Positions 1 to 64,000 of a stretch of DNA of 64,000 nucleotides are shown one piece after another (position 1 is the stretch's first letter; each line of letters begins with the position of its first letter). A model generated the notes under the pieces. The model worked only from the letters and a program-made list of their open reading frames with translations, was not told the origin of the DNA and did no database searches. Position numbers and translations under genes: made by a program. The DNA is taken from positions 62,001 to 126,000 of the forward strand of contig JAHIUA010000087.1 of the NCBI GenBank assembly GCA_018817385.1. The letters are read 5' to 3'. The DNA is from Pseudomonadota bacterium (lineage in GTDB: Bacteria; Desulfobacterota; Desulfobulbia; Desulfobulbales; Desulfocapsaceae).

Positions 1-344
1 GACCATATCAGCAATCTGAGGCCCCTCCCGAACAGATTGAACGGTTTAAAACGTTGCTCAGTCAAAATCTTGAGCAAGACCTGGGTCTGAATGATTTTGC
101 CCTCCAGCTCGAGGCAAATCTTTATACCCTGTTGCGTCAGTTCAAGGCCAGGCAGGGGATTACCCCGCATGCCTATGGCATGAACTGCAGGATAGAGCAG
201 GCCCGTAAACTTCTCCAACAGGGAAAAGATAGAGGCGATAAGGTCCTGGAATGTGGATTTTTTGATCAGAGTCACATGCATCGAATCTTCAAGGCCATGA
301 CCACCGTGACCTCGCATCAATACCGCGTCAATTTTATACAATAA
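1..344 (+). CDS. AraC-family transcriptional regulator, C-terminal part
   Basis: The reading frame is open from base 3, so the 5' end lies outside the window; the TTG at 54 is not a credible start. The visible part is the DNA-binding domain of AraC regulators: two helix-turn-helix units, with the second around CGFFDQSHMHRIFKA, a close match to the usual GF-x-DQSH-x-x-R-x-F motif. The ligand-sensing N-terminal domain is missing from view, so the effector cannot be named. A LysE-type exporter remnant starts 49 bp downstream on the same strand, a common pairing of AraC regulators with amino-acid exporters, which suggests the regulator may have outlived its target. Confidence 0.88.
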   Translation, partial: PYQQSEAPPEQIERFKTLLSQNLEQDLGLNDFALQLEANLYTLLRQFKARQGITPHAYGMNCRIEQARKLLQQGKDRGDKVLECGFFDQSHMHRIFKAMTTVTSHQYRVNFIQ

Positions 345-392
345 TTCTTTGCGCTAAAACGCTACTATAGACCTCCCTTAAAGGGGGATACT

Positions 393-778
393 ATGGAGTT
401 TATACTGATCGCAGCTGCCCATTTCCTGGCCTTCCTCAGTCCAGGGCCTGATTCTTTTCTTATTCTACAGATCTCTCTTCGTTTGCCTCTGCGCTATGCT
501 ATTTCCGTGTGTGGGGGGTAGCCATGGCCAATGGGGTGTATCTGTTCATCTTTTATCTCTCCCTTTTTGCGGCGATGGTTTCCCCGGCGACCTCTCTTGT
601 CCTCCGCTGTTTTTACAGTCTGTGGATGATGGCTACTGTTTTTTTCTGGGACTGTTTGGGCGCTGTGTTGGTTAGCCGTGGGAAGGTCAGGGAGCGTCTG
701 GGCAAGGGAGTGTTCTTTGTGGGAAAAATTTCAGGAGTCATATTGACTGGTTTTGGCATCCTTCTCTTTGCCGGCTGA
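393..778 (+). pseudogene. LysE/RhtB-family amino-acid exporter, broken
   Basis: An ATG at 393 preceded by a GGGGG ribosome site opens the typical LysE N-terminus, with the family motif SPGPDSFL. The frame ends at a TAG (520-522) just after a run of six G. Homology continues in another frame from about 509 (VAMANGVYLFIF) to 778, where the C-terminal helices are recognisable. Even with the frame restored, only about 130 residues remain against about 200 in the family. The missing part is the middle, including the loop and third helix. The gene is therefore both frameshifted and internally deleted and is very unlikely to make an exporter. Confidence 0.8.
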
Positions 779-953
779 GAAGATCATGGCGGAAGGGTTT
801 GGCCTGCACTCAGGGGAATTAGGGGGCAATGATTGAGAGGGGCAGGGCGGAAAAACTGTCTGGCAGGCCAGACACCCGGCCAGGAGGAGGAACTGACCCT
901 CCCCCTCTTGGCCATGGTGCGTAGAGGAGGGGAGGGTCAACTGGAGAAGTGTA

Positions 954-1601
954 TCATTTGGCCGCAGGAATAAGCTTAGAGAGATATTCGCCGATGAGGG
1001 TGCCAAAATCAGCGGGCAGGCTGGTGTCGCTAGAACCACCATTGTACGATGCGGCCCAGGCATTGTTTGAGGTGGTAAGAACCTGTTTGTAAAGTATTTT
1101 CTCACTTCCTGCATTCCGCACTTCGACCAGAACATCCATGAAGGAACTTCCTGCAAAGGCCCCGCCCCAGAAACGAACGGCACCACTTGTTATACGCATG
1201 TCGACAATCTTCAGATCTACGATTACGCTTTTTCCGGAAAGTTTTTTACTGCTGCTATCCGTGACATTTTTATAGGTCTTTTTGTTTTTCAACTGATCAA
1301 TGATGTGTGTTTTACACTCCTGAATACTTTTCGGGTAGTCGGTCTGAATTTGTGAACTGCTTGTAAAATTCCTGATAATGATATTGTCATAGGGTGGTTG
1401 CAGCACTTTTTTGGCCAGGATCTCTTCAATGGCACCTAACTCTACTTTTTCTCCTTCAGAAGGACTCGTTGTCGCTGTACTGTTCTGCCCTTCGCGTGCA
1501 GGTACTGGTTGGGTGGCTGGACCACCGGCGCATGCACTGAGGAGAAAGAGGAGACAGACGAGGGAGAGAGTGGTCAAGAAGGGTATAGGCTGCGCATTCA
1601 T
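954..1601 (-). CDS. Outer-membrane or periplasmic lipoprotein, DUF4410-like
   Basis: The 215-residue product starts at ATG 1601, which has GGAGG seven bases upstream; an upstream in-frame start at 1655 has no such site. It has a short hydrophobic signal ending in a lipobox LSAC with Cys24, then a low-complexity Ser/Thr/Pro linker of about 35 residues. The globular region carries the pattern 'IIIRNF..' and later 'VDLKIVDMRI..VRFWGG', resembling DUF4410 lipoproteins, which have no known biochemical role. It lies downstream of the RND pump on the same strand, 327 bp away, so co-transcription is possible but not shown. The family match is by eye and moderate. Confidence 0.75.
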   Translation of the reverse strand: MNAQPIPFLTTLSLVCLLFLLSACAGGPATQPVPAREGQNSTATTSPSEGEKVELGAIEEILAKKVLQPPYDNIIIRNFTSSSQIQTDYPKSIQECKTHIIDQLKNKKTYKNVTDSSSKKLSGKSVIVDLKIVDMRITSGAVRFWGGAFAGSSFMDVLVEVRNAGSEKILYKQVLTTSNNAWAASYNGGSSDTSLPADFGTLIGEYLSKLIPAAK

Positions 1602-1928
1602 TTTAATCCTCCGGGCTGAACGATTCGATTGTGATGATTTTATAGAGCTTAGCATTCGATTTAATATGTCTTATAGCAAAGATCGGCCGTTGCCGAAACA
1701 CTGAATCTGCTGAGCAGAAAAAAATGGAGGAGGGCGGTATGAGAGTTGTTTTGGGGTGGGTGTTGATTTGTATCCGTTTTTTTTCTCCTGACAATTCCCT
1801 GGATACGGTCTCGTTCGGCCTGGTCTTGGGCATGGGTGATTTTGGCTCGGTATGCAGCGGCACCGATGGGTGGAGTTTGCAGGATCAGGAACAGGCAGAG
1901 AAGAGGGCGCAGGCTGGTATGGTAGCGC
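1602..1928 (-). other. Intergenic stretch with signal-peptide-like frame
   Basis: No convincing gene. On the minus strand, directly after the pump stop codon, a frame without ATG, GTG or TTG start reads as a hydrophobic leader (LRPLLCLFLILQ) followed by a hydrophilic part that runs to about 1661. It could be the eroded start of a third pump component such as an outer-membrane protein, but similarity is too thin to name it. Confidence 0.4.
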
Positions 1929-4900
1929 TTAACTTTCCTTGTTTTCCTCCCTTGATTCTCCTGACAGAAGGGGATAGGGACGCCAGTACTGTCTGTGCAG
2001 CCACCCTCGAACCTGCTGCTGGTTTTCCATGAAGCGATGGAAGAGATAGTAGAGACTGGGGACCACCACCAGGGTGAGGAAGGTGGCGACAATCAGACCA
2101 AAGATGACGACGACGGCCATGGAACGCCACCACTCGCTGGATTCACTGACCCAGGACCAGGCCAGGTTGCGAAAGTCAAAGGAGACCCCGCTGACCATGG
2201 GGATGAGTCCGAGGATGGTGGTGATTGCAGTGAGGAGAACCGGGCGTAAGCGGGTGGCTCCTGCGGCTATGACTGCTTCTTTGATAGCCATTCCCCGCAG
2301 GCGGAGCTGGTTGGTATAGTCGATAAGGACTATGGCATTGTTTACCACCACCCCGGCCAGAGAGATCACTCCTACTCCGGTCATGATGATGCCGAAGGGT
2401 TGTTTGAAGAGCATCAGGCCCAGAAAGGCCCCGCCCAGGGAGAGGATGACCGAGGTCATGATGATAAAGGGCTGACCCACAGAGTTGAACTGACTCACCA
2501 GAATAAGAAATATAAAGAGCAGGGCAATGACAAAGGCCTTGCTGAGGAAGGCCTCTGATTCCTGCTGATCTTCAAATTCACCGGTAAAGGTGACCTTGTA
2601 TCCAGGGGGTAAGGGTAGCTTTGCCAGGGCCTTCTCCGCCACGGCTCGTGCCACCGGACCCGGGATTTTGGTTTCATCCACATTGGCTTTGACGGTCACC
2701 ACCCGTTCGTTGTTGATGCGGACGATCTCACCGATGGAGCCTGAAAAAGTAACGGTGGCCAGGGTGGAGAGGGGGACTGTCTTGCCGTTAGGTGCCGGGA
2801 TCATCAGTTCGTGGAGGATATCGACCACTCTTCGGTCTTCTTCACCGAGTTGGACGGTGATGTCGTAATCTTCATCGTCCTCACGCAGAGAAGAGACTTC
2901 CAGTCCGTTGTAAGCCGTTTTCAGGGCAAAGCCGATCATATCAGTGCTGAGACCGAAAAGTGCGGCCTTTTGTCTGTCTACCTGCACCTGGACGGAGGGG
3001 ATACCTTCAACAAAGTTATCTTGTACATCTTCCACATGGGGCAGCTGGCTGATAATAGCGCGTATATTCCTGGCGATTTCTCCCAAGACCTGAAAGTCGT
3101 TACCGGCAATCTCTATATTGATGGGAGAGCCGGTGGGCGGACCTTCGGCCTCGCTGGCCAGGCTGATCTTTCCTCCCGGGATGTCCTGCACCCGTTTTCT
3201 GATTGCAGTCAAGGTATCATGGGAGGATTGAAACCGTTGCTCAAGGTCGAGAAAACGGACCCCGACATGGTTGGGAGTATTGCTGTCAAATGCGCTTCCT
3301 CCACCGGTTTCCACCGTGGCCTTCATGTAGATGGTCCGGATGTTGGCGAGATCGGAAGGACCGACAAAGGTTCGACCGTCATCGTGGATGTGGTCTCTGG
3401 GAGTAAGGGCCTTTTGGTAGTCATCCTCTGTTGGTTCAGTTTCTGCTCCCGCTATCTCAGCACTGGCCACAGCACCTTCTATGCGTTGCATGATGCGGTT
3501 TATATAGTTCAGATCGGCACCTTCCGGCATATCCACATTGACGTATATGCCTTTCGGCTGGATGTCGGGGAAAAACTCCTTGGGTTTTTCCAGGCCCACC
3601 ACCAGGAGCCATCCCTCCACCATGAGGATGAGAATGAAAAAGGCGACCGCAATGACCGAGAGAGGTTGGCTCAGGGCAAGACTGAGCACGGACGAGTAGC
3701 CACGGAGGAGGGGGGTGTTGATCTGTACCGGCTTCTCTGCAGCTTCCGTATCATGGGTAAGGGCCTGGCTTTTTTTCCTGGTTTTGAGAAAGATCGAGGC
3801 GAATGCCGGGTTGATGACCAGGGCCACGAAGAGCGAGGAGGAGAGGGTGATGATGAGGGTAAGCGGCAGGTAACTCATAAACTCCCCCATGATTCCGGGC
3901 CAGAACAGCATGGGGGAAAAGGCCGCCAGGGTGGTGAGCGTAGAGCCGATAACCGGGTAGGCCACCTCTGAAGTGGCCTTCATGGCCGCCTCTTTACGAG
4001 GAACGCCCTGCTCCATGAAACGGTGGATGTTTTCGACAATGACAATTGCATTGTCCACCAGCATGCCCAGGGCCAGGGTCAGGCTGAACAGGACCACCAT
4101 GTTCAGGGTAATGCCGAGGAGATAAAGGATGGTGAAGGAGAGGAGCATGGAAAAGGGAATGGCGAGGCTGACCAGGAGGGCATTGCGGATACCCATGGCA
4201 AAAAAGATGACAATGACGACCAGGACCAGACCGGAAAGGATGTTGTTCTCGAGATCAGCCACCATCCGTACAATATCCTTGGATTTATCCAGGACCTTGG
4301 TGATTTCGGTTCCCTGCGGCCAGGTTGGCTGCCGTTTGGCGATGGCCTGATCTACAGCTCTGGCAATCCCTATGATGTTTTCTCCGCTTCGTTTCTTGAC
4401 TGAAATGTTCACGGCCTGGTGACCGTCCAGGCGGGAACGACTGGTTTCTTCCTTGAAACCATCGATGATCCGGGCCACATCCTTGAGATAAACGGGATCC
4501 CCCTGGTGGGTGGTCAGAACCAGACCGTAGATCTCATCAGGAGTTTCAAACTCGCCGGGAACGCGGAGTTGAAAGCGTCCGTTCCCCAGGCGGATGGCCC
4601 CTCCTGAAGTGTTCTGGTTTTCACTGGCCACCACCTGCTGCAGAGAGTTGATGGTGAGCCCGTAATAGGCCAGTTTCTCGGGCAGGACCTCAATGCGGAT
4701 TTCCCGCTCCAGGCCTCCGCTGATCTCCACCTCCAGGACCCCGGGAATGGTTTCAATATCATCCTCAAGATCGTCGGCGATATTTTTGAGGCAGGGGAGG
4801 CCGCAGGTACCGGAAAGAGAAAAGATAAGAATGGGCATCTCAGAAAAGTTGACCTCAAAGACTGTGGGGTCATCTTCCAGGTCATTGGGCAGTTCTCCCC

Positions 4901-5246
4901 GCGCCTCATCTACCTTGTCTTTGACATCCTGCAGGGCCTGGTTGATATCGATGCCGGTGAGAAACTCGACATTGATGGAAGAGAGGCCCTCAGAGCTGAC
5001 GGATTGGATCTTTTTGACGCCGTCCAGGCCTTTGAGCTTTTTTTCGATCTCAATGGTGATGGCTGTTTCAATGTCAGCTGGGGAGACTCCGCGGTAGGTC
5101 GTGGAGACAAAGACATTGGGAATCGTGATGTCCGGGTCCGATTCACGGGGCAGGGCAAGGTAACAGTAGGTGCCGAATACCAGGATGATGACGGCCAGGA
5201 CCAGTACCGAAACAGATTTGTTGACCGCCGTATCAGAAATGATCAT
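1929..5246 (-). CDS. RND-family efflux pump, inner-membrane permease
   Basis: This 1105-residue protein has the full length and layout of an AcrB-type permease: a first membrane helix at about residues 10-30, a periplasmic porter domain opening with the YRGVSPADIE segment, a central bundle, a second large periplasmic domain and a C-terminal helix bundle. In helix 4 the proton-relay aspartate lies in GMLVDNAIVIVEN, and a matching GVVVNNAIVLIDY occurs in the second half. It would trimerise and export substrates using the proton gradient with the adaptor encoded 121 bp upstream. No TolC-like gene is nearby, so the outer-membrane channel must come from elsewhere. The substrate is unknown; the sequence resembles the drug/solvent (HAE1) group more than metal pumps. 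Confidence 0.95.
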   Translation of the reverse strand: MIISDTAVNKSVSVLVLAVIILVFGTYCYLALPRESDPDITIPNVFVSTTYRGVSPADIETAITIEIEKKLKGLDGVKKIQSVSSEGLSSINVEFLTGIDINQALQDVKDKVDEARGELPNDLEDDPTVFEVNFSEMPILIFSLSGTCGLPCLKNIADDLEDDIETIPGVLEVEISGGLEREIRIEVLPEKLAYYGLTINSLQQVVASENQNTSGGAIRLGNGRFQLRVPGEFETPDEIYGLVLTTHQGDPVYLKDVARIIDGFKEETSRSRLDGHQAVNISVKKRSGENIIGIARAVDQAIAKRQPTWPQGTEITKVLDKSKDIVRMVADLENNILSGLVLVVIVIFFAMGIRNALLVSLAIPFSMLLSFTILYLLGITLNMVVLFSLTLALGMLVDNAIVIVENIHRFMEQGVPRKEAAMKATSEVAYPVIGSTLTTLAAFSPMLFWPGIMGEFMSYLPLTLIITLSSSLFVALVINPAFASIFLKTRKKSQALTHDTEAAEKPVQINTPLLRGYSSVLSLALSQPLSVIAVAFFILILMVEGWLLVVGLEKPKEFFPDIQPKGIYVNVDMPEGADLNYINRIMQRIEGAVASAEIAGAETEPTEDDYQKALTPRDHIHDDGRTFVGPSDLANIRTIYMKATVETGGGSAFDSNTPNHVGVRFLDLEQRFQSSHDTLTAIRKRVQDIPGGKISLASEAEGPPTGSPINIEIAGNDFQVLGEIARNIRAIISQLPHVEDVQDNFVEGIPSVQVQVDRQKAALFGLSTDMIGFALKTAYNGLEVSSLREDDEDYDITVQLGEEDRRVVDILHELMIPAPNGKTVPLSTLATVTFSGSIGEIVRINNERVVTVKANVDETKIPGPVARAVAEKALAKLPLPPGYKVTFTGEFEDQQESEAFLSKAFVIALLFIFLILVSQFNSVGQPFIIMTSVILSLGGAFLGLMLFKQPFGIIMTGVGVISLAGVVVNNAIVLIDYTNQLRLRGMAIKEAVIAAGATRLRPVLLTAITTILGLIPMVSGVSFDFRNLAWSWVSESSEWWRSMAVVVIFGLIVATFLTLVVVPSLYYLFHRFMENQQQVRGWLHRQYWRPYPLLSGESREENKES

Positions 5247-5367
5247 GATCTATGGACTTGCTGTTGAGTGATGGGATGTTCCCGCTTTCTCGATTGCCTG
5301 GCCATGAAAGAGGTGGAGGCATCGAGAGGATCTGACGAAGGCTCTTCTGTCCGCATAGGCTAAGGGC

Positions 5368-6507
5368 TCATCGGTCCGGGCTGGAGAGACTGCGGATGAC
5401 CCGGACCTCCTGGCCGTCTTCTATGTCACGATGGCCTTCCACCACCACCCTGTCCCCTTCTTTCAATCCATCTGTGACCTCCACCATCCATCCCTCCATG
5501 ATGCCGAGTTGGACCAATTGCTTACGAACGACGCCTCTGTCCTCCAGATAGATGAACTGTTCCCCCTTGCGGGTGATGACTGAATAGAGGGGGATGGCCA
5601 GGGCGTTTGCCCGTTCTTCTTTAATGATATCGGCACGGACAAACATTCCGGGAAGGATGGAAAGATCCTGGTTGGCCAGGGCCAGTTCCAGCCGGTAGAC
5701 ATGGGCATTGCTCTCAGGAGCCGGAGAGAGGAAGTGCTTTTTCCCCTTAAGCTGGCGATCTCCCAGGGCCTGGATAGAGAGACTGATCTCATCAAGACCA
5801 CGTACCGCTGTCACATCCGATTCAGGAATCCCGACCACAGCTTTTACCTGCTCAATTTGCAGGATCTCGGCCACCGGATCTGCCACGGCCAGCAGCAGTC
5901 CGGCTTTGGCGTCCAGGCGGCGGATGACTCCGGACATTGGTGCTGTTATTGTGCAGCGAGAGAGTTTGAGCTGGGCATCATCCAGGGTTGCCTGGGCGGT
6001 CTGCAGTCGAGCATGAAGGTTTTCCAGCTCTGCCTGGGTGGCGATCCCCTTGGTATGCATGGTTTTGCCCCGTTGGTATTCTGCGCGGGCCAGAGTCCAG
6101 GTGGCCTGAGCAGCCTGCAGGCCAATACGATAATCAGCCTCTTCGATCCGGGCCAAAACAGTTCCTTCCTGCACCTGATCACCTTCTCTCACCAGAACTT
6201 CTTCTACCATGCCGCCGATTTTGGCCAAGAGTTCCAGGCGCTGCCAGGGTTCGACGGTTCCCGGCAGGTTGATGCGGTTGCGGAGCGGGCTGGGTTGAAT
6301 GTCCAGGACAACCACATTGAGTGCCTGTTTTTGTTCGACCTCGGCTTTGGCTTTTTCTTCTGCCAGCTGTTTCCCTTTCTCTTTGATGGCAAAAAAGCCG
6401 AGAATTGTGCAGAGGATAAGAATCAGGAGAAAGAGACGGGGAAGATTCTCCCAGACCAGGAAAACGATTCTGGCACGCCTGGTTTGTGGTGCGTAATTAG
6501 TGTTCAT
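5368..6507 (-). CDS. RND periplasmic adaptor (membrane fusion protein)
   Basis: 379 residues. An N-terminal helix at about 22-42 anchors it in the inner membrane. Then come the split lipoyl domain (VEPWQRLELLAKIGG and, after the hairpin, ITAPMSGVIRRLDAKAG), an alpha-helical hairpin at about residues 125-180, the beta-barrel domain and a membrane-proximal domain (GLKEGDRVVVEG). It bridges the RND permease to an outer-membrane channel. Its ATG overlaps the last 11 bases of the tetR gene, so regulator, adaptor and permease appear translationally linked in one operon and probably control their own expression through the upstream TetR protein. Confidence 0.94.
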   Translation of the reverse strand: MNTNYAPQTRRARIVFLVWENLPRLFLLILILCTILGFFAIKEKGKQLAEEKAKAEVEQKQALNVVVLDIQPSPLRNRINLPGTVEPWQRLELLAKIGGMVEEVLVREGDQVQEGTVLARIEEADYRIGLQAAQATWTLARAEYQRGKTMHTKGIATQAELENLHARLQTAQATLDDAQLKLSRCTITAPMSGVIRRLDAKAGLLLAVADPVAEILQIEQVKAVVGIPESDVTAVRGLDEISLSIQALGDRQLKGKKHFLSPAPESNAHVYRLELALANQDLSILPGMFVRADIIKEERANALAIPLYSVITRKGEQFIYLEDRGVVRKQLVQLGIMEGWMVEVTDGLKEGDRVVVEGHRDIEDGQEVRVIRSLSSPDR

Positions 6508-7141
6508 TGGCTATGGGGAGCTGCTGTGATGGAGAAGGACCAGGTGCCAGTCCGGTGAGCGCCTGTTTAAAGAGCATTCTTAACAGCATAAGGACATCTT
6601 CTTCTTCAAGGAGCTTACCGGAGTACCAGGCCGAGAGGGTGAGGAGATAGAGTGAATAAAAGTGGCCGATGGCAAAGAGGAGTTCAAGGTCCTGTCGCAG
6701 CTCCCCGCGCTTCTGGGCTTTTTCAAAAAAAGGGATAAAGAACATGATGAAACGATTGTCCATCTCTTTTGTCCGATCTACGGTCAGTTTCGTCGGAAAA
6801 ACAAGCTCGCGTAAATAGACTCTGCCGAAATCGTTGTTACGGGTAATATATTGAAAATTAGTCATAAATATGTCTACCAGGGTTTCCAGTAATGGTTTGT
6901 GAGTATCCGTTTTTTGGCTTATTTCCTGACGAAGGAAATCAAGCTCCTCTTCACAAAAGGCGAGAAATATTTCACTCTTGGTATGAAAGTAGCGGTAGAT
7001 GGTACCTTTGCCTATCCCTGCCGCCTTTGCCAGTTTCTCCATGCTTGTTTTTTCATACCCCTTGCTTGCGAAAAGGGTTATTGCTGCATCGAGAATGGCC
7101 TTTCTGGTCTGTCGTTTTTTTTTCTCTCGCACTCCACCCAT
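6497..7141 (-). CDS. TetR/AcrR-family regulator of the RND operon
   Basis: The 214-residue protein starts at ATG 7141 with an AGGAG site nine bases upstream; longer in-frame starts reach into dgkA and are rejected. The N-terminal domain is a standard TetR helix-turn-helix (ITLFASKGYEKTSMEKLAKAAGIGKGT split over the two helices, then IYRYFHTKSEIF). The C-terminal ligand domain is variable as expected. As first gene of the regulator-adaptor-permease operon it most likely represses the pump until a substrate binds. A perfect inverted repeat at 7211-7232, abutting the -35 boxes of both divergent promoters, is the obvious operator. Confidence 0.93.
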   Translation of the reverse strand: MGGVREKKKRQTRKAILDAAITLFASKGYEKTSMEKLAKAAGIGKGTIYRYFHTKSEIFLAFCEEELDFLRQEISQKTDTHKPLLETLVDIFMTNFQYITRNNDFGRVYLRELVFPTKLTVDRTKEMDNRFIMFFIPFFEKAQKRGELRQDLELLFAIGHFYSLYLLTLSAWYSGKLLEEEDVLMLLRMLFKQALTGLAPGPSPSQQLPIANEH

Positions 7142-7177
7142 GCTTTTGCTCCTGTGCAATAACTGACTGTGTTCGTG

Positions 7178-7206
7178 ATTGTATCCGGCCGGAATAGTTG
7201 CAGCAA
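7178..7206 (-). promoter_or_regulatory. Promoter of tetR-RND operon
   Basis: On the minus strand a TTGCTG -35 box (7206-7201) and a TACAAT -10 box (7183-7178) are separated by exactly 17 bp. Transcription would begin around 7170, about 30 bases before the tetR ATG. The match to sigma-70 consensus is good; no experimental support. Confidence 0.7.
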
Positions 7207-7210
7207 GAAT

Positions 7211-7232
7211 AAAAATGACCGCAGTCATTTTT
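7211..7232. promoter_or_regulatory. Candidate TetR operator, perfect inverted repeat
   Basis: Nine-base arms AAAAATGAC and GTCATTTTT flank a 4-base centre (CGCA). The site sits between the two divergent promoters and touches the -35 box of each, so one bound dimer pair could shut both. The ATGAC-N4-GTCAT form is typical of TetR regulators of efflux pumps. Confidence 0.72.
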
Positions 7233-7260
7233 TGTAACCTGAGCTGGGAGGGTGTACACT
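7232..7260 (+). promoter_or_regulatory. Promoter of dgkA
   Basis: TTGTAA (7232-7237) and TACACT (7255-7260) with 17-bp spacing, facing dgkA. The start point would be near 7267, giving a leader of about 30 bases. The -35 box overlaps the last base of the TetR operator. Confidence 0.6.
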
Positions 7261-7295
7261 GTTGGTGAGACGCATTGCCTGGAGGTTGGTTATTG

Positions 7296-7655
7296 ATGAA
7301 TATGGTGAATCTTTTCCAAAGAAGAATTGTACAGAGTGCGAGGTATTCCCTGCAGGGGCTGTTGCTTACCTGGAAGGAAGAAGAGGCCTTTCGGGTGGAG
7401 GTGCTCCTGGCCCTGTTCCTTGTCCCCCTTGGCCTGTATCTGGGAGAAGACCGAGTGGAAAAAGTTCTTCTGCTGGGGAGCATAGTTGTTGTCCTGATCG
7501 TTGAACTGCTGAATTCCGCCGTGGAAAGTGTGGTCAATCGAGTCGGCAGTGAGCAGCATGAACTGTCGGGACGTGCAAAGGATCAGGGCTCTGCAGCGGT
7601 TCTACTCGCTCTGCTTCTCGTCCTCGTTGTCTGGGGCTTGGTGTTGTGGCCGTGA
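7296..7655 (+). CDS. dgkA: Diacylglycerol kinase
   Basis: 119 residues with three membrane helices, the size and shape of the DgkA trimeric membrane kinase, which phosphorylates diacylglycerol (or undecaprenol in Gram-positives) with ATP. The family signature is clear: VELLNSAVESVVNRVG followed by H-x-L-x-G-x-AKDQGSAAV, which holds the catalytic Glu and the Mg-binding acidic residues. ATG 7296 is chosen because GGAGG lies about ten bases upstream; ATG 7302 is an alternative. It is transcribed away from the tetR-RND operon and shares the intergenic operator, so lipid turnover may be tied to the pump signal. Confidence 0.93.
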   Translation: MNMVNLFQRRIVQSARYSLQGLLLTWKEEEAFRVEVLLALFLVPLGLYLGEDRVEKVLLLGSIVVVLIVELLNSAVESVVNRVGSEQHELSGRAKDQGSAAVLLALLLVLVVWGLVLWP

Positions 7656-7730
7656 TCTTGAGCGAAAGTCCCAGGAGCCTGTGAACGGATATGACTGGGT
7701 AGCGTTTGCCTGTGAATCTGGAGGAAAATA

Positions 7731-8855
7731 ATGATCGTTGGTGTTCTGAAAGAGATTAAAGCTGGGGAAAACCGGGTTGCTATGACTCCATCCGGTGTGG
7801 AAATTCTGGTCCATCATGGTCATCAGGTTCTGGTGGAAAGGGGGGCAGGCCTGGGCAGTGGTTTTGCTGATGAACACTATCTTCTTTCCGGAGCCGAGAT
7901 TGTTGCTGAGACTGACAAGATTTTTGCAGCTGCTGAGATGCTTATGCACGTCAAGGAGCCGCAGCCTGAAGAATATGAGATGATCCGCAACGGTCAGGTC
8001 GTCTTCACCTATTTTCATTTTGCAGCCGCAGAAGAGTTGACCCGGGCCATGCTCAGGCGACAGGCCGTTTGTATCGCCTATGAGACCATTGAGGGGAGTG
8101 ATGGCAGCCTGCCTCTGCTTACCCCCATGAGCGAGGTGGCAGGGAGGATGGCGGCTCAGCAGGCAGCCAAATACGTGGAGCGTACCCATGGTGGGCGTGG
8201 AATTCTCCTTGGCGGAGTTCCCGGAGTAGCCCCGGCCACGGTCCTGGTTATCGGTGGTGGGGTGGTGGGGACTCATGCCGCCCAGATGGCTTGCGGACTG
8301 GGGGCCAAGGTGTATCTTCTCGATATGAACCTGGATCGTCTCCGCCACCTCTCTGCTTTCATGCCCAAAAACTGTTTTCCCATGATGTCGTCACCGGCAA
8401 CCATTCGGGAACTGGTCCAGCATGCTGATATAGTCATCGGGGCAGTCCTCCTCCATGGTGCCAGGGCTCCGAAGCTCATCAGTCGTGATATGCTGGCCAC
8501 TATGAAGGCAGGGGCGGTGATGGTGGATGTCTCCATTGATCAGGGAGGCTGTTTTGAGACCTCGCGGCCAACGACCCACAGAGATCCTATCTACGAGGTG
8601 GATGGTATCATCCACTACTGTGTAACCAATATGCCAGGCGCTGTCCCCTTGACTTCCACCATGGCCCTGACGAATGCCACCCTTCCCTATGCCCTGGAAT
8701 TGGCCGGAAAAGGCTGGCGTCAGGTCGCCATTGACAATCCAGGCGTAGGGGCCGGTTTGAATGTGGTTAACGGAAAAGTGACCTACCGCGGGGTCGCCGA
8801 GGCCTTTGCCATGGAGTACACGCCGCTGCAAACCCTGTTGGCGTCAGGCAGTTGA
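7731..8855 (+). CDS. ald: Alanine dehydrogenase
   Basis: 374 residues, full length for L-alanine dehydrogenase, which interconverts alanine and pyruvate plus ammonia with NAD. Visible marks are the N-terminal KEIKAGENRVAMTP with the substrate Arg and Lys, the EPQPEEY region (here KEPQPEEYEMI), the catalytic His/Asp area, the Rossmann motif VIGGGVVGTHAAQ and the C-terminal NMPGAVPLTSTMALTNATLPY. The ribosome site GGAGGAAAATA precedes ATG 7731. It may be co-transcribed with dgkA (75 bp upstream). In anaerobes it serves alanine use as carbon source or pyruvate/ammonium balance. Confidence 0.97.
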   Translation: MIVGVLKEIKAGENRVAMTPSGVEILVHHGHQVLVERGAGLGSGFADEHYLLSGAEIVAETDKIFAAAEMLMHVKEPQPEEYEMIRNGQVVFTYFHFAAAEELTRAMLRRQAVCIAYETIEGSDGSLPLLTPMSEVAGRMAAQQAAKYVERTHGGRGILLGGVPGVAPATVLVIGGGVVGTHAAQMACGLGAKVYLLDMNLDRLRHLSAFMPKNCFPMMSSPATIRELVQHADIVIGAVLLHGARAPKLISRDMLATMKAGAVMVDVSIDQGGCFETSRPTTHRDPIYEVDGIIHYCVTNMPGAVPLTSTMALTNATLPYALELAGKGWRQVAIDNPGVGAGLNVVNGKVTYRGVAEAFAMEYTPLQTLLASGS

Positions 8856-8903
8856 AAAACAGACTTCCCGGAAGAATGTCTTTGCGTCACTCTCGGCTCC
8901 TGG

Positions 8904-9248
8904 TTACAGGGGCTGGTTGGTATCCGCCACCACAAAGGGGGTGGAGCGGGTCCCGATGCTCTTCTTTTTGACCCAGAGTCGCATCAAGGGAATGATGCGA
9001 CCGGTTGAATCGACCAGGTTGCTGAGTTCCTCGACAAAAGAGATGTCTCGAGTTAAAAACTCGTAGTAGGAGACATTGCTGCTGTAAGGGTCGATTACCA
9101 GGATGACCTTGTCCGGGTTGTAGGGGTGTTTTTGCGGTGTCCCGCTGAAGGAGACATGCGTCAGTCGCAGATCCTGTTCATCTTTTGGTTTCTGATAGGT
9201 CTGAATGGCGAACTCCTTGACCGCTTCCGGGAAGTTCCGTAATACCAT
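8904..9248 (-). CDS. Conserved small protein of unknown function
   Basis: 114 residues, no signal peptide or membrane helix, mixed charge, with a compact conserved-looking middle (VILVIDPYSSNVSYYEF) and a C-terminal KKKSIGTRSTPFVV. The start at 9248 is the only plausible one; the preceding bases give AAGGAGCCCTTATGG, so AAGGAG is well placed. It resembles a group of about 115-residue proteins seen in sulfate reducers, whose function I cannot state with confidence. The gene ends 48 bp from ald, converging with it, and follows the isochorismatase-like gene by 69 bp on the same strand. Confidence 0.7.
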   Translation of the reverse strand: MVLRNFPEAVKEFAIQTYQKPKDEQDLRLTHVSFSGTPQKHPYNPDKVILVIDPYSSNVSYYEFLTRDISFVEELSNLVDSTGRIIPLMRLWVKKKSIGTRSTPFVVADTNQPL

Positions 9249-9317
9249 AAGGGCTCCTTGGCTTCAGTTATCGTTGAGCTCCGTGAATAAAGATCGACTT
9301 TTCTGTCTCTTCACTGT

Positions 9318-9944
9318 TCAGGGAAAGGTAATAAGTTGGCTGCTGGTCAGGGTGATCTGTTTTCTCGTCCCTGGCCCGGTTTTCAAGAGTTGCACAGTTG
9401 CCTGTTCGGTGTAAAGATCTTCAGCCGAAAGGCAGTCAACGGGCAGGATGACTCCCATTCCCCTGAATCCTGCTGCAGTTGCGGTATGCATGACAGCGCC
9501 GTGGGCCGCTGTGCCGGTGATGATGACATTGTCTATCTTTTGTTCTGCAAGGATCATTTCAAGATCGGTTTTCCAGAATTTGTCCACTGAGGAGTTGACA
9601 ATGGTTTCTCCTTGCTGGGGAGTGACCTGGGGCAAAATGGTCTCGGGAGTCCCCTGTGGAGTCAGGCTGTACAGCACTCTGACTCCGGCATTCCTGGCCC
9701 GGGTCATAAGATCGGCAATACGGGGGACCGTTTCCAGGCATCTCGGACGTCGTTCCATATTGCAGGTCCGCTCTTCAATGTCAAGGATGAGCAGGGCCGT
9801 ATTGTCAGGATTTATTGTCACCGCAGCCAATACAGGTTGTTCCGGGGCCTGGACATCGTTCCAGGCCTTATCGATGGAAACGCTGTGGCAGAGGCTTGGA
9901 AAAAGGAGCAGGGCAGTCAGAATAAGGGTGGCTGGACGTAACAT
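9318..9944 (-). CDS. Exported isochorismatase-like protein without catalytic Cys
   Basis: 208 residues with a Sec signal peptide of about 21 residues (LILTALLLFPSLCHS), placing it in the periplasm. The fold is that of isochorismatase/cysteine hydrolases: ALLILDIEE holds the catalytic Asp, SVDKFWKTDL the catalytic Lys, and VIITGTAAHGAVMHTA aligns with the nucleophile loop. In that loop the position normally occupied by Cys (GxxTDxCVxxTA) is Ala, so amide or ester hydrolysis by the family mechanism is not expected. It may be a binding protein or a subgroup using other chemistry. The ATG at 9944 has a weak AGGAGGATGAC site directly upstream. Confidence 0.85.
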   Translation of the reverse strand: MLRPATLILTALLLFPSLCHSVSIDKAWNDVQAPEQPVLAAVTINPDNTALLILDIEERTCNMERRPRCLETVPRIADLMTRARNAGVRVLYSLTPQGTPETILPQVTPQQGETIVNSSVDKFWKTDLEMILAEQKIDNVIITGTAAHGAVMHTATAAGFRGMGVILPVDCLSAEDLYTEQATVQLLKTGPGTRKQITLTSSQLITFP

Positions 9945-10486
9945 GTCATCCTCCTGATGAATGCAGTAAAAAAAGACCGTTACTCATTTTTATCATTAAA
10001 GCTATCGCTTAGTCAAGGGTGACAAGTGAAGCAGCATTCCTGTTCAGGGTGCCTCTGCTGATCCGAGAAGAAGCTTGAAAATATGCACCTGTAAACGATG
10101 TGTTTGTTCTCTTGCCGTTGTGACCATGGGTGAGGGGGCAGCAACAGAAATGAGGTCATACTGAAGCAGAGGAGGCACTCTTGTGACCCCATGAAAGTTC
10201 AGGCATTCGCTCCCTGGAGAGTGCTCCAGTTTCCGGTTGAAGGAACAAAAGAGATGGGCTAGAGTATAAAAAAGAGTACTCTTCAGGTAGGATCAAATAA
10301 TGGGCAACGTACTGCTCTCTAACTGGAGAGCAGTGCCTTCTATTCGTTCAGTTCTGACTTCGAAGCATACTTGTTCTCTTCGAGAAGACCTCAATGGACG
10401 AAGATGACGTGCTGCTGAATAGTTTCAAAACAAGAGTGAATGCTGATCGTAAGAATGAAGAAAAATGAAAATATAAGGAGAAACGT
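9945..10486. other. Long leader region upstream of rubrerythrin
   Basis: 542 bp without a gene. It contains a perfect 9-bp hairpin with 6-base loop at 10311-10334 (ACTGCTCTC/GAGAGCAGT), then the 89-bp dispersed repeat (10335-10423), then the AAGGAG ribosome site of rbr. The hairpin has no T run, so it is not a plain terminator. No clear sigma-70 promoter was found by eye. Confidence 0.55.
10335..10423 (+). repeat. Dispersed 89-bp repeat, copy A (upstream of rbr)
   Basis: Aligns without gaps to 48622-48710; by eye about 70 of 89 positions agree. Both copies keep a TCTTC-GA-GAAGA mini-hairpin and lie on the same strand upstream of a housekeeping or stress gene. The element has no ORF and does not look like an insertion-sequence end. 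Confidence 0.65.
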
Positions 10487-10987
10487 ATGTCGACAACAGA
10501 AGAAAATTTAAATCAGGCCTTTGCCGGAGAGAGCCAGGCCAACCAGAAATACCGAGCCTTTGCCAAAAAAGCGGAAAAAGAGGGCCTGTTGAATATCGCC
10601 AAGTTGTTTCGCACTACTGCTGAGGCTGAGCGCATCCACGCCGAGGGCCACCTTAAGGCTCTGGACATGGTAGGGTCCACCCTTGAAAATCTCCAGGAGG
10701 CAATCAACGGTGAGACCCATGAGTTCACAGATATGTACCCGCCCATGGTTGAACAGGCCAAGGAGGAAGGTCATAAGGCCAAGGTCATGTTTCGTTTTGC
10801 CGTGGCTGCCGAGGAGGTCCATGCCAAGCTTTACAACCTGGCCCTCGAGGCGGTAAAAAATGGAAAGGATCTGGAGGAGGCCGAATTTTACCTCTGTCCT
10901 GTCTGTGGTCATATCGAATTTGGCAAGCCACCGGAGCGCTGTCCCATTTGCGGGGCCAAAAAGCACATATTCCAGCAGGTTGCCTGA
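10487..10987 (+). CDS. rbr: Rubrerythrin
   Basis: 166 residues in the classical two-domain layout. Residues 1-130 form the ferritin-like four-helix bundle with the diiron ligands in the repeated E-x2-H motifs (EAERIHAEGH and EEVHAKLYN) and early Glu of FAGESQANQKY. Residues 135-166 form a rubredoxin-like domain with CPVCG and CPICG binding one iron. It reduces hydrogen peroxide in the cytoplasm of anaerobes using electrons from rubredoxin or NADH systems. ATG 10487 has AAGGAG eight bases upstream. It is a single gene with a long, structured upstream region. Confidence 0.97.
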   Translation: MSTTEENLNQAFAGESQANQKYRAFAKKAEKEGLLNIAKLFRTTAEAERIHAEGHLKALDMVGSTLENLQEAINGETHEFTDMYPPMVEQAKEEGHKAKVMFRFAVAAEEVHAKLYNLALEAVKNGKDLEEAEFYLCPVCGHIEFGKPPERCPICGAKKHIFQQVA

Positions 10988-11295
10988 GCATAAGGGAATA
11001 TCTTCCTCCCTGCAGATTGTCCACGGTCGATTGCCAGTCCTTCCCTTCGCATCTGAGGAGAAGGACTGTCTTGTTCTGGCCGGCTTTGCGGGGGGGGGCA
11101 TCGCTTATCAGGCAATCTGTTGCCGACTCCTCCTTTGTCAGTCGCTGGTTATTTCTCTGACTTCTCCGTCCTGCCTGCAGAAATGGATTGTTTTTACTTG
11201 TGCACAGAGGATAGTCCCCCTGACATCTATATTGATTCGCTTGCTTGCAAAAGTTGGGTGATGGCTTATCGTTTTGCTCAAGTCGGTTTTGGCCG
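10988..11295. other. Gap between convergent rbr and kinase, with hairpin
   Basis: 308 bp between converging genes. A 9-bp stem CAGTCCTTC/GAAGGACTG at 11035-11068 followed by TCTTGTTCT could end rbr transcription, though the T run is poor. Nothing else recognised. Confidence 0.45.
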
Positions 11296-12369
11296 TTAGG
11301 CTACGATAGACTTCATTGGCAGTCTGATGGTGAAAGTAGTCCCTTGATTCTCATTACTTTCAACAGATATTGAACCATGGTGGCTTCGCACCGTTTTCAG
11401 GGCGAAGGTGAGTCCGAATCCGGGACCATAGGTTTTTGAGGTGAAAAAAGGATCGTAGATATTTTTTATTTTGCTTTTCTCGATACCTTTGCCTGTGTCC
11501 GAAATTTCAATTTCAAAATAGTGCTCTTTGATGCAGGTACTGATTGTCAGCACCCGTTTTTCCCCGATCATGGCCTCAATTGCATTTTCAATGATATGGG
11601 CGATGGTCATGGTGATATTTTCCTGATCGGCACAGATCAGGGGAGGGTTTTCCATAAAGTGGGTAACAAGGGTGATCTGTTTATTTTCAATTTCCTGGTT
11701 GTAAGTGCTTAAGGCATTGTCGACTATTTCATTGATATTTGAGGACTCCCGGTAGCAGAGGTTGGCACTTTTTAAGGAGATCAGTTTATGGACCATCTTT
11801 TCCAGCACCTCTACATTCTGTAAAATAATGTCCATATGGCGGGAGTTCTCGCTCCCTTCCGGCAGGTTTTTTTTGACGCGCCGGGCAAAGCCGCCGATAG
11901 TCACCAGGGGATTGCGCACTTCATGGGAGACCTCATCCAGGAAATGATCAAGAGCGCTGAATTTTTCCTGCTCCGCAATTTCTGAGTTTTCAAGTTTTTT
12001 GGCCAGAAGAGAACGGACACGGGCCACTACTTCTTTAAAGTCGAAAGGCTTGGTGATGTAGTCGTCTGCGCCGATGTCAAGGCCTCTCACCTTGTCGGGT
12101 ACCTTGGTTTTGGCGGTGAGCATAATTTTGGGGATATGCTTGATCGCTTCGTCATTGTTTACAATTTCGCAGACTTCATAACCATCCATTTTAGGCATCA
12201 TGACATCAAGAAGGATGAGGTCAGGATCATAGCTGCGAATCTTTTCCAGGCCCACCATGCCGTCATAGGCCTCATCTGTGTCGTATCCTTCGGCACGGAA
12301 TCTTTTTCGCAAAAGCTCGACGGTATCTAAGTTGTCGTCAATAATCAGGATTTTTGGCTTGGCTGTCAT
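11296..12369 (-). CDS. Receiver-histidine kinase protein
   Basis: 357 soluble residues. A receiver domain (about 6-120) has the acidic pair IDDN, phospho-acceptor Asp near residue 55 in LILLDVMMPKMDG, and the conserved Lys in ITKPFDF. A kinase core follows: H-box DEVSHEVRNPL near residue 150, N-box ENAIEAM, then DTGKGI and GPGFGLTFAL. There are no sensor or membrane segments. Such receiver-first kinases usually take a phosphate from another kinase and respond through their own. It is the last gene of the cytochrome/hybrid kinase/receiver group, 8 bp after the small receiver gene, so they probably form one phosphorelay. No DNA-binding output domain occurs in the operon. Confidence 0.92.
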   Translation of the reverse strand: MTAKPKILIIDDNLDTVELLRKRFRAEGYDTDEAYDGMVGLEKIRSYDPDLILLDVMMPKMDGYEVCEIVNNDEAIKHIPKIMLTAKTKVPDKVRGLDIGADDYITKPFDFKEVVARVRSLLAKKLENSEIAEQEKFSALDHFLDEVSHEVRNPLVTIGGFARRVKKNLPEGSENSRHMDIILQNVEVLEKMVHKLISLKSANLCYRESSNINEIVDNALSTYNQEIENKQITLVTHFMENPPLICADQENITMTIAHIIENAIEAMIGEKRVLTISTCIKEHYFEIEISDTGKGIEKSKIKNIYDPFFTSKTYGPGFGLTFALKTVRSHHGSISVESNENQGTTFTIRLPMKSIVA

Positions 12370-12377
12370 GGTTGTAC

Positions 12378-12761
12378 TTACTCAGGTGTATTTAAAAAAT
12401 TTTTGATTTGTTCACCGAACATTCGCACATTTATTGGCTTGGCTATGTATCCGAGAAATCCTGAGGCCAGTGCCTTTTCTTTGTCACCTTTCATGGCATG
12501 GGCTGTTAAGGCAATAATCTTGATGTCACGGAGGTCTTTTTCTTTTTTTAATCTCCGTGTCAACTCGTAGCCGTCAATTTTCGGCATGGAAATATCCATC
12601 AGAATCAGGTCTGGCTTGTCGGCGTTGATTTTATTAAGAGCGTCTTCACCGTCAATGGCATCAGATAACTGATAGTTTGTGTTTTTCAGGATTTTCATCA
12701 CGAGTTCGCGACTGTCAGCATTGTCGTCAACTATCAGTATCTTTTTTTTATCTGTTTCCAT
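12378..12761 (-). CDS. Single-domain response regulator (CheY-like)
   Basis: 127 residues made of one receiver domain: acidic pair VDDN, phospho-acceptor in LILMDISMPKIDGYE, Thr in ALTAHAM and Lys in IAKPIN. The 'ALTAHAMKGD..KALASGF' pattern is that of receivers in multi-step phosphorelays with hybrid kinases. ATG 12761 is preferred, with GAGG about ten bases upstream; an ATG at 12779 sits inside that site. It lies 47 bp after the hybrid kinase and 8 bp before the receiver-kinase, so it probably shuttles phosphate between them or acts on a distant target. Confidence 0.9.
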   Translation of the reverse strand: METDKKKILIVDDNADSRELVMKILKNTNYQLSDAIDGEDALNKINADKPDLILMDISMPKIDGYELTRRLKKEKDLRDIKIIALTAHAMKGDKEKALASGFLGYIAKPINVRMFGEQIKNFLNTPE

Positions 12762-12807
12762 TGCAGAGTACCTCGGCATCAGTTTATAGGAGAAAATGTT
12801 CTCATTG

Positions 12808-15800
12808 CTACAGTTTGTTAATTGCTTTCTTCAATTCCTCCACCAGATCTTCTTCCGAAAGAATGTTTTTATTCAGGGTAGCCTGAATTCTTCCGCTGAG
12901 CTCTTGGATATCATTTTCATCCCAGTCCTTTTCTGTGATAAGGACCAGAGGGATATTCTGTATATGTTTCTCGGCTTTGAAATATTCTATGACATCAAAA
13001 CCGTTTCCATCGGCCAGTATCGGGTTGAGAACGATCAGGTCCGGAATCGTTCGGTGAATTGCCTCGATGGCTTCGTTGTTGTTAGAGGCTTTTGTTATTC
13101 TGTATCCTGCCTTGCTCAGTAAAAGAGAGAGGGTGTCCACTGTGTCTGTGTCATTGTCGATGAGGAGAATATTTTTGATAGTTGTTATTTTTTCCAGGTT
13201 CTTTAATTTGTGGAGCAGAGCTTTTTTATTAATGGGTTTAATCATATATTCTGTGGCGCCGAGACTGAACCCCATTTTTTTCTTATCAATAATGGAGAGG
13301 ATTAGGACGGGGATGTCTTGGGTTTCAGGGCAGTTCTTGAGCTCCTGCAGAACCTGCCAGCCGTCTTTGTCAGGCATCATGATATCGAGCGTTATAGCTA
13401 CAGGTTGGAGCTCCTTTGCCCTCTCGAAGGCATTGTTGCCGGTTAAGTGTCCCACCACATGATAATCAGAGCTGATATTTTTCTTGATCAGTTCGATAAC
13501 CTCGGGGTTGTCGTCAATGGCGAGTATCGTCTTTTTCTTTTTACTGTTTTCAGGAGAGTTGGTTGTAACATTCTCATCACTGCTCGAGGGCTGGTAGGTG
13601 TCGATAACTAAATTTTCTATGATTTCACAGGTCTTGCAGTACTCGGCTTTTTCTGGGTATTTCGATATCTTAACCCCTTTACAGTGCACTCCGCAAATAA
13701 GCCAGCAGCGGTGTTCCTCGTTGCCGTAGGCGGGACAGCTCGTCTGTCCGCAATGGGTGTGCTCCCAACATTTGACTGGTTTTCCGGCATAAATTGCCTC
13801 CTTGAGAAAAATCTCGACAGGTTTGTCAAAATATTCGGACAGGGTTTTTGCCATGGATGTTTCAATGATGGGTTTTTCAGTATTTTCAATGATATTTTTC
13901 TGGCAGGGCAGGGTGAAGTAAAATTTGCTGCCTTTGCCATAGGTACTCTCCACCCAAATAACACCTTTGTGGAGGACTACAAGTCCCCTGGCTATGCTGA
14001 GACCAAGGCCGGTTCCTTCATATTGCCGGGTGGTGGATACATTGATCTGGGAGAATTTGTCAAAGAGGGTGTGCATGTCCTTATTTTCAATACCAATGCC
14101 GGTGTCTTCAACGCATATCTCCACAAAAAGAGGTTCGTCACCGGCAGCGATCCCGAGGGTTGAATTCTTGATATGGATGGTTATGCCGCCATGCTCGGTA
14201 AATTTGATGGCATTTGCTAGTAAATTGTTGAAAATTTGTCTGACCTTTTCTTCATCGATATAGACCGGTGGCAGATTGTCGGCAAAATCAAATTCAAATA
14301 AGAGCCCTTTTGCCTGGATGGCAGGATGAAAAAAAGTAACAAAAGATTCGCAGAGTTTTTTGATGTCTGATTTTTCGATGTCGAATTCGATTTTTCCTGC
14401 TTCGATCTTTGACATGTCAAGGACGTCATTTATCAGCTCCAGCAAATGCTTGGCATTGTTCTCAACTTTTGACAGGCTATTTTCCTGTTCGCTGTTTATC
14501 TCGCCATCAACCCGGTCCAGGAGGAGTTCCGTATATCCGAGAATGGAGTTCATGGGGGTTCTCAGTTCATGGGACATATTGGCCAGAAAGGAGGATTTGA
14601 GCCTGTCCAGTTCCTGCAGCTCCCTGTTGGCCCCTTCAAGAAGGAGGGTTCTGGCGTGCAGCATCTTGGTTCTTGTGGCCACCTCGAGTTCCATTTTTTT
14701 TCCGAATGAGGAAATTTGCTCGTACATCTTTTCCAGGTTGTCCAGAGTGTCATTTATGTGTTCCCCGATTTTTCCCATGACTTCACTGCTGTCGGAAGAT
14801 TCAACACGCACTGAAAGGTTGCCGTCTGAAACCTGGGATAAGACGGCAAGGAGGTTGGCCGCCTTGGATTCAATATATTTGCGCTGTTCTTCTTCTTTTG
14901 CCGCTGTTTGCTGAACAAAGTGCAGTCTTTCTCCTTCGAGAACAACAGAGATGTCTCTGAATGTTTCGACAGCCCCGATGATGCTGCCATGCGCGTCTTT
15001 CAAGGCGCTTGCACTTGTCATGATGGGAATTGAACGACCATTTTTGGCGAGTATCGTTGTCCTGATCCCTTGCACAGGCTCACCCGAGACGAGGCACTGT
15101 TTAATGGGGCATGTGGTGTCGCATATATCAATTCTGCAGATGTCGCTTCTGAACATGTCCCGGCAGGTGGATTTTCCTTCTATTTCTTCTTTGCTGTATC
15201 CCGTCAACTTGGCGCATGCCTGGTTGATGAAGGTGATAACAAAATCCTTGTCGACGAAAATGAGTGGGTCGGCAATAACGTGTTTCAGGCTGTTGGCGTA
15301 TTCTACCTGGGCCTTTATGCTCTGCACCATTGAATTAAAAGAGCTGCCAAGAATACCGATAGGGTCTTCGCTGGTGACGGGAACGGATACGGAATAATCG
15401 CCTCTGGCCAGCTGCTCTGCTTTGGCTGCCAGTTCAATGACCGGGTTGTGCACCATTCTTGCGACGAGAAAATAAATAAGGAAGAGCAGAGCGCCTACAC
15501 CGATAATGGAGATAATAATGGTCTGGTTTCGTAATGTGGCAATGGCGGCATAGGTTGCATCCGTTGATTGTCTGACCATGAGTCCGCCAAGAACCTGTCT
15601 TGTCGTGCCATGACAGTGGTGGCATTCATTGTTGTTAAGGATGGCGTGGATGGTAATCAGGTATTTTTTGCCGTCTTTCTCTTCCTCAATGTAACTGAGC
15701 GGTGCACCACTTTCGGTAAGAAGCAATTGCAGGGCGGCCAATGTTTCCAGATAGTGGGTGATGTCCGACACATTCTGGCCGATATTCTCATCATGGGTGG

Positions 15801-16098
15801 CAAAGACGATGCGTTGATTGAAGTCGAATATGAATATCTCAGCATTCTTCAACTCATCTTCAATATCAAAAAGCTGTTTTTCTATAGACGGGCTGTCGCC
15901 AACTGACATCGGATGTTTGATACCCGCATAGGCAAGGGACTTAATGTCCTGGCCATAGGCGGTCATTCTCTCTTTTATCTGTTCACGCTGTTTGGTGAGG
16001 CAGAGAAAAACCACCACTCCCATGATGATGGCGACGCTTAAGGCAAGCAGGCTTCTGAGGTTGAGATGCTTGCGAATAAAAGTACGGAAGAAGAGCAT
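12808..16098 (-). CDS. Hybrid histidine kinase with CxxCH sensor and two-CW domain
   Basis: 1096 residues. Order: membrane helix about 13-35; periplasmic sensor with ECHHCHG near residue 159, a CxxCH haem-c site; second helix about 190-212; HAMP; PAS domain whose residues 310-335 hold five Cys; a second HAMP-like segment; kinase core with H-box NMSHELRTP near 509 and GTGLGLSIA; a Cys-rich two-CW domain about 770-825 (KCWEHTHCGQTSCPAYG..CW); receiver 1 with Asp near 904 (TLDIMMPDKDG); receiver 2 where the acceptor is Asn near 1024 (VLNPILADGNG). ATG 16098 has GGAGG eight bases upstream and follows the cytochrome stop by one base. It probably senses periplasmic redox state or a gas. Confidence 0.93.
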   Translation of the reverse strand: MLFFRTFIRKHLNLRSLLALSVAIIMGVVVFLCLTKQREQIKERMTAYGQDIKSLAYAGIKHPMSVGDSPSIEKQLFDIEDELKNAEIFIFDFNQRIVFATHDENIGQNVSDITHYLETLAALQLLLTESGAPLSYIEEEKDGKKYLITIHAILNNNECHHCHGTTRQVLGGLMVRQSTDATYAAIATLRNQTIIISIIGVGALLFLIYFLVARMVHNPVIELAAKAEQLARGDYSVSVPVTSEDPIGILGSSFNSMVQSIKAQVEYANSLKHVIADPLIFVDKDFVITFINQACAKLTGYSKEEIEGKSTCRDMFRSDICRIDICDTTCPIKQCLVSGEPVQGIRTTILAKNGRSIPIMTSASALKDAHGSIIGAVETFRDISVVLEGERLHFVQQTAAKEEEQRKYIESKAANLLAVLSQVSDGNLSVRVESSDSSEVMGKIGEHINDTLDNLEKMYEQISSFGKKMELEVATRTKMLHARTLLLEGANRELQELDRLKSSFLANMSHELRTPMNSILGYTELLLDRVDGEINSEQENSLSKVENNAKHLLELINDVLDMSKIEAGKIEFDIEKSDIKKLCESFVTFFHPAIQAKGLLFEFDFADNLPPVYIDEEKVRQIFNNLLANAIKFTEHGGITIHIKNSTLGIAAGDEPLFVEICVEDTGIGIENKDMHTLFDKFSQINVSTTRQYEGTGLGLSIARGLVVLHKGVIWVESTYGKGSKFYFTLPCQKNIIENTEKPIIETSMAKTLSEYFDKPVEIFLKEAIYAGKPVKCWEHTHCGQTSCPAYGNEEHRCWLICGVHCKGVKISKYPEKAEYCKTCEIIENLVIDTYQPSSSDENVTTNSPENSKKKKTILAIDDNPEVIELIKKNISSDYHVVGHLTGNNAFERAKELQPVAITLDIMMPDKDGWQVLQELKNCPETQDIPVLILSIIDKKKMGFSLGATEYMIKPINKKALLHKLKNLEKITTIKNILLIDNDTDTVDTLSLLLSKAGYRITKASNNNEAIEAIHRTIPDLIVLNPILADGNGFDVIEYFKAEKHIQNIPLVLITEKDWDENDIQELSGRIQATLNKNILSEEDLVEELKKAINKL

Positions 16099-16099
16099 G

Positions 16100-16597
16100 T
16101 CAATGACCTCCACCATGGATGAGGGGCTTGAAGCGAAAGGCCTTGATTCTCTCAGAGGTATGGCATGTATTGCAGAGCTGGAGTGTTGGTTCCTGTATTA
16201 TGCTGTCTAATGATTTATCGAGAATATGAGTTGAACCGGGTCCGTGACAGACTTCGCAGCCGGCGTCTTTTAAATGCGGCGTCTCTTCGAGGCTTGTAAA
16301 ACCGCCGGGTTTTCCGTAGCCCGTGGTATGACAGGCATAGCATTTTTTTAAGTCGTTCTCTGTCAGACCTTTTTCCAGTCTTTCTATGCTCTGATAGGAT
16401 CTGCTTTTTTTGGCATGGGTGACAAAAATTTCGAATTCTGTTTCATGGCAGGGTTTACATGCCTGTGAACCAACATATGATGGCGGTAGGGGAGGAGGGG
16501 TCGCAAGACAGAGGCTGTTTGAGACATGAAAGAACATAAAGAGTACCAGTGCCAGAAACAACGAGATGTCTTTCTTGCTGGGCTTGTTCGAGTTCAT
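16100..16597 (-). CDS. Periplasmic tetrahaem cytochrome c
   Basis: 165 residues with a signal peptide (LFLALVLFMFFHVSNSLCLA) and four CxxCH haem sites: CKPCH, CYACH, CEVCH and CNTCH. The pattern YVGSQACKPCHE at the start and GCEVCHGPGSTHI later is that of cytochrome c554/NapC-like 'cytochrome c family' proteins of delta-type bacteria. ATG 16597 is chosen over ATG 16603 because AAAGG sits eight bases before it but abuts the first. Its stop lies one base before the start of the hybrid kinase, whose sensor carries its own CxxCH, so the cytochrome may pass electrons to, or be read by, the kinase. Confidence 0.92.
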   Translation of the reverse strand: MNSNKPSKKDISLFLALVLFMFFHVSNSLCLATPPPLPPSYVGSQACKPCHETEFEIFVTHAKKSRSYQSIERLEKGLTENDLKKCYACHTTGYGKPGGFTSLEETPHLKDAGCEVCHGPGSTHILDKSLDSIIQEPTLQLCNTCHTSERIKAFRFKPLIHGGGH

Positions 16598-17167
16598 ACT
16601 CATCCTTTTTGCAATTTATTTGCTTACTGTTTAGTTATAGCATTTTGCGATTGAAAAGTAATCCGCTTATTGCAGAATTTGTTATCAAAGAACAATAAAT
16701 TCTGGGTGTTGTTCTGTTGGGTGGATGGGGGTGATAACAGTTGTAATCTATATTCGTTCAGTGTCTTAGGTGGATTCAATTACATTATTGTATTATTTTC
16801 TGTGGCGATTGGCAGGTTAAATTATGGCCGGCAGCGCCCTGAGTTATTCTGGTGCTGGGTTCCTTTGCTTATGGGAAGGGGAGTCTGTAGCTACTCTTTC
16901 CCTCTTGACCAGTTGCAAGTGTAGCATGTCTTTTTCAGAGGTGTCGAATGGCTAGGGAGTGGTTCCCGAAGGGGGAAGAAGTTACCTTTTGTCTGGAAAA
17001 AATCGGAATGGGGGCTGGCGAGAGACGAGCTGACCGCACTGGATTGATTTTTGCTGAAGACAGTGAACGAGTTGGCCTGTTTTGATTCCTGTGGCTCTTG
17101 CGATGATCAAGAATATATTGGGCCATACTGATGCTGAGAGATGCTGTTACGACATGAATAATCCGCT
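16598..17167. other. Gene-free stretch
   Basis: 570 bp, AT-rich near 16650-16820. It must hold the promoter of the cytochrome-kinase operon. An 8-bp inverted repeat CAGAATTT/AAATTCTG occurs at 16673-16704. No gene or RNA recognised. Confidence 0.4.
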
Positions 17168-17626
17168 TTATTTGGGAAAAAACTTGTTAAAATTTTCCGG
17201 GTTTTCCGGGTTTTCCACTTCACTTAACGCCACCAGTTTTTTGCTCACATCGACAATATCTGCTTCCAGTTTTTCCAGGGTTTCTTGAGAGATGGTTCCT
17301 TTTTCTTCAGCCTCAATTCGTATCAGGAGCAGTCGATTGAGAAAATTATTCACAATGTGGTGAACGGTAAACATTGTTATCTGCAGCGTCTTGAGTTTTG
17401 ATTCCCGTAATTCGAGTTCTTTTTTATCTCTATCAATTTTCTCCGTTCTGTTCACCATGACAAGGGAAACAATGGTGGCTCCTAATGAAGTGAAGATAAT
17501 CGTCATGACATGGGACTGCCAGATCGTGTAAGACCCTTTCAGAAGATAGAACTTTCCTACCTGATAAAGGGTCATGAGAGCTGCCACGGAAAAGAAAGGG
17601 AAGGCAATACTTTTTATGATTTTCAT
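17168..17626 (-). CDS. Two-helix membrane protein with orphan HHxxxN helix
   Basis: 152 residues. Two membrane helices (about 7-25 and 36-55) are followed by a charged coiled coil and then TVHHIVNNFLNRLLLI, which resembles the phospho-histidine helix of HisKA_2/HWE kinases (H-H-R-V-K-N-N). No ATP-binding domain follows; the protein ends after about 50 more residues in PENPENFNKFFPK. It could be phosphorylated by, or dimerise with, a partner kinase, or the resemblance may be chance. ATG 17626 has AAGGTG upstream; the GTG at 17635 lies inside that site. It is a single gene between two signalling clusters, divergent from ercA. Confidence 0.65.
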   Translation of the reverse strand: MKIIKSIAFPFFSVAALMTLYQVGKFYLLKGSYTIWQSHVMTIIFTSLGATIVSLVMVNRTEKIDRDKKELELRESKLKTLQITMFTVHHIVNNFLNRLLLIRIEAEEKGTISQETLEKLEADIVDVSKKLVALSEVENPENPENFNKFFPK

Positions 17627-18039
17627 GAGTTGCACCTTGCGGGAAGCGGTTTGGTGTCGATGGTAATCTGGTTACTCCATCTGTTTGGAAAGACATCGTT
17701 TTTGTTGCTTTGAGAGGGGCTCTGGCAATGTGAACTTCTGTTTGTCCGTCCATGTAGTTTTGCAGAGCGTTCCGCTTGTAGCTGTCTTGCCAAAGGTATG
17801 ACCGGTTGTCCGGTTGTCATATCATTGGCACCTGGGTCTTTTGTTGTTTGATATCAAGTTGGTTTATCTGGCCAGGACTCCGTTGGATTTTCGAATCCCA
17901 TGGGGCCTTCTCTGTTATGCTGATAAATGGTGGTTGACATTCCAAAAGGGGTCCTCTACTCTCGTCAGAGAGGCTGAATGTTGTTAGCTGGCTAATTCAG
18001 CAGTAAATTTTTATCATAGTAACCCTTTGTGAGATTTTT
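17627..18039. other. Divergent promoter region
   Basis: 413 bp between the small membrane protein and ercA. No ORF with a ribosome site, no clear sigma-70 or sigma-54 promoter by eye. It must contain the start signals of both genes. Confidence 0.4.
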
Positions 18040-19203
18040 ATGTCTTTTTCTTTAAACCACTTACGAAAATTTGTTGCTCCTGAAATAATTTTCGGGAATG
18101 GTTCCCGTAAGCTGGCAGGGCAGTACTGCAAAAATTTTCATACGAAAAAAGCCATCATCGTTACGGATGAGGGCATCATCAAGGCGGGATGGACCAGGGA
18201 AGTAGAAAATAGCTTATCTGCAGCCGGGATAGAATTTGTCACTTACTCAGGTGTTACCCCCAATCCCAGGGCAACAGAAGTCATGACAGGGGCGCAACTG
18301 TACTTGGCAGAAGGGTGTGATGCTATCATTGCTGTTGGCGGTGGAAGCCCCTTGGACTGCGCCAAGGGCATTGGTATTGTTATTTCCAACGGTGGACATA
18401 TCCTTGAGTATGAAGGTGTGGACCGGATTCAGGAACCGCTGCCGCCGATGGTATTCATCCCTACAACCGCCGGGACTTCTGCTGATTTGTCTCAGTTCTG
18501 TATGATTGTCAACAGGGAGCAATTGATCAAAATTGCCATAATCAGTAAAATAGTTATACCTGATGTGGCCCTCATTGATCCTGAAACAACCACCACGATG
18601 GACCCTTATCTCACCTCCTGCACCGGCATAGATGCTCTGGTTCATGCCATAGAGGCGTATGTGTCAATTGCCAGCTCTGGGATGACCGATATCCATGCCT
18701 TGGCGGCCATCAAACTTTTGAGCGTCAACCTGCCAAAAATCAAAGCCAGGCCCATGGATCTCGTGGTACGGGAGAACATTATGCTTGCCAGTATGGAAGC
18801 CGGTCTGGCTTTTTCCAATGCAGTGTTGGGGGCGGTTCATGCCATGTCCCATAGCCTGGGCGGGCTTCTGGATCTGCCGCATGGCGAGTGCAATTCTCTA
18901 CTCCTGGAACATGTTATTAACTATAATTTTGACTCGGCCCCTGAACGGTTTCGAGTGATTGCCGATACCATGGGGATAGATTCTCGGGGTATGCTGCCTA
19001 ACGAGTTAAAAGGTACCCTTTTTAGACATGTTAAGGATTTGAGAAATCAGTTGGGAATTTCGAAAAGCCTAGGGCTTGTCAATGTAACAAAAGCTGATAT
19101 TCCGCATTTGGCTATGAAGGCAATCAACGATGCCTGTATTGTTACGAATCCACGGGAAGCGAATCGTCGAGATCTCGAGGTGATTTATGAAGAGGCCCTC
19201 TGA
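18040..19203 (+). CDS. ercA: Iron-containing alcohol dehydrogenase-like regulator ErcA
   Basis: 387 residues, full length for group III iron alcohol dehydrogenases. NAD-binding VGGGSPLDCAKGI and the metal ligands are all present: Asp and His of GIDALVHAIEAY and the two His in HAMSHSLGGLLDLPHGE. The closest known group by sequence feel is ErcA, a regulator in Pseudomonas ethanol oxidation that works with sensor kinases. This fits its neighbour: the PAS kinase gene starts inside the ercA 3' end. The product may therefore signal alcohol or aldehyde status rather than run bulk metabolism. The ribosome site is weak (GTGAG). Assignment to ErcA rests on context plus similarity; an ordinary alcohol dehydrogenase is the alternative. 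Confidence 0.85.
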   Translation: MSFSLNHLRKFVAPEIIFGNGSRKLAGQYCKNFHTKKAIIVTDEGIIKAGWTREVENSLSAAGIEFVTYSGVTPNPRATEVMTGAQLYLAEGCDAIIAVGGGSPLDCAKGIGIVISNGGHILEYEGVDRIQEPLPPMVFIPTTAGTSADLSQFCMIVNREQLIKIAIISKIVIPDVALIDPETTTTMDPYLTSCTGIDALVHAIEAYVSIASSGMTDIHALAAIKLLSVNLPKIKARPMDLVVRENIMLASMEAGLAFSNAVLGAVHAMSHSLGGLLDLPHGECNSLLLEHVINYNFDSAPERFRVIADTMGIDSRGMLPNELKGTLFRHVKDLRNQLGISKSLGLVNVTKADIPHLAMKAINDACIVTNPREANRRDLEVIYEEAL

Positions 19204-20872
19204 AAACAGCAGGACCAGTGAAGCCGTTTCCAATCTCATTGGTCTGGGTAAAACCTCTATCCAGAAAAGTTATTATCCGCAGCTGCAGAAGAAAATTTCC
19301 GAATTGAAGGAGAGTGAAAAACGCTATCGTTTGCTGGCTGAAAATATTACAGATGTTATCTGGATGATGGATATGGAGTTAACCTATCTGTATATCAGTC
19401 CGTCCATAGAACAGTTATGCGGTTATACAGCCGAAGAAATGCTGGCTAGGAATATAGAAACCACCTTTACCGCGGCATCCCAGGAAGTAGTGTTTGCAAC
19501 GGTAGAGGAAGAATTGGAAAAAAGTAAGCTCCGTCCGCCAACAGAGCCTTATTTCAGGAATTTGGAATTACAGCATCTCCACAAAGACGGATCGTATGTC
19601 TGGGTGGAAATTGTTGCCTCTCTCATCTACAACGAAAAGGGTGAAACAACCAATATCCTTGGTGTTACCCGCAATATCAGTGAACGAAAAAAAGCGGAAG
19701 AAGAGAGAGAAAAAATACAGAAGCAACTGATACAGGCGCAGAAGATGGAAGCAATAGGCACGTTAGCCGGTGGCATTGCCCATGATTTCAACAACATCCT
19801 TTCTGCGATCTTTGGCTATACGGAACTGGCCCAGATGGTGTGTCAGGAAGATCCGGAACTGAGAGAAGACCTGGAAGGAATTTCTGTAGCGGCCAGAAGA
19901 GCTAGAGAACTTATTAAGCAGATCCTCGCCTTCAGTCGTCAGAGTGAACAGAAAAAGGTTCCGTTACAGATAGCTCTTGTTATCAGTGAGGCCTTAAAAC
20001 TTCTGCGCTCCTCTATACCGACTTCCATAGAAATAAAGCAGGATATCGCTTCTCGTAAATGTGTGCTCTCAGACGCCACCCAAATTCATCAGATTGTCAT
20101 GAATCTCTGTACCAATGCCTATCAGGCCATGCGTGACACAGATGGCACCATCTTGGTTTCACTGAAAGAACTGGAAATTACTGCAGATGATCCGGTCCTG
20201 GGAGGCGAAGTAAGCCCTGGTGATTATTTGCACCTGGAGGTGAGTGATACCGGCCTGGGGATCGCCAGAGAGATCAGGGAAAAAATATTTGAACCTTATT
20301 TTACCACCAAGAAGGTCTGGGAGGGCACAGGGCTGGGGCTGGCTGTGGTGCATGGCATTGTCCAGAATCATGGAGGATACATATCAGTTGACAGTGCATT
20401 GGGCCATGGGGCGACGTTTCATGTCTATCTGCCCACCGTAGAAAGTAATACCGCCGCTGAGGATGTGAGTGAAACCTCTTCAATTCTTTTGGGGAAGAGC
20501 GCCCATGTCCTCTTTGTTGATGATGAGGTGGCTCTCATGGGTCTGGCGAAGAAAATGTTTACCAGGTACGGCTATCGAATTTCCACTTTCTCCGACCCCG
20601 TCCAGGCACTGGAAAGTTTCACTGCAGAACCTGATCAGTACGATCTGATTATCACTGATATGTCAATGCCTCATCTGACAGGAGACCGTTTGGCCAAAAA
20701 GGTTCTGCAGATCAGGCCAAATTTGCCGGTGATTCTCTGCACCGGCTACAGTGAAAAAATGAACAAGGAAAAGGCCCTCGCTCTCGGCATTAGAAAGTAT
20801 TTTCAAAAACCACTGATAATGAGCGAACTCGTTCAGTGTGTCCAGCAGATCCTGGAAGAGGGGAAAGCGTGA
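19187..20872 (+). CDS. PAS hybrid histidine kinase coupled to ErcA
   Basis: 561 soluble residues: coiled start, PAS domain at about 40-165 (RYRLLAENITDVIWMMD ... GVTRNISERKKAEEE), kinase core with H-box GGIAHDFNNILSAIFGY near residue 198, N-box LCTNAYQAM, DTGLGI and GTGLGLAVVHGI, and a C-terminal receiver with Asp near 490 (IITDMSMPHLTGD). The first ATG overlaps the last 17 bases of ercA with GAGGTG upstream, so the two are translationally coupled. There is no membrane segment, so the signal is cytoplasmic, plausibly delivered by ErcA. No DNA-binding regulator follows; the output partner must lie elsewhere. A strong terminator lies 175 bp downstream. Confidence 0.93.
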   Translation: MKRPSENSRTSEAVSNLIGLGKTSIQKSYYPQLQKKISELKESEKRYRLLAENITDVIWMMDMELTYLYISPSIEQLCGYTAEEMLARNIETTFTAASQEVVFATVEEELEKSKLRPPTEPYFRNLELQHLHKDGSYVWVEIVASLIYNEKGETTNILGVTRNISERKKAEEEREKIQKQLIQAQKMEAIGTLAGGIAHDFNNILSAIFGYTELAQMVCQEDPELREDLEGISVAARRARELIKQILAFSRQSEQKKVPLQIALVISEALKLLRSSIPTSIEIKQDIASRKCVLSDATQIHQIVMNLCTNAYQAMRDTDGTILVSLKELEITADDPVLGGEVSPGDYLHLEVSDTGLGIAREIREKIFEPYFTTKKVWEGTGLGLAVVHGIVQNHGGYISVDSALGHGATFHVYLPTVESNTAAEDVSETSSILLGKSAHVLFVDDEVALMGLAKKMFTRYGYRISTFSDPVQALESFTAEPDQYDLIITDMSMPHLTGDRLAKKVLQIRPNLPVILCTGYSEKMNKEKALALGIRKYFQKPLIMSELVQCVQQILEEGKA

Positions 20873-21600
20873 GAGGATCCGAGAGGGGTATGGCTTGATC
20901 TTGATTTGTTGACTGCAATAGAAAAAAAATCCCTGTCTCCTCCGGGGAGGCAAACAGTATCTGCATGCATCGGCTTTTCTGGCGCTGTGTGGGGAGGGAA
21001 CATCCTTCCCTGAATGTCTTTAGCTCAGACCGATAACCAATATCTCAGCCCTCTTCTTTGCGTTTCTCGAAGAAGAGGGCTTTTTTTGTTTCGTGAAAAA
21101 TTTTTGCAACTGCTCTTTTGAGTTGCACCGGGAAGCAGGTGCCTGGGCTTCAGGTAACAAAAACCTCTTCTGTTCCGCTCTTCCCACCCCCCTGGAGGGC
21201 CTGGGGCTTTTTGCCCCAAGGTGGCCCTGTTGCTGGGTCATTCTGTCCGCCATCCTTTGGGGCCACTTCCGTGCACCTTTTGCGAGGCCTGAGGGAGTTG
21301 GTCAGGTATCAATTTTTCAATTTCTTATTTTTTAGTGGCCATTATGTCCCATGGGGGGCTGGGCGGGTTCTGCTTACTGGCTGATTCTACGAGATTACGT
21401 GTTTGGCTTGTAACTTGCAATAGTTTCTCCATACTCTGTTTGGAACAGACATTCTTGTCTTGCTCAATTGTTGGAGAATGGCTGCAGATGGAGTGTGGCT
21501 TTCGTGGTAGTGGGATATCATAACCTGGCTGCGCAGGCGAAAAAATTGAATATGGCAGAAGGAAAGGTCTGCTAAACCGCAATTTATCTGGAAGGAAAAA
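20873..21600. other. Gene-free stretch with terminator
   Basis: 728 bp. Apart from the terminator at 21047-21087 I see only short GC-rich hairpins (for example GGGGC-TTTTT-GCCCC near 21205-21219) and no ORF with a ribosome site. The last bases carry the GGAAGG site of the DUF4242 gene. Confidence 0.45.
21047..21087 (+). terminator. Rho-independent terminator of ercA-kinase operon
   Basis: A perfect 12-bp stem (AGCCCTCTTCTT paired with AAGAAGAGGGCT, loop of 11) is followed by seven T. It is the clearest terminator in the window. Confidence 0.9.
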
Positions 21601-21873
21601 ATGCCTAAATTTATTATTGAGCGAGAAATTCTCGGGGCTGCAGATCTAACTGCAATGGACTGGCAGCGCATCTCCCAAAAATCCTGTGCTGTGTTGGAGG
21701 AAATGGGATCGAAGATTCAGTGGGTTCACAGTTATGTTACTGAAGACAAGGTGTATTGTATCTACATTGCACCTGATGAAAAAACGATACGTGAACATGC
21801 GCGCAAAGGCGAATTTCCCGTCAACAGTATTTGTGAAATTGAGAAATTGCTTGATCCAACGACAGCTGAATAA
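21601..21873 (+). CDS. DUF4242 small protein
   Basis: 90 residues, cytoplasmic. The sequence matches the DUF4242 ferredoxin-like small proteins: an N-terminal strand MPKFIIEREI, then a helix (SQKSCAVLEEMG), then IQWVHSYVTEDKVYCIYIAPDEKTIREHA with the conserved 'WVHSYV..DK.YC.Y.AP' block. Members from Streptomyces bind nickel, but the family has no agreed function. GGAAGG lies seven bases before the ATG. It stands alone, between the ercA operon terminator and a convergent gene. Confidence 0.85.
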   Translation: MPKFIIEREILGAADLTAMDWQRISQKSCAVLEEMGSKIQWVHSYVTEDKVYCIYIAPDEKTIREHARKGEFPVNSICEIEKLLDPTTAE

Positions 21874-22219
21874 AGGATTGTCGGCGGTGAAGGATTTTTC
21901 GGTCTCTTGGCCTTGTCCGGCGCAGCATTCGTCCGCTAATTGACTAGTCGTTGATTGCCTGTTTACTGATCAGCACTGAAGCGTGGCTTTGACCATTTTT
22001 GGCGTGCCTCTTGGAAAGGACCCTTTACGGGGCACGCCCTATGAATAACTGCGTCTTGTTCCTGAGAGAAAAATTTCAGGGTCGGCACGAGATGCAAGGG
22101 TGCCAACTGCATCAATCAACGCCCTCTTCTTTGCTCCCTGGATCTGTTTTTCCACCTCTATCCAGGTAGTTCTGGGCCTGGGCCCAATCACCTGCCTTCA
22201 TGTCAGGGCGATGGGTTTC
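21874..22219. other. Gap between convergent genes with hairpin
   Basis: 346 bp. An 8-bp inverted repeat GGCGTGCC/GGCACGCC at 22001-22038 encloses a 22-base loop and may end transcription from one side. No gene seen. Confidence 0.4.
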
Positions 22220-23110
22220 TCAGACTCCGGAATAGATCAATTCAATCCAGCGCTCACTTGTGAAGAGTCCATCCCCCCATAGGGGATCAAGGTCAGCCAA
22301 GGGGTTTGTGGCGGCCGCCTCTTGAGCAGTTTTCCCTTCCGCTTTCAGTTTTCTCAGTCGTTCATAGACGGTCGCAAGCATCTGCCGGTAATCTGTTAAC
22401 TGTTCTTTATCGGCCAACGGTCCGTGCCCGGCAATGATTTTGGTGCTGTCATCTGCCAGGGCTAATATATGGTCTACTGCGATAAGCATGCCCTTGAGGG
22501 AGCCGCCATGGTTGACATCGATAAATGGATAGAACCCGTTGAAAAAGATATCGCCGGCGTGGATGACATTAGCGGCCTTGAAATAGATGAAACTGTCGCC
22601 ATCGGTATGGGCCTGGGGAACATGGATGGCGCGAATGGTGTCGCCGTTAAGATGGAAAGTGATATCCTCTGAAAAAGTGACAACCGGTAATCCTTCCTGG
22701 GAGACACCTGCTCGTTTTCTGTTGAACTCCTGGATAAAAGAGCCTGTGCTCAAACGATCACGCACGTTGTCATGAGAGAAAATTAAGGTCCCTCCCTGAC
22801 CCATATTCTCATTTCCGCCCGTATGATCACCATGGTAGTGGGTGTTGATCAGAAATTTGGGGTGATTTCCGCCCACCGATTTGATGGCCGCTACGATTTT
22901 CTCCGTGAGAGGAGCAAACTGGTCATCAATCAAAAATGTCCCATCCCTGCCGGTAAATAAACCCATATTACCACCTTCGCCGGTGATCATATAGATCTGC
23001 TCAGTGATTGGCAGAGGGATGATTTTCTCGTCAGCCGCTTGAGCGATGATGACAAGTGAAAGGAGTCCTAGGATGAGCAAAGAGCATCCCGCAATAAGTT
23101 TACCTAGCAT
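22220..23110 (-). CDS. Periplasmic metallo-beta-lactamase-fold hydrolase
   Basis: 296 residues with a signal peptide of about 26 residues (LLILGLLSLVIIAQA), so exported. Zinc-site motifs are complete: NTHYHGDHTGG, the later His in VPQAHTDGDS and Asp in HAGDIFFNG, and the last His in IIAGHGP. This is the group of periplasmic MBL-fold proteins (QPS/cyclase-like) rather than a true beta-lactamase; the substrate is unknown. The start at 23110 has an excellent AGGAGGTG site. The gene stands alone. Confidence 0.9.
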   Translation of the reverse strand: MLGKLIAGCSLLILGLLSLVIIAQAADEKIIPLPITEQIYMITGEGGNMGLFTGRDGTFLIDDQFAPLTEKIVAAIKSVGGNHPKFLINTHYHGDHTGGNENMGQGGTLIFSHDNVRDRLSTGSFIQEFNRKRAGVSQEGLPVVTFSEDITFHLNGDTIRAIHVPQAHTDGDSFIYFKAANVIHAGDIFFNGFYPFIDVNHGGSLKGMLIAVDHILALADDSTKIIAGHGPLADKEQLTDYRQMLATVYERLRKLKAEGKTAQEAAATNPLADLDPLWGDGLFTSERWIELIYSGV

Positions 23111-23715
23111 GTTACACCTCCTGCTGATGTTAACTTGTTGTTGTAGAGTGAGAAAAGGGCAATGCTCTGTTTTTCGTTTCGAGTAAAGCCCAAAGCTCCC
23201 AGCTGATGTTTTATCTCCAGGGAAGGGGGTGTCCTACCTGAGATAGTCGGCAGTCCCACGACCTTGCCTACCTGTTCTCACTCGAGCCAGGAGTGAGACC
23301 ACAGCGCATAGCCATTGGTATCAGCAAAGGGAACGCGACAAGCACCTGAACAGCAATAGATCGGTTTGGGGTGGACCGCCTCCATCCTTGATCTTCCCTT
23401 GAGTATCCTCTTACTCATTGGTGGAGAATATTCTGAGAGGACCCCCTTCTCTGAAGAAACAGATAAGGCTGATTGGAGAAATCGCCATCAATACCTGCAA
23501 TTGGAAAAAACGGTATATTCAGGGCCATAGTCTCGGCCTGACCAGAGAAGAACCGTGGCAAAAATTTATTGGCTGTTTCGATATGCTGAAGAGGAGACTC
23601 GACAGAGTTTGTTTTGTGCTGTTTATTCATGCTCTTGTCCCAACTTGATGTGTAATGTTAATAATTTTTAATTACGACAATGAGCGAGTGGCTGGAGCAG
23701 CGAGTTCGATTCTTC
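23111..23715. other. Gene-free stretch
   Basis: 605 bp. Two overlapping short ORFs on opposite strands near 23415-23648 lack ribosome sites and resemble nothing known. No hairpin of note. Holds the promoter of the MBL-fold gene. Confidence 0.4.
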
Positions 23716-24330
23716 CTAGATTTTTTTGTGGTAAGTGAGCCATCTCGGGTAATAGAGATCCCATTGAATGGCTGCTGCTCTGACTAAAAAAATAACAGTG
23801 ATGGCGTATAATCTGTTCAAGTCAGGTGAGGGGAAGGTGTTGGCTAAGATTGAAAATATAATAGCTCCGAGCAGGGCAGGAGTTGCATAAAACTCTTTAC
23901 CAAGAAGGAGAGGCATTCTTCCCGTCAATATGTCACGAATCATGCCCCCGGCAATGCCTGTAATAAGCCCCATCAATACGGCAACTGGTGCTGAAAAACC
24001 GAGGCCGATGGTTTTTTCCGTGGCCAGGACGGTAAAAAGGGCCAAGCCGAAGGCGTCCACAAACAATAATAACCGTAAGGCATGGGTGACATATCTGACC
24101 AGAAAGAAGGTCAAGAGGGCGGCCAGCAGGGAGACCCAGAGATAAGAGAGATCAGCAATCCAAAAGACAGGATTGACATCTATGATGATGTCGCGCAAGG
24201 TACCACCGCCGAGGGCGGTAACCACACCGAGGAGGACAATGCTGAATATATCCATATCCTTTTTACCGGCTGCAATGACCCCGGTGATGGAAAAAGCCGC
24301 AATACCAATTAATCCTAAATAATAAATCAT
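23716..24330 (-). CDS. TRIC/UPF0126-family membrane protein
   Basis: 204 residues, seven predicted membrane helices arranged as two repeats of three plus one. Each repeat has the hallmark glycine motif: GVVTALGGGTLRDIIID and GLITGIAGGMIRDILTG. The family is related to eukaryotic TRIC potassium channels and is proposed to carry cations or, in some cases, glycine; physiological role unknown. ATG 24330 starts the first helix directly; upstream in-frame starts would add a polar extension without a ribosome site. It is a single gene. Confidence 0.92.
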   Translation of the reverse strand: MIYYLGLIGIAAFSITGVIAAGKKDMDIFSIVLLGVVTALGGGTLRDIIIDVNPVFWIADLSYLWVSLLAALLTFFLVRYVTHALRLLLFVDAFGLALFTVLATEKTIGLGFSAPVAVLMGLITGIAGGMIRDILTGRMPLLLGKEFYATPALLGAIIFSILANTFPSPDLNRLYAITVIFLVRAAAIQWDLYYPRWLTYHKKI

Positions 24331-24591
24331 AGTCTTTGTTTGATGAGAAAAGAGTAGTTTCGGGAGAAGCTCACAAGGGATCAGTGCCCTGTGGTATTCT
24401 GAGGCGTATGTTTTATGGCTAAACAAAGAGTTAGGGGGGATAATCATTTCTGGACAGAGGCAAGCGTCCATTCTTCTCAAATCGAGAAATTCTTAAAAAA
24501 TGAGCAGAACCATCTCTTTGATATTGCGCGCATGGTTTTTTGAGAATTCCGAAGAGTTGGGGAGAAAGGGCATTCTCGGACGGACTCCTAT

Positions 24592-25197
24592 TCAGGCAAA
24601 CCGGTTTGCGATGACTACCTCATCAAGATCCAGTTGGCCGGCTCGTGGCCATGCCTCTTTTGTAGCCTTGCCAATGGCAACAAACATTGCGATTACATGG
24701 TCGCTGGGAAGATGAATAAGTTGGCCAACTTTTTGAAAATCGAATCCATCCATTGGACAGGAGTCAAATCCCATCGATTTTGCGGCAAGCATTAATGTCT
24801 GTGCCGCTATGCCACAGGATCTCATGGCTTCGTCTCTCTGGACCTGATCTTTGCCTCGATAGTAGTCAGCGATAGCGGGAAGCATAAACTCACGAACCTC
24901 TTTTGAGGCATTACTCCAGTATCGACTGGAGTCCTTCTCCCATGCCTTGAGATCGGCGCAGAGTACAATAAACAGTGAGGCATCTGTCACCTGCGCTTGG
25001 TCCCAGGCGACTTCTCGTATCTGTCTTCGTAACTTCTGATCTGTTACCACAACAAAACGCCAATTCTGAATGTTAAACGCCGTTGGTGAAAGGATAGCCA
25101 AAGACAAAAGTGTATTTACCTCTTCGACGCTCAGACTATGGGCTGGATCAAAATGCTTAACAGCCCGACGTGCATGTATGGCTTCACCTGTTTTCAT
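24592..25197 (-). CDS. Nitroreductase-family FMN oxidoreductase
   Basis: 201 residues matching the nitroreductase fold: the FMN phosphate-binding ARRAVKHFD at the N-terminus, SPTAFNIQNWRFVVVTD with the conserved Ser-Pro-(T/S) motif, LMLAAKSMGFDSCPMDGFD, and a C-terminal Arg-rich segment, here close to the end. Members reduce quinones or nitro compounds with NAD(P)H. ATG 25197 has GAGGGAG six bases upstream. No operon partner on the same strand within 250 bp. Confidence 0.92.
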   Translation of the reverse strand: MKTGEAIHARRAVKHFDPAHSLSVEEVNTLLSLAILSPTAFNIQNWRFVVVTDQKLRRQIREVAWDQAQVTDASLFIVLCADLKAWEKDSSRYWSNASKEVREFMLPAIADYYRGKDQVQRDEAMRSCGIAAQTLMLAAKSMGFDSCPMDGFDFQKVGQLIHLPSDHVIAMFVAIGKATKEAWPRAGQLDLDEVVIANRFA

Positions 25198-25780
25198 GCG
25201 ACTCCCTCATTGTTGTGAAGAAAATAATAGACGAGCAGATTTGCTCGTTGTGCTGCCAAGTACCTGAAGAGAATTCTTTCTTCCTGGCGAATGACCATAG
25301 GGGCTGGAAGTGGGGTGGCAGCAAGATTGATTGCTCCTCCCGGGGAGCTTTTCATAAATGATTTTACACCAAAGCGGAGAAAAATTACTATGGAATTGAC
25401 CTCCAGGCCAATAAAAAGGAGGTGAACCGTTGACACCGTCATGAATCAGGATTCTCTTTGCAGCTCTTCACTAATCAGGATACAGTGAAAAAGGAGCGAG
25501 CCGGCCCACTCTCTGATTGTGCTGGTGCTTGTCCCTCATTGAGCGTTTGCCGCAGGCCCCTTTCCCTGTTTTGGCCAGGAATGCAATTGAGCAGTTATCC
25601 GGAAATCCCTTTGTTTCCCAAGGGCCTCGCTTTGCGAACTCTGCCGATCATGCTTATTTAAACAAGATACCTAAACAGTTACCGAGCAGTTGTTCGCCAA
25701 TTTGTGGTATTACCTGGATAAGTAGCAAGATACCAAGGAACGCTTAAGCTATTTTTGAGGCAGAGAAGAGGAGTTGTTTG
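25198..25780. other. Divergent promoter region
   Basis: 583 bp between the nitroreductase gene and the DUF2156-ABC operon. No gene, RNA or strong promoter seen; ends with the AGAGGAG ribosome site of the DUF2156 gene. Confidence 0.4.
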
Positions 25781-26659
25781 ATGATACCACGTTATCCCAG
25801 TGATGCTGAACTGAAGCTGTCCATGCGTCAAATTCTGCATCCGCTTTTTCAAAAAGTTGCGGAAGGTATTTCAGAATTTACCTTTGCCAACCTCTATCTC
25901 TTTCGAGCTACGCATCAATACAGGGTATCCATGCTGGCCGGAGAATTGCTTCTAATCACAGGTGTGGACGGTATCGGCTCATTTTTCATGCTTCCTTTTG
26001 GCTTGCCTGATGGCCAACGCCTTGAGCAGTTGTTTGAAAAATTCAAGACGATGAAATGTGTCAGCAGCTCCCAGGCTCAGGTGCTGAGGAGGCTGGGCTA
26101 TGAAATCAAAGAAGACAGGGACAATTTTGATTATCTCTATACACGCCAGGACCTTGCAGAGCTTGCAGGGCGCAACTTTCATAAAAAACGGAACCTGATC
26201 AAGGCCTTTCTCAACAACTACTCCTATGAAGGACGACCGCTTTTGCAAACACATAAGGAGGATGTCCTGGAGATACTCGAAAAGTGGCGGTTGAACCGCG
26301 ATGAGCCAGGAGATTATGTGGCGGCAAAAGAGGCCCTGGAAAAGGCTGAAGAGCTCCAACTCTGTGGCGGTATTTACTATGTGGAAGGAAATCCTGTGGC
26401 CTATTCATTGGGAGAGGAGCTTGCCTGCGGAAAGAGTTTTGTTATTCATTTTGAAAAAGCAGTGAGTGAGTATAAGGGGCTTTGGCAATTTATCAACCAG
26501 GCATTCGCTTCCATTCTGCCTGAGCAGTACGAAACGGTGAACAGGGAACAGGATCTGGGGAACGAAGGCTTGCGGAAGGCGAAGCTCAGCTACCGGCCCA
26601 TAGCCTTTGTGGAAAAATTTAAGGCTACAGTTCCACTACAGAGAGGGAGTGTTGTTTGA
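25781..26659 (+). CDS. DUF2156 (LPG-synthetase C-terminal-like) protein
   Basis: 292 residues, soluble. It matches DUF2156, the acyltransferase-like domain found at the C-terminus of lysyl-phosphatidylglycerol synthases, with two GNAT-like halves. Visible conserved parts are TFANLYLFRATHQYRVS, the DNFDYLYTRQDLAELAGRNFHKKRN segment split by residue limit, and FVIHFEKA..YKGLWQFINQAFA. Stand-alone members have no known reaction; transfer of an amino acid from tRNA is a guess. ATG 25781 has AGAGGAG upstream. Its stop overlaps the TTG start of the ABC gene, so it is the first gene of a three-gene exporter operon. Confidence 0.87.
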   Translation: MIPRYPSDAELKLSMRQILHPLFQKVAEGISEFTFANLYLFRATHQYRVSMLAGELLLITGVDGIGSFFMLPFGLPDGQRLEQLFEKFKTMKCVSSSQAQVLRRLGYEIKEDRDNFDYLYTRQDLAELAGRNFHKKRNLIKAFLNNYSYEGRPLLQTHKEDVLEILEKWRLNRDEPGDYVAAKEALEKAEELQLCGGIYYVEGNPVAYSLGEELACGKSFVIHFEKAVSEYKGLWQFINQAFASILPEQYETVNREQDLGNEGLRKAKLSYRPIAFVEKFKATVPLQRGSVV

Positions 26660-28437
26660 GAGCTAATGCAACTCGAACGAGTTGGCGGGCTGATACAGCC
26701 AAAAACCTTTCTCTCTTGATTCCGGTTTTCAAACGCCACCGTTTTCGGCTTATTCTGGGGTTCACAGCCCTTCTGGGAGTGGATTTTTTTCAGCTCCTTA
26801 CGCCGAGATTTATCAAAAAGGCCGTTGATGCCCTTGAAGAGGGTACGGCCAGTGGGGCGAGTCTCCTTCAATATGCCGCTTATATCATGCTTCTGGCTGT
26901 GGGGATCGCCTGTTGCAGGTTTGTATGGCGCTATCTCATCATTGGCTTTTCCCGTATGCTTGAGCGTGATCTGCGGGACAGGCTTGTGGCCCATTTGCTT
27001 AGCCTAGACCGTAGATTCTTTCAGCGTCATAGCACCGGCGAGCTGATGGCCCTTTCCTCCAATGACCTTGCTGCCGTGCAATTGGCCACGGGCATGGGAA
27101 TGATTGCCGCTGTAGATGCCCTGGTCATGACCTTGGCAGCCTTGGCCTTCATGGCCTATATCAACCCCATGCTTACCCTAATCGCTGTAGCTCCTATGCC
27201 GGTGCTGGCTATTACGACCAGGATGCTTTCAGCACGTCTCCATAAACGTTTTAAAAAGGTACAGGAACAATTTGCATCGATGACTGAATTTGCCCGCAGC
27301 GCCATTTCTTCTATCCATCTGCTGAAGGCCTATACCCAGGAGCAGACGCAGACGGAGCAGTTTGGCCAAATGGGAAGAGACTACATCCGCCACAATCTGA
27401 AACTGGCGATCATTCAAGGCCTTCTTTTTCCCTTTTCAAGTCTCATCGGCAACTGCAGTCTGTTGCTGGTCCTTTTTTTCGGTGGTCGTTTAACAGTCCA
27501 GGGGACAATAACCATCGGTGATTTTATTGCCTTCATCTCCTACCTGTTCATGTTGACCTGGCCAATGATGGCCATTGGTTGGGTGACAAACCTTTTTCAA
27601 CGCGGGGCCACGTCTCTTGCCCGTATAAAGGCTATTTTTGCTGAAGAACCTGAATTGCGTGATTGCGTTTCCAGCGAGTCTTTTCCTCTGAAATCGGGGG
27701 AAGTGAGAGTACAGGGACTCTCCTTTACCTATCCAGGTCAGCTTACTCCGGTCTTGGATGACGTGAGCATGACCTTTACCCACGGGATGGTGGGGGTGGT
27801 CGGGAAAACAGGTTCGGGGAAAACGACCTTGTGTCACATCCTCACCCGTCTCTATCCGGTAGCCGATGGTGTTCTTTTCCTTGCTGAGAGGGATGTGAAT
27901 GCACTCCCTGTGGCTACAGTCCGAAACAATATCGCCTATGTACCTCAGGAGGCGACTATTTTTTCAGAGACGATCCAGGCCAATATTGCTCTGGGGAGAA
28001 TGGATGCCAGCATGGAGGAGATCGAAGAAGTGGCAAAGGCGGCATCTATCCATGATGAAATTATGACCTTTGCAGACGGCTATCAGAGCAGGGTCGGTGA
28101 AAGGGGGGTGAAACTGTCCGGTGGCCAGAGACAGCGAATCGCCCTGGCCAGGGCGCTGCTTCTTGATCGACCCATCTTCATTATTGACGACGGCCTTTCT
28201 GCCGTTGATACCGAAACCGAGCATACCATTTTGCAGGATATTGGACCCTATCTGCAGGGAAAGACATGTATTGTTATCTCCCATCGCATCGCCTCTCTTG
28301 TCGGCGCAGATAGAATTCTGGTCATGGATAAAGGAAAAATCGTTGCCGAGGGAGATCATCAGTTCCTGCTGGAAAACAATGTTTTTTATGCAACGATCTA
28401 TTCACATCAGACCGATTCAGTGCTCCGGGAAGGATAG
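26656..28437 (+). CDS. mdlA: ABC exporter half, MdlA-like
   Basis: 593 residues: six membrane helices (about 30-320) then a nucleotide-binding domain with Walker A GKTGSGKTT, Q-loop VPQEATIF, signature LSGGQRQRIALARAL and Walker B IFIIDDGLSAVD. The residue after the Walker B Asp is Asp, not the catalytic Glu; this degenerate site is normal in one half of heterodimeric exporters such as MdlA. The start is a TTG at 26656 that overlaps the upstream stop (TTTGA) with GAGAGGGAG in front. It pairs with the next gene, five bases downstream. Substrate unknown. Confidence 0.92.
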   Translation: MRANATRTSWRADTAKNLSLLIPVFKRHRFRLILGFTALLGVDFFQLLTPRFIKKAVDALEEGTASGASLLQYAAYIMLLAVGIACCRFVWRYLIIGFSRMLERDLRDRLVAHLLSLDRRFFQRHSTGELMALSSNDLAAVQLATGMGMIAAVDALVMTLAALAFMAYINPMLTLIAVAPMPVLAITTRMLSARLHKRFKKVQEQFASMTEFARSAISSIHLLKAYTQEQTQTEQFGQMGRDYIRHNLKLAIIQGLLFPFSSLIGNCSLLLVLFFGGRLTVQGTITIGDFIAFISYLFMLTWPMMAIGWVTNLFQRGATSLARIKAIFAEEPELRDCVSSESFPLKSGEVRVQGLSFTYPGQLTPVLDDVSMTFTHGMVGVVGKTGSGKTTLCHILTRLYPVADGVLFLAERDVNALPVATVRNNIAYVPQEATIFSETIQANIALGRMDASMEEIEEVAKAASIHDEIMTFADGYQSRVGERGVKLSGGQRQRIALARALLLDRPIFIIDDGLSAVDTETEHTILQDIGPYLQGKTCIVISHRIASLVGADRILVMDKGKIVAEGDHQFLLENNVFYATIYSHQTDSVLREG

Positions 28438-28442
28438 TTCTT

Positions 28443-30278
28443 ATGCGCTACGGATATGGATATTTTGAGGAAGATAAACTGGGTAAGGTCGCCGATACCG
28501 GGCTCTGGCGGAGGGTTGTTTCTTATTCCGTGCCCTACTGGAAACGGCTTGTCTCTGCTATTCTCCTTTCATTTGCCGTCATCGGGGCGAGCCTTGCCTT
28601 GCCCTATATGGTTCGGCTCGGCATTGATCAATACATCACCAATACCAGCCTGGAGACTTCAGCCCGAATTGGGGGCCTCAGCATGCTTGCCGGTACCTTT
28701 GTCGGTGTCATTCTCTGTGGGTTCCTGGCCAACTTTCTTCAGGTCGTCATCCTTGAGTGGTCAGGCCAGAATATTATGCATGAGATGCGGCAGCAGCTTT
28801 TTGGCCATGTGCTGGGCCTTGATCTCTCTTTTTTTAATAATAACCCCAGTGGAAAACTTGTGACCCGGTTGACAAATGATATTCAGAACATGCACGAGAT
28901 GTTCACTTCGGTCATAGTCACACTCTTTAACGATTTCATGAAGCTTCTTGCCATCCTGATCATTCTTTTGTGGATGAACTGGCGACTTGCCCTGGTTTTG
29001 AGCTTGCTTGTACCCTTGATAACAGCAAATACACTCTGGTTCAGCCGTCTTGCCAGAGATGCCTTCCGCGCCATTCGCACACGCCTTGCCAGGATCAATT
29101 CCTTTCTTCAGGAAGCTCTTGCCGGTATTTCTGTCCTCCAGATTTTTATGAGGCAGGAGGATACGTTGCACAGATTTACTGAGCTGAGTAATGGCTATCT
29201 ACAGAAAAATCTGTATCAGATCAGGATATTTTCCATCTTCATGCCTGCCATAGATCTTTTCAGTTCCATTGCCACCGCCTCTATTATCTGGTACGGCGGT
29301 GGGCAGATCATCCAGGAGCAGATGTCTCTTGGAGAACTTGCTGCCTTTCTTGCCTACATGCGCCTTTTCTTTCAACCGATTCGGGATCTGTCTCAGAAAT
29401 ATTCCATTGTTCAATCTGCCATGGCCTCGGCAGAACGGATCTTTCAGCTCCTGGACACCTTACCTGCGTCTTCTCCAGTCAGGATGATACCGGGACAGCC
29501 GGAAATGAAAGGTGATGTGTCATTTCATCATGTCCATTTTGCCTATGATACGGAGCAGGTTTTGTCTGATCTCTCTTTCCATGTCGCTCCTGGAAAAACC
29601 CTGGCCATAGTAGGGGCTACAGGGTCAGGTAAGTCAACTATTGTCAATCTTCTCGAGAAATTTTACGAACCGGACAGCGGCCAGATATACATTGATGGTC
29701 AGGAGATAAGCACTCTCAACAGTCAGTGGCTCCGGGAGAGGCTTGGCCTGGTCATGCAGGACGTGTTCATTGTTCCTGCAACTGTGAGAGAGAATATCCT
29801 TTTAGATAAAAAGAGAGGCGAAGGTGAGTTGGAGGTGATCATTGACAAGGCACAGCTTGCCGGAGTGGTCGCCAATCTTCCTGAAGGTCTGGAAACACGA
29901 ATTGGAGAGGGTGGAGTAGAACTTTCTTCAGGTCAGAAGCAGCTCCTTGCTTTTGCCAGAGTGCTGGCCCGGAATCCGCGCGTCCTTATCCTTGATGAGG
30001 CAACTTCCAGTGTCGACTCGGTAACAGAAATTTTGATTGATCGAGCCATAGCCTCTACACTTGCCAATAGAACCGGTATCGTTATTGCGCATCGACTGTC
30101 AACCATTCGTCGGGCGGATCATATTCTGGTTATGGATAATGGCAGGATCGTCGAGCAGGGAAATCACCAATCGTTACTTGATCAAGATGGAATATACCGT
30201 CGTCTTCTCTCCTTACAGGCAAACCATTCAGATTTGTTGCCAAATTTGGCCTCCCAAGTCATGGACCCTAATCGCTGA
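28443..30278 (+). CDS. mdlB: ABC exporter half, MdlB-like
   Basis: 611 residues: six-helix membrane domain and nucleotide-binding domain with Walker A GATGSGKST, Q-loop VMQDVFIV, signature LSSGQKQLLAFARVL and a complete Walker B with catalytic Glu (VLILDEATSSVD). Together with the degenerate MdlA-like half it should form an asymmetric exporter with one working and one regulatory ATP site. GGAAGG lies nine bases before ATG 28443. The 3' end overlaps the 3' end of the opposite-strand racemase pseudogene by 11 bp, so no terminator fits between them. Confidence 0.94.
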   Translation: MRYGYGYFEEDKLGKVADTGLWRRVVSYSVPYWKRLVSAILLSFAVIGASLALPYMVRLGIDQYITNTSLETSARIGGLSMLAGTFVGVILCGFLANFLQVVILEWSGQNIMHEMRQQLFGHVLGLDLSFFNNNPSGKLVTRLTNDIQNMHEMFTSVIVTLFNDFMKLLAILIILLWMNWRLALVLSLLVPLITANTLWFSRLARDAFRAIRTRLARINSFLQEALAGISVLQIFMRQEDTLHRFTELSNGYLQKNLYQIRIFSIFMPAIDLFSSIATASIIWYGGGQIIQEQMSLGELAAFLAYMRLFFQPIRDLSQKYSIVQSAMASAERIFQLLDTLPASSPVRMIPGQPEMKGDVSFHHVHFAYDTEQVLSDLSFHVAPGKTLAIVGATGSGKSTIVNLLEKFYEPDSGQIYIDGQEISTLNSQWLRERLGLVMQDVFIVPATVRENILLDKKRGEGELEVIIDKAQLAGVVANLPEGLETRIGEGGVELSSGQKQLLAFARVLARNPRVLILDEATSSVDSVTEILIDRAIASTLANRTGIVIAHRLSTIRRADHILVMDNGRIVEQGNHQSLLDQDGIYRRLLSLQANHSDLLPNLASQVMDPNR

Positions 30279-30977
30279 TGCAGCAGGTTACAATACCTTC
30301 GCAGTGAATCGCCGTGGTGTTTAAAAAAGGAATGCCAAACTTGCTTTCCGTTAAAAGTAATGGCAGTTCCGTACAGCCGAGAATTAAAGCCTCAATTCCT
30401 TCTTCATCCGCCATTCTTTTGGTGATTGTTAACAGTTCCTTTCTTGTTGAGTCTTTGAAAATTCCTAATTCGATTTCTGAGAACAATTTGTGATGGATTA
30501 ATTGTTGTTCCTCTCGCCCGGGAACAACAACCGTTATTCCGTGAGCCTGGAACGGCCTTTTATAAAAGTCTGCCTCCATCGTCAGTTGAGTGCCCATCAG
30601 GCCTATTTTTTTCAGCTCCATTTCTTGAGCTTTAGCACAGGTCTCCTCGACTATGCTCAACAGTGGGATGGGCGATTTTTTCTGTATGAGATCAAATACT
30701 CTATGCGGTGAATTGGATGCAATTGCGGCGAATTCGGCGCCAGCATGGTGGAGCGAGAAAATTTTTGTTAAGAGCCAATCTGCGAGCTCCGTCCAGTTCT
30801 CGGTTTTAACGATTCTCATGAATTCGTTAAGGTTTGCACTATAGACAATGATTTCTGGACAATGATTTCTGGATAGGCCAACTGGGCATGCTTTGTATTG
30901 AATGCTCCGATTATTTCTTTATAATAATCAACTGTTGATTCAGGGCCAAGACCGGCCAGTATACCGATTCGTTTCAT
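30268..30977 (-). pseudogene. Aspartate/glutamate racemase-family gene, frameshifted
   Basis: The start at ATG 30977 gives the family N-terminus RIGILAGLGPESTVDYYKEI. The frame is lost after AYPEIIV because the 14-bp block GACAATGATTTCTG occurs twice in tandem (30844-30871, plus-strand sense). Removing one copy joins the frame to ANLNEFMRIV and the intact C-terminal 183 residues, giving 231 residues, the normal length. Both catalytic Cys regions are affected as follows: the C-terminal one is intact (LILGCTELPL), while the N-terminal one has Ser in AIASNSPH, where most racemases have ASNT(C/A)H. A downstream ATG at 30819 could start a fragment lacking the first 50 residues. Confidence 0.88.
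30844..30871. repeat. 14-bp perfect tandem duplication
   Basis: Two exact copies, 30844-30857 and 30858-30871, inside the racemase gene. The +14 length explains the frameshift exactly. Confidence 0.95.
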
Positions 30978-31322
30978 TTCTCTTTCAGTTCCTTTTTGCT
31001 CATGGTGGTCCCTTGATTGCTGCTCCTGATGCCATAGAACGGTACCAGGTTTATGGTATCAGGAACACAGTTTTCTTTGCAGGAGTGGAATGATTCAGCC
31101 ATACTCCCCAGAGTGCGGAACCGGGTAACAGAGAGCCTGGTTGCAAGGGGAGAGGTTGCCTGCTTCCAGAAAAAATTAATTTGTCGGCCTGCAGGCGGAA
31201 TGAGTCTCTATCAGGATTTTGTCTGGAGTGGAAGGACCTGTTGTTCCGATGCTGACTCCACCAGGATCAGGGGAGCGATGTGGAGCAGAGGACAAGGGCT
31301 GGGGGATTTCCCTGCTTATCCC
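30978..31322. other. Gene-free stretch
   Basis: 345 bp between two minus-strand genes. No gene, RNA or convincing terminator; a possible promoter for the racemase gene would be here. Confidence 0.35.
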
Positions 31323-31820
31323 TTAGTTGCTTTCGATATACTCACGGACTGTCTCGGTGAATCCTGGTGTGCTTGTGTCTGCCCCCTCAAACCGGTGGCT
31401 GATGTGAGCAGCTGGCGCCAGTCGGGCCACACCTGCCAGAAACTGAAGAAAGGCTGCGACCTGGGGAACGTCCCAGTCCTCTCCGGTCTGGTAATCAAAA
31501 CTGATCTGGTCGGGATAAACGCCAATGGTCAGACCAAGGAGCTCGACACTACCAATCCGAAAGTCTGTTAGGCCGTGGTGAAATTGACTGACATCACCAC
31601 TGACCACTGCATCAGCGGGGTGGTCAACTGACTTAATTGGTAAGTCTTTACCTTGTCCGTTATGCCATAAGGTCGGCTCATCATATACTGCTGCTTGAGA
31701 CATGACCCAGGAATAGATCGTACAAACTTGATCTCCGCTTAATCCAGCAATGAATATATCGGGAATTGATTCATCGTCGGTATCAAAGAGTTCTCTCAAC
31801 TTAGTCCAGTACTCGATCAT
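31323..31820 (-). CDS. Conserved-looking hypothetical protein
   Basis: 165 residues, soluble, acidic, no signal peptide. ATG 31820 is preferred because AAGGTG lies five bases upstream. Coding character is good: no long low-complexity parts and a coherent pattern (IFIAGLSGDQVCTIYSWVM, FLQFLAGVARLAPAAHISH as two blocks). I do not recognise the family. It stands alone, with gene-poor DNA on both sides. Confidence 0.7.
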   Translation of the reverse strand: MIEYWTKLRELFDTDDESIPDIFIAGLSGDQVCTIYSWVMSQAAVYDEPTLWHNGQGKDLPIKSVDHPADAVVSGDVSQFHHGLTDFRIGSVELLGLTIGVYPDQISFDYQTGEDWDVPQVAAFLQFLAGVARLAPAAHISHRFEGADTSTPGFTETVREYIESN

Positions 31821-32414
31821 ACAACACCTTAACATAAGGATAGGATTTATCGGGAATGAGGAGTGTCAGCTTCCCGATGCGATGCAGAGGTTTGCTGTTT
31901 TATTTAGTTGGTTTGAGGAATAACGAGTGTAGCATTGTCTGAAAAGAAAGCACTACTCGTGAGTCTCTATTCTTGAGCTTCGGGGAATTGATCGTACTCT
32001 TCAGGTTGGCGCCACCATTTAATTTTTTGATCCCTGGATGAAAGTACGTATGCTACTTGAGTAGCATCGCTCTCTCTGAGTTGAGCAGAGAGTATGCAAG
32101 CACGGAGTTCGGTATGTCAGAAAATTAGGTTGTATTATCTATCCGTCTGCCAAGAAGAGGAATACCATGGTATCGGCTCCGTCCTTATTTTCCCGAAGGT
32201 ACTTATGGTATCAGATGCCCCAGCTCATTAACAATTCTGACTGTGTAATTTATAAAAATGCTGATATTCAGTACGTTACTACGAATATCAGTCGCAAGTT
32301 GAAAAAGCAAGAATTCTTTTGTTGTGTGTTAGGATTCGCTCGGATGGAGAGAATCGTAGGGAAAAGAGGGGCACTTCTTTTTCTGCTCGCTGCCGCCTCA
32401 TCTTAACTCACTGT
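31821..32414. other. Gene-poor stretch with a possible gene remnant
   Basis: 594 bp. On the minus strand, 31967-32116, an open frame of 49 codons without a start reads like real protein (for example DATQVAYVLSSRDQKIKWW then RQPEEYDQF). It begins right after a TGA and may be the tail of a lost gene. Nothing else seen. Confidence 0.35.
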
Positions 32415-32437
32415 TCACCCTTGGTGAATAGTGAGTT
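32405..32437 (-). terminator. Hairpin over the MscS-like stop codon
   Basis: A 15-bp stem with one mismatch (AACTCACT-x-TTCACC against its complement) spans the stop codon at 32415. No T run follows on the minus strand, so it may stabilise the 3' end rather than terminate. Confidence 0.4.
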
Positions 32438-34097
32438 GCGGAAAAGGAATCTCCCAGTTGTTCTGGGTACAGCAATCGACACACCACTTCTGAATATCCC
32501 TTTCTATTTTTTTGGAGATATCCGCCATCCGTCCTTCGAAATCAGCGATAATGATTAGGTCAAGTGACGAGGAATTGGCCTGGAAAAATTCAACCTGGAG
32601 ATTGAGACAACTGCTTGTGTATTCTTCTTCGACCATTCTCGATTCCATGTAATCTTTTAGAATTGCAGGAATTTTCGAAGTTGCGTCTTTCTGTAAGCCA
32701 TAGCTGATCCCAAAGGGGACTCGTATTCTGAAGTTACGTGAAAGATTGGCGGGACATGCTTCGAGAAATGTCTGCGTAGGATAGGTTACTCTTCGTCCCC
32801 CTCGTTCAACGACTTCGACCTGCTCATGGGAGAGGCTTACCACCCGTGCTCGGGTTCCAGAATTAACCACAACCCAGTCGCCTCTTTTACAGGGAAACCA
32901 AGGTTCATCATGGTTGTAAGGGCGAGAAACAAGACCGACTAACTCCTCAATGGGGAGACGCAAGTCAACACCAAGAGAGGGATTCACAAGCCTGCAAAAG
33001 ACATTGATGGAGGCCACCTTCCACGGCACTCCATGGAGAATGATTCGTTCATTTTCCCGAACAGCACCTATGTTAAGCATCAGCCTCCCCTGTTGCCATA
33101 ATCTCGGTAACCCTTGACGGATGGTCCAGACAAGTCCCAAAAAGAAAATAATAGCCATACTCAACAGGAACCAGTCTTCAGCGAGATAGAGGACAAAAAA
33201 CAAACCAACAACAGCGAGAACAATCGAGAGTACTTGAAAAATAATATAGAGTAGACGAATCTTGACTGAGCGTTGTTCCTTTTGCTTACTGAATCTACAG
33301 AAAAGGGCGACAAGAATGCGGTACAACACTCTGCATGTCAGGAGAATAGCGATGAAGACGAAAACAGCGATAATGAGATACAGCCCTCTGTTTTTAAAAA
33401 ATGTTCGCAGTGAATTGCTGGTCCCTTCAACCAGCGAAATATCCTGCTCTTTTAATTGCTTCAATTCCCTTTCAGTAAGTTCAAGCTTGTTTTTGAGTCG
33501 TTCTTTAATGTTGAGCCACTCAGGCTGTAAGGCCAGGACCTTTTTTTGGACCCGGGGGTCCGATGTCTCTTCCAGGACACTCTGGAGATGTTCCACCGCC
33601 TGTCCGGCTGAGAGTTCCAACAAGCGCAGCTCAACAATCTTGTCTTTCAGGTCGGTTTTCTGTCTGGCTCTGAGAGTAAATCTTTTCAGTTCTTTGATAG
33701 CCGGTTCGAGGAGACTGGTCAGTTCGTCTTTCCAACTGAATAGTACCGGTTTCTTTTCAGTAAATAATGCAGACTCTACGCCAGTGGCAATACGCTCAAA
33801 GTCACTGGTGGTTTCTGAGAGTTGTCTGTCAAGCTGGGCGATCTCTTCTTGAAGTGCAGTCTTTTCTGCTTCTGACTTGCTGTTTTCCAATTTTGTTTCA
33901 GATAGTTGTATTTGCTCTTTGAGATTCTCCTGCAACTCTAAAAGAGAACTGAGCATTTCTACAGCGTCATTCGCCTGCTTGGCCACGGCCTGTCCTTCGT
34001 TACTGGTAGAGAGTTGAGTGGAGGACTCAGCCCAGGCATGAAGAGAAAAAAAGTGAACTATAAGACAGGAAACGATTAAAATGATAGGTTTTTGCAT
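32415..34097 (-). CDS. MscS-family mechanosensitive channel with coiled-coil domain
   Basis: 560 residues. A signal peptide (about 1-23, LIVHFFSLHAWA) is followed by a periplasmic coiled coil rich in Glu, Lys and Leu to about residue 225. Three to four membrane helices lie between about 235 and 330. The MscS beta and alpha/beta domains follow, although the pore-helix glycine/alanine pattern is weak. The cytoplasmic part contains GDWVVVNSGTRARVVSLSH and RRVTYPTQTFLEA, matching the MscS beta-domain 'G-V-I..I..R.T.(I/V).IPN' block. Long periplasmic coils are typical of MscK/YbdG-like channels. It would release solutes on osmotic downshock or have a derived sensing role. Stand-alone gene. Confidence 0.82.
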   Translation of the reverse strand: MQKPIILIVSCLIVHFFSLHAWAESSTQLSTSNEGQAVAKQANDAVEMLSSLLELQENLKEQIQLSETKLENSKSEAEKTALQEEIAQLDRQLSETTSDFERIATGVESALFTEKKPVLFSWKDELTSLLEPAIKELKRFTLRARQKTDLKDKIVELRLLELSAGQAVEHLQSVLEETSDPRVQKKVLALQPEWLNIKERLKNKLELTERELKQLKEQDISLVEGTSNSLRTFFKNRGLYLIIAVFVFIAILLTCRVLYRILVALFCRFSKQKEQRSVKIRLLYIIFQVLSIVLAVVGLFFVLYLAEDWFLLSMAIIFFLGLVWTIRQGLPRLWQQGRLMLNIGAVRENERIILHGVPWKVASINVFCRLVNPSLGVDLRLPIEELVGLVSRPYNHDEPWFPCKRGDWVVVNSGTRARVVSLSHEQVEVVERGGRRVTYPTQTFLEACPANLSRNFRIRVPFGISYGLQKDATSKIPAILKDYMESRMVEEEYTSSCLNLQVEFFQANSSSLDLIIIADFEGRMADISKKIERDIQKWCVDCCTQNNWEIPFPQLTIHQG

Positions 34098-35052
34098 GGT
34101 GTTTCAGTTGTACCTATTGAGAAATGGAAAAAGGGGATGGGGTGGTCTGGTTTTGCATAAAACGTTCGTCTTCCCTGAGTTGCATGCCGGTATCTTGAAG
34201 GACACAATACATTTTTTTCTGGTCACTTACCTTTCAACAGGGGGAGGGCTTGTCCTTTACTCCTTTGCCGAAAATATCAAAGGTGGTGGCGCCTCCCCTG
34301 GGCAATGCTGACAGGCCCTTTGTCGCCACACTCTCTGGGGAAGGGACATTGCGCCAATCATGCTCAGAAGATTGTTATGGCTCCCTGCCACCAGGGTGAG
34401 ATTTCTTGTCATACTGCTCAGAGCCTTTCTGTCCTGAAAAGACTTCGCCAAAACACAGTATATTCTTCAACCGTGTCTGCCTTCTGGTTGCAGGGAGATT
34501 GGCCTGATTGATGCAGTGGTGTTGGACTGAAGCACGAATTCGGAGATAATAAACTGGAAATAGCTCCTGTCGGGTTTGCCTGCAACTGGCTGTTTCGAGA
34601 TAATAATTTTTATTTTAGTCAAAAGATAAGATCTCAGCAATACTTTTCGCTGCCAGCGGTTCAGGTTCAGCTTTGAACTCAGGGGGGAAGTCTGTCTTCT
34701 ACTCTTGAATAGGTTTTTGAATTTGGCGGATATGTCATTGATGAATACAACAGAGGATGAAAGATAGTAATTCATCTCAGAAATTTCCTTTATATTCCAT
34801 GGCCTGCTCCCAAAATTATTAAAATCAGAATTCTCTAACATTTTTATTTCGGCCCTAAACTTAGTGTGCTAAAGTAGAATTTTGTATGGTTAAAAGAGTA
34901 AATTCAGTTGCGAACTATTCAAGCGCACTGCAGTAGCGTTGGCAGTATCCTGTCCACCGAACATCAATAGTCGTGGCAGTGCTGTTTTTCGTATCGTCAA
35001 TGTATATGGATAGTTATATGTTTTATTAATCTGTTATCCAGAGAGCTCTCTC
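34098..35052. other. Longest gene-free stretch
   Basis: 955 bp, AT-rich towards 34560-35040. A 124-codon frame on the minus strand (34467-34841) starts with ATG but lacks a ribosome site and resembles nothing. The perfect palindrome GAGAGCTCTC at 35041-35050 abuts the GTPase start. No RNA gene recognised. Confidence 0.4.
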
Positions 35053-36399
35053 ATGCTTGAAACTAAAATACAGACGGAACTTCAGAACAAAGTAAATAAA
35101 AAGATAGCCCCGTTGTTTTCCAAATATGAGATGGATTTCAGCAGTCTTGAATCCAGTATGAAATGGAAGCCCATTGTCCTTATCATAGGCAACTACTCTT
35201 CTGGCAAATCCACCTTGATCAATGAAATAATAGGCACGGATATCCAGCGCACCGGACAGGCACCCACCGATGATGCCTTTACTGTCATAACCTCTGAGGG
35301 AAGCGACAGACCAAAAGAAGTTCCTGGGTCCACGCTCATTAATGACGACCATCTGCCCTTTGTTAAGTTCAGGAAATATGGCGAAAAACTCACTTCTCAC
35401 CTATGCCTGAAAAATGTCAACTCGCCAATATTTACAAACATGGCCATCATTGACAGTCCGGGTATGCTGGATGCCACAACGGAAAAAGACCGTGGCTATG
35501 ATTATATGGAGGTGCTGGGCGAATTTGCCAAAATGGCCGACCTGATCGTCCTCATGTTTGACCCCCATAAGGCTGGAACCATCAAAGAGACCTATTCGGC
35601 AATCCGAAACACTCTACCTGAAAAATCCGGTGAAGACAGAATCATTTTTGTCATGAGCCGTATTGATGAATGTGACAGTATCAGCGATCTGGTGCGTTCT
35701 TACGGCACACTGTGTTGGAATATGTCCCAGATGACAGGTCGTAAAGATATTCCCCATATTTATCTTACCTATTCTGCTGAAGTGGCCAATTTTCGTGAGG
35801 TTGCAGATTTGTGGCCCCAGGAAAGGACGGAGCTCATGGCGAAAATAAATGCTGCCCCCGATCTTCGTCTGAACCATATTTTGGAAGATATCGACCGCCA
35901 GGTTAATGAGCTGCAAATAGTCTGTGAGGCCGTGACCGAATTTTCCCAGAGAGGGCGACAGCTGTTCATGAAGATAGGAAAGATAACGGCTGGCCTTGGT
36001 GTCGGCCTTTTTTGTTTCGGCGATGTTCTGACAAACAGCCTTATTTCCCTGCCCCGGCAGACCCTTGTATCCTCACTGCGAGGAGAAGGTTTTTCTTTCT
36101 CGAACCTCATTCTTCCCCTCATTTTTCTCTTAAGCGCCATGGCAGTAGGGGGGATTGTCTTTACTAATTTTAGCTTTAAAAGGCTTGTCCAGAAAACACT
36201 CGCAGACAGCAGCAATCTGGTCAGTCTGGAAAATGAATACCGGAGAAATCTCTGGCACAAAATGGTTGGAAAAATCAATGCACTGTTAAAAAAGAGCAAG
36301 GCGCAAGATATTTGGCAGGGACATGCTGGGAACTTGGCTAAGATCCATCGATTTCTTGAGGGTGATTTAAAAAAATACTACGAAAAATTAAGGCCTTAA
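35053..36399 (+). CDS. EHD/dynamin-like GTPase with membrane hairpin
   Basis: 448 residues. The GTPase domain resembles EHD ATPases and bacterial dynamins: P-loop GNYSSGKSTLIN near residue 47, a switch-I Thr region (TGQAPTDDAFTVI), G3 DSPGM, and G4 SRIDECD. The LxxD..KAG pattern LMFDPHKAG after G3 is typical of EHD-type proteins. Two C-terminal hydrophobic helices lie at about residues 310-328 and 350-375, followed by a basic tail. It probably remodels or senses membranes; bacterial relatives are largely uncharacterised. No strong ribosome site, only AGAG in a palindrome. It is a single gene flanked by long gene-free DNA. Confidence 0.87.
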   Translation: MLETKIQTELQNKVNKKIAPLFSKYEMDFSSLESSMKWKPIVLIIGNYSSGKSTLINEIIGTDIQRTGQAPTDDAFTVITSEGSDRPKEVPGSTLINDDHLPFVKFRKYGEKLTSHLCLKNVNSPIFTNMAIIDSPGMLDATTEKDRGYDYMEVLGEFAKMADLIVLMFDPHKAGTIKETYSAIRNTLPEKSGEDRIIFVMSRIDECDSISDLVRSYGTLCWNMSQMTGRKDIPHIYLTYSAEVANFREVADLWPQERTELMAKINAAPDLRLNHILEDIDRQVNELQIVCEAVTEFSQRGRQLFMKIGKITAGLGVGLFCFGDVLTNSLISLPRQTLVSSLRGEGFSFSNLILPLIFLLSAMAVGGIVFTNFSFKRLVQKTLADSSNLVSLENEYRRNLWHKMVGKINALLKKSKAQDIWQGHAGNLAKIHRFLEGDLKKYYEKLRP

Positions 36400-37020
36400 T
36401 TGGTTTATTAAAAAAGCTAACAATTGGAATCCGCTCAGGAGGAGTTGGTTGCAACGTGTAGCCTGGTTGCTGAGTCACTCACCTTTTCTGGTCCTTATCC
36501 TTGAATTTTTTGTTTCACCAACAAAGGGGGCCTGGAGTGATTCAGCCCTGTCCCAGGGGGCTTCATTGTCGCGCCTTGGCAGGTAACTCCTTTATATTGC
36601 AAAAATCCTACTTTATTTACGGTATGTAAAGAACCTATCTGATCCTCCATCGTATCTTCGGGTCCTCTTTTGAATGCGACTCAATCAGCGCTGCAAAACC
36701 GACGCCAGTATCCTCCGTCACATCATGACGTTCCCGATGTCCTCCAGATGAACAGCCATAGCCGATGAACATAGGGCAAATTTCCTTTTGGCAAGTGAAT
36801 CGGAATCTCCTTGCTCAGGAAGAAACCGCTTTACTCTGCAGGGATCTATTGGAAATCCGTTCGAAAAGGGCTGAGCAAGAGGTCCTCACGAGCATGCGAG
36901 TCCTTTTTGATGGCTGGTTCTCTTGTCCCGACCTTTTTTTGTAACAGAGGCCCCCTTACCGTGCAGTCCGGGGAATGACTTTCTTGACATCCGAGACGAC
37001 CGGTCATATAATTTTCTTTC
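36400..37020. other. Gene-free stretch ending in a strong promoter
   Basis: 621 bp with no ORF, RNA or clear terminator recognised. The last 40 bases hold the consensus promoter of the leaderless tetR gene. Confidence 0.45.
36984..37012 (+). promoter_or_regulatory. Consensus sigma-70 promoter, leaderless start
   Basis: TTGACA (36984-36989), 17-bp spacer, TATAAT (37007-37012): a perfect match to consensus. The spacer holds the palindrome GACCGGTC, a likely repressor site. Transcription would begin at about 37018-37020, zero to two bases before the ATG at 37021. Confidence 0.85.
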
Positions 37021-37617
37021 ATGAAAAAATCGAATCAAAAAACAGAGGCCAGAATCAAACTCCTTCAGACCGGACTGCGATTGTTTGCAGAAAACGGCTA
37101 CAACGGAACCGGCATTAAGGAAATTGTTGATGAAGTGGGCATCCCCAAGGGCTCATTTTATAACTATTTCAAAAGCAAGGAGGATTTTACTGTCGAAATT
37201 ATTCAGTACTATTCAGACACATTATCTGTTCTGTGGGCTGACATCTTCGCACTCGGGCCACAGGAGCCACTTGCTGCTCTGCGGAACAGTTTTGAGATGA
37301 TACTTTCCCATCATGAGCAAAGCGAGGTGAGAACGGGTTGTCTTGTAGGCAACCTGGCGGCAGAGATCAGCGAGGCCAGTGATCTCTGCCGCCAAAAAAT
37401 GCACCATGCAACGATTACCTGGAAGAACCGTGTCGCAGGTTACATCAGGCAAGGTCAACGCATGGGAACCATACGAGATGATATCCCAAGTGATGGCTTA
37501 ACAGATTTCATCTGGAATGCCTGGGAAGGGGCGCTCCTGAATATGAAAATAGTGAAATCCACAGCCCCAGTGAAAGAGTGCATAAGGCTCCTCTTTGATT
37601 TTTTTCTCAAGCCATAA
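37021..37617 (+). CDS. TetR-family repressor beside yqhD
   Basis: 198 residues: an N-terminal TetR helix-turn-helix (GLRLFAENGYNGTGIKEIV then GIPKGSFYNYFKSKEDF) and a C-terminal domain of the NemR/AcrR type. The ATG lies only eight bases after the -10 box, and no Shine-Dalgarno site is present, so the mRNA is probably leaderless. No other in-frame start fits the domain. It is 58 bp upstream of the yqhD-like gene. In enterobacteria NemR-type repressors sense electrophiles and control aldehyde-detoxifying enzymes; the same logic fits here. The promoter spacer palindrome suggests self-repression. Confidence 0.9.
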   Translation: MKKSNQKTEARIKLLQTGLRLFAENGYNGTGIKEIVDEVGIPKGSFYNYFKSKEDFTVEIIQYYSDTLSVLWADIFALGPQEPLAALRNSFEMILSHHEQSEVRTGCLVGNLAAEISEASDLCRQKMHHATITWKNRVAGYIRQGQRMGTIRDDIPSDGLTDFIWNAWEGALLNMKIVKSTAPVKECIRLLFDFFLKP

Positions 37618-37675
37618 TGGAGAGTGAGCCCCTGCTTTACCAATTCATTCAACACAGCATAAAAAGGATACGTAT

Positions 37676-38833
37676 ATGTTAGATTTCAATTTCAATAATC
37701 CCACCAATATCTTGTTTGGTAAGGGGAAAATAGCGGCTATTAGAGAGTGTATTCCTGCCGGGAGTCGAGTCCTTATCCTCTATGGGGGAGGGAGTGTGAA
37801 AAAGAACGGAACATTGGATGAGGTTTTGGCGGCTCTTCGTGGCTACACCCTCTTCGAATTTAGTGGGATAGAGCCCAATCCTTCCTACGAAACGCTGATG
37901 AAAGCAGTTGAGTTGGTGCATAAGGAGTCCATCGATTTTCTCCTGGCCGTTGGGGGAGGATCTGTCATCGATGGAACAAAATTTGTTGCTGCAGCGGCAT
38001 TATTTGCCGGAGAGCCGTGGTCGATTCTTGAACAAAGAGGGGCACCGGTTACAAAGGCCTTGCCCATGGGTTCAGTATTGACCCTTCCGGCGACTGGTTC
38101 AGAAATGAATTGCGGCAGTGTGGTGACACGCAAGGCATTGCAAGCCAAACTGGCTTTTATGAGTCCCCATGTATTTCCGCTTTTTTCTGTACTGGATCCT
38201 GAAAAAACCTATACCTTACCATTGCAACAAATCAGCAATGGTGTGGTTGATGCCTTTGTGCATGTGGTCGAGCAGTATCTTACCTATCCGGTGGAGGCGA
38301 AGGTGCAGGATCGATTTGCTGAAGGACTGCTGCTGACCTTGATTGAAGAAGGACCGAAAGCACTCGAAAACCCAAACAATTACGAAATCCGTTCCAATAT
38401 CATGTGGGCGGCGACCCTGGCCTTGAACGGTTTGATCGGAGCCGGTGTGCCTCAGGATTGGGCTACCCATATGATTGGTCATGAACTGACTGCGACCCAT
38501 GGCCTTGATCATGCTCAGACCCTTGCGGTGATTCTGCCAAGCCTGCTCGTCGCCTGCAGAGAGGGGAAACGGGAAAAATTGCTTCAGTATGGCGAGCGTG
38601 TTTGGGGGCTGAAGGAAGGGAGTGAGGAGGAGCGGATTGATGCTGCCATTGATCAGACCCGTAAATTTTTTGAGCAGATGCAGGTGAAAACGCACTTGTC
38701 TGATTACGGCATTAACAAAGACAGCATTCCCCATCTGTTGCAGCAGCTCAAGGCCCATGGCATGGTTGCTCTGGGTGAGCACCAGGATGTCACTTTGGAT
38801 GTGAGCAAGAAGATTCTGGAACTGAGCCTGTAA
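37676..38833 (+). CDS. yqhD: YqhD/BDH-type iron alcohol dehydrogenase (aldehyde reductase)
   Basis: 385 residues, full length for the YqhD/butanol dehydrogenase branch. NADPH-binding parts are LYGGGSVKKNG and VGGGSVIDGTKFV; metal ligands are Asp and His in NGVVDAFVHVVEQY and two His in MIGHELTATHGLDHAQTL. Enzymes of this type reduce short aldehydes and glyoxals to alcohols with NADPH. The ribosome site is weak (AAAAGGATACGT). It follows the TetR repressor and its stop codon abuts the stop of the opposite-strand DsrE-like selenoprotein without a gap. Confidence 0.92.
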   Translation: MLDFNFNNPTNILFGKGKIAAIRECIPAGSRVLILYGGGSVKKNGTLDEVLAALRGYTLFEFSGIEPNPSYETLMKAVELVHKESIDFLLAVGGGSVIDGTKFVAAAALFAGEPWSILEQRGAPVTKALPMGSVLTLPATGSEMNCGSVVTRKALQAKLAFMSPHVFPLFSVLDPEKTYTLPLQQISNGVVDAFVHVVEQYLTYPVEAKVQDRFAEGLLLTLIEEGPKALENPNNYEIRSNIMWAATLALNGLIGAGVPQDWATHMIGHELTATHGLDHAQTLAVILPSLLVACREGKREKLLQYGERVWGLKEGSEEERIDAAIDQTRKFFEQMQVKTHLSDYGINKDSIPHLLQQLKAHGMVALGEHQDVTLDVSKKILELSL

Positions 38834-39151
38834 CTAAAAAGAAATTACCTTGTCACTCGCTATAATCAGGTTGTAAAGGTCGATCTGTTTTGCCCGCTGG
38901 TGGTATCCATTCTCCACACCGTGGAGATCAAGCAGTTTTCCTCAGGCCAGGAGCACTCCTTCGGAGAGGGTGAAAAGTTTGGCCTGATCCTGGAGGGGAT
39001 ATTCTTCTGAGGAGAGAGAAGAAAAAGTTACAGATGGACCATTAAGGAACATAGTGACCTCATCCATTTGTTCCAGCATGAGATTTCCCATCCGGAAACA
39101 GTTCCAGAGGATTTCAGGGTTGTTGCTGCAGGCAATCAGAGTGATATTCAT
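38834..39151 (-). CDS. DsrE-like selenoprotein (UGA read as selenocysteine)
   Basis: 105 residues if UGA codon 70 (38944-38942) is selenocysteine. ATG 39151 has GAGGAG five bases upstream. The N-terminal part matches DsrE/F-type proteins (ITLIACSNNPEILWNCFRMG, then VTMFLNGPSV). The frame then reads FTLSEGVLLA-U-GKLLDLHG and continues to LYNLIIASDKVISF, the usual family C-terminus. Family members have Cys at the UGA position (LACGKCLDLHG). A SECIS-like hairpin lies 14 bases after the UGA. Without decoding, the product would stop at 69 residues and lose its redox site. DsrE-like selenoproteins are known from sulfate reducers. Likely role: cytoplasmic sulfur or selenium redox transfer. The stop codon abuts that of yqhD. 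Confidence 0.88.
38911..38927 (-). promoter_or_regulatory. Candidate bacterial SECIS hairpin
   Basis: On the minus strand a perfect 7-bp stem TCTCCAC/GTGGAGA with a GGT loop starts 14 bases after the UGA codon, placing the loop about 21 bases downstream. Bacterial SECIS elements have a short stem and a G-rich small loop at 16-37 bases from the UGA, so geometry and loop sequence fit. Confidence 0.8.
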
Positions 39152-39292
39152 CTTGTCTCCTCGCAGAATTGGGATGGAGGACAGCGTCTGCTATGATGGT
39201 TCGAAGCCGGCACTGTATGACTATATGCCTCCTACCACGTGTCAACTTTTTTGACCATGAAAAAAGAGTGGCCTGTCCCCTGTTAATGAGGG

Positions 39293-39334
39293 GCGCTCAT
39301 CTCTGCACTCGTGCACGGGCACAGAGATGAGCGC
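39293..39334. terminator. 13-bp perfect inverted repeat after the aldehyde oxidoreductase remnant
   Basis: Stem GCGCTCATCTCTG/CAGAGATGAGCGC with 16-base loop, 5 bp downstream of the pseudogene stop (minus strand). No T run follows directly. Most likely the old transcription terminator of that gene. Confidence 0.6.
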
Positions 39335-39339
39335 TCAGA

Positions 39340-40180
39340 TCAGGACAACCAGCTTAGGTTGAGTTTTTCCAGGGTTTCGCTTTTGGGCAGGGCGGTGCTG
39401 ATTTCTCAGTCCATGGCGTGATAATAACTGTCCAGGAGGTTGTCCAGATCAACAACCAGTCCTTGCTCCCCTGCTGTTTGGAGACGGCTCTGTCAGCAGG
39501 CGTTTCAGCAGGGTATTGTTCTTGCGATCGAAACCAAGCTTTGCATTGATCATCCGCTCCATATTGATCACCCGTTCCGCGGCCTTCAGGAGTTCCGGGC
39601 CGCTGATAATTTTACCGGTAACAGTCGACAACAGGCTTGCCCAGAATTCAGGTTTGCCCCCCAGTAAGACAAGTAAGGAGGAAAATTCCATACCTGGATA
39701 TGTGTTTGGATAATCCTGTGAACGCTTCATCCCCCCAGGATATTGGTAAAAAGAGGTCCGTGTAATGAACGAATGTCCCCAGCGCCATGGATATTTTCCA
39801 TCGCCTTGCATCGGGAAAACCAGTCCGCGTTTAGTGTTTGGCATCATGCAGGAGTCACCGATCATTATCGTCAGTGTCAGGCAGACATTGTTGCCGGTCT
39901 CTTCGTCAATAATTGCGACATAGTCGTGTTCACTCCACGTCAGAGTCCTGGCGTAATTGAGGACGATAGTAGCAATGCCATCAGTGGAACAACCGGATGT
40001 TGCCAGTGCATACGAGAGTTCCGCAATGGCGGAATCAATTGCATCCTCTGCCTACGACTTCCTGTCTTTAGTCCGATCGGTGCTGTGGTCGTGGGAACCT
40101 GAAGTATTTGCCTGTTGCTCAGTCTGGATCTCATCTTTTATCATCCTTAATGTCCCTGAGTCGTACCGGTTATCCATAAG
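39340..40180 (-). pseudogene. Aldehyde:ferredoxin oxidoreductase, C-terminal remnant
   Basis: The best-kept part is 39449-39865, where AAERVINMERMINAKLGF and RKNNTLLKRLLTEP are the C-terminal hallmark of tungsten aldehyde oxidoreductases (RV-x-N-x-ERxFNxREGFxRKDD). After TEPSPNS the frame shifts; the other frame gives VVDLDNLLDSYYHAMD, a TGA where Trp is usual, then ALPKSETLEKLNL and the stop at 39342. Upstream the frame stays open to about 40180 but has a TAG near 40050 and weak similarity. The N-terminal tungstopterin and Fe-S domain is absent. At least one frameshift, two stops and loss of about two thirds of the gene make it dead. Confidence 0.8.
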
Positions 40181-40492
40181 TGATGGCTCTCAACAGAACC
40201 GAAACGCCTGTTTGATTTGTTCCTCGAGATACCCTCATTTTTTTTGGCCAGGAAGACAGGGTAGAAAAATGAAATGTGATACCTTTTTAGGAAGGCCGAG
40301 AGAACAATTTTTTAGAGTTTAACATGTCTAGATTATGAGGAGAAATGGGGATAGGTTCTGCGGCGAGATGATTTCGGTTGAGAAATGCGACCGAGGAGTG
40401 GCATCTTATGTATTAAGCGATTAAGAAAAGTCTTATTGCCGAGTTTCTCTTTTCTGTATCAATTGAATCACCATAACTAATGGAGAAGAATC
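40181..40492. other. Gene-free stretch
   Basis: 312 bp, AT-rich, no gene recognised. Ends with the GGAGAAG ribosome site of the flavoredoxin-like gene. Confidence 0.35.
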
Positions 40493-40993
40493 ATGAAAGA
40501 AAGAAAATATCTCGAAAATGCTGATGCCTTGATGAAGAGGATCAGCAAGGGAGCCTTCCTCACAGTTCAGGCGGAAGGAAAGGTCAACACCATGACCATC
40601 GGCTGGGCCACCATTGGCTTTGTCTGGCAGAAGGAAGTCTTCATGGTTGCTGTCAGAGATTCAAGATATACCTTCCAGTTACTTGAAAAAGCAGATGATT
40701 TTACAGTCACCATCCCAGCTGATAAGTCATTCGATAAGGCGGTGATGTTTTGTGGAACAAAATCGGGTAGGGACTATGATAAATTTGTCGAGTGTGGTCT
40801 CCATGAAAAAGAGGCTCAACGTGTTGCTTCACCGATCATCGATATTCCCGGCATCCATTACGAATGTAAAATCATCTATAAAACAGCAATGGACAACGCT
40901 TTTCTCGAACCGAGTTTTGAGAAACTCTATCCCGAAAAAGATTATCACACCCTCTATTTTGCTGAAATAGTGGCCTGTTATGAAACTCCTTAA
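40493..40993 (+). CDS. Flavin reductase-like / flavoredoxin-family protein
   Basis: 166 residues of the FMN-binding split-barrel type: KGAFLTVQAEGKVNTMTIGWATIGFVW with the conserved 'N.MT.GW..' block, then a substrate region and FCGTKSGRDYDKF. Relatives in sulfate reducers (flavoredoxin) carry electrons to sulfite reduction, and others reduce flavins with NADH. ATG 40493 follows GGAGAAG at six bases. Isolated gene; the partner cannot be inferred. Confidence 0.87.
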   Translation: MKERKYLENADALMKRISKGAFLTVQAEGKVNTMTIGWATIGFVWQKEVFMVAVRDSRYTFQLLEKADDFTVTIPADKSFDKAVMFCGTKSGRDYDKFVECGLHEKEAQRVASPIIDIPGIHYECKIIYKTAMDNAFLEPSFEKLYPEKDYHTLYFAEIVACYETP

Positions 40994-41189
40994 CGTAATG
41001 GGGGCTTGCCACGCATGCCAGCATTGAACAACACTCCCCTGAAGATACTCCTCATCTTGCCAGTGTCACATGCGGTGTTGCAGGAGCTCGAAGCAGAGGG
41101 CATCTTTTGGCAACAGTTTGCTGGTTCTCGTAGATGTCGGCAGAGAAGATTGCCACAACATTAGCTGTCAAGCGACAAGGAGAAACTTT

Positions 41190-42377
41190 TTGAGACAGAT
41201 CTATACTCTTGTATTGGCGGTCGTCCTCTGCTGCCTGTCGGGTTTCTCCGCTTCTGCTATCGAGTTTAAGAATTTTTCCAATCAGGTGATATTGACTCCG
41301 ATTGCGGACGATCAATATCTCTATCCTGACGGAACCAAAGTCAACCTTACCAATCGACTTGTTGTAAAAACCACAGGCAAGGTCAGTAAAGAGCAGTTAA
41401 AAAATATAGACCAACGCGTAACAACTGTGCAGGAGTTGTATAGACTGCCAAGCAGTGCCTACTATGCTGTAACCTTCACAGACAAAAGAAATATTGCTGA
41501 AGTCCTGCATCGTTTCGAAATATCACCTCTCATTGACCTCGCCCAGCCAGATCTCCTGCAACTGCAGGACGAGTCAGGCCGAGTTGGCGTGCCACAGCAG
41601 GCAACAGAATATATTCAAAAATTGAATATCAGCTCCTTATGGCAAAAGACCAAAGGCGAAAATGTCAAAATTGCCATCATTGACGATGGTTTTGACTTGA
41701 GCCATGAAGACCTGGAGGACATCAACGTAGCGTTCTCCTATGATCTCGATAGTAAAACCCTGGATGCCTCACCGCGAGCCCCTGTTGACACCCATGGCAC
41801 CCAGGTGAGCGGTATCATCTTCGCCCAGCATAACAGCATCGGCGTTGACGGCATTGCCCCCAAAGCAGGGTTCATTGCCATTCGTCACACCGATACCTGG
41901 ACATCGAAAACTCTTCTCAGTTTTTATCTTGCCAAATTAGCTGGGGCTGATATTGTTAATTGTAGCTGGAACTCTTCAGTGTTGATGCAGCCTTTGGCCG
42001 ATATCATCAACGATCTGACGACTGCAGGTCGACAGGGAAAGGGGATAGTTCTGGTCTTTGCCGCCGGCAACCATGGGCTCATTTTGAAAGAAAACTATTG
42101 TGAGGCAACCTTGCCACGAGTCCTGGCAGTTGGTGCTGCAGATCTCTCTGGCAGGCGCTTGCCCTTTAGCAATTACGGGCCGAGTGTGGATATTTTCACC
42201 TACGGTAAAAATATCCAGACGCTGAGCAGCGGCCCGAAAAAATATGCCTTTTTTTCTGGCACGTCCGCCTCGGCGGCCATTGTCAGTGGGGTTGTCGCTC
42301 TTCTTTTGTCACAAAACAGAGAATTGACGTTGACGACACTCCATGAACAGTTACTGCTCATTTTCAATGCAAGGTGA
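41190..42377 (+). CDS. Secreted S8 (subtilisin-like) serine protease
   Basis: 395 residues starting at TTG 41190, with GGAGA seven bases upstream; earlier in-frame ATG 41070 would put a polar stretch before the signal peptide. Signal peptide about 1-23 (LVLAVVLCCLSGFSASA), propeptide-like region to about 145, then the catalytic domain with Asp in AIIDDGFD, His in DTHGTQVSGI, oxyanion Asn in FAAGNHG and Ser in FFSGTSASAA. All four catalytic residues are present, so it should be active outside the cytoplasm. It overlaps or abuts the TIGR03032 gene and shares an operon with the huge repeat protein, which may be its substrate. Confidence 0.92.
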   Translation: MRQIYTLVLAVVLCCLSGFSASAIEFKNFSNQVILTPIADDQYLYPDGTKVNLTNRLVVKTTGKVSKEQLKNIDQRVTTVQELYRLPSSAYYAVTFTDKRNIAEVLHRFEISPLIDLAQPDLLQLQDESGRVGVPQQATEYIQKLNISSLWQKTKGENVKIAIIDDGFDLSHEDLEDINVAFSYDLDSKTLDASPRAPVDTHGTQVSGIIFAQHNSIGVDGIAPKAGFIAIRHTDTWTSKTLLSFYLAKLAGADIVNCSWNSSVLMQPLADIINDLTTAGRQGKGIVLVFAAGNHGLILKENYCEATLPRVLAVGAADLSGRRLPFSNYGPSVDIFTYGKNIQTLSSGPKKYAFFSGTSASAAIVSGVVALLLSQNRELTLTTLHEQLLLIFNAR

Positions 42378-42378
42378 A

Positions 42379-43584
42379 ATGGTAGATCCAGTTAATCCAG
42401 ACGACAGCGATGCCCTTCCCCCAAAAGAAAACGGGGCCTTGGAAGAGCCCCCTGAACCCTTTGATTTCAGCAGTTCATATACCGACAATTTCCCCAAGAT
42501 ACTGAAGGGACTTAATATTTCCCTGGCAGTTACCAGTTATCAGTCTCAGCGCCTTTTTTTCATCCGCACCGATGGTGAGTCAATTGACACCAACTTCAAG
42601 CATTTCGCCAGACCAATGGGGATCTATGCCGACCAGGAACGTCTGACTCTCGGCACCCTGACCCAGGTTTTGGAATTTAAAAGAAACGATTCCATTTTAA
42701 AGAAAATAAAAAATGGTGAACTGGATAATACCGACAAGATGACCCAAAAGGTTCTTGAAAAAGACCCAGAATTGGCCCGTAAGATACAAGAGAAACGGAA
42801 AGAAGAACTTGATACTGTAAAAAGTGCAGACGCCCTCTACCTCGCGCGTGCGGCCTTGACCACCGGCATGATCAATATTCACGATATTGCCTGGGGAGAT
42901 GAAGGCTTGTGGGTGGTCAATTCCACCTTTTCCTGCTTGGCAACTCTGTCACCCAACCATAGTTTTGTGGCCAGGTGGAAACCACCCTTTATCACGGAAC
43001 TTGTCCCTGAAGATCGTTGCCATCTTAACGGGATGGCCATGAAAGACGGTCGGCCCAAGTATGTCACAACCTTTAATAAGTTTAATTCACGGGACTCCTG
43101 GGTCAATCAAGATCAACATGACGGCACGCTCCTGGATGTTGATAGCGGCGAAATGTTACTTGAGGGACTGATCATGCCCCATTCTCCGCGGTACTACCAG
43201 GGCAAGGTATACGTCTGTAACTCTGGGTGTGGCACAATCTTACAATTTGATCCTGCCACTCGTGAAGTTTTAGAGATCATCAAACTCCCAGGCTTCCCCA
43301 GAGGTCTGAATTTTGCAGGCCCCCTCATGTTTGTCGGGCTCTCTCAAACAAGACCAAGCGAAACCCGACAACCGCTGCCCATTAATAAAGAGTACGAAAA
43401 AACAGTGAGTGGTGTCTGGATCTTTAATCTAGAAGATCATACCGAAGTCGGCCACCTCCAGTTTTCCGGTGATGTTGCACAGATCTATGACATCGCCGTT
43501 ATTCCACAATCAATCCACCCGGAACTATTAAACACTAGTGACAGTTTAATAAGACACACCTTTGATTTTCAGGAGTCGTTATGA
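42379..43584 (+). CDS. TIGR03032-family protein
   Basis: 401 residues from ATG 42379, one base after the protease stop, with AAGGTGA close upstream; ATG 42367 or 42343 are alternatives overlapping the protease gene. It matches TIGR03032: FSSSYTDNFPKILKGLNIS with 'SYQSQRLFFIRTDG', then a beta-propeller-like body with INIHDIAWGDEGLWVVNS..S.LATL and RCHLNGMAM..RPKYVT. A charged insert of about 60 residues (about 105-165) is unusual. No signal peptide, so cytoplasmic unless moved otherwise. Function unknown. The stop overlaps the ATG of the next gene (TTATGA), so it is tightly coupled to the repeat protein. Confidence 0.88.
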   Translation: MVDPVNPDDSDALPPKENGALEEPPEPFDFSSSYTDNFPKILKGLNISLAVTSYQSQRLFFIRTDGESIDTNFKHFARPMGIYADQERLTLGTLTQVLEFKRNDSILKKIKNGELDNTDKMTQKVLEKDPELARKIQEKRKEELDTVKSADALYLARAALTTGMINIHDIAWGDEGLWVVNSTFSCLATLSPNHSFVARWKPPFITELVPEDRCHLNGMAMKDGRPKYVTTFNKFNSRDSWVNQDQHDGTLLDVDSGEMLLEGLIMPHSPRYYQGKVYVCNSGCGTILQFDPATREVLEIIKLPGFPRGLNFAGPLMFVGLSQTRPSETRQPLPINKEYEKTVSGVWIFNLEDHTEVGHLQFSGDVAQIYDIAVIPQSIHPELLNTSDSLIRHTFDFQESL

Positions 43585-46500
43585 AGAGAAGAACCAGGAA
43601 ATGTCTCCAGGCAGCCTTACCAGCCTTATTGTTGTGCTCACCGGCCGTAGCCAGTTCCGCCCGGAGTGTCTCACGCCTGAAGGGCAGAAATGTCGCCGTT
43701 CAAAGTGAAGTCAGCGATGACCTTACTCTGCAGATGGCCAAAAAACCAGGCAGCGATCCCTTTGTCGTTTTTGGCGCCCCAGGAAAACCGGTTCATGACG
43801 AGCTGGTTGCCGCTGCAGGTGATGTCTTAGACTTTCTGAAAAACAACGACCTGCTACGGGCCAACGGCGAAGAATTGAGCAAGATAAGTGGTGATCTCGA
43901 CTCCAAAACGAGTGATCTCGGTCGCAAGGAATTTGCTCACCTCAGCCCCTACTCGCACTGTCATGCCTACGGCACCCACTGGAACACAGTTAGTTGGCCC
44001 ACATCCAATGCCACGCAGTGCAGCACTGCCTATGGTGGGGTCTGGGAAACCAAAACAACAGCACCTCTTTTCCAAGACGCTTCCGTCTCAGCCAAGACAG
44101 CAACCAGCTTTACTGTGGATGTCGATATTAGCCAATCGAGTACCGTATATGCCGTTCTGGTTCTGGCAACCGCACCGGCACCAACCAGTGCGCAAGTCAA
44201 AAGCGGTCTTGATGGCAGTGGTGCCGCGGCTATTCAAGCCAAAAGCCAGCCTGTCACTGTTGATCCCTTTACCGGCGCCATCTCTTTTAGCGGCTTAGAT
44301 GCAGGCAGCAAATACCTGGTTTATCTGATTGCTGATAATGGCTCGGAACTCACCCCGACCCCGAAGCTGATCGTTCCTGGCTTTGATTCCGGTCTCATCT
44401 ATTCATCCGTCTCTTCCTGGAAGTTTCCTAAGGTCCGGACAGACAGTAATGGTGATTTTTATGTCATGTATTGGAATAAAGACACCACTAAAATCCAATT
44501 TGATAAATGGAATGGCTCATCCTGGGATCATTATACCTCCTTCGGAGCTCCGGATGTTGCCGGCCGGGATTATGTCTCTTACGGTAATGAATATGGCGCG
44601 AATTTTGAATTTGACAGTAATAATAATATTAATGTTATTTTCAGGGCCAGCATCACCGTTATGGCAAACACCAGTGATCCTTTTCATGGAGTGTTCAATG
44701 GGAGCACCTGGTCATTTGCGCAGATTATAGAAGACCCGGATTATGCCCAAGACATCAGAATGTTTATCGATGACAATGACAAAATCTATGTGGTTTACCA
44801 TGTGGGTTACACTCTCAAATACAGGACAAATGTCGGAGGGACCTGGACTGGACAAGACATCGTTACGGCAGGGCAAATAATTCCGCCGGGAACTTCCAGT
44901 GGTACGGATGAAATCCATGACAGCTATGTCGTGGCCGACAGCAGTGGGACGGTGACCATCTTCTATAAGCGTGAATTCGGCCAGAATTACAGTGAAGACA
45001 ACTACTTTATGGCAACATCGACTGATGGCTTCGCAGCACAAACCCTGGTCTTAGACGGGAAGAGTGAACAAAAAAGTTATTACATGGGAAATGTCATCAT
45101 TGATGCCAATGACAAAATTCACTATGTCTACTCAAACTGGACGGATTTGACCGGCCACTACCGCACCAACGCCAGTGGCAGTTGGGTGACAACGCCATTA
45201 TCATCAGCAAACTATTCCATTACTGACGGGCTTGATATCCAAATCGTTGGCCCAACGACCTATATCCTCAGCAACACCGATAGCGGTTATTTTTTTCAAG
45301 CCCAGGAGAGTGGTGGCAGTTGGGTTGACGGCAATCTGTTTGATCTGAATGGTTGGTTTAGTGACAAGTTCGGGCTTGACACCCTATCCAGCAGAATCAT
45401 GCTTGTTTCAGAAAACAGCACTGATGATGCTTGGCCAATTAGCTACCACACCGGAGAAATTAGCGATTATGTCATGGCTGGCGGTACCCCAAACGCAGCT
45501 CCAAGCCTGGGCGGCACCTTTGTCACCAATGGTGTGGTGGATGATACTGCCACCATCACCACCTTATTTTCAGGTGTTACTGTTTCCGATACGGATGGTG
45601 ACAATGTCAGTGTCTCCATTACCTACAGTGCTGCCAACGGAACCCTCACCGGCACCGGTCTCAGCGGTTTAGCCGGGAATTACACCCTGACTTCGGCGGC
45701 CCCGGCTACGGTGCAGGCAAACTTGCAAGGATTAGTCTTTCATCCCACAGCAAATCAGGTGGCACCGGGCAATACGGTGGTAACAACATTTACACTTACC
45801 CCTTACGATGGCACCGAGAATGGGACTGCTGATGCCAGCACCCAGGTTACTGCTACCTCTATCAATGATGCCCCGCTTAACACCGCGGTACCGGTTATCA
45901 GCGGTACCAGTACAGTGGGGAATCAGCTCAGCGCCACCTCCGGCACCTGGACCGACGCCGATGGCGACATACCGACCTACAGCTATCAATGGTATCGGGC
46001 CGATGATAGTGGCGGCAGCAACGAAGCGGCGATCCCCTCTGCTACCGCTGGCAATTATACCCTGACAAGCAGTGATGCCCATAAATTCCTGCGGGTGGTG
46101 GTCACCGCCGATGACGGTAACGGCAGTGCAGATCAGACAGCAAGCAGCACCCGGACCGCTGTTGCCAATACACCCCCGGTCAACAGCGCCCTGCCCGCCA
46201 TCAGCGGCAGCAATACGGTGGGGAATCAGCTCAGCGCCACCTCCGGAACCTGGACCGATGCCGATGGCGACACACCGACCTACAGCTATCAGTGGTATCG
46301 GGCCGATGACAGTGGCGGCAGCAACGAGGCGGCGATCCCCTCTGCTACTTCCTTCAATTATACCCTGACAAGCAGTGACGCCCATAAATTTCTGCGGGTG
46401 GTGGTCACCGCCAATGACGGCAACGGCAGTGCGGATCAGACAGCAAGTAGCACTCGGACCGCTGTTGCCAATACAGCCCCGCTTAACACCGCGGTACCGG

Positions 46501-48311
46501 TTGTCAGCGGCAGCAATACGGTGGGGAATCAGCTCAGCGCCACCTCCGGCACCTGGACCGATGCCGATGGCGACACACCGACCTACAGCTATCAGTGGTA
46601 TCGGGCCGATGACAGTGGCGGCAGCAATGAGGCGGCGATCCCCTCAGCCACTGCCCTCAACTATACCCTGACAAGCAGTGACGCCCACAAATTCCTGCGG
46701 GTGGTGGTCACCGCCAACGACGGCAACGGCAGTGCGGATCAGACAGCAGGCAGCACCCGGACCGCTGTCGCCAATACAGCCCCGGTCAACAGCGTCCTGC
46801 CCGCCATCAGCGGCACTAATACGGTGGGCAATGAGCTCAGCTCCAGCTCCGGCACCTGGACCGATGTGGACGGCGACACACCAAGCTACAGCTATCAGTG
46901 GTATCGGGCCGATGACAGTGGCGGCAGTAATGAAGTGGCGATCCCCTCAGCCACTGCCCTCAATTATACCCTGACGATCAGTGACGCCCATAAATTCCTG
47001 CGGGTGGTGGTCACCGCCAATGACAACAACGGCAGTGCGGATCAGACAGCGACCAGTGCCTGGACTGCCGTTGCCAATACAGGCCCGGTCAATAGCGTCT
47101 TGCCCGCCATCAGCGGCAGCAATACGGTGGGGAATCAGCTCAGCGCCACCTCCGGTACCTGGACCGACGCGGATGATGACAGCGCCCTGACCTATAGTTA
47201 TCAATGGTATCGGGCCGATGACAGTGGCGGCAGCAACGAGGAGGCGATCCCCTCAGCCACTGCCCTCAATTATACCCTGACAGCCAGTGATGCCCATAAA
47301 TTCCTGCGGGTGGTGGTCACCGCCGATGACAACAACGGCAGTGCGGATCAGACAGTAAGCAGCACCCGGACCGCCATTGCCAATACAGCCCCGGTCAACA
47401 GCGTCTTGCCTGCCATCAGCGGCAGCAATACGGTGGGCAATGAGCTCAGTGTCACCTCCGGTACCTGGACCGACACCGATGGCGACACACCAACCTACAC
47501 GTATCAGTGGTATCGGGCCGATGACAGTGGCGGCAGCAACGAGGCGGCGATCCCCTCAGCCACTGCCCTCAATTATACCCTGACAAGCAGTGACGCCCAT
47601 AAATTCCTGCGGGTGGTGGTCACCGCCGATGACGACAACGGCAGTGCGGATCAGACGGCGACCAGTACCCGGACCGCTGTTGCCAATACAGCCCCGGTCA
47701 ACAACGTTCTGCCAGCTATCAGTGGTATTGCCTTGGTATACAATACCTTGAGCACTGCACCCGGCACCTGGATCGACGTGGATGGAGATCCTCTCACCTA
47801 CACCTATCAATGGAAAGCAGACAGTATAGCTATTGATGGAGAAGTTTTTTCAAACTTTATTCTCACCCCTGTACAGGGGCATGCAACCATTACCTGTACG
47901 GTTACGGCAGATGACGGCAATGGCGAAGTCACAAGTGCAACCACACTCGCCGCTGTGGTCGACAATTCGGATCCTTCTTTCACCGGTACACCTACTATCA
48001 CCGGTGACGTCAAGGTCGGAAGAATTCTTGGTCTGGCAGATTCCGATACATACGATGCCGATGGCGACACGGTTACCCTGAGCTATCAATGGCATATTGA
48101 TAGCCTGGATATTGCCGGTGCAACTTCATCCACCTATAAGGTAACTGCTGACCAGGTGGATAAAAACATAAGTTGTACGCTTACCGCCGTTGATGATAAT
48201 GGAGGTTCAGCATCCTACACAACTGATGCGATCGTTGTGACCAGGTTCCCCTGGCTGGATATTTTGCCGGGCCTTGTCTATCCTCACAAGGTATCCGGGG
48301 CAAGGCAGTAA
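43581..48311 (+). CDS. Giant exported Ig-like repeat protein
   Basis: 1576 residues. A signal peptide (about 1-25, ALPALLLCSPAVASSA) precedes a propeptide-like region and a Cys-bearing segment (about 130-150). Residues about 270-640 look like a sialidase/BNR-type beta-propeller with repeated 'D.N..I.V.Y' strands. A cadherin-like domain (about 645-760) follows, then six near-identical 101-residue repeats (about 762-1368), each with SGTWTDADGD, YSYQWYRADDSGGS and SSDAHKFLRVVVTA, and two diverged ones. No LPXTG, PEP-CTERM or autotransporter end is visible; the tail is short (PWLDILPGLVYPHK). It is probably a surface or secreted adhesin, matured by the co-encoded subtilase (inference). Confidence 0.85.
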   Translation: MKRRTRKCLQAALPALLLCSPAVASSARSVSRLKGRNVAVQSEVSDDLTLQMAKKPGSDPFVVFGAPGKPVHDELVAAAGDVLDFLKNNDLLRANGEELSKISGDLDSKTSDLGRKEFAHLSPYSHCHAYGTHWNTVSWPTSNATQCSTAYGGVWETKTTAPLFQDASVSAKTATSFTVDVDISQSSTVYAVLVLATAPAPTSAQVKSGLDGSGAAAIQAKSQPVTVDPFTGAISFSGLDAGSKYLVYLIADNGSELTPTPKLIVPGFDSGLIYSSVSSWKFPKVRTDSNGDFYVMYWNKDTTKIQFDKWNGSSWDHYTSFGAPDVAGRDYVSYGNEYGANFEFDSNNNINVIFRASITVMANTSDPFHGVFNGSTWSFAQIIEDPDYAQDIRMFIDDNDKIYVVYHVGYTLKYRTNVGGTWTGQDIVTAGQIIPPGTSSGTDEIHDSYVVADSSGTVTIFYKREFGQNYSEDNYFMATSTDGFAAQTLVLDGKSEQKSYYMGNVIIDANDKIHYVYSNWTDLTGHYRTNASGSWVTTPLSSANYSITDGLDIQIVGPTTYILSNTDSGYFFQAQESGGSWVDGNLFDLNGWFSDKFGLDTLSSRIMLVSENSTDDAWPISYHTGEISDYVMAGGTPNAAPSLGGTFVTNGVVDDTATITTLFSGVTVSDTDGDNVSVSITYSAANGTLTGTGLSGLAGNYTLTSAAPATVQANLQGLVFHPTANQVAPGNTVVTTFTLTPYDGTENGTADASTQVTATSINDAPLNTAVPVISGTSTVGNQLSATSGTWTDADGDIPTYSYQWYRADDSGGSNEAAIPSATAGNYTLTSSDAHKFLRVVVTADDGNGSADQTASSTRTAVANTPPVNSALPAISGSNTVGNQLSATSGTWTDADGDTPTYSYQWYRADDSGGSNEAAIPSATSFNYTLTSSDAHKFLRVVVTANDGNGSADQTASSTRTAVANTAPLNTAVPVVSGSNTVGNQLSATSGTWTDADGDTPTYSYQWYRADDSGGSNEAAIPSATALNYTLTSSDAHKFLRVVVTANDGNGSADQTAGSTRTAVANTAPVNSVLPAISGTNTVGNELSSSSGTWTDVDGDTPSYSYQWYRADDSGGSNEVAIPSATALNYTLTISDAHKFLRVVVTANDNNGSADQTATSAWTAVANTGPVNSVLPAISGSNTVGNQLSATSGTWTDADDDSALTYSYQWYRADDSGGSNEEAIPSATALNYTLTASDAHKFLRVVVTADDNNGSADQTVSSTRTAIANTAPVNSVLPAISGSNTVGNELSVTSGTWTDTDGDTPTYTYQWYRADDSGGSNEAAIPSATALNYTLTSSDAHKFLRVVVTADDDNGSADQTATSTRTAVANTAPVNNVLPAISGIALVYNTLSTAPGTWIDVDGDPLTYTYQWKADSIAIDGEVFSNFILTPVQGHATITCTVTADDGNGEVTSATTLAAVVDNSDPSFTGTPTITGDVKVGRILGLADSDTYDADGDTVTLSYQWHIDSLDIAGATSSTYKVTADQVDKNISCTLTAVDDNGGSASYTTDAIVVTRFPWLDILPGLVYPHKVSGARQ
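45864..47684 (+). repeat. Six tandem 303-bp coding repeats
   Basis: Units start at 45864, 46167, 46470, 46773, 47076 (306 bp) and 47382. They are nearly identical at DNA level, including synonymous sites, which points to recent duplication or gene conversion. Two diverged units follow to about 48230. ORFs in other frames across this region are shadows of the repeats. Confidence 0.93.
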
Positions 48312-48352
48312 GGTCCTGAGTGTCCAGATACGATCATCGTAAGTATGAATGA

Positions 48353-48376
48353 CTTACCCGGGTAAGGCGGTTTTTT
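48353..48376 (+). terminator. Terminator of the protease-repeat protein operon
   Basis: Palindrome CTTACCC/GGGTAAG (48353-48366), then GCGG and six T, 42 bp after the repeat-protein stop. The stem is short, with no spare loop; the second GC-rich hairpin at 48431-48461 may assist. Confidence 0.6.
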
Positions 48377-48621
48377 GTACCTGTCGTCTGGTTCAATGCA
48401 TATCCGCCAAGGGGAAGTGACGGATATGGGTCATTCCGGCCCCGGTGAGGGGCCGGAGTGACTTCTTCAATGCTTCGACGGGGTACCGTTGTTCTTCATT
48501 AACCTGTTGGTCAGGAACATTGTTTTTGCCACAATTGGCCAGGAATCGGCAATGTCTGATCATGACTATTCAGGTTATGGCTAATAATCGGCAAACCACC
48601 GCTCGTTACCTGTTGCGTAAT

Positions 48622-48710
48622 GCTTTCTATTCACTCAGGTAGGACTTTGAAGCATATTCCTACTCTTCGAGAAGACTTGAATGGACGCAGGTGAAGTGCT
48701 ACCCAATAGT
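48622..48710 (+). repeat. Dispersed 89-bp repeat, copy B (upstream of ndk)
   Basis: Gapless match to 10335-10423 (about 70 of 89 by eye). Conserved core CTCTTCGAGAAGAC and ATGGACG. Located 291 bp before the ndk start on the same strand. Confidence 0.65.
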
Positions 48711-48960
48711 TACCTCTGAGCTTCATAAGCCGATTTGACAAAACAGGGATAAGAACCATTTTGGCTGATTTTTTTGGCCTCGGTGGTTCTCCTTTTCCCC
48801 TCATTCCGGCGCCCCTTTCTTGTTGGGAGCAGAGGCGTATCTTATTTCCATCTCTTCTCTGTAGCGTCTATTCGTTAATAATCGATGTTATATTGCCAGA
48901 GATAGGGGAACGTGTTATATCTCACCTCCAACCCCAAAAGAGCATTTTTTACTAATGTAT

Positions 48961-48981
48961 AACACCCGTCAACGGGGTGTT
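48961..48981 (+). promoter_or_regulatory. Leader hairpin before the ndk ribosome site
   Basis: Seven-base stem AACACCC/GGGTGTT with 7-base loop, ending five bases before AAGGAG. It could insulate or control the ribosome site; no known riboswitch matches. Confidence 0.4.
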
Positions 48982-49001
48982 GATTAAGGAGAATATGAAT
49001 C

Positions 49002-49418
49002 ATGGAAAGAACATTTGCAATCATTAAACCAAACGCCTTTGCCACCGGAAACGCAGGTAAAATTATCAGCCGTATCTACAGTGAAGGATTCTCAATCGTT
49101 GGCATGAAAAAGCTCTATCTCAGCAAGCTGGAAGCAGAGGGTTTTTATCATGTGCACCGGGAGCGTCCTTTTTTCGGTGAATTGACCGATTTTATGTCCA
49201 GTGGGGCCTGTATCGTCATGGTTCTTGAGGCGGAAGGTGCCATTAAAAAATGGCGCGATTTAATGGGAGCGACAAACCCGGCAGACGCAGCAGAGGGAAC
49301 CCTGCGACGTGAGTTTGGCGATTCTCTTGAGGCCAATGCCACCCACGGCTCAGACGCAGCAGACACCGCAGCCTTTGAAATAGGGTATTTTTTCTCTGGC
49401 TTGGAATTGCTGATATGA
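49002..49418 (+). CDS. ndk: Nucleoside diphosphate kinase
   Basis: 138 residues, normal length. [11 protein letters not shown] is the family start with the conserved Lys; the active-site His lies in [25 protein letters not shown] binds the nucleotide. It moves the gamma phosphate among nucleotides in the cytoplasm. ATG 49002 is used: AAGGAG lies 11 bases upstream, and the closer ATG at 48995 is out of frame. A 13-bp perfect hairpin follows. Confidence 0.97.
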
Positions 49419-49791
49419 TGTAAGGGGTTGTAACCTGTTTGCTTCCCGGCTCCAGGTGGCCTGCCTGCCACCTGGAGCCAGCTTGATTCCTCTTCGCCAT
49501 CGGGCGACAAGAGTTCTGTTGTGGCATTGACCAGCTCAAGAATGGAGAAGACACTTCCGTAAGGGATAGGTCGCTGCCGTTGCGGAGGGGCTATTCGCTT
49601 TGCAGCTGCAACACCTCTGCCTGCAGTCTAAGCCGTTCCACCTCATTCACTTCTCCTTTGGGCTTTCAGCTGCATCATTTTCAGCCTTGCCGACAAGGCT
49701 TCCCCCCTCCTGATCCAATTCTTCAAGTCGCTCCTCCAAGATTTCTCGGTCTCTTCAGTCGATGTCGTGCCGGTGCCATTTTCGGTGGCTT
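49419..49791. other. Gap between convergent genes
   Basis: 373 bp between ndk and the PAS kinase. Holds the terminator-like hairpin at 49448-49479; otherwise nothing recognised. Confidence 0.45.
49448..49479. terminator. 13-bp perfect hairpin after ndk
   Basis: GGCTCCAGGTGGC paired with its exact complement around CTGCCT, 30 bp after the ndk stop. No long T run on either side, but position and stability fit a terminator shared by the convergent genes. Confidence 0.6.
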
Positions 49792-51675
49792 TCAGATATC
49801 CTTGGCAACAGAAAAATAAAAAGTTGTTGCGACTCGTGGCGTACTCTCCAGCCAGACGCTGCCATGGTGTTGTTCTGCAATTTCCTCGACAATGGCAAGT
49901 CCCAAACCAGTACCTTCAATCGTTGATGAGGGGTGGCCTCGCTCGAACAGACCGAATATTCGTTGCATGTTTTCGCTTCTGATACCAAGACCATTATCGC
50001 GGACCGAGAGCACATGAAAGTCAGCAGTGGAATGATAGCCCAAGCGAATGGTGGAGAGCGACTCCCCACCATATTTCAAGGCGTTTTCGACAAAATTCCT
50101 TAATACCCGTATGAGTGCTAAGCGATCACCTCTGACTACAGCCTCGGTTTCTTCAGCCAGCAAGGCAATCCGCCGTTCACTGAGCCGGGCGGCAAACTCA
50201 TTGCTGTTTATCTGAAACAATTCTTTTACCCTGATTTCTTCAAGGGTGAGCGGCGACTCCCTGGTGGCAATGAACTGGTTCACCTTTTCCACCAGGGAAG
50301 CTATCTGATCGGCTCCTTTGATAATCTGTTCACACCATTGTCTCCCCTTTTCTTGAAGTACATTGCCGTATTTGTTTTGCAGCAGTTTTGTCAGGCCATG
50401 GATACTGACAGTTGGACTTTTCAGGTCATGGAGAACTCTGTAAGAAAAGAGTTTGATCTGTTCATTACTTTTGTGCAGATCTTCTTCTACCTGTTTTCGA
50501 TGCCTTACTTCAGCGTGCAGTTCTTCGATGGCAACAGACAGTTGCACCGTCCTCTGCTCAACCTGCTGTTCCAGATGATCGTGAGCTGATACTAATGCCT
50601 GTTCGATTTTCATGCGCTTGCTGATATCATGGGCGATGAACGAGGCTGCCATTACCTGCCCATTTATATCAAGAATCGGCGACATGGTGACCGAAACGTC
50701 AAACAGTGAGCCATCTTTTTTGATCTGTTGGCATTCGAATGATTTCACTCTCTTATTCTGGGCGATCATGTCCAAGGTTTTCAGGATTTGCCTGTGCGGT
50801 GCCGGTGGCATCATGGGAAGACCCACCTTGCCAGCGACCTCCTCTGCAGTATAGCCGTAGATTCTTTCTGCTGCTTGGTTCCAACTGGTTATGGTTCCGT
50901 CCATTTTCATGCCAATAATGGCATCATTGGAGGATTTCACGATTGCGGCCAGCTGCTGGGTCTTTTCCTCGTTCTGTTTCTGGCTGGTCAGATCCTTGTA
51001 TATGGCAACGACCTCATCGTTCGGCAGCCTGTAGACGAAATTTTCCCGCCAACCTTCTCTTGTCGCATCTTTGTAATAGCGGACCCCTTGATATGCGGCG
51101 ACCCCGGTCTGCCAGACTCGTGCTATGGTTTCACAGAGACCTAAGTCTTTTGCCCCGGGAAAGACGGATAGCAACTCCTTACCGATAACCTGGTCGTTAT
51201 CAAGCTGCTCAATAGTTTGGGCGGTTCGATTAAGATCCTTAATAATAAACCGGCGCCCGTTATCCTCAACACGGAGGATAACAACACCAAGGTTCATGTT
51301 CTCAAACACTGTCTTGTAGCGGGTTTCGCTTTCATAGAGTTCGCGATGGGCCTGTTCAATCTTCTTGCTCAGCAGGGCGACAATCGCAGCAATGGAAATA
51401 AATAAGCAGACCCTGAAGTAATCATTCATACTTATGGGACCGACTCTGACCAGATAACTGCTGAAAATCAGGAATAGAGCAAAAATCAGAGCGACGATGA
51501 GGCCCCGGTAGCACCACCAGATGGCGGCGAGAAGTATGGGGATATAATAGAAATGGGTGACAACCCTGCCGGAGTCAAGCACATGATGAAAGAAGTAGGT
51601 CAGGGCGAAACAGGCCGCCATCAGCAAGAGGATGATCAGTACTTTGACTTTTTGGGAGACTGGTCGATCAATCAT
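49792..51675 (-). CDS. Membrane sensor histidine kinase with two PAS domains
   Basis: 627 residues from ATG 51675, with GGAG six bases upstream. The N-terminus has four to five membrane helices (about 12-110) with few external residues. PAS 1 lies at about 120-240 and PAS 2 at about 245-365 (SSNDAIIGMKMDGTITSW, GYTAEEV). After a coiled coil comes the kinase core: H-box SYRVLHDLKSPTVSI near 415, N-box NFVENALKYGG, DNGLGI, GTGLGLAIVEEI. The H-box type with 'HDLKSP' is that of phytochrome-like HisKA kinases. No receiver domain and no neighbouring regulator gene, so it is an orphan kinase. Confidence 0.92.
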   Translation of the reverse strand: MIDRPVSQKVKVLIILLLMAACFALTYFFHHVLDSGRVVTHFYYIPILLAAIWWCYRGLIVALIFALFLIFSSYLVRVGPISMNDYFRVCLFISIAAIVALLSKKIEQAHRELYESETRYKTVFENMNLGVVILRVEDNGRRFIIKDLNRTAQTIEQLDNDQVIGKELLSVFPGAKDLGLCETIARVWQTGVAAYQGVRYYKDATREGWRENFVYRLPNDEVVAIYKDLTSQKQNEEKTQQLAAIVKSSNDAIIGMKMDGTITSWNQAAERIYGYTAEEVAGKVGLPMMPPAPHRQILKTLDMIAQNKRVKSFECQQIKKDGSLFDVSVTMSPILDINGQVMAASFIAHDISKRMKIEQALVSAHDHLEQQVEQRTVQLSVAIEELHAEVRHRKQVEEDLHKSNEQIKLFSYRVLHDLKSPTVSIHGLTKLLQNKYGNVLQEKGRQWCEQIIKGADQIASLVEKVNQFIATRESPLTLEEIRVKELFQINSNEFAARLSERRIALLAEETEAVVRGDRLALIRVLRNFVENALKYGGESLSTIRLGYHSTADFHVLSVRDNGLGIRSENMQRIFGLFERGHPSSTIEGTGLGLAIVEEIAEQHHGSVWLESTPRVATTFYFSVAKDI

Positions 51676-52256
51676 ATGCAACTCCTATTCTGGCTGAAGT
51701 CCAGGACCGAACCAACATCTTCAGGGGACCTCCTTTGCAGCAGAGACGAGAGGGGAAGATACACAGTTTGTTGTTTTTTTCCAATGATTATCGGCTGTTT
51801 TGTGTTGATCTGGTCCCTGTTTTTGCCCAAATATGAATATCCTTTGGGTGGATATCGAATCCCATACAATGGGAAGTGTGAGTGTATATAGGGGCGTTCT
51901 TTGTGGGCTTAGGAGAATGTCCGATCAGTGAACCGGTCAGCTTAACGGCACGATTGCAGAGGATGTTTTCGTTTTGTTGCCATTTGTTCCCTCTACAATC
52001 AGCCAAATCACGTTTGCTTTGTTTGTTCAACATGGACACCGTGGCCTGTCACATGCTATTGACTGCCAGGCATCAACGGCACTCCTCTATGTTAGTCCTG
52101 TTGGGAGTACCCTTTTAAAAGGATGGACATCAAGATTTGTCGCTCTGAAAGCGATTCCCGCCCAGGACCACCTGTTACCGCGTTGTCTCGGCAATCTGTA
52201 TGTAGCTTGTTTATGAGCTGAGGCTATTTTTTCATCGGGGTTGCTGGAGGCTTTGC
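51676..52256. other. Gene-free stretch
   Basis: 581 bp between two minus-strand genes. A 12-bp palindrome CCTTTTAAAAGG lies at 52111-52122. No gene or RNA recognised; the kinase promoter should be here. Confidence 0.4.
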
Positions 52257-53504
52257 TCACCTTTCAAGTCGCTGTACTGTCACAGGATCATCAGGACGGT
52301 AAAGGAGTAGACCCATTGCCGCGAAGGCTGCAAACGATGCGCCGGCAATAAATGTGGCCGAGGCACCGTAAATGCTCCATAGTGCACCTGCGATAACGCT
52401 TGCCAGCAACAGAATGCCACCACTGACCAGATTAAATATTCCAAAGGCTGTCCCGCGTAGCTCAGGGGGGGCCGTATCGGCAACGAGTTTCGATAACAAG
52501 CCTTGGGTGAATGCCATATGTAGTCCCCAGAACGTCACACCAAGGAAGGCGAACGGAGGTGAAGCGGCCATCGCTAATATGAGATCAGCAACAACCAATA
52601 AGCCCAGGCCGAACACTAACAGCTTTCGCGCTGAAAATCGGTCAGCCGCCACGCCGGCGGGATACGCAAACAATGCGTAGACAACATTCATCACAATCAT
52701 AATTGCAGGTACATACGTGATAGTAAGCCCGACATCCTGAGCACGAAGGATGAGAAACGCCTCACTGAAGCGGGCAAGAGTAAAGACGGCTCCCAGGGTA
52801 ACGACCAGCCAGTAGTGAAGGGGTAGGCGCTTGCAATCCCTTAATGTCAGGTGGTTTTTGGCAGGTGTTGTACTGTCTGTAGGTTCGGGTTCATGGAGGG
52901 CAACAACCAGCAGAAAGACCGCCATGAAGGCAGGGATAACAGCGATCCACAATACCGTTTTGATGTCATTTGCGAACACGATCATAAAGACAATTGCCAA
53001 CAGTGGTCCGATAAAAGCCCCCACTGAATCGAGTGCCTGGCGCAGGCCATAGGCCGCACCCCGAAGTGGTGCTGGTGTAATGTCAGCGATCAAGGCATCG
53101 CGGGGGGCGCCGCGAATGCCTTTGCCAATCCGATCGACCAGGCGGGCGCCGAAAACCCATCCAATACTTGTTGCCAGTGGAAAGACCGGTTTCGTCAAGG
53201 CTCCCAGGGCATAGCCAATCACAGCGAGAAGTTTGCGTTTCCTGAAGTAATCGCTGGCAGCGCCGGAAAACACCTTCGTGGTCGCAGCGATCCCTTCGGC
53301 AACGCCTTCGATTATTCCTATGGTGACCATGGAGGCGCCGAGTATCGTGGTCATAAAGATTGGTAAGAGGCTATGCACAAGCTCGGATGATACGTCCATA
53401 AACAGGGAGACAAACCCGAGGACCCAAATACCGCTTGGCAGGTTGCGAGCATTGCCCTTTGGCGGAGATTGCGACTGAGGGGGAGTGGATTGTGATGAGG
53501 TCAT
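52257..53504 (-). CDS. MFS transporter
   Basis: 415 residues, about 12 membrane helices after a polar Ser/Pro/Gln N-terminus of 25 residues. Typical MFS loop motif is seen as ARLVDRIGKGIRGAPRDALIAD (in two parts) with the conserved D-R-x-G-R/K in the 2-3 or 4-5 loop, and again PAGVAADRFSARKLL in the second half. This 'DRIGKGIRGAPRDAL' group is common in bacteria, and its substrate is not known. No partner gene adjoins. The start at 53504 has only a weak GGAAAAAA site. Confidence 0.9.
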   Translation of the reverse strand: MTSSQSTPPQSQSPPKGNARNLPSGIWVLGFVSLFMDVSSELVHSLLPIFMTTILGASMVTIGIIEGVAEGIAATTKVFSGAASDYFRKRKLLAVIGYALGALTKPVFPLATSIGWVFGARLVDRIGKGIRGAPRDALIADITPAPLRGAAYGLRQALDSVGAFIGPLLAIVFMIVFANDIKTVLWIAVIPAFMAVFLLVVALHEPEPTDSTTPAKNHLTLRDCKRLPLHYWLVVTLGAVFTLARFSEAFLILRAQDVGLTITYVPAIMIVMNVVYALFAYPAGVAADRFSARKLLVFGLGLLVVADLILAMAASPPFAFLGVTFWGLHMAFTQGLLSKLVADTAPPELRGTAFGIFNLVSGGILLLASVIAGALWSIYGASATFIAGASFAAFAAMGLLLYRPDDPVTVQRLER

Positions 53505-53772
53505 GAGCGTTTTTTCCTTTGCTGGTCAACGTCGCAATGACTGGATGTTACAAGTGCAGGCGAAGGCGGGGCTTGTGAAATTGTGAACCATTGACGTGTT
53601 GAAACGTCTTGTGGGATTCATTGTGAGATACCTGCAATGTTTTAACAAGTGGATATTGGTTTGGGCGGCTCTTTTTTACCTACGATTTCAAACTGTAACA
53701 CCTGGTTTCGTGCTTCAGCCTCGTAACCGATCACAAGCTATCTATTATGCCGCTTGCCTGATCCATTCCAGA

Positions 53773-54330
53773 TCATGTCGTTGTATCCACGTGTACCTCA
53801 AAAATGGATGATACGGAATAAAAAGCAGCTAAAGAGGCAATCATAAAAACCCTTCTCTGCAAAATTGGCAGAAATGGCTCTGCGAAAAGATTTCCCTTCA
53901 TGGCAGAGCCACAGAAAAAAAGAAATGGAATGCCGAAGAGTAAAAAGGCATACCAGGCCAAAGAACAGCGCCAGAGCAACAGTCGTGACAGGAAGCGGCG
54001 CAAGCCACGAATGTCTACTTGGCAGGTGGTAATAGTAAGAGCTGCGATCGCAGGTGCGTAAACTGCCAAGAAAAAAAGCGGATGCTGTCCGGTCAATTCG
54101 CCAACTGTATCGGTCATCTGTTCTGGCAGAAAAATAAACAGAGTCAGGATTCCCCAAGCCAGACCGAAAGCAATAAGCAGAAATGGCACGAGGGAGATAA
54201 AAGATACTTGAGGCCTGTCAATACCTGATAGACTTTTATTTATGACATCTCTTGTGGTTGCGTGGGATGGGGAGTGTTGTCCAAGGTAACGTGCCATCAG
54301 TTGACAGATAACAGCTATGACCCGATTCAA
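53773..54330 (-). pseudogene. CPBP-family membrane protease, truncated
   Basis: Up to 185 codons from a TTG at 54330 (or 174 from ATG 54297; neither has a clear ribosome site). Four hydrophobic helices with a YAPAIAALTIT segment and a basic GLRRFLSRLLLWR loop match the N-terminal half of CPBP (CAAX/bacteriocin-processing) proteins. The catalytic half with EExxR and the following HxxxH motifs is absent; the last 30 residues (from about RRVFMIASL) do not fit the family. It is either a remnant cut by deletion or an unrelated membrane protein with a similar start. Confidence 0.6.
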
Positions 54331-54752
54331 ACAGAGTTCAGGACCAGGATGATTCGGAACGAGGTGGTTGCGTAACTGCTCGTAGTCATATTGAAAAGTG
54401 ATATTCTAGCTGCTTCATCCTCTAGCCTAAGGCCACTTGATCTGTCGCGGGAATTGTAGTGTCGGCTACAAGCAGCTGTTCGACCCTCTTTTCTGGGTTA
54501 TGGTGAGCCTTTTTCGTGTTCCAATTAAAGATGGTTCTGGCGCATGTGACTCGCAATTTATGGCCGTTGCGGAACCTGAGGGATGCCTGAAAGGTTTACG
54601 CGGACGACCCGGCAGCAGACGCGACACCTATTTGAGAATTGATATGGTCTTCCTCCAACAATCAGGAAAAGCCATGAGCAGGCGTGCTCGTTTTTGCTTG
54701 ACTGACTATAAAAGCTGAATCCTGAACTGGGCTGTCCGAACCATTCTCGGAG
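54331..54752. other. Gene-free stretch
   Basis: 422 bp. A plus-strand frame at 54437-54718 lacks family features and a ribosome site. Nothing else recognised. Confidence 0.4.
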
Positions 54753-55817
54753 TCATTTTACGGTTAATCGGTCTTTGCCGCTTTCTTTGCTCCTGAACAG
54801 ACATTTGTCCGCCTCTGCCAAGAGATGACGTTTGTCGCCGGCATCTTCAGGATATGTGGCAAGGCCGAAGGAGGCTGTGAGTCGTATGCTAAGACCTTCT
54901 TCGACCAGAAAAAGGGTACTGTTTATTTCCTGCTTCATCTTTTCTGTTTTGCTCCGTGCCGCATCCTTGCCTTGACCAGGAAGGATCACCACATATTCAT
55001 CTCCTCCATAGCGGACAATGTGGTCCTGTGCCCCGAGCTGTCTATGAACGGCTTGGGCGACTTCCCGAAGCACTTTGGCGCCGAGAAGATGGCCATGAGT
55101 GTCAACTACTTTCTTGAAGTTGTCCATATCGAAAAAGACAAGTGACAGCTCGCTGTTGGCTTGACCTTCAGATTTCAGGTAGCGGTCGAGGAACGTATGG
55201 AGGAAACGGGTATTGTGAAATCCGGAAACATCATCTGCCAGGCTTGCCGTCTCCAGCTGGGCATTAGATTCTTCCAGTGTTTTCTGGTATTCAACAAGCT
55301 TCTGCTTGTGTCGTGCCTGTTCATCTATATATTTGCGAAGTTCCAGCTGGTCCATGACCTGACGCGCCAGGGCACGAAGCGATTCCAATTGCACCTCGCT
55401 CAACGTGCGCGGTTTTTGGTCAATAACGCAGAGGGTGCCCAGCGCCTCACCGTTTCCAGTAACAAGGGGCGAACCTACATAGAAACGTATCTTTAGATCA
55501 CCGGTTACCAGTGGATTGTCCGAAAAACGGTGATCCTTGAGGGTGTCCGGTACGACTAACATATCCTTTTCAAGGATTGCATGGGAGCAGAAAGAAATGT
55601 CGCGCGGCGTTTCCTGGACTTCAAGTCCGATGCTGGACTTGAACCACTGACGCTCACTGTCAACCAAACTGATCAGGGCAACAGGGGTACCGCTTATATG
55701 AGAAGCAAGCCGGGTAATATCATCAAATGACAGCTCGGGCAAGGTGTCCAGGATATTATAGCTTCGCAGGGCCTCCAGGCGTTCTGCTTCGTTTTCTGGA
55801 AAGGGTGCTTTTTTCAT
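54753..55817 (-). CDS. GAF-GGDEF diguanylate cyclase
   Basis: 354 residues. A GAF domain at about 10-165 begins with the common [14 protein letters not shown] and holds [13 protein letters not shown] and FCSHAI, the pattern of GAF domains in soluble sensors. A coiled coil follows, then the GGDEF domain (about 200-352) with active-site YGGDEYVV near residue 275, a normal functional variant. The inhibitory site RxxD upstream of it is absent (GAQD), so product feedback may be missing. It should make cyclic di-GMP in response to an unknown cytoplasmic signal. Single gene; the start at 55817 lacks a strong ribosome site. Confidence 0.92.
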
Positions 55818-56238
55818 ATTCTTCTGAGGCTGTTAGGAGAATCGTTAAGAGATCATACGACCAAGCTTAGCTGGGCCGCGCAGCGGTGTCGGTTGGAGTC
55901 TCTGGGGCGCATCGGCATGGAATTAAACATCTGAGGGGCAAGCCCCCTGTCAGTGTTTCAGTATTAACTGTATAAAATAGCATGAATTACTAGCCGAAGG
56001 CAAGGGCGTTACAGTGAGGCAGGGTCTGAAGAAGTCATAACAAAGGGGGCACAGACCGGTATGACCAACAAGTGTTTGTCGCGATGAAGGATTGATTGCC
56101 GCCAAAGAACAGTGGGCCAAGATTGACTACCCGGTTCCGGCTTGGCAATCTTGATGAAACGCCAGGTGGGCGCAAGGCGGAAGTGCCCTTGGACTTGAGC
56201 GGCACGGAGGGGGGCGGTCCCAAGTGTCGAGCATTCAA
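55818..56238. other. Gene-free stretch, part GC-rich
   Basis: 421 bp. From about 56100 to 56230 base composition is richer in G and C than the surroundings and open in several frames, perhaps a piece of imported DNA. No family recognised. Confidence 0.35.
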
Positions 56239-56553
56239 TCAGGTGGCCAATTTGAGGCCAACGATACCTGCACAGATGAGCGTAAGACTGAGGAGGCGTG
56301 TTACGATTGCCGATTCACCAAACAGGATAATGCCCAATATCGCTGTGCCAACGGCACCGACACCAACCCAAATGGCATAGGCGGTACCGACTGGAAGTGA
56401 TTTCATTGCCACACCGAGTAAACCAAGGCTAACGAGCATTGCCAGTACGGTGCCGACAGTTGGCCAAAGACGCGTAAATCCCTCTGTGTATTTGAGTCCA
56501 ATCGCCCATCCGATTTCGAATAGCCCGGCAGTAATAAGAATTACCCAATTCAT
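56239..56553 (-). CDS. sugE: SMR-family guanidinium exporter
   Basis: 104 residues, four membrane helices. The essential Glu lies in [17 protein letters not shown], the motif that separates SugE/Gdx from EmrE; also [15 protein letters not shown] and FGE in helix 4. SugE/Gdx members swap guanidinium for protons as dimers in the inner membrane. This is supported by the upstream leader, which carries two ACGR-loop hairpins of a guanidine-II riboswitch. AAAGG lies about seven bases before ATG 56553. Monocistronic. Confidence 0.93.
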
Positions 56554-56571
56554 AAATACCTTTCAAAGTGG

Positions 56572-56614
56572 CGGGGCCGTCCCCGATGGAAAATTGAGCA
56601 ATGAGGTCGTCTTC
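56572..56614 (-). promoter_or_regulatory. Guanidine-II (mini-ykkC) riboswitch candidate
   Basis: On the minus strand two small hairpins occur: GAAG-ACGA-CCTC (56614-56603, one mismatch) and the perfect CGGGG-ACGG-CCCCG (56585-56572), both with ACGR tetraloops closed by G-C. They are 17 bases apart and end about 18 bases before the sugE start. This is the architecture of the guanidine-II class, whose usual target is sugE. Confidence 0.8.
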
Positions 56615-56804
56615 AGCTCCAGGTAGGTTGCCTGGTTACGTTAAACAACGACTTTGTCTATCTTTGTATGACATATCAATCAGATACGAAGCTGGCAGTG
56701 CAGCATTCCACTATTGGCTTAATTGCTTAGCGCGGCTCGACTGCAATCCCGACCAACCCCTTTTTAACATCAGCAGGACCCGAGGGGAATTTTTGTTGAG
56801 AGTT

Positions 56805-57302
56805 TTATTGTTCATAAATAATTAGTTCGCTTCGCTCTCTTTCTTGATTTAAATCCTTTATCGCTTTCAGACTCTCAATCCTGAAAATGTATTGGGCGCT
56901 TAAACCAGCATTCCTGGCACCTATCAGAACGTGAGTTTTATACCAAGTAAATGGCTGCAGGGAATCGTCGATTGTGGTTGCAACATAAGAAAAAGCCTCT
57001 ATCGTGTCACCTTGGGTATTCGTAACTATGACAAGCTTCTTTTCGTATCCTTTACCAACTCCCTCAGTAAGATCAAGGCCTGCCACCTCACCAGGATCGA
57101 TTTCAAAGACTACTCCCTCAATAACGTCCTTATCTGATCCAGTAAAAGAAGCATCACACTTTGCAGAACCGTCTCTTCCGATTTTATGAAATTTCAACTC
57201 ATGCCCATTGAGCATATAGACCCCGATTGGCCTGACACTTGACACGCGTGCCTTGAGGCGATCTTGAGACATATTTGATCCGTATGCGAAATATTTCATC
57301 AT
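56805..57302 (-). CDS. Gamma-glutamylcyclotransferase-like (AIG2/GGCT) protein
   Basis: 165 residues with the family start KYFAYGSNMSQDRLKAR, which binds the glutamyl group, and the acid region GVVFEIDPGEVAGLDLTEG containing the likely catalytic Glu, followed by GYEKKLV and FSYVAT. Enzymes of this fold release 5-oxoproline from gamma-glutamyl amines or peptides. Two ATGs in tandem (57302 and 57299) are possible, with no strong ribosome site. Single gene, 251 bp from sugE. Confidence 0.88.
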   Translation of the reverse strand: MMKYFAYGSNMSQDRLKARVSSVRPIGVYMLNGHELKFHKIGRDGSAKCDASFTGSDKDVIEGVVFEIDPGEVAGLDLTEGVGKGYEKKLVIVTNTQGDTIEAFSYVATTIDDSLQPFTWYKTHVLIGARNAGLSAQYIFRIESLKAIKDLNQERERSELIIYEQ

Positions 57303-57607
57303 GTGTTTTAGTTCTAATAGGGGGGCCTTTTGCCGGCTTGAGTTACGTAACGGCTTTACTCTTCTATTTCTATAGAGATAACGGTAGCGAAAATCACGAT
57401 TTCACCCAACTGGAGGAAGAGTTGTTACCGGGCGTGTGGTTAGCTAACCACACGCCCGGTGGGGAAGGAGGTACTCATAAAAATATCAATGGATTGTTGC
57501 GACGATTTCATGGACAGATCCCAAACTGTAGGGAAACTGTAAGCCAGGAAATACTCTCGTAACTGCTCGGACACCTGATATTTGGATTCACAGGATCAAG
57601 GCATTCC
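57303..57607. other. Gene-free stretch around a long palindrome
   Basis: 305 bp. The only structure is the 34-bp palindrome at 57427-57460. No gene seen. Confidence 0.45.
57427..57460. repeat. 34-bp perfect palindrome
   Basis: Two 17-base arms (ACCGGGCGTGTGGTTAG and its exact complement) meet without a spacer. G-C rich outer half. Flanked by TTGTT and GGGGA, so no T run on either strand. Could be a terminator for converging RNA, a recombination site or a mobile-element trace. Confidence 0.8.
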
Positions 57608-59248
57608 TTATTTCTTGACGTTGGCCTCCAGCATGGGATCGGAATATTGGTGCAGGTTCCCGTAGAGGGCACCCCAACTGCCATCACTTTGTTTGTCTTT
57701 AGCCAGGGCCACTGTAATCAGCCGAACACCGTCAGCTGTTTTGGCCGCCACTTGTCCTGTTACGCTCCTGGTGGTGCGAACCCTCCAGGTGGTTTTGGTG
57801 GTGTCGGCCCACTCCTCCACGGTTTGTTCTTGCCAGTTGTCTGAAATTATGGTGCAGCGTAGCGGTTTGCCGCCCTCTATTTGGTCTTTTTCCACCAATG
57901 CTTCGGCTTTTTCCTTCAGTTCACCAATGTCGCCATCGGTGTAATGATCGGGAGTCATGAAGGTGCGTTCTTTTCGAATCTCTCGATTCTCTTTATCTTT
58001 GGCAACAAGGGCATCAAATTTTGTCTGGATTTCTTTCCGTTTTGGGTCTGATTCTCCAAGGGCGGTAGTGACTCTCTGAGTTGCTTCGCGAATAGATGTC
58101 ATCCTATTGTGGTCCAGCAGGTTGGGTTTGATGGTCTGGTCTGATTTCCAGCCGTTATCTTTCTCCAATTGGAGCATGGCGGCGTCAATTTCATTTTCGG
58201 CACTTCCCGAAACGGATGCAACACGGCTGGCAAAGCCCTCTTCAAGGTTTTTTAGACGCAGGGGCGCTTGATTGTCGGCCAGATCTTCGAGTTCCCAACT
58301 CTTGCCGTTGAGGAATTCAGTTTTCTGGTACTCCCCATAGAGCACCTTGAAATCCTCATAGCGTTTTTGGGCCTCGGTAAATTTCTCTGGTTCAGAGGTG
58401 CCAGGAACAAACAGCATCTTGTCAGGATTGTATCCCTCTTGGCCAGTGTAGTTGAGATATTCACGGAACTTGGCCACCCACTCTGCCGATTGTTTCCCTT
58501 TTGCTTCTTTGGCTTCGGCAGCATCAGCTTGGGCTTTGGCCTTGGCCACACCTAGATCTGCTATTTTGGTGCTGAGTTCGTTAAATCGGGTTTTCACTGC
58601 GACAAAATCTGGGTGAGCAGGATCGAATTGGTCGCCGTAGTTTTTACCTATTTCGTCAAAAAGTTCCGCGGCCTTTTGGAGGTTGTGATTTGCACCTCGG
58701 GCGTATTTTTCGGCATCGCGTTCGACGAAGTTAAGGTAGCCGGAAATATCTTTCAGCCGTTTTTTTACCCCACCGGGGAGCTCAGCCACGCTCGAGGTCT
58801 TCTCGGCTTCGGCGGGTCCAGACGATTCTGACGAGATCGCGCCGGCGAGTTGTGGTTCTTTGACCTCAGGCTTTTTGGCGAGGCCTCTGATCTCCTGGGA
58901 TGAACCCTTTGTAGTCCTTCCCAGTTTTTTATCTATGGCCTTCCTTGTGCGCTCATACTTGGATTCTAATGATGTTATTTTTTTATGTTCGGAATCAAGT
59001 TGTTTAAGGACATCTAGTTTGGCGGAAATTTCTTCAAGCTGTTTGTCTGCTTCTTCATTTTTTCCATTAAACATGTTTTTTTCAGCAAAACGCAACTCTT
59101 TGTCAATTTCGTTCGCAATCCCATCAGGTTGCTGGGAAGACAAATCCTGTGCTATCGCAATATGCTTGCCATGGAACCCATCAATGGGAAACCCCAGTGA
59201 CATAAAGGTTAACATCACCCCCCAACAAAACAATTTTGTTTTTCGCAT
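57608..59248 (-). CDS. Large exported coiled-coil protein, unknown function
   Basis: 546 residues from ATG 59248, with GGAGAG eight bases upstream; the ATG at 59290 has no such site. A signal peptide (about 1-34, FCWGVMLTFMSLGFPIDGF) precedes long Glu/Lys/Ala-rich helices (about 40-270, for example AKAKAQADAAEAKEAKGK) and a more mixed C-terminal part containing CTIISDNWQEQT and TWRVRTTRSVTG, which may be a small beta domain. Many acidic and basic residues, only one Cys in the mature part. I do not recognise the family. It adjoins the IS4 element, which could disturb its promoter (150 bp of upstream DNA remains). Confidence 0.8.
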   Translation of the reverse strand: MRKTKLFCWGVMLTFMSLGFPIDGFHGKHIAIAQDLSSQQPDGIANEIDKELRFAEKNMFNGKNEEADKQLEEISAKLDVLKQLDSEHKKITSLESKYERTRKAIDKKLGRTTKGSSQEIRGLAKKPEVKEPQLAGAISSESSGPAEAEKTSSVAELPGGVKKRLKDISGYLNFVERDAEKYARGANHNLQKAAELFDEIGKNYGDQFDPAHPDFVAVKTRFNELSTKIADLGVAKAKAQADAAEAKEAKGKQSAEWVAKFREYLNYTGQEGYNPDKMLFVPGTSEPEKFTEAQKRYEDFKVLYGEYQKTEFLNGKSWELEDLADNQAPLRLKNLEEGFASRVASVSGSAENEIDAAMLQLEKDNGWKSDQTIKPNLLDHNRMTSIREATQRVTTALGESDPKRKEIQTKFDALVAKDKENREIRKERTFMTPDHYTDGDIGELKEKAEALVEKDQIEGGKPLRCTIISDNWQEQTVEEWADTTKTTWRVRTTRSVTGQVAAKTADGVRLITVALAKDKQSDGSWGALYGNLHQYSDPMLEANVKK

Positions 59249-59398
59249 TATCTCTCTCCTGAAAAAATATTGGCTGATTAATTGTTTCATTAATCAGTTT
59301 TAAAAAACTTATTTCCAACAATCCTTTCTAATGTCTTGCAACAATATAGAATCTGCCCTGAACAAATTATTAATTCCTCCCCAGGCTTTTTAGTTAAA

Positions 59399-60951
59399 AC
59401 TCAAGTTTCCGAATTGACCTAATTAACCGTAATAGCGTTGTTACGTTGGAATAACCTCTGGCCAGTTTGTAGCATATCTATTGCAATGTTCATAATTGAA
59501 TCAACAAGAGCAAGTGCAACATCTTCAGTCACAATACCTGCTGACCGGATTTCTTGCATGGCCAAGCTGAGTATCCGTTGCAATGCCACTACAAGGCTGA
59601 GGTCTTTCATTTCATCACTGCAGGCAAAGAACAGGGAACCGAGTGTCCGGGGATCATCATGACAACGCTGTTCAAACGCCAGAAAGATGTAGCGACTCAT
59701 AGCAATGGTGATATGTGCGACCATGCCATCGTAATCACGCAGTTGGGTTTCTCTTTCCAGGTTCAGGTAGTGCTTCATCATCTTGAAGAATACCTCGATA
59801 TCCCACCGCTTGCCGTAGATCCGTACAACTTCCTCATCCGACAATTTGGTATCAGTGGACACAATCCCAAGCCACTGCAGCTTCTTGTTGCGGTTGCGGA
59901 CAAATACAATCTTTATCTGTTGTCCCTCTTTGGTTTCCACCACCAAACTACTAAGGATCTTGGCCTTGCCTGGTCTTTTCCGCAACTGGCTGTACAACTT
60001 GCTCAATCTTACCCACTGTCCTTTGTAGTGGTAGAGCACAGTGGGCATATCCTTGGCCATACAGATTACCGGTAGATGTCTACCGAGTGCGGCCAGAATT
60101 TTCGGAAAACAAAACCAGCTGTCCATCAAAACATAGTCAGCCCCAAGCCCCAAGTTGAGAGCTCGTTTTACCATTGTTTCCAAATGGTCAGTGGATTTTG
60201 TCAGAGCTTCAATCCGTCTTTTATAACCGCAATTTCGCTTATCCAGTTCTTTTGTGATTCCCTACAACCGTTTGTCCGACTTGGTCGACGAACAGAGGAC
60301 AAAGTCCAGCGGCAGGAAACTATTTCCGTCGGACCAGCCAAGGGTGAGCAGCTTAAAGCCCTTCAAGTTACGACCACTGTTGTGGTCATAGATCCAGGCC
60401 AGTAACTCAACTACCTTGGAACGGGAACGGTCATAGGTGGAGTCGTCGAAGATCAACACTTTTTCTCGTTCTTCGCTGGTCAACACATCGAAGAAACGGA
60501 CAACAACAGCCACCAACTTCAGCATGAACTTACGCCAGTTATGCTTGGGATTCTTGAGGAAGTCATAAGCCGCATCCTTTTTGAATCCCAGGTTGGGGTT
60601 CCTTACAATCGCCTGGAAAAAGTTAACACCTTCAAATGGCAGGGAAAAGATGGCGGTGAACAAAATGAGCGGGGATACCCCCCGCAGCTTTCTAATTCCG
60701 TTGCCATGCGGCAGGGTTCCAACTTTGAAATCCCTCATAAAGGATGAAATCCTGTTCTGCAGTTGTTTTGCTTCTTGTTGATCCCGATATTGTTTGGTAT
60801 TGTTCATGTCAGCCTTTCCTTTCTGATATTATTGAGTTTTTCGCAGATCCCAATATACCGGAACGTGAAAGGCTTTTCACGTTAATATGTAATTATTTTA
60901 ACAGATTGACGCATTTTTTCGTCCTGTCGTCGTCAACTTCGAAACTTGAGT
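59399..60951 (-). mobile_element. IS4-family insertion sequence
   Basis: About 1.55 kb bounded by imperfect inverted repeats: ACTCAAGTTTCCGAATTGAC at 59399-59418 and its counterpart at 60932-60951 (about 17 of 20 match). The transposase fills nearly all of it; its stop codon touches the left repeat. No clear target-site duplication is seen (expected 8-12 bp), so the flanks may have been altered after insertion. Confidence 0.85.
59419..60807 (-). pseudogene. IS4 transposase with one in-frame amber codon
   Basis: The frame runs from ATG 60807 to TAG 59419, 462 codons, normal for the family, but codon 182 (60264-60262) is TAG. Sequence on both sides is one continuous transposase in the same frame: SSTKSDKRL-stop-GITKELDKRN. 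The DDE residues are present: first Asp in IFDDSTYDRS, second in VLMDSWFCF, Glu in IYGKRWDIEVFFKMMK, which fits the IS4 signature Y-x2-R-x3-E-x6-K. A single change (for example CAG to TAG) would explain it, so inactivation is recent unless an amber suppressor exists. Confidence 0.9.
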
Positions 60952-61337
60952 ATTTACAAAAATAATTTCACTCTGCCCCCTTTTGCCCCTGGCTTGCTTG
61001 CGTTGAAATCTGATAAGGCGGAGCAGGTGCGAATGCGTTGGATAGGTGGAGCGCGTAGCGCAAGACTATCCAGCGTGTTCGAGGCACGCAACAGCGGCCG
61101 TGACACTCCATCCTTCGATGGATATTGGTATCCATAATGTTCTGCTAAGCCCTGTAAACCAAATTTTCTTTTCTTTTTTCATGTAAATCTCTCGAAAGTC
61201 TCATAGACTAACCTCTCGGGCAATTCTTTCCTCGTTTTTCATTGCATAACATAAAAATCACCAGTTCATCTGGTACGTTTTGTTGTTAAAAGAGTCAGGC
61301 GAAGATCTGATCCCGAATCTCTGCTCTTATGATTTGC
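60952..61337. other. Gene-free stretch beside the IS
   Basis: 386 bp. A plus-strand frame to 61137 is not convincing as a gene. Contains the imperfect palindrome at 61036-61075. Confidence 0.4.
61036..61075. repeat. Extragenic palindromic element
   Basis: Outer arms CGTTGGATAG/CTATCCAGCG (one G-T pair) enclose an inner perfect stem GCGC-GTA-GCGC. The 'GGATA...GCGTAGCGC...TATCC' form resembles dispersed extragenic palindromes of many proteobacteria. Single copy here. Confidence 0.5.
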
Positions 61338-61658
61338 TTAATCGTTTTTGTTCGAGAACTTGATGTACTTGCTGTAAAATGGAAGTGTTATCGTTGCGAC
61401 ACCCACGATCACCAGGAAGAGAGAGGCCGGTACATAATTTTTCGCCCCGCCGCGGGATGGCATGAGTACCGTGAAATCAAGCGGTGCTGTGCAGGCGTAG
61501 ATAATTATGAAAAGCCCTCCCAGCACGGTGAAGATTTTCAGTATATATTGGACCAGGGTATAGTGGCTGAAGTTTCTCTCTATGAAGAGATAGAGAGGAA
61601 TATAGATAAAAGGTGTAAAAAAAAGACTAGATCCAAATAAAGAGGCAAGGCTACACAT
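61338..61658 (-). CDS. Small membrane protein, unknown
   Basis: 106 residues, three hydrophobic helices (about 5-25, 38-56 and 75-96) joined by short polar loops, ending in KYIKFSNKND. ATG 61658 has GGAAGA eight bases upstream. No family recognised. The balanced helices and the ribosome site support a real gene. It lies between the IS4 element and a group II intron remnant, so it may be part of imported DNA. Confidence 0.6.
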   Translation of the reverse strand: MCSLASLFGSSLFFTPFIYIPLYLFIERNFSHYTLVQYILKIFTVLGGLFIIIYACTAPLDFTVLMPSRGGAKNYVPASLFLVIVGVATITLPFYSKYIKFSNKND

Positions 61659-62143
61659 GTTCGATATCTTCCGGTACTATAATTATCTGTGATGTCCGGG
61701 GTGGTATTTCCTTCACCGGCGTTCCATTAACTTTTGGGACAATTCAGCCTCCTGCTCGAGCACCAAGCCATTTCCACCTCCGGCAATTGCGACCGCCCAG
61801 ACTTGTGACTGGCAAGAGAATCCTGCAAATCTTTTAAGGAGCTCCTTAATCATCTATTTGTTTGTTGCATCGAGCAGGTCAGGAGCTTTACAGCCTCATT
61901 CCCTCTTAAGAACTGTGCGTGACAGTTTCCCGTCACACGGCTTAAGCATCTCGAAAGGCAGTCCTTCGTTTGGGGCCCGGCTATTTACCTCTATGCTGTC
62001 ATGGCCCTGTATTCACGAGCAGACATGGCTGGCAATAGTTTGCTTTCCTTGTTATTTCTGCGCTCCCAAAAGTAATTTGCAAATTCTGGGAGATAAGGAT
62101 TAGCGGCTATTTTGATTTTATTAAATTTCTTATTTCCATAACA
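61659..62143. other. Gene-free stretch with group II intron remnant
   Basis: 485 bp. The intron piece at 61868-61943 is the only feature recognised; 61944-62143 could be more of the same intron but has no reverse-transcriptase frame. Confidence 0.45.
61868..61943 (-). ncRNA. Group II intron 3' end (domains V-VI), remnant
   Basis: On the minus strand 61943-61908 folds as domain V: AAGCCGTGTGACGG, GAAA loop, CTGTCACGCACAGTTCTT, with the catalytic AGC triad, a GNRA loop and the two-base bulge. Directly after, 61905-61868 can form a domain VI-like stem (AGGCT-GTAA-AGCTCCT) with an unpaired A in CCTGACC. No maturase/reverse transcriptase gene is present within 200 bp upstream, where it should be, so this is a 3' fragment. 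Confidence 0.75.
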
Positions 62144-63496
62144 CTAAGCCTTCTCTTTCCCTGAGCACAACGCAAACTGAGATTCCAGCGTTTCGCGCAC
62201 CTCCGACAGCCGCCTTTCGATCCGCGCACGATCATGGCTGGATTCGATGCAGCGATCGGCCAGTTCGGCAATACACTGTAACTGTTCGTAGAGTGCTCGT
62301 AAGTGGCTGGGCATGATCGTCAGACTGCCGATGGTATCAAGAGCGCCGAGCAGGCGCGCCAGAATAGCAACATTCGCTTCGGCGCTACCCCGAATCTGAT
62401 CGAAGGCCTCGGCCAATAAACCCTCAAAGCTCGGAACAATCGCCACCACACGCAGCGTTTCTCCATCGTAACGATACAATGGCGGGAATTGTCGACTGGC
62501 CAATCGGGCCAGAATCGATGTCAGATAGTCCACGCACATCACCGCCGTTGAGGTGTCATTGACCCCAGGAGAAAGTGCCTTGATGGCCATATCTACAATC
62601 TGCCTGATGCCGAAAGCCGGGTCCTGTTGAACTGTGCGATGGCGGCCAATACTGTAGGCAGCATTAAGCGCATCAATTGCCTTCTGGTCCGGTGGGTAAG
62701 TCAGGGCGAGTGATACCAGGGGTGTATCTTGCACAACGAACGCGCCGATGCCGTGTTCCATACGCACGATGGTTCTGTTGTCCTCCGCCAGACGCAGCAG
62801 CGCACTGTTATTCACGCTTTCAATGTAACCGCTTACTGCGGCCGGCACTGGATACCAGGTTCTCTCATCCAGTGGCTCGAGCACCTGGTTCCGTCCTTCA
62901 TCTTCATCAGGCCCCTGATCCAGTTTTTCTGGCAGTAGCCGATCAATAGAGGCGTTAGTCTCCTGTGCGACCGAGGCGATGATGTTGGATGCCTGGATCG
63001 ACGAGGCAATATGATGAATGAAATAGATAAGGACACCCACGCCACCGAGCGACATTACGAATGCAAAGAATACCGCCAGATTCGGCACGAACTCGTCTAC
63101 ACCACTACTGCCACGAATGGTGCGCAGCACGATCAGGCAATAAGCGAAAATGCTGGCGAACACCCCCAGCGTCGCTTGCGTGACGCGGCTGCGCATGAAG
63201 CTCCTCAGAATGCGAGAGGTGTACTGGCCCGACGCCAGCACCAGTGCCAGCAGGGTCATGGAGAAGGTTATGCCCATAACCGTCATCATCGAACCGGCCA
63301 ACGTGGACAACATCTGGCGCGCGCCTTCCGCACCCACCCCAAACAAGCGTGGCCACTGGTTCAGCCATCGGTGGAAGCCGGCAGAGTCTACTTCGATCAA
63401 CACGAACGCGAAGGTAATGCTGTCCGTGACCATCAGCGAAGGCATAAACCAGAAGCTCGATCGCAGATTGCCCCAAAAATGTCTTAACTTATTCAT
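62144..63496 (-). CDS. DUF2254 membrane protein
   Basis: 450 residues from ATG 63496, preceded by GGAAATGG; it overlaps the end of the phosphoketolase fragment. The N-terminal part has four membrane helices (about 20-40, 65-90, 105-125, 140-165) in the DUF2254 pattern: WFMPSLMV at the start, GSMMTVMGITFSMTLLALVLAS, then QYTSRILRSFMRSR. The soluble C-terminal part holds GIRQIVDMAIKALSPGVNDTSTAV, the most conserved block of the family. Function unknown. G and C content appears higher than in most of the window, which suggests transfer together with the neighbouring phosphoketolase tail. Confidence 0.92.
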   Translation of the reverse strand: MNKLRHFWGNLRSSFWFMPSLMVTDSITFAFVLIEVDSAGFHRWLNQWPRLFGVGAEGARQMLSTLAGSMMTVMGITFSMTLLALVLASGQYTSRILRSFMRSRVTQATLGVFASIFAYCLIVLRTIRGSSGVDEFVPNLAVFFAFVMSLGGVGVLIYFIHHIASSIQASNIIASVAQETNASIDRLLPEKLDQGPDEDEGRNQVLEPLDERTWYPVPAAVSGYIESVNNSALLRLAEDNRTIVRMEHGIGAFVVQDTPLVSLALTYPPDQKAIDALNAAYSIGRHRTVQQDPAFGIRQIVDMAIKALSPGVNDTSTAVMCVDYLTSILARLASRQFPPLYRYDGETLRVVAIVPSFEGLLAEAFDQIRGSAEANVAILARLLGALDTIGSLTIMPSHLRALYEQLQCIAELADRCIESSHDRARIERRLSEVRETLESQFALCSGKEKA

Positions 63497-63650
63497 GCGT
63501 CCATTTCCAATTGAGAATTTCCGGCATGTTTTCGCCGTGTTTATCGATGTAGGCTTTGGGGCCGGGAAGCATGTCACGCAACAACTGTTTAGCGTCGTAA
63601 GGGGCGCAAGGCCGCAGACTCGGCACCCGGTCGATGACATCAGCGACCCC
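63489..63650 (-). pseudogene. xfp: Phosphoketolase, last 53 residues only
   Basis: The frame GVADVIDRVPSLRPC ... AYIDKHGENMPEILNW-KW matches the extreme C-terminus of phosphoketolase (DVIDRxP ... YIxxHGEDMPEIxxWxW). An in-frame TGA lies five codons before the first recognised residue, and the remaining 740 or so residues are absent. The stop overlaps the start of the DUF2254 gene (ATGAATAA), so the fragment marks the breakpoint of a transferred or deleted segment in which the two genes were once adjacent. Confidence 0.82.
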
Positions 63651-63727
63651 TTTAATTTTTTTTCAGCGGGAAGATTTTGGCCACTGAAATATTTGTCAGA
63701 TTGATTTTCTTGTCAGCTGTTATTGAG

Positions 63728-63979
63728 TTAAGCCTTCTTAACAATACTAATTATATATAACAAAATAACAGCGCCAACAGTGGCTGTAATAATAGAGCCT
63801 ATTAACCCGCTTGCTGTGAGGCCTAGCAAACTGAAAACAAAGCCACCCAATACAGCACCAACTATTCCCACAAGAATATTACCTACGACGCCAAATCCTC
63901 TTCCTTTCATTATGTTGCCAGCAAGCCACCCAGCTAGCGCGCCAATTGCTAAAAAAATTATTAAGCTATTGATATCCAT
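63728..63979 (-). CDS. GlsB/YeaQ/YmgE-family membrane protein
   Basis: 83 residues, three membrane helices rich in Gly: ALAGWLAGNIMKGRGFGVVGN then ILVGIVGAVLGGFVF and a final helix to ISIVKKA. This is the transglycosylase-associated (GlsB/YeaQ) family, small stress-linked inner-membrane proteins without known activity. GGAGG lies five bases before ATG 63979. It may belong with the DUF2254 gene as a stress island. Confidence 0.93.
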   Translation of the reverse strand: MDINSLIIFLAIGALAGWLAGNIMKGRGFGVVGNILVGIVGAVLGGFVFSLLGLTASGLIGSIITATVGAVILLYIISIVKKA

Positions 63980-64000
63980 GATACCTCCAGTTTAATTTTT

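Follow-up and report, generated by a model that had tools for sequence, protein, structure and literature searches.

The window analyzed here, a stretch of 64,000 nucleotides from a 5.38-Mb genome assembled in 105 contigs, carries on its minus strand a gene whose product is very probably a selenoprotein of the DsrE superfamily, with selenocysteine (Sec) at the catalytic place and, most likely, a role as a selenol sulfur carrier. The UGA at codon 70 of this gene is almost certainly decoded as Sec, as far as sequence can show, because the genome encodes the Sec machinery, the UGA is invariant among close homologues, a hairpin just downstream covaries, the codons beyond the UGA are under purifying selection, and relatives have Cys at the same place. 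The protein belongs to a separate Sec clade of the superfamily, one that fails the UxxC motif by which the known DsrE-like selenoprotein is defined, and besides the dispersed window copy the genome holds a paralogue, which lies in a Tso selenoprotein operon. Because translation by the standard code ends after 69 residues and the window protein is named in neither Pfam nor NCBIfam, a conserved Sec protein of this kind is easily missed.

Gene and surroundings

The reading frame begins with ATG at 39151 on the minus strand and runs through 69 codons, the TGA at 38944-38942, and a further 35 codons to a TAG stop at 38836-38834. This gene and its neighbors have the following features.

38834..39151, minus strand: predicted DsrE-fold selenoprotein gene, 105 codons plus TAG stop, TGA read as U
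38942..38944, minus strand: Sec site, in-frame UGA at codon 70; TGA in 41 of 41 copies, Cys in relatives, alignment with the CKTC motif of YchN
38911..38927, minus strand: putative SECIS hairpin, 7 bp, GGU loop at 38920-38918; conserved beyond codon usage, with covariation
39157..39162, minus strand: likely ribosome-binding site GAGGAG, 5 bases 5' of the ATG, by sequence inspection
37676..38833, plus strand: YqhD-like iron alcohol dehydrogenase gene, convergent; NF011717, 658 bits
37021..37617, plus strand: TetR-family regulator gene, AcuR-like below the cut-off, a neighbor only; Pfam TetR_N and TetR_C_13
39449..39865, minus strand: upstream and outside the system, a probable aldehyde ferredoxin oxidoreductase gene remnant; PF01314 AFOR_C

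An earlier note on this DNA had described a DsrE-like gene decoded through UGA as Sec, with 35 codons beyond the UGA and an end lying directly against yqhD. The description holds, with the addition of the strand, which the note had omitted: the stops of the selenoprotein gene (38834) and of the plus-strand dehydrogenase gene (38833) abut tail to tail. Its expectation that a standard reading would halt at 69 residues is likewise borne out by the frame obtained with the standard code (table 11). The dehydrogenase scores 658 bits (cut-off 645) with the NCBIfam model NF011717 "alcohol dehydrogenase" (PRK15138), which we take to be the model for YqhD, and the TetR-family protein scores 141.8 bits with the AcuR model, against a cut-off of 247.

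The AFOR_C remnant covers profile positions 286-347 of 385 only and sits between the selenoprotein gene and a flavin-reductase-like gene. Farther along the window, also on the minus strand, a guanidine-II riboswitch (56572-56618) and a group II intron (61869-61945) were each matched barely above the gathering score.

Sec machinery and conservation of the UGA codon

The window's genome contains selA (607 bits, cut-off 268), selB (373 bits, cut-off 242), a tRNASec gene (selC; 75.8 bits, cut-off 47), and two selD genes, each of which has its own in-frame TGA and exceeds the family cut-off. All four genes that the earlier note had proposed to look for are thus present, which excludes a genome devoid of selB or selC. 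Insertion of Sec at residue 70 would be the joint work of SelB, selenocysteyl-tRNA, and the hairpin directly downstream of the UGA; this residue would correspond to the position of the catalytic Cys in DsrE, TusD, and YchN. In 18 of the 46 genes of the window gene's clade (group A, see below), TGA serves as the true terminal stop as well, so that UGA would be read in two ways within one gene.

Homologues were sought in 257 genomes of the order; a class-level search took in the same 257. Matches to the selenoprotein were obtained in 64 of these genomes, and the strong ones comprise 41 copies in 40 of the 257, at least 54% identical and with the window copy and its paralogue included. In all 41 copies the single internal stop is a TGA at codon 70, and 40 of them are 105 codons long, the remaining one being truncated by a contig end. 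Among the 40 full-length genes the median dN/dS is 0.12 before the UGA (387 scorable pairs of 780) and 0.15 beyond it (388 of 780); by this measure purifying selection acts on the downstream codons as it does on the upstream ones. The window copy itself differs after the UGA by 12 synonymous and 3 replacement codons from its nearest homologue (L022), and by 11 synonymous and 4 replacement codons from its own paralogue.

Random stops at this site and decay of the downstream sequence, which the earlier note had named as signs against its reading, did not turn up among the 41 intact copies; six other relatives (L067, L068, L071, L091, L092, and L142) are fragments or frameshifted. In L142 and L091 the frame shifts just before the UGA and bypasses it into other residues, by decay or assembly error.

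SECIS hairpin

The hairpin starts 14 bases past the TGA and consists of 7 perfect pairs closed by a GGU loop, with a G in the apical loop. It had been likened in the earlier note to bacterial SECIS elements, and this likeness, now for 38927..38911, is strengthened by comparison among homologues. Folded as a single sequence, the hairpin region is unremarkable (z of -0.65 to -1.45), and Rfam had no hit here. Perfect six-pair stems, in turn, are found in 40 of the 41 copies. When the genes were recoded synonymously with their own codon usage (2000 rounds), such stems occurred in 2.0 copies on average and in 8 at most, which rules out that the hairpin is a mere by-product of the conserved L-H-G-V-E codons.

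Codon choice in the stem is correspondingly narrow. Val79 is encoded by GTG in all 41 copies, while GTG accounts for 75 of the 239 Val codons elsewhere in these genes; Glu80 is GAG in 33 of 34 copies, against 93 of 234 Glu codons elsewhere; and Lys80 is AAG in all six copies that have it. The third base of Gly78, which is located in the loop, varies freely. Codon 76 is CTC where codon 80 starts with G and CTT where it starts with A in 40 of 41 copies, with one CTT-G exception. In a set of 56 sequences (46 from group A and 10 from its sister group C; 52 distinct), 98.6% of the stem cells pair, and at most 59.6% do so when the partner is slid. Double-sided pair changes are present in 17 cells, against a mean of 2.5 after shuffling; none of the 500 shuffles reached 17, a result that does not amount to a probability, as the sequences are related. 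In a weaker test, folding energies were compared with those of synonymous recodings; the mean z was -1.65 for group A, and 35 of its 46 members lay below -1. Taken on this comparative evidence, the hairpin behaves as a SECIS element.

Family and predicted fold

No match to the window protein was found in Pfam or NCBIfam, and neither it nor its paralogue matches the PF02635 (DsrE) profile. This profile does recognize many of their relatives: 27 of 40 group A members at E up to 1 (best 1.7e-5), and, at E up to 0.001, 20 of the 25 members of a wider set. L022, L046, L033, and L063 lie below the PF02635 cut-off, and L145 and L144 of the sister group lie above it. NCBIfam gave no model above stray level for the 40 group A members. 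Identity with TsoY or another named NCBIfam selenoprotein was rejected, given that there is no NCBIfam match and that TsoY is the gene adjoining the paralogue.

A profile built from the wider set (25 rows from groups A, B, and C and from Cys forms) found YchN as its only clear sequence match in the PDB (E of 3.6e-7), with the Sec column aligned to the first Cys of the YchN CKTC motif; a PDB search with the group A profile alone gave no match. The best predicted model of the window protein has a pLDDT of 85 and a pTM of 0.80 (the other four models have pLDDT values of 74 to 47), and its loop 73-80, directly after the Sec, stays below a pLDDT of 50. The model matches YchN (Z of 14.1), a Sulfolobus DsrE/F-like protein (13.5), chain A of TusBCD (12.0), and chain A of DsrEFH (11.8). 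The ten best PDB chains have Z values of 11.2-14.1 and the next one 6.8; nine of the ten are natural proteins, five of which are titled DsrE, DsrE/F-like, DsrEFH, or TusBCD. Foldseek returned three chains with E values no higher than 0.001 (best 1.7e-4), every one of the DsrE family. Judged by its relatives and by the predicted model, the window protein very probably has the DsrE/YchN fold.

Phylogeny and active-site motif

The tree comprises 102 homologues over 106 columns, a small number for so many rows, and was rooted at the midpoint; many of its forks are unresolved. The incomplete, stop-bearing, or frameshifted entries L067, L068, L071, L090, L091, L092, L142, L143, and L155 entered neither the tree nor the 102-row counts. 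Also kept out of the tree were 29 of the 85 match rows, most of which score low (about 51-60 bits or less) and hold one TGA; L115, a group C-like row of 102 bits, is among these 29. The residue at the Sec column is Sec in 89 homologues and Cys in 13, which, together with the Cys of YchN, agrees with the earlier note's statement that the UGA falls where homologues have Cys.

The window protein falls in group A (46 rows, support 99/89), which consists of the 41 strong copies plus L055 and L156-L159. Its sister is group C, with the motif UGKC, to which L147 belongs in addition to 10 rows from other families of the phylum; the fork uniting A and C has a support of 99/95, and the Cys form L144 branches next. 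Group B (UGxC; 30 rows, support 100/99) is placed on the opposite side of the tree, among Cys forms. Sec was likely gained separately in group B and in A/C; on this tree, Sec would have more than one origin within a single small family. L153 and L124b are lone Sec rows on long branches, and the second copy of L124 (genome G624) has UKKA at the active site and a very long branch.

Bacterial families are mixed in the tree, and an intact copy is present in only 4 of the 20 genomes of the window's genus. This patchy presence and the mixing of families suggest that the selenoprotein gene moved between lineages. Viral contigs yielded no relative in a search with patterns from one protein, which reaches close relatives only, and plasmids yielded only five distant archaeal DsrE proteins, at most 33% identical.

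At the active site, group A members have UGKL (32 rows), UGKC (12), UGKI (1), or USKL (1). The window protein has UGKL, and a UxxC redox motif is absent from it; the Cys at +3 is missing from 34 of the 46 group A members. Rows without this second Cys occur in two places within group A, each beside UGKC rows (supports 85/93 and 88/90), a distribution that suggests two losses of the +3 Cys. Another residue, Cys8, is kept in 39 of the 46 members. Seven members have no Cys at all; six of these are complete and one is missing its first residues.

Genomic neighborhoods and the Tso operon

Neighbors were counted around 48 group A loci, L067 and L068 included, whose flanks are of unequal length and in some cases reach contig ends. 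The YqhD-like and TetR genes adjoin the selenoprotein gene in 1 of the 48 loci, namely the window. The linkage to yqhD and its repressor that the earlier note had put forward is therefore confined to this one locus, and a functional link was dismissed as chance.

The paralogue, 87% identical to the window copy, is encoded on contig C69 of the same genome, where the order TsoR-TsoA-TsoX-(paralogue)-TsoY is found on one strand (L056:381-2892). The scores of TsoA (222 bits), TsoX (132), TsoY (414), and TsoR (162) all exceed their cut-offs. TsoA, TsoX, and TsoY each have their own TGA and form, with the paralogue, four consecutive UGA-containing genes. TsoR is a metalloregulator of the ArsR/SmtB type, TsoY has a match to SLAC1, and TsoX is weakly similar, below the cut-off, to thioredoxin models. 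The selenoprotein is a candidate member of the Tso neighborhood; the window copy lies outside any Tso operon.

Tso genes (tblastn, E 1e-6) flank 6 of the 48 group A loci, many of which have short flanks. They also flank 14 of the 33 entries in the group B set, where four Cys forms are counted and one locus stands twice; in the group C set of 15 entries, to which L143 and L155 belong, they flank two, L144 and L147. L157 has a TsoR match alone, possibly to another ArsR-type regulator. Several group C genes (L149, L150, L154, and L155) lie amid ilvB-, ilvH-, and ilvC-like genes, recognized by eye and not all present everywhere.

A DsrC/TusE-like gene precedes the selenoprotein gene in tandem, on the same strand and 21-112 bases upstream, in 9 of 48 loci, all from genus g33 (L038, L040, L041, L045, L046, L047, L048, L057, and L059); two of the nine were confirmed with a Pfam profile. 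The inner Cys in the first half of these DsrC-like proteins is kept, and the penultimate acceptor Cys is absent from all nine. The window copy adjoins no DsrC gene, and no DsrF or DsrH gene was recognized among the window's open reading frames between 34000 and 44000, some of which were run against Pfam. In nine of the 48 loci, again of genus g33, a selB gene on the opposite strand is found about 0.75 kb downstream (one SelB was checked with a profile); within the unequal flanks scanned, selB was found beside none of the other 39. Neither the neighbor scan nor clustering revealed an electron-donor gene common to many loci.

Possible functions

The sulfur-carrying residue of DsrE and TusD is described as Cys78, from which DsrE passes sulfur to DsrC, and the penultimate Cys of Allochromatium vinosum DsrC is described as the acceptor (PMC3397948). 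By analogy, we tentatively propose, as a quite plausible mechanism, that the Sec70 selenolate acts as a sulfane-sulfur carrier: it would accept sulfane sulfur in the manner of DsrE-Cys78 and then hand this sulfur to a thiol on a partner. The +3 Cys is absent from 34 of 46 members and any Cys from some; in at least the Cys-free ones Sec alone would do the chemistry, and these losses of Cys suit a carrier with a single site better than a switch of the dithiol type. The tandem DsrC-like gene in nine loci speaks for such a carrier; against it, the encoded proteins lack the penultimate acceptor Cys, all nine belong to one genus, and the window copy has no DsrC gene beside it. Our confidence in the sulfur-carrier mechanism is reduced because Cys8, which could act as a second thiol, is so widely kept. 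A metal(loid) or redox function would likewise suit two proteins of the Tso operon, the ArsR-type regulator and the transporter-like one. If the mechanism is true, the protein offers a test case for Sec carrying sulfur atoms. Rather doubtful is the fuller picture of a DsrE-superfamily Sec lineage that dropped its +3 Cys at least twice, works as a one-selenol carrier (Sec-S-SH), and is an unnamed part of the Tso operon or a partner of a tandem DsrC-like protein; should it be true, selenium would serve sulfur-atom transfer, not electron transfer.

It is possible that the protein is instead a redox enzyme, in which Sec70 would reduce a disulfide, a peroxide, or a metal(loid) compound and be regenerated by Cys8 or an outside thiol. 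Most uncharacterized prokaryotic selenoproteins are presumed to be redox proteins (PMC13188914), group B retains UxxC, and Cys8 is kept in most of group A. The paralogue's operon, with the metalloregulator TsoR, the thioredoxin-like TsoX (below the cut-off), and the SLAC1 match of TsoY, is in keeping with such an enzyme, as is a thioredoxin-reductase-like gene recognized by eye upstream in L157. The absence of the +3 Cys from 34 of 46 group A members, and of any Cys from seven (one of them missing its first residues), speaks against it, as do the sulfur transfer by the studied members DsrE and TusD (PMC3397948) and the lack of a common electron-donor gene in the neighbor scan and clustering.

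A different question is whether the window copy is used at all. Unlike its paralogue, it might be expressed little or not at all and be a spare copy heading for loss; we consider this unlikely. The genome does hold a second copy, 87% identical, the AFOR remnant lies upstream, and the neighbors are unconserved; moreover, no promoter-like site was found on the gene's strand, in a scan that covered one sigma type only. The frame, the hairpin, and the ribosome-binding site of the window copy are intact, however, and its replacement changes are few.

Still less probable is a function in selenium handling, either as a carrier of selenide or selenopersulfide or as a sensor coupling selenium supply to selenoprotein synthesis. 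The nearby selB in 9 of 48 loci points in this direction, and relatives are weakly similar to the selenium protein YedF, below the YedF cut-off; yet these selB loci all belong to one genus, the two genes are on opposite strands, and selB accompanies none of the other 39 loci. Finally, a UGA that is a true stop giving a 69-residue protein, or a copy that is a pseudogene, is extremely improbable: the 69-residue frame of table 11 and the six fragmented or frameshifted relatives are outweighed by the UGA in 41 of 41 copies, the purifying selection after it (the window copy included), the covarying hairpin, and the Sec machinery.

Comparison with known systems

That DsrE-like selenoproteins are already known, as the earlier note had stated, is correct: the published type is assigned to PF02635 and has a UxxC motif (PMC1088965; one entry in Table 1 of PMC13188914). 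As far as these descriptions go, the window protein shares with it membership in the DsrE superfamily, a Sec that takes the place of the catalytic Cys, and a bacterial SECIS element. The published protein has UxxC, whereas group A mostly lacks the second Cys (34 of 46), so the framing as a known type holds for the superfamily and fails for the UxxC type, the window protein having UGKL; the paralogue in the Tso operon had gone unnoticed. Group B fits the published UxxC type, matched by its motif only. Our literature search found no description of the group A clade; a 2025 paper naming the Tso families was outside this search.

The YTD cluster of sulfur disproportionators includes a DsrE in a proposed sulfur relay and is reported from Desulfobulbales (PMC13047784, PMC12998232). 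Likened by description, this DsrE is likewise of the DsrE superfamily; it keeps the catalytic Cys78 (PMC13047784), and the string "seleno" is absent from the text of that paper.

DsrE and TusD would have the same fold as the window protein and bind sulfur at one residue, described as Cys78 (PMC3397948), at which place the window protein has Sec. DsrEFH and TusBCD differ in that no DsrF or DsrH gene was recognized beside the window gene among its neighboring frames, part of which were run against Pfam. The Tso neighborhood, whose TsoA, TsoX, TsoY, and TsoR are families of NCBIfam, holds the paralogue, while the window copy is outside it. YchN, the best structural match of the predicted model, retains CxxC with Cys, whereas the window protein combines Sec with the loss of the +3 Cys.
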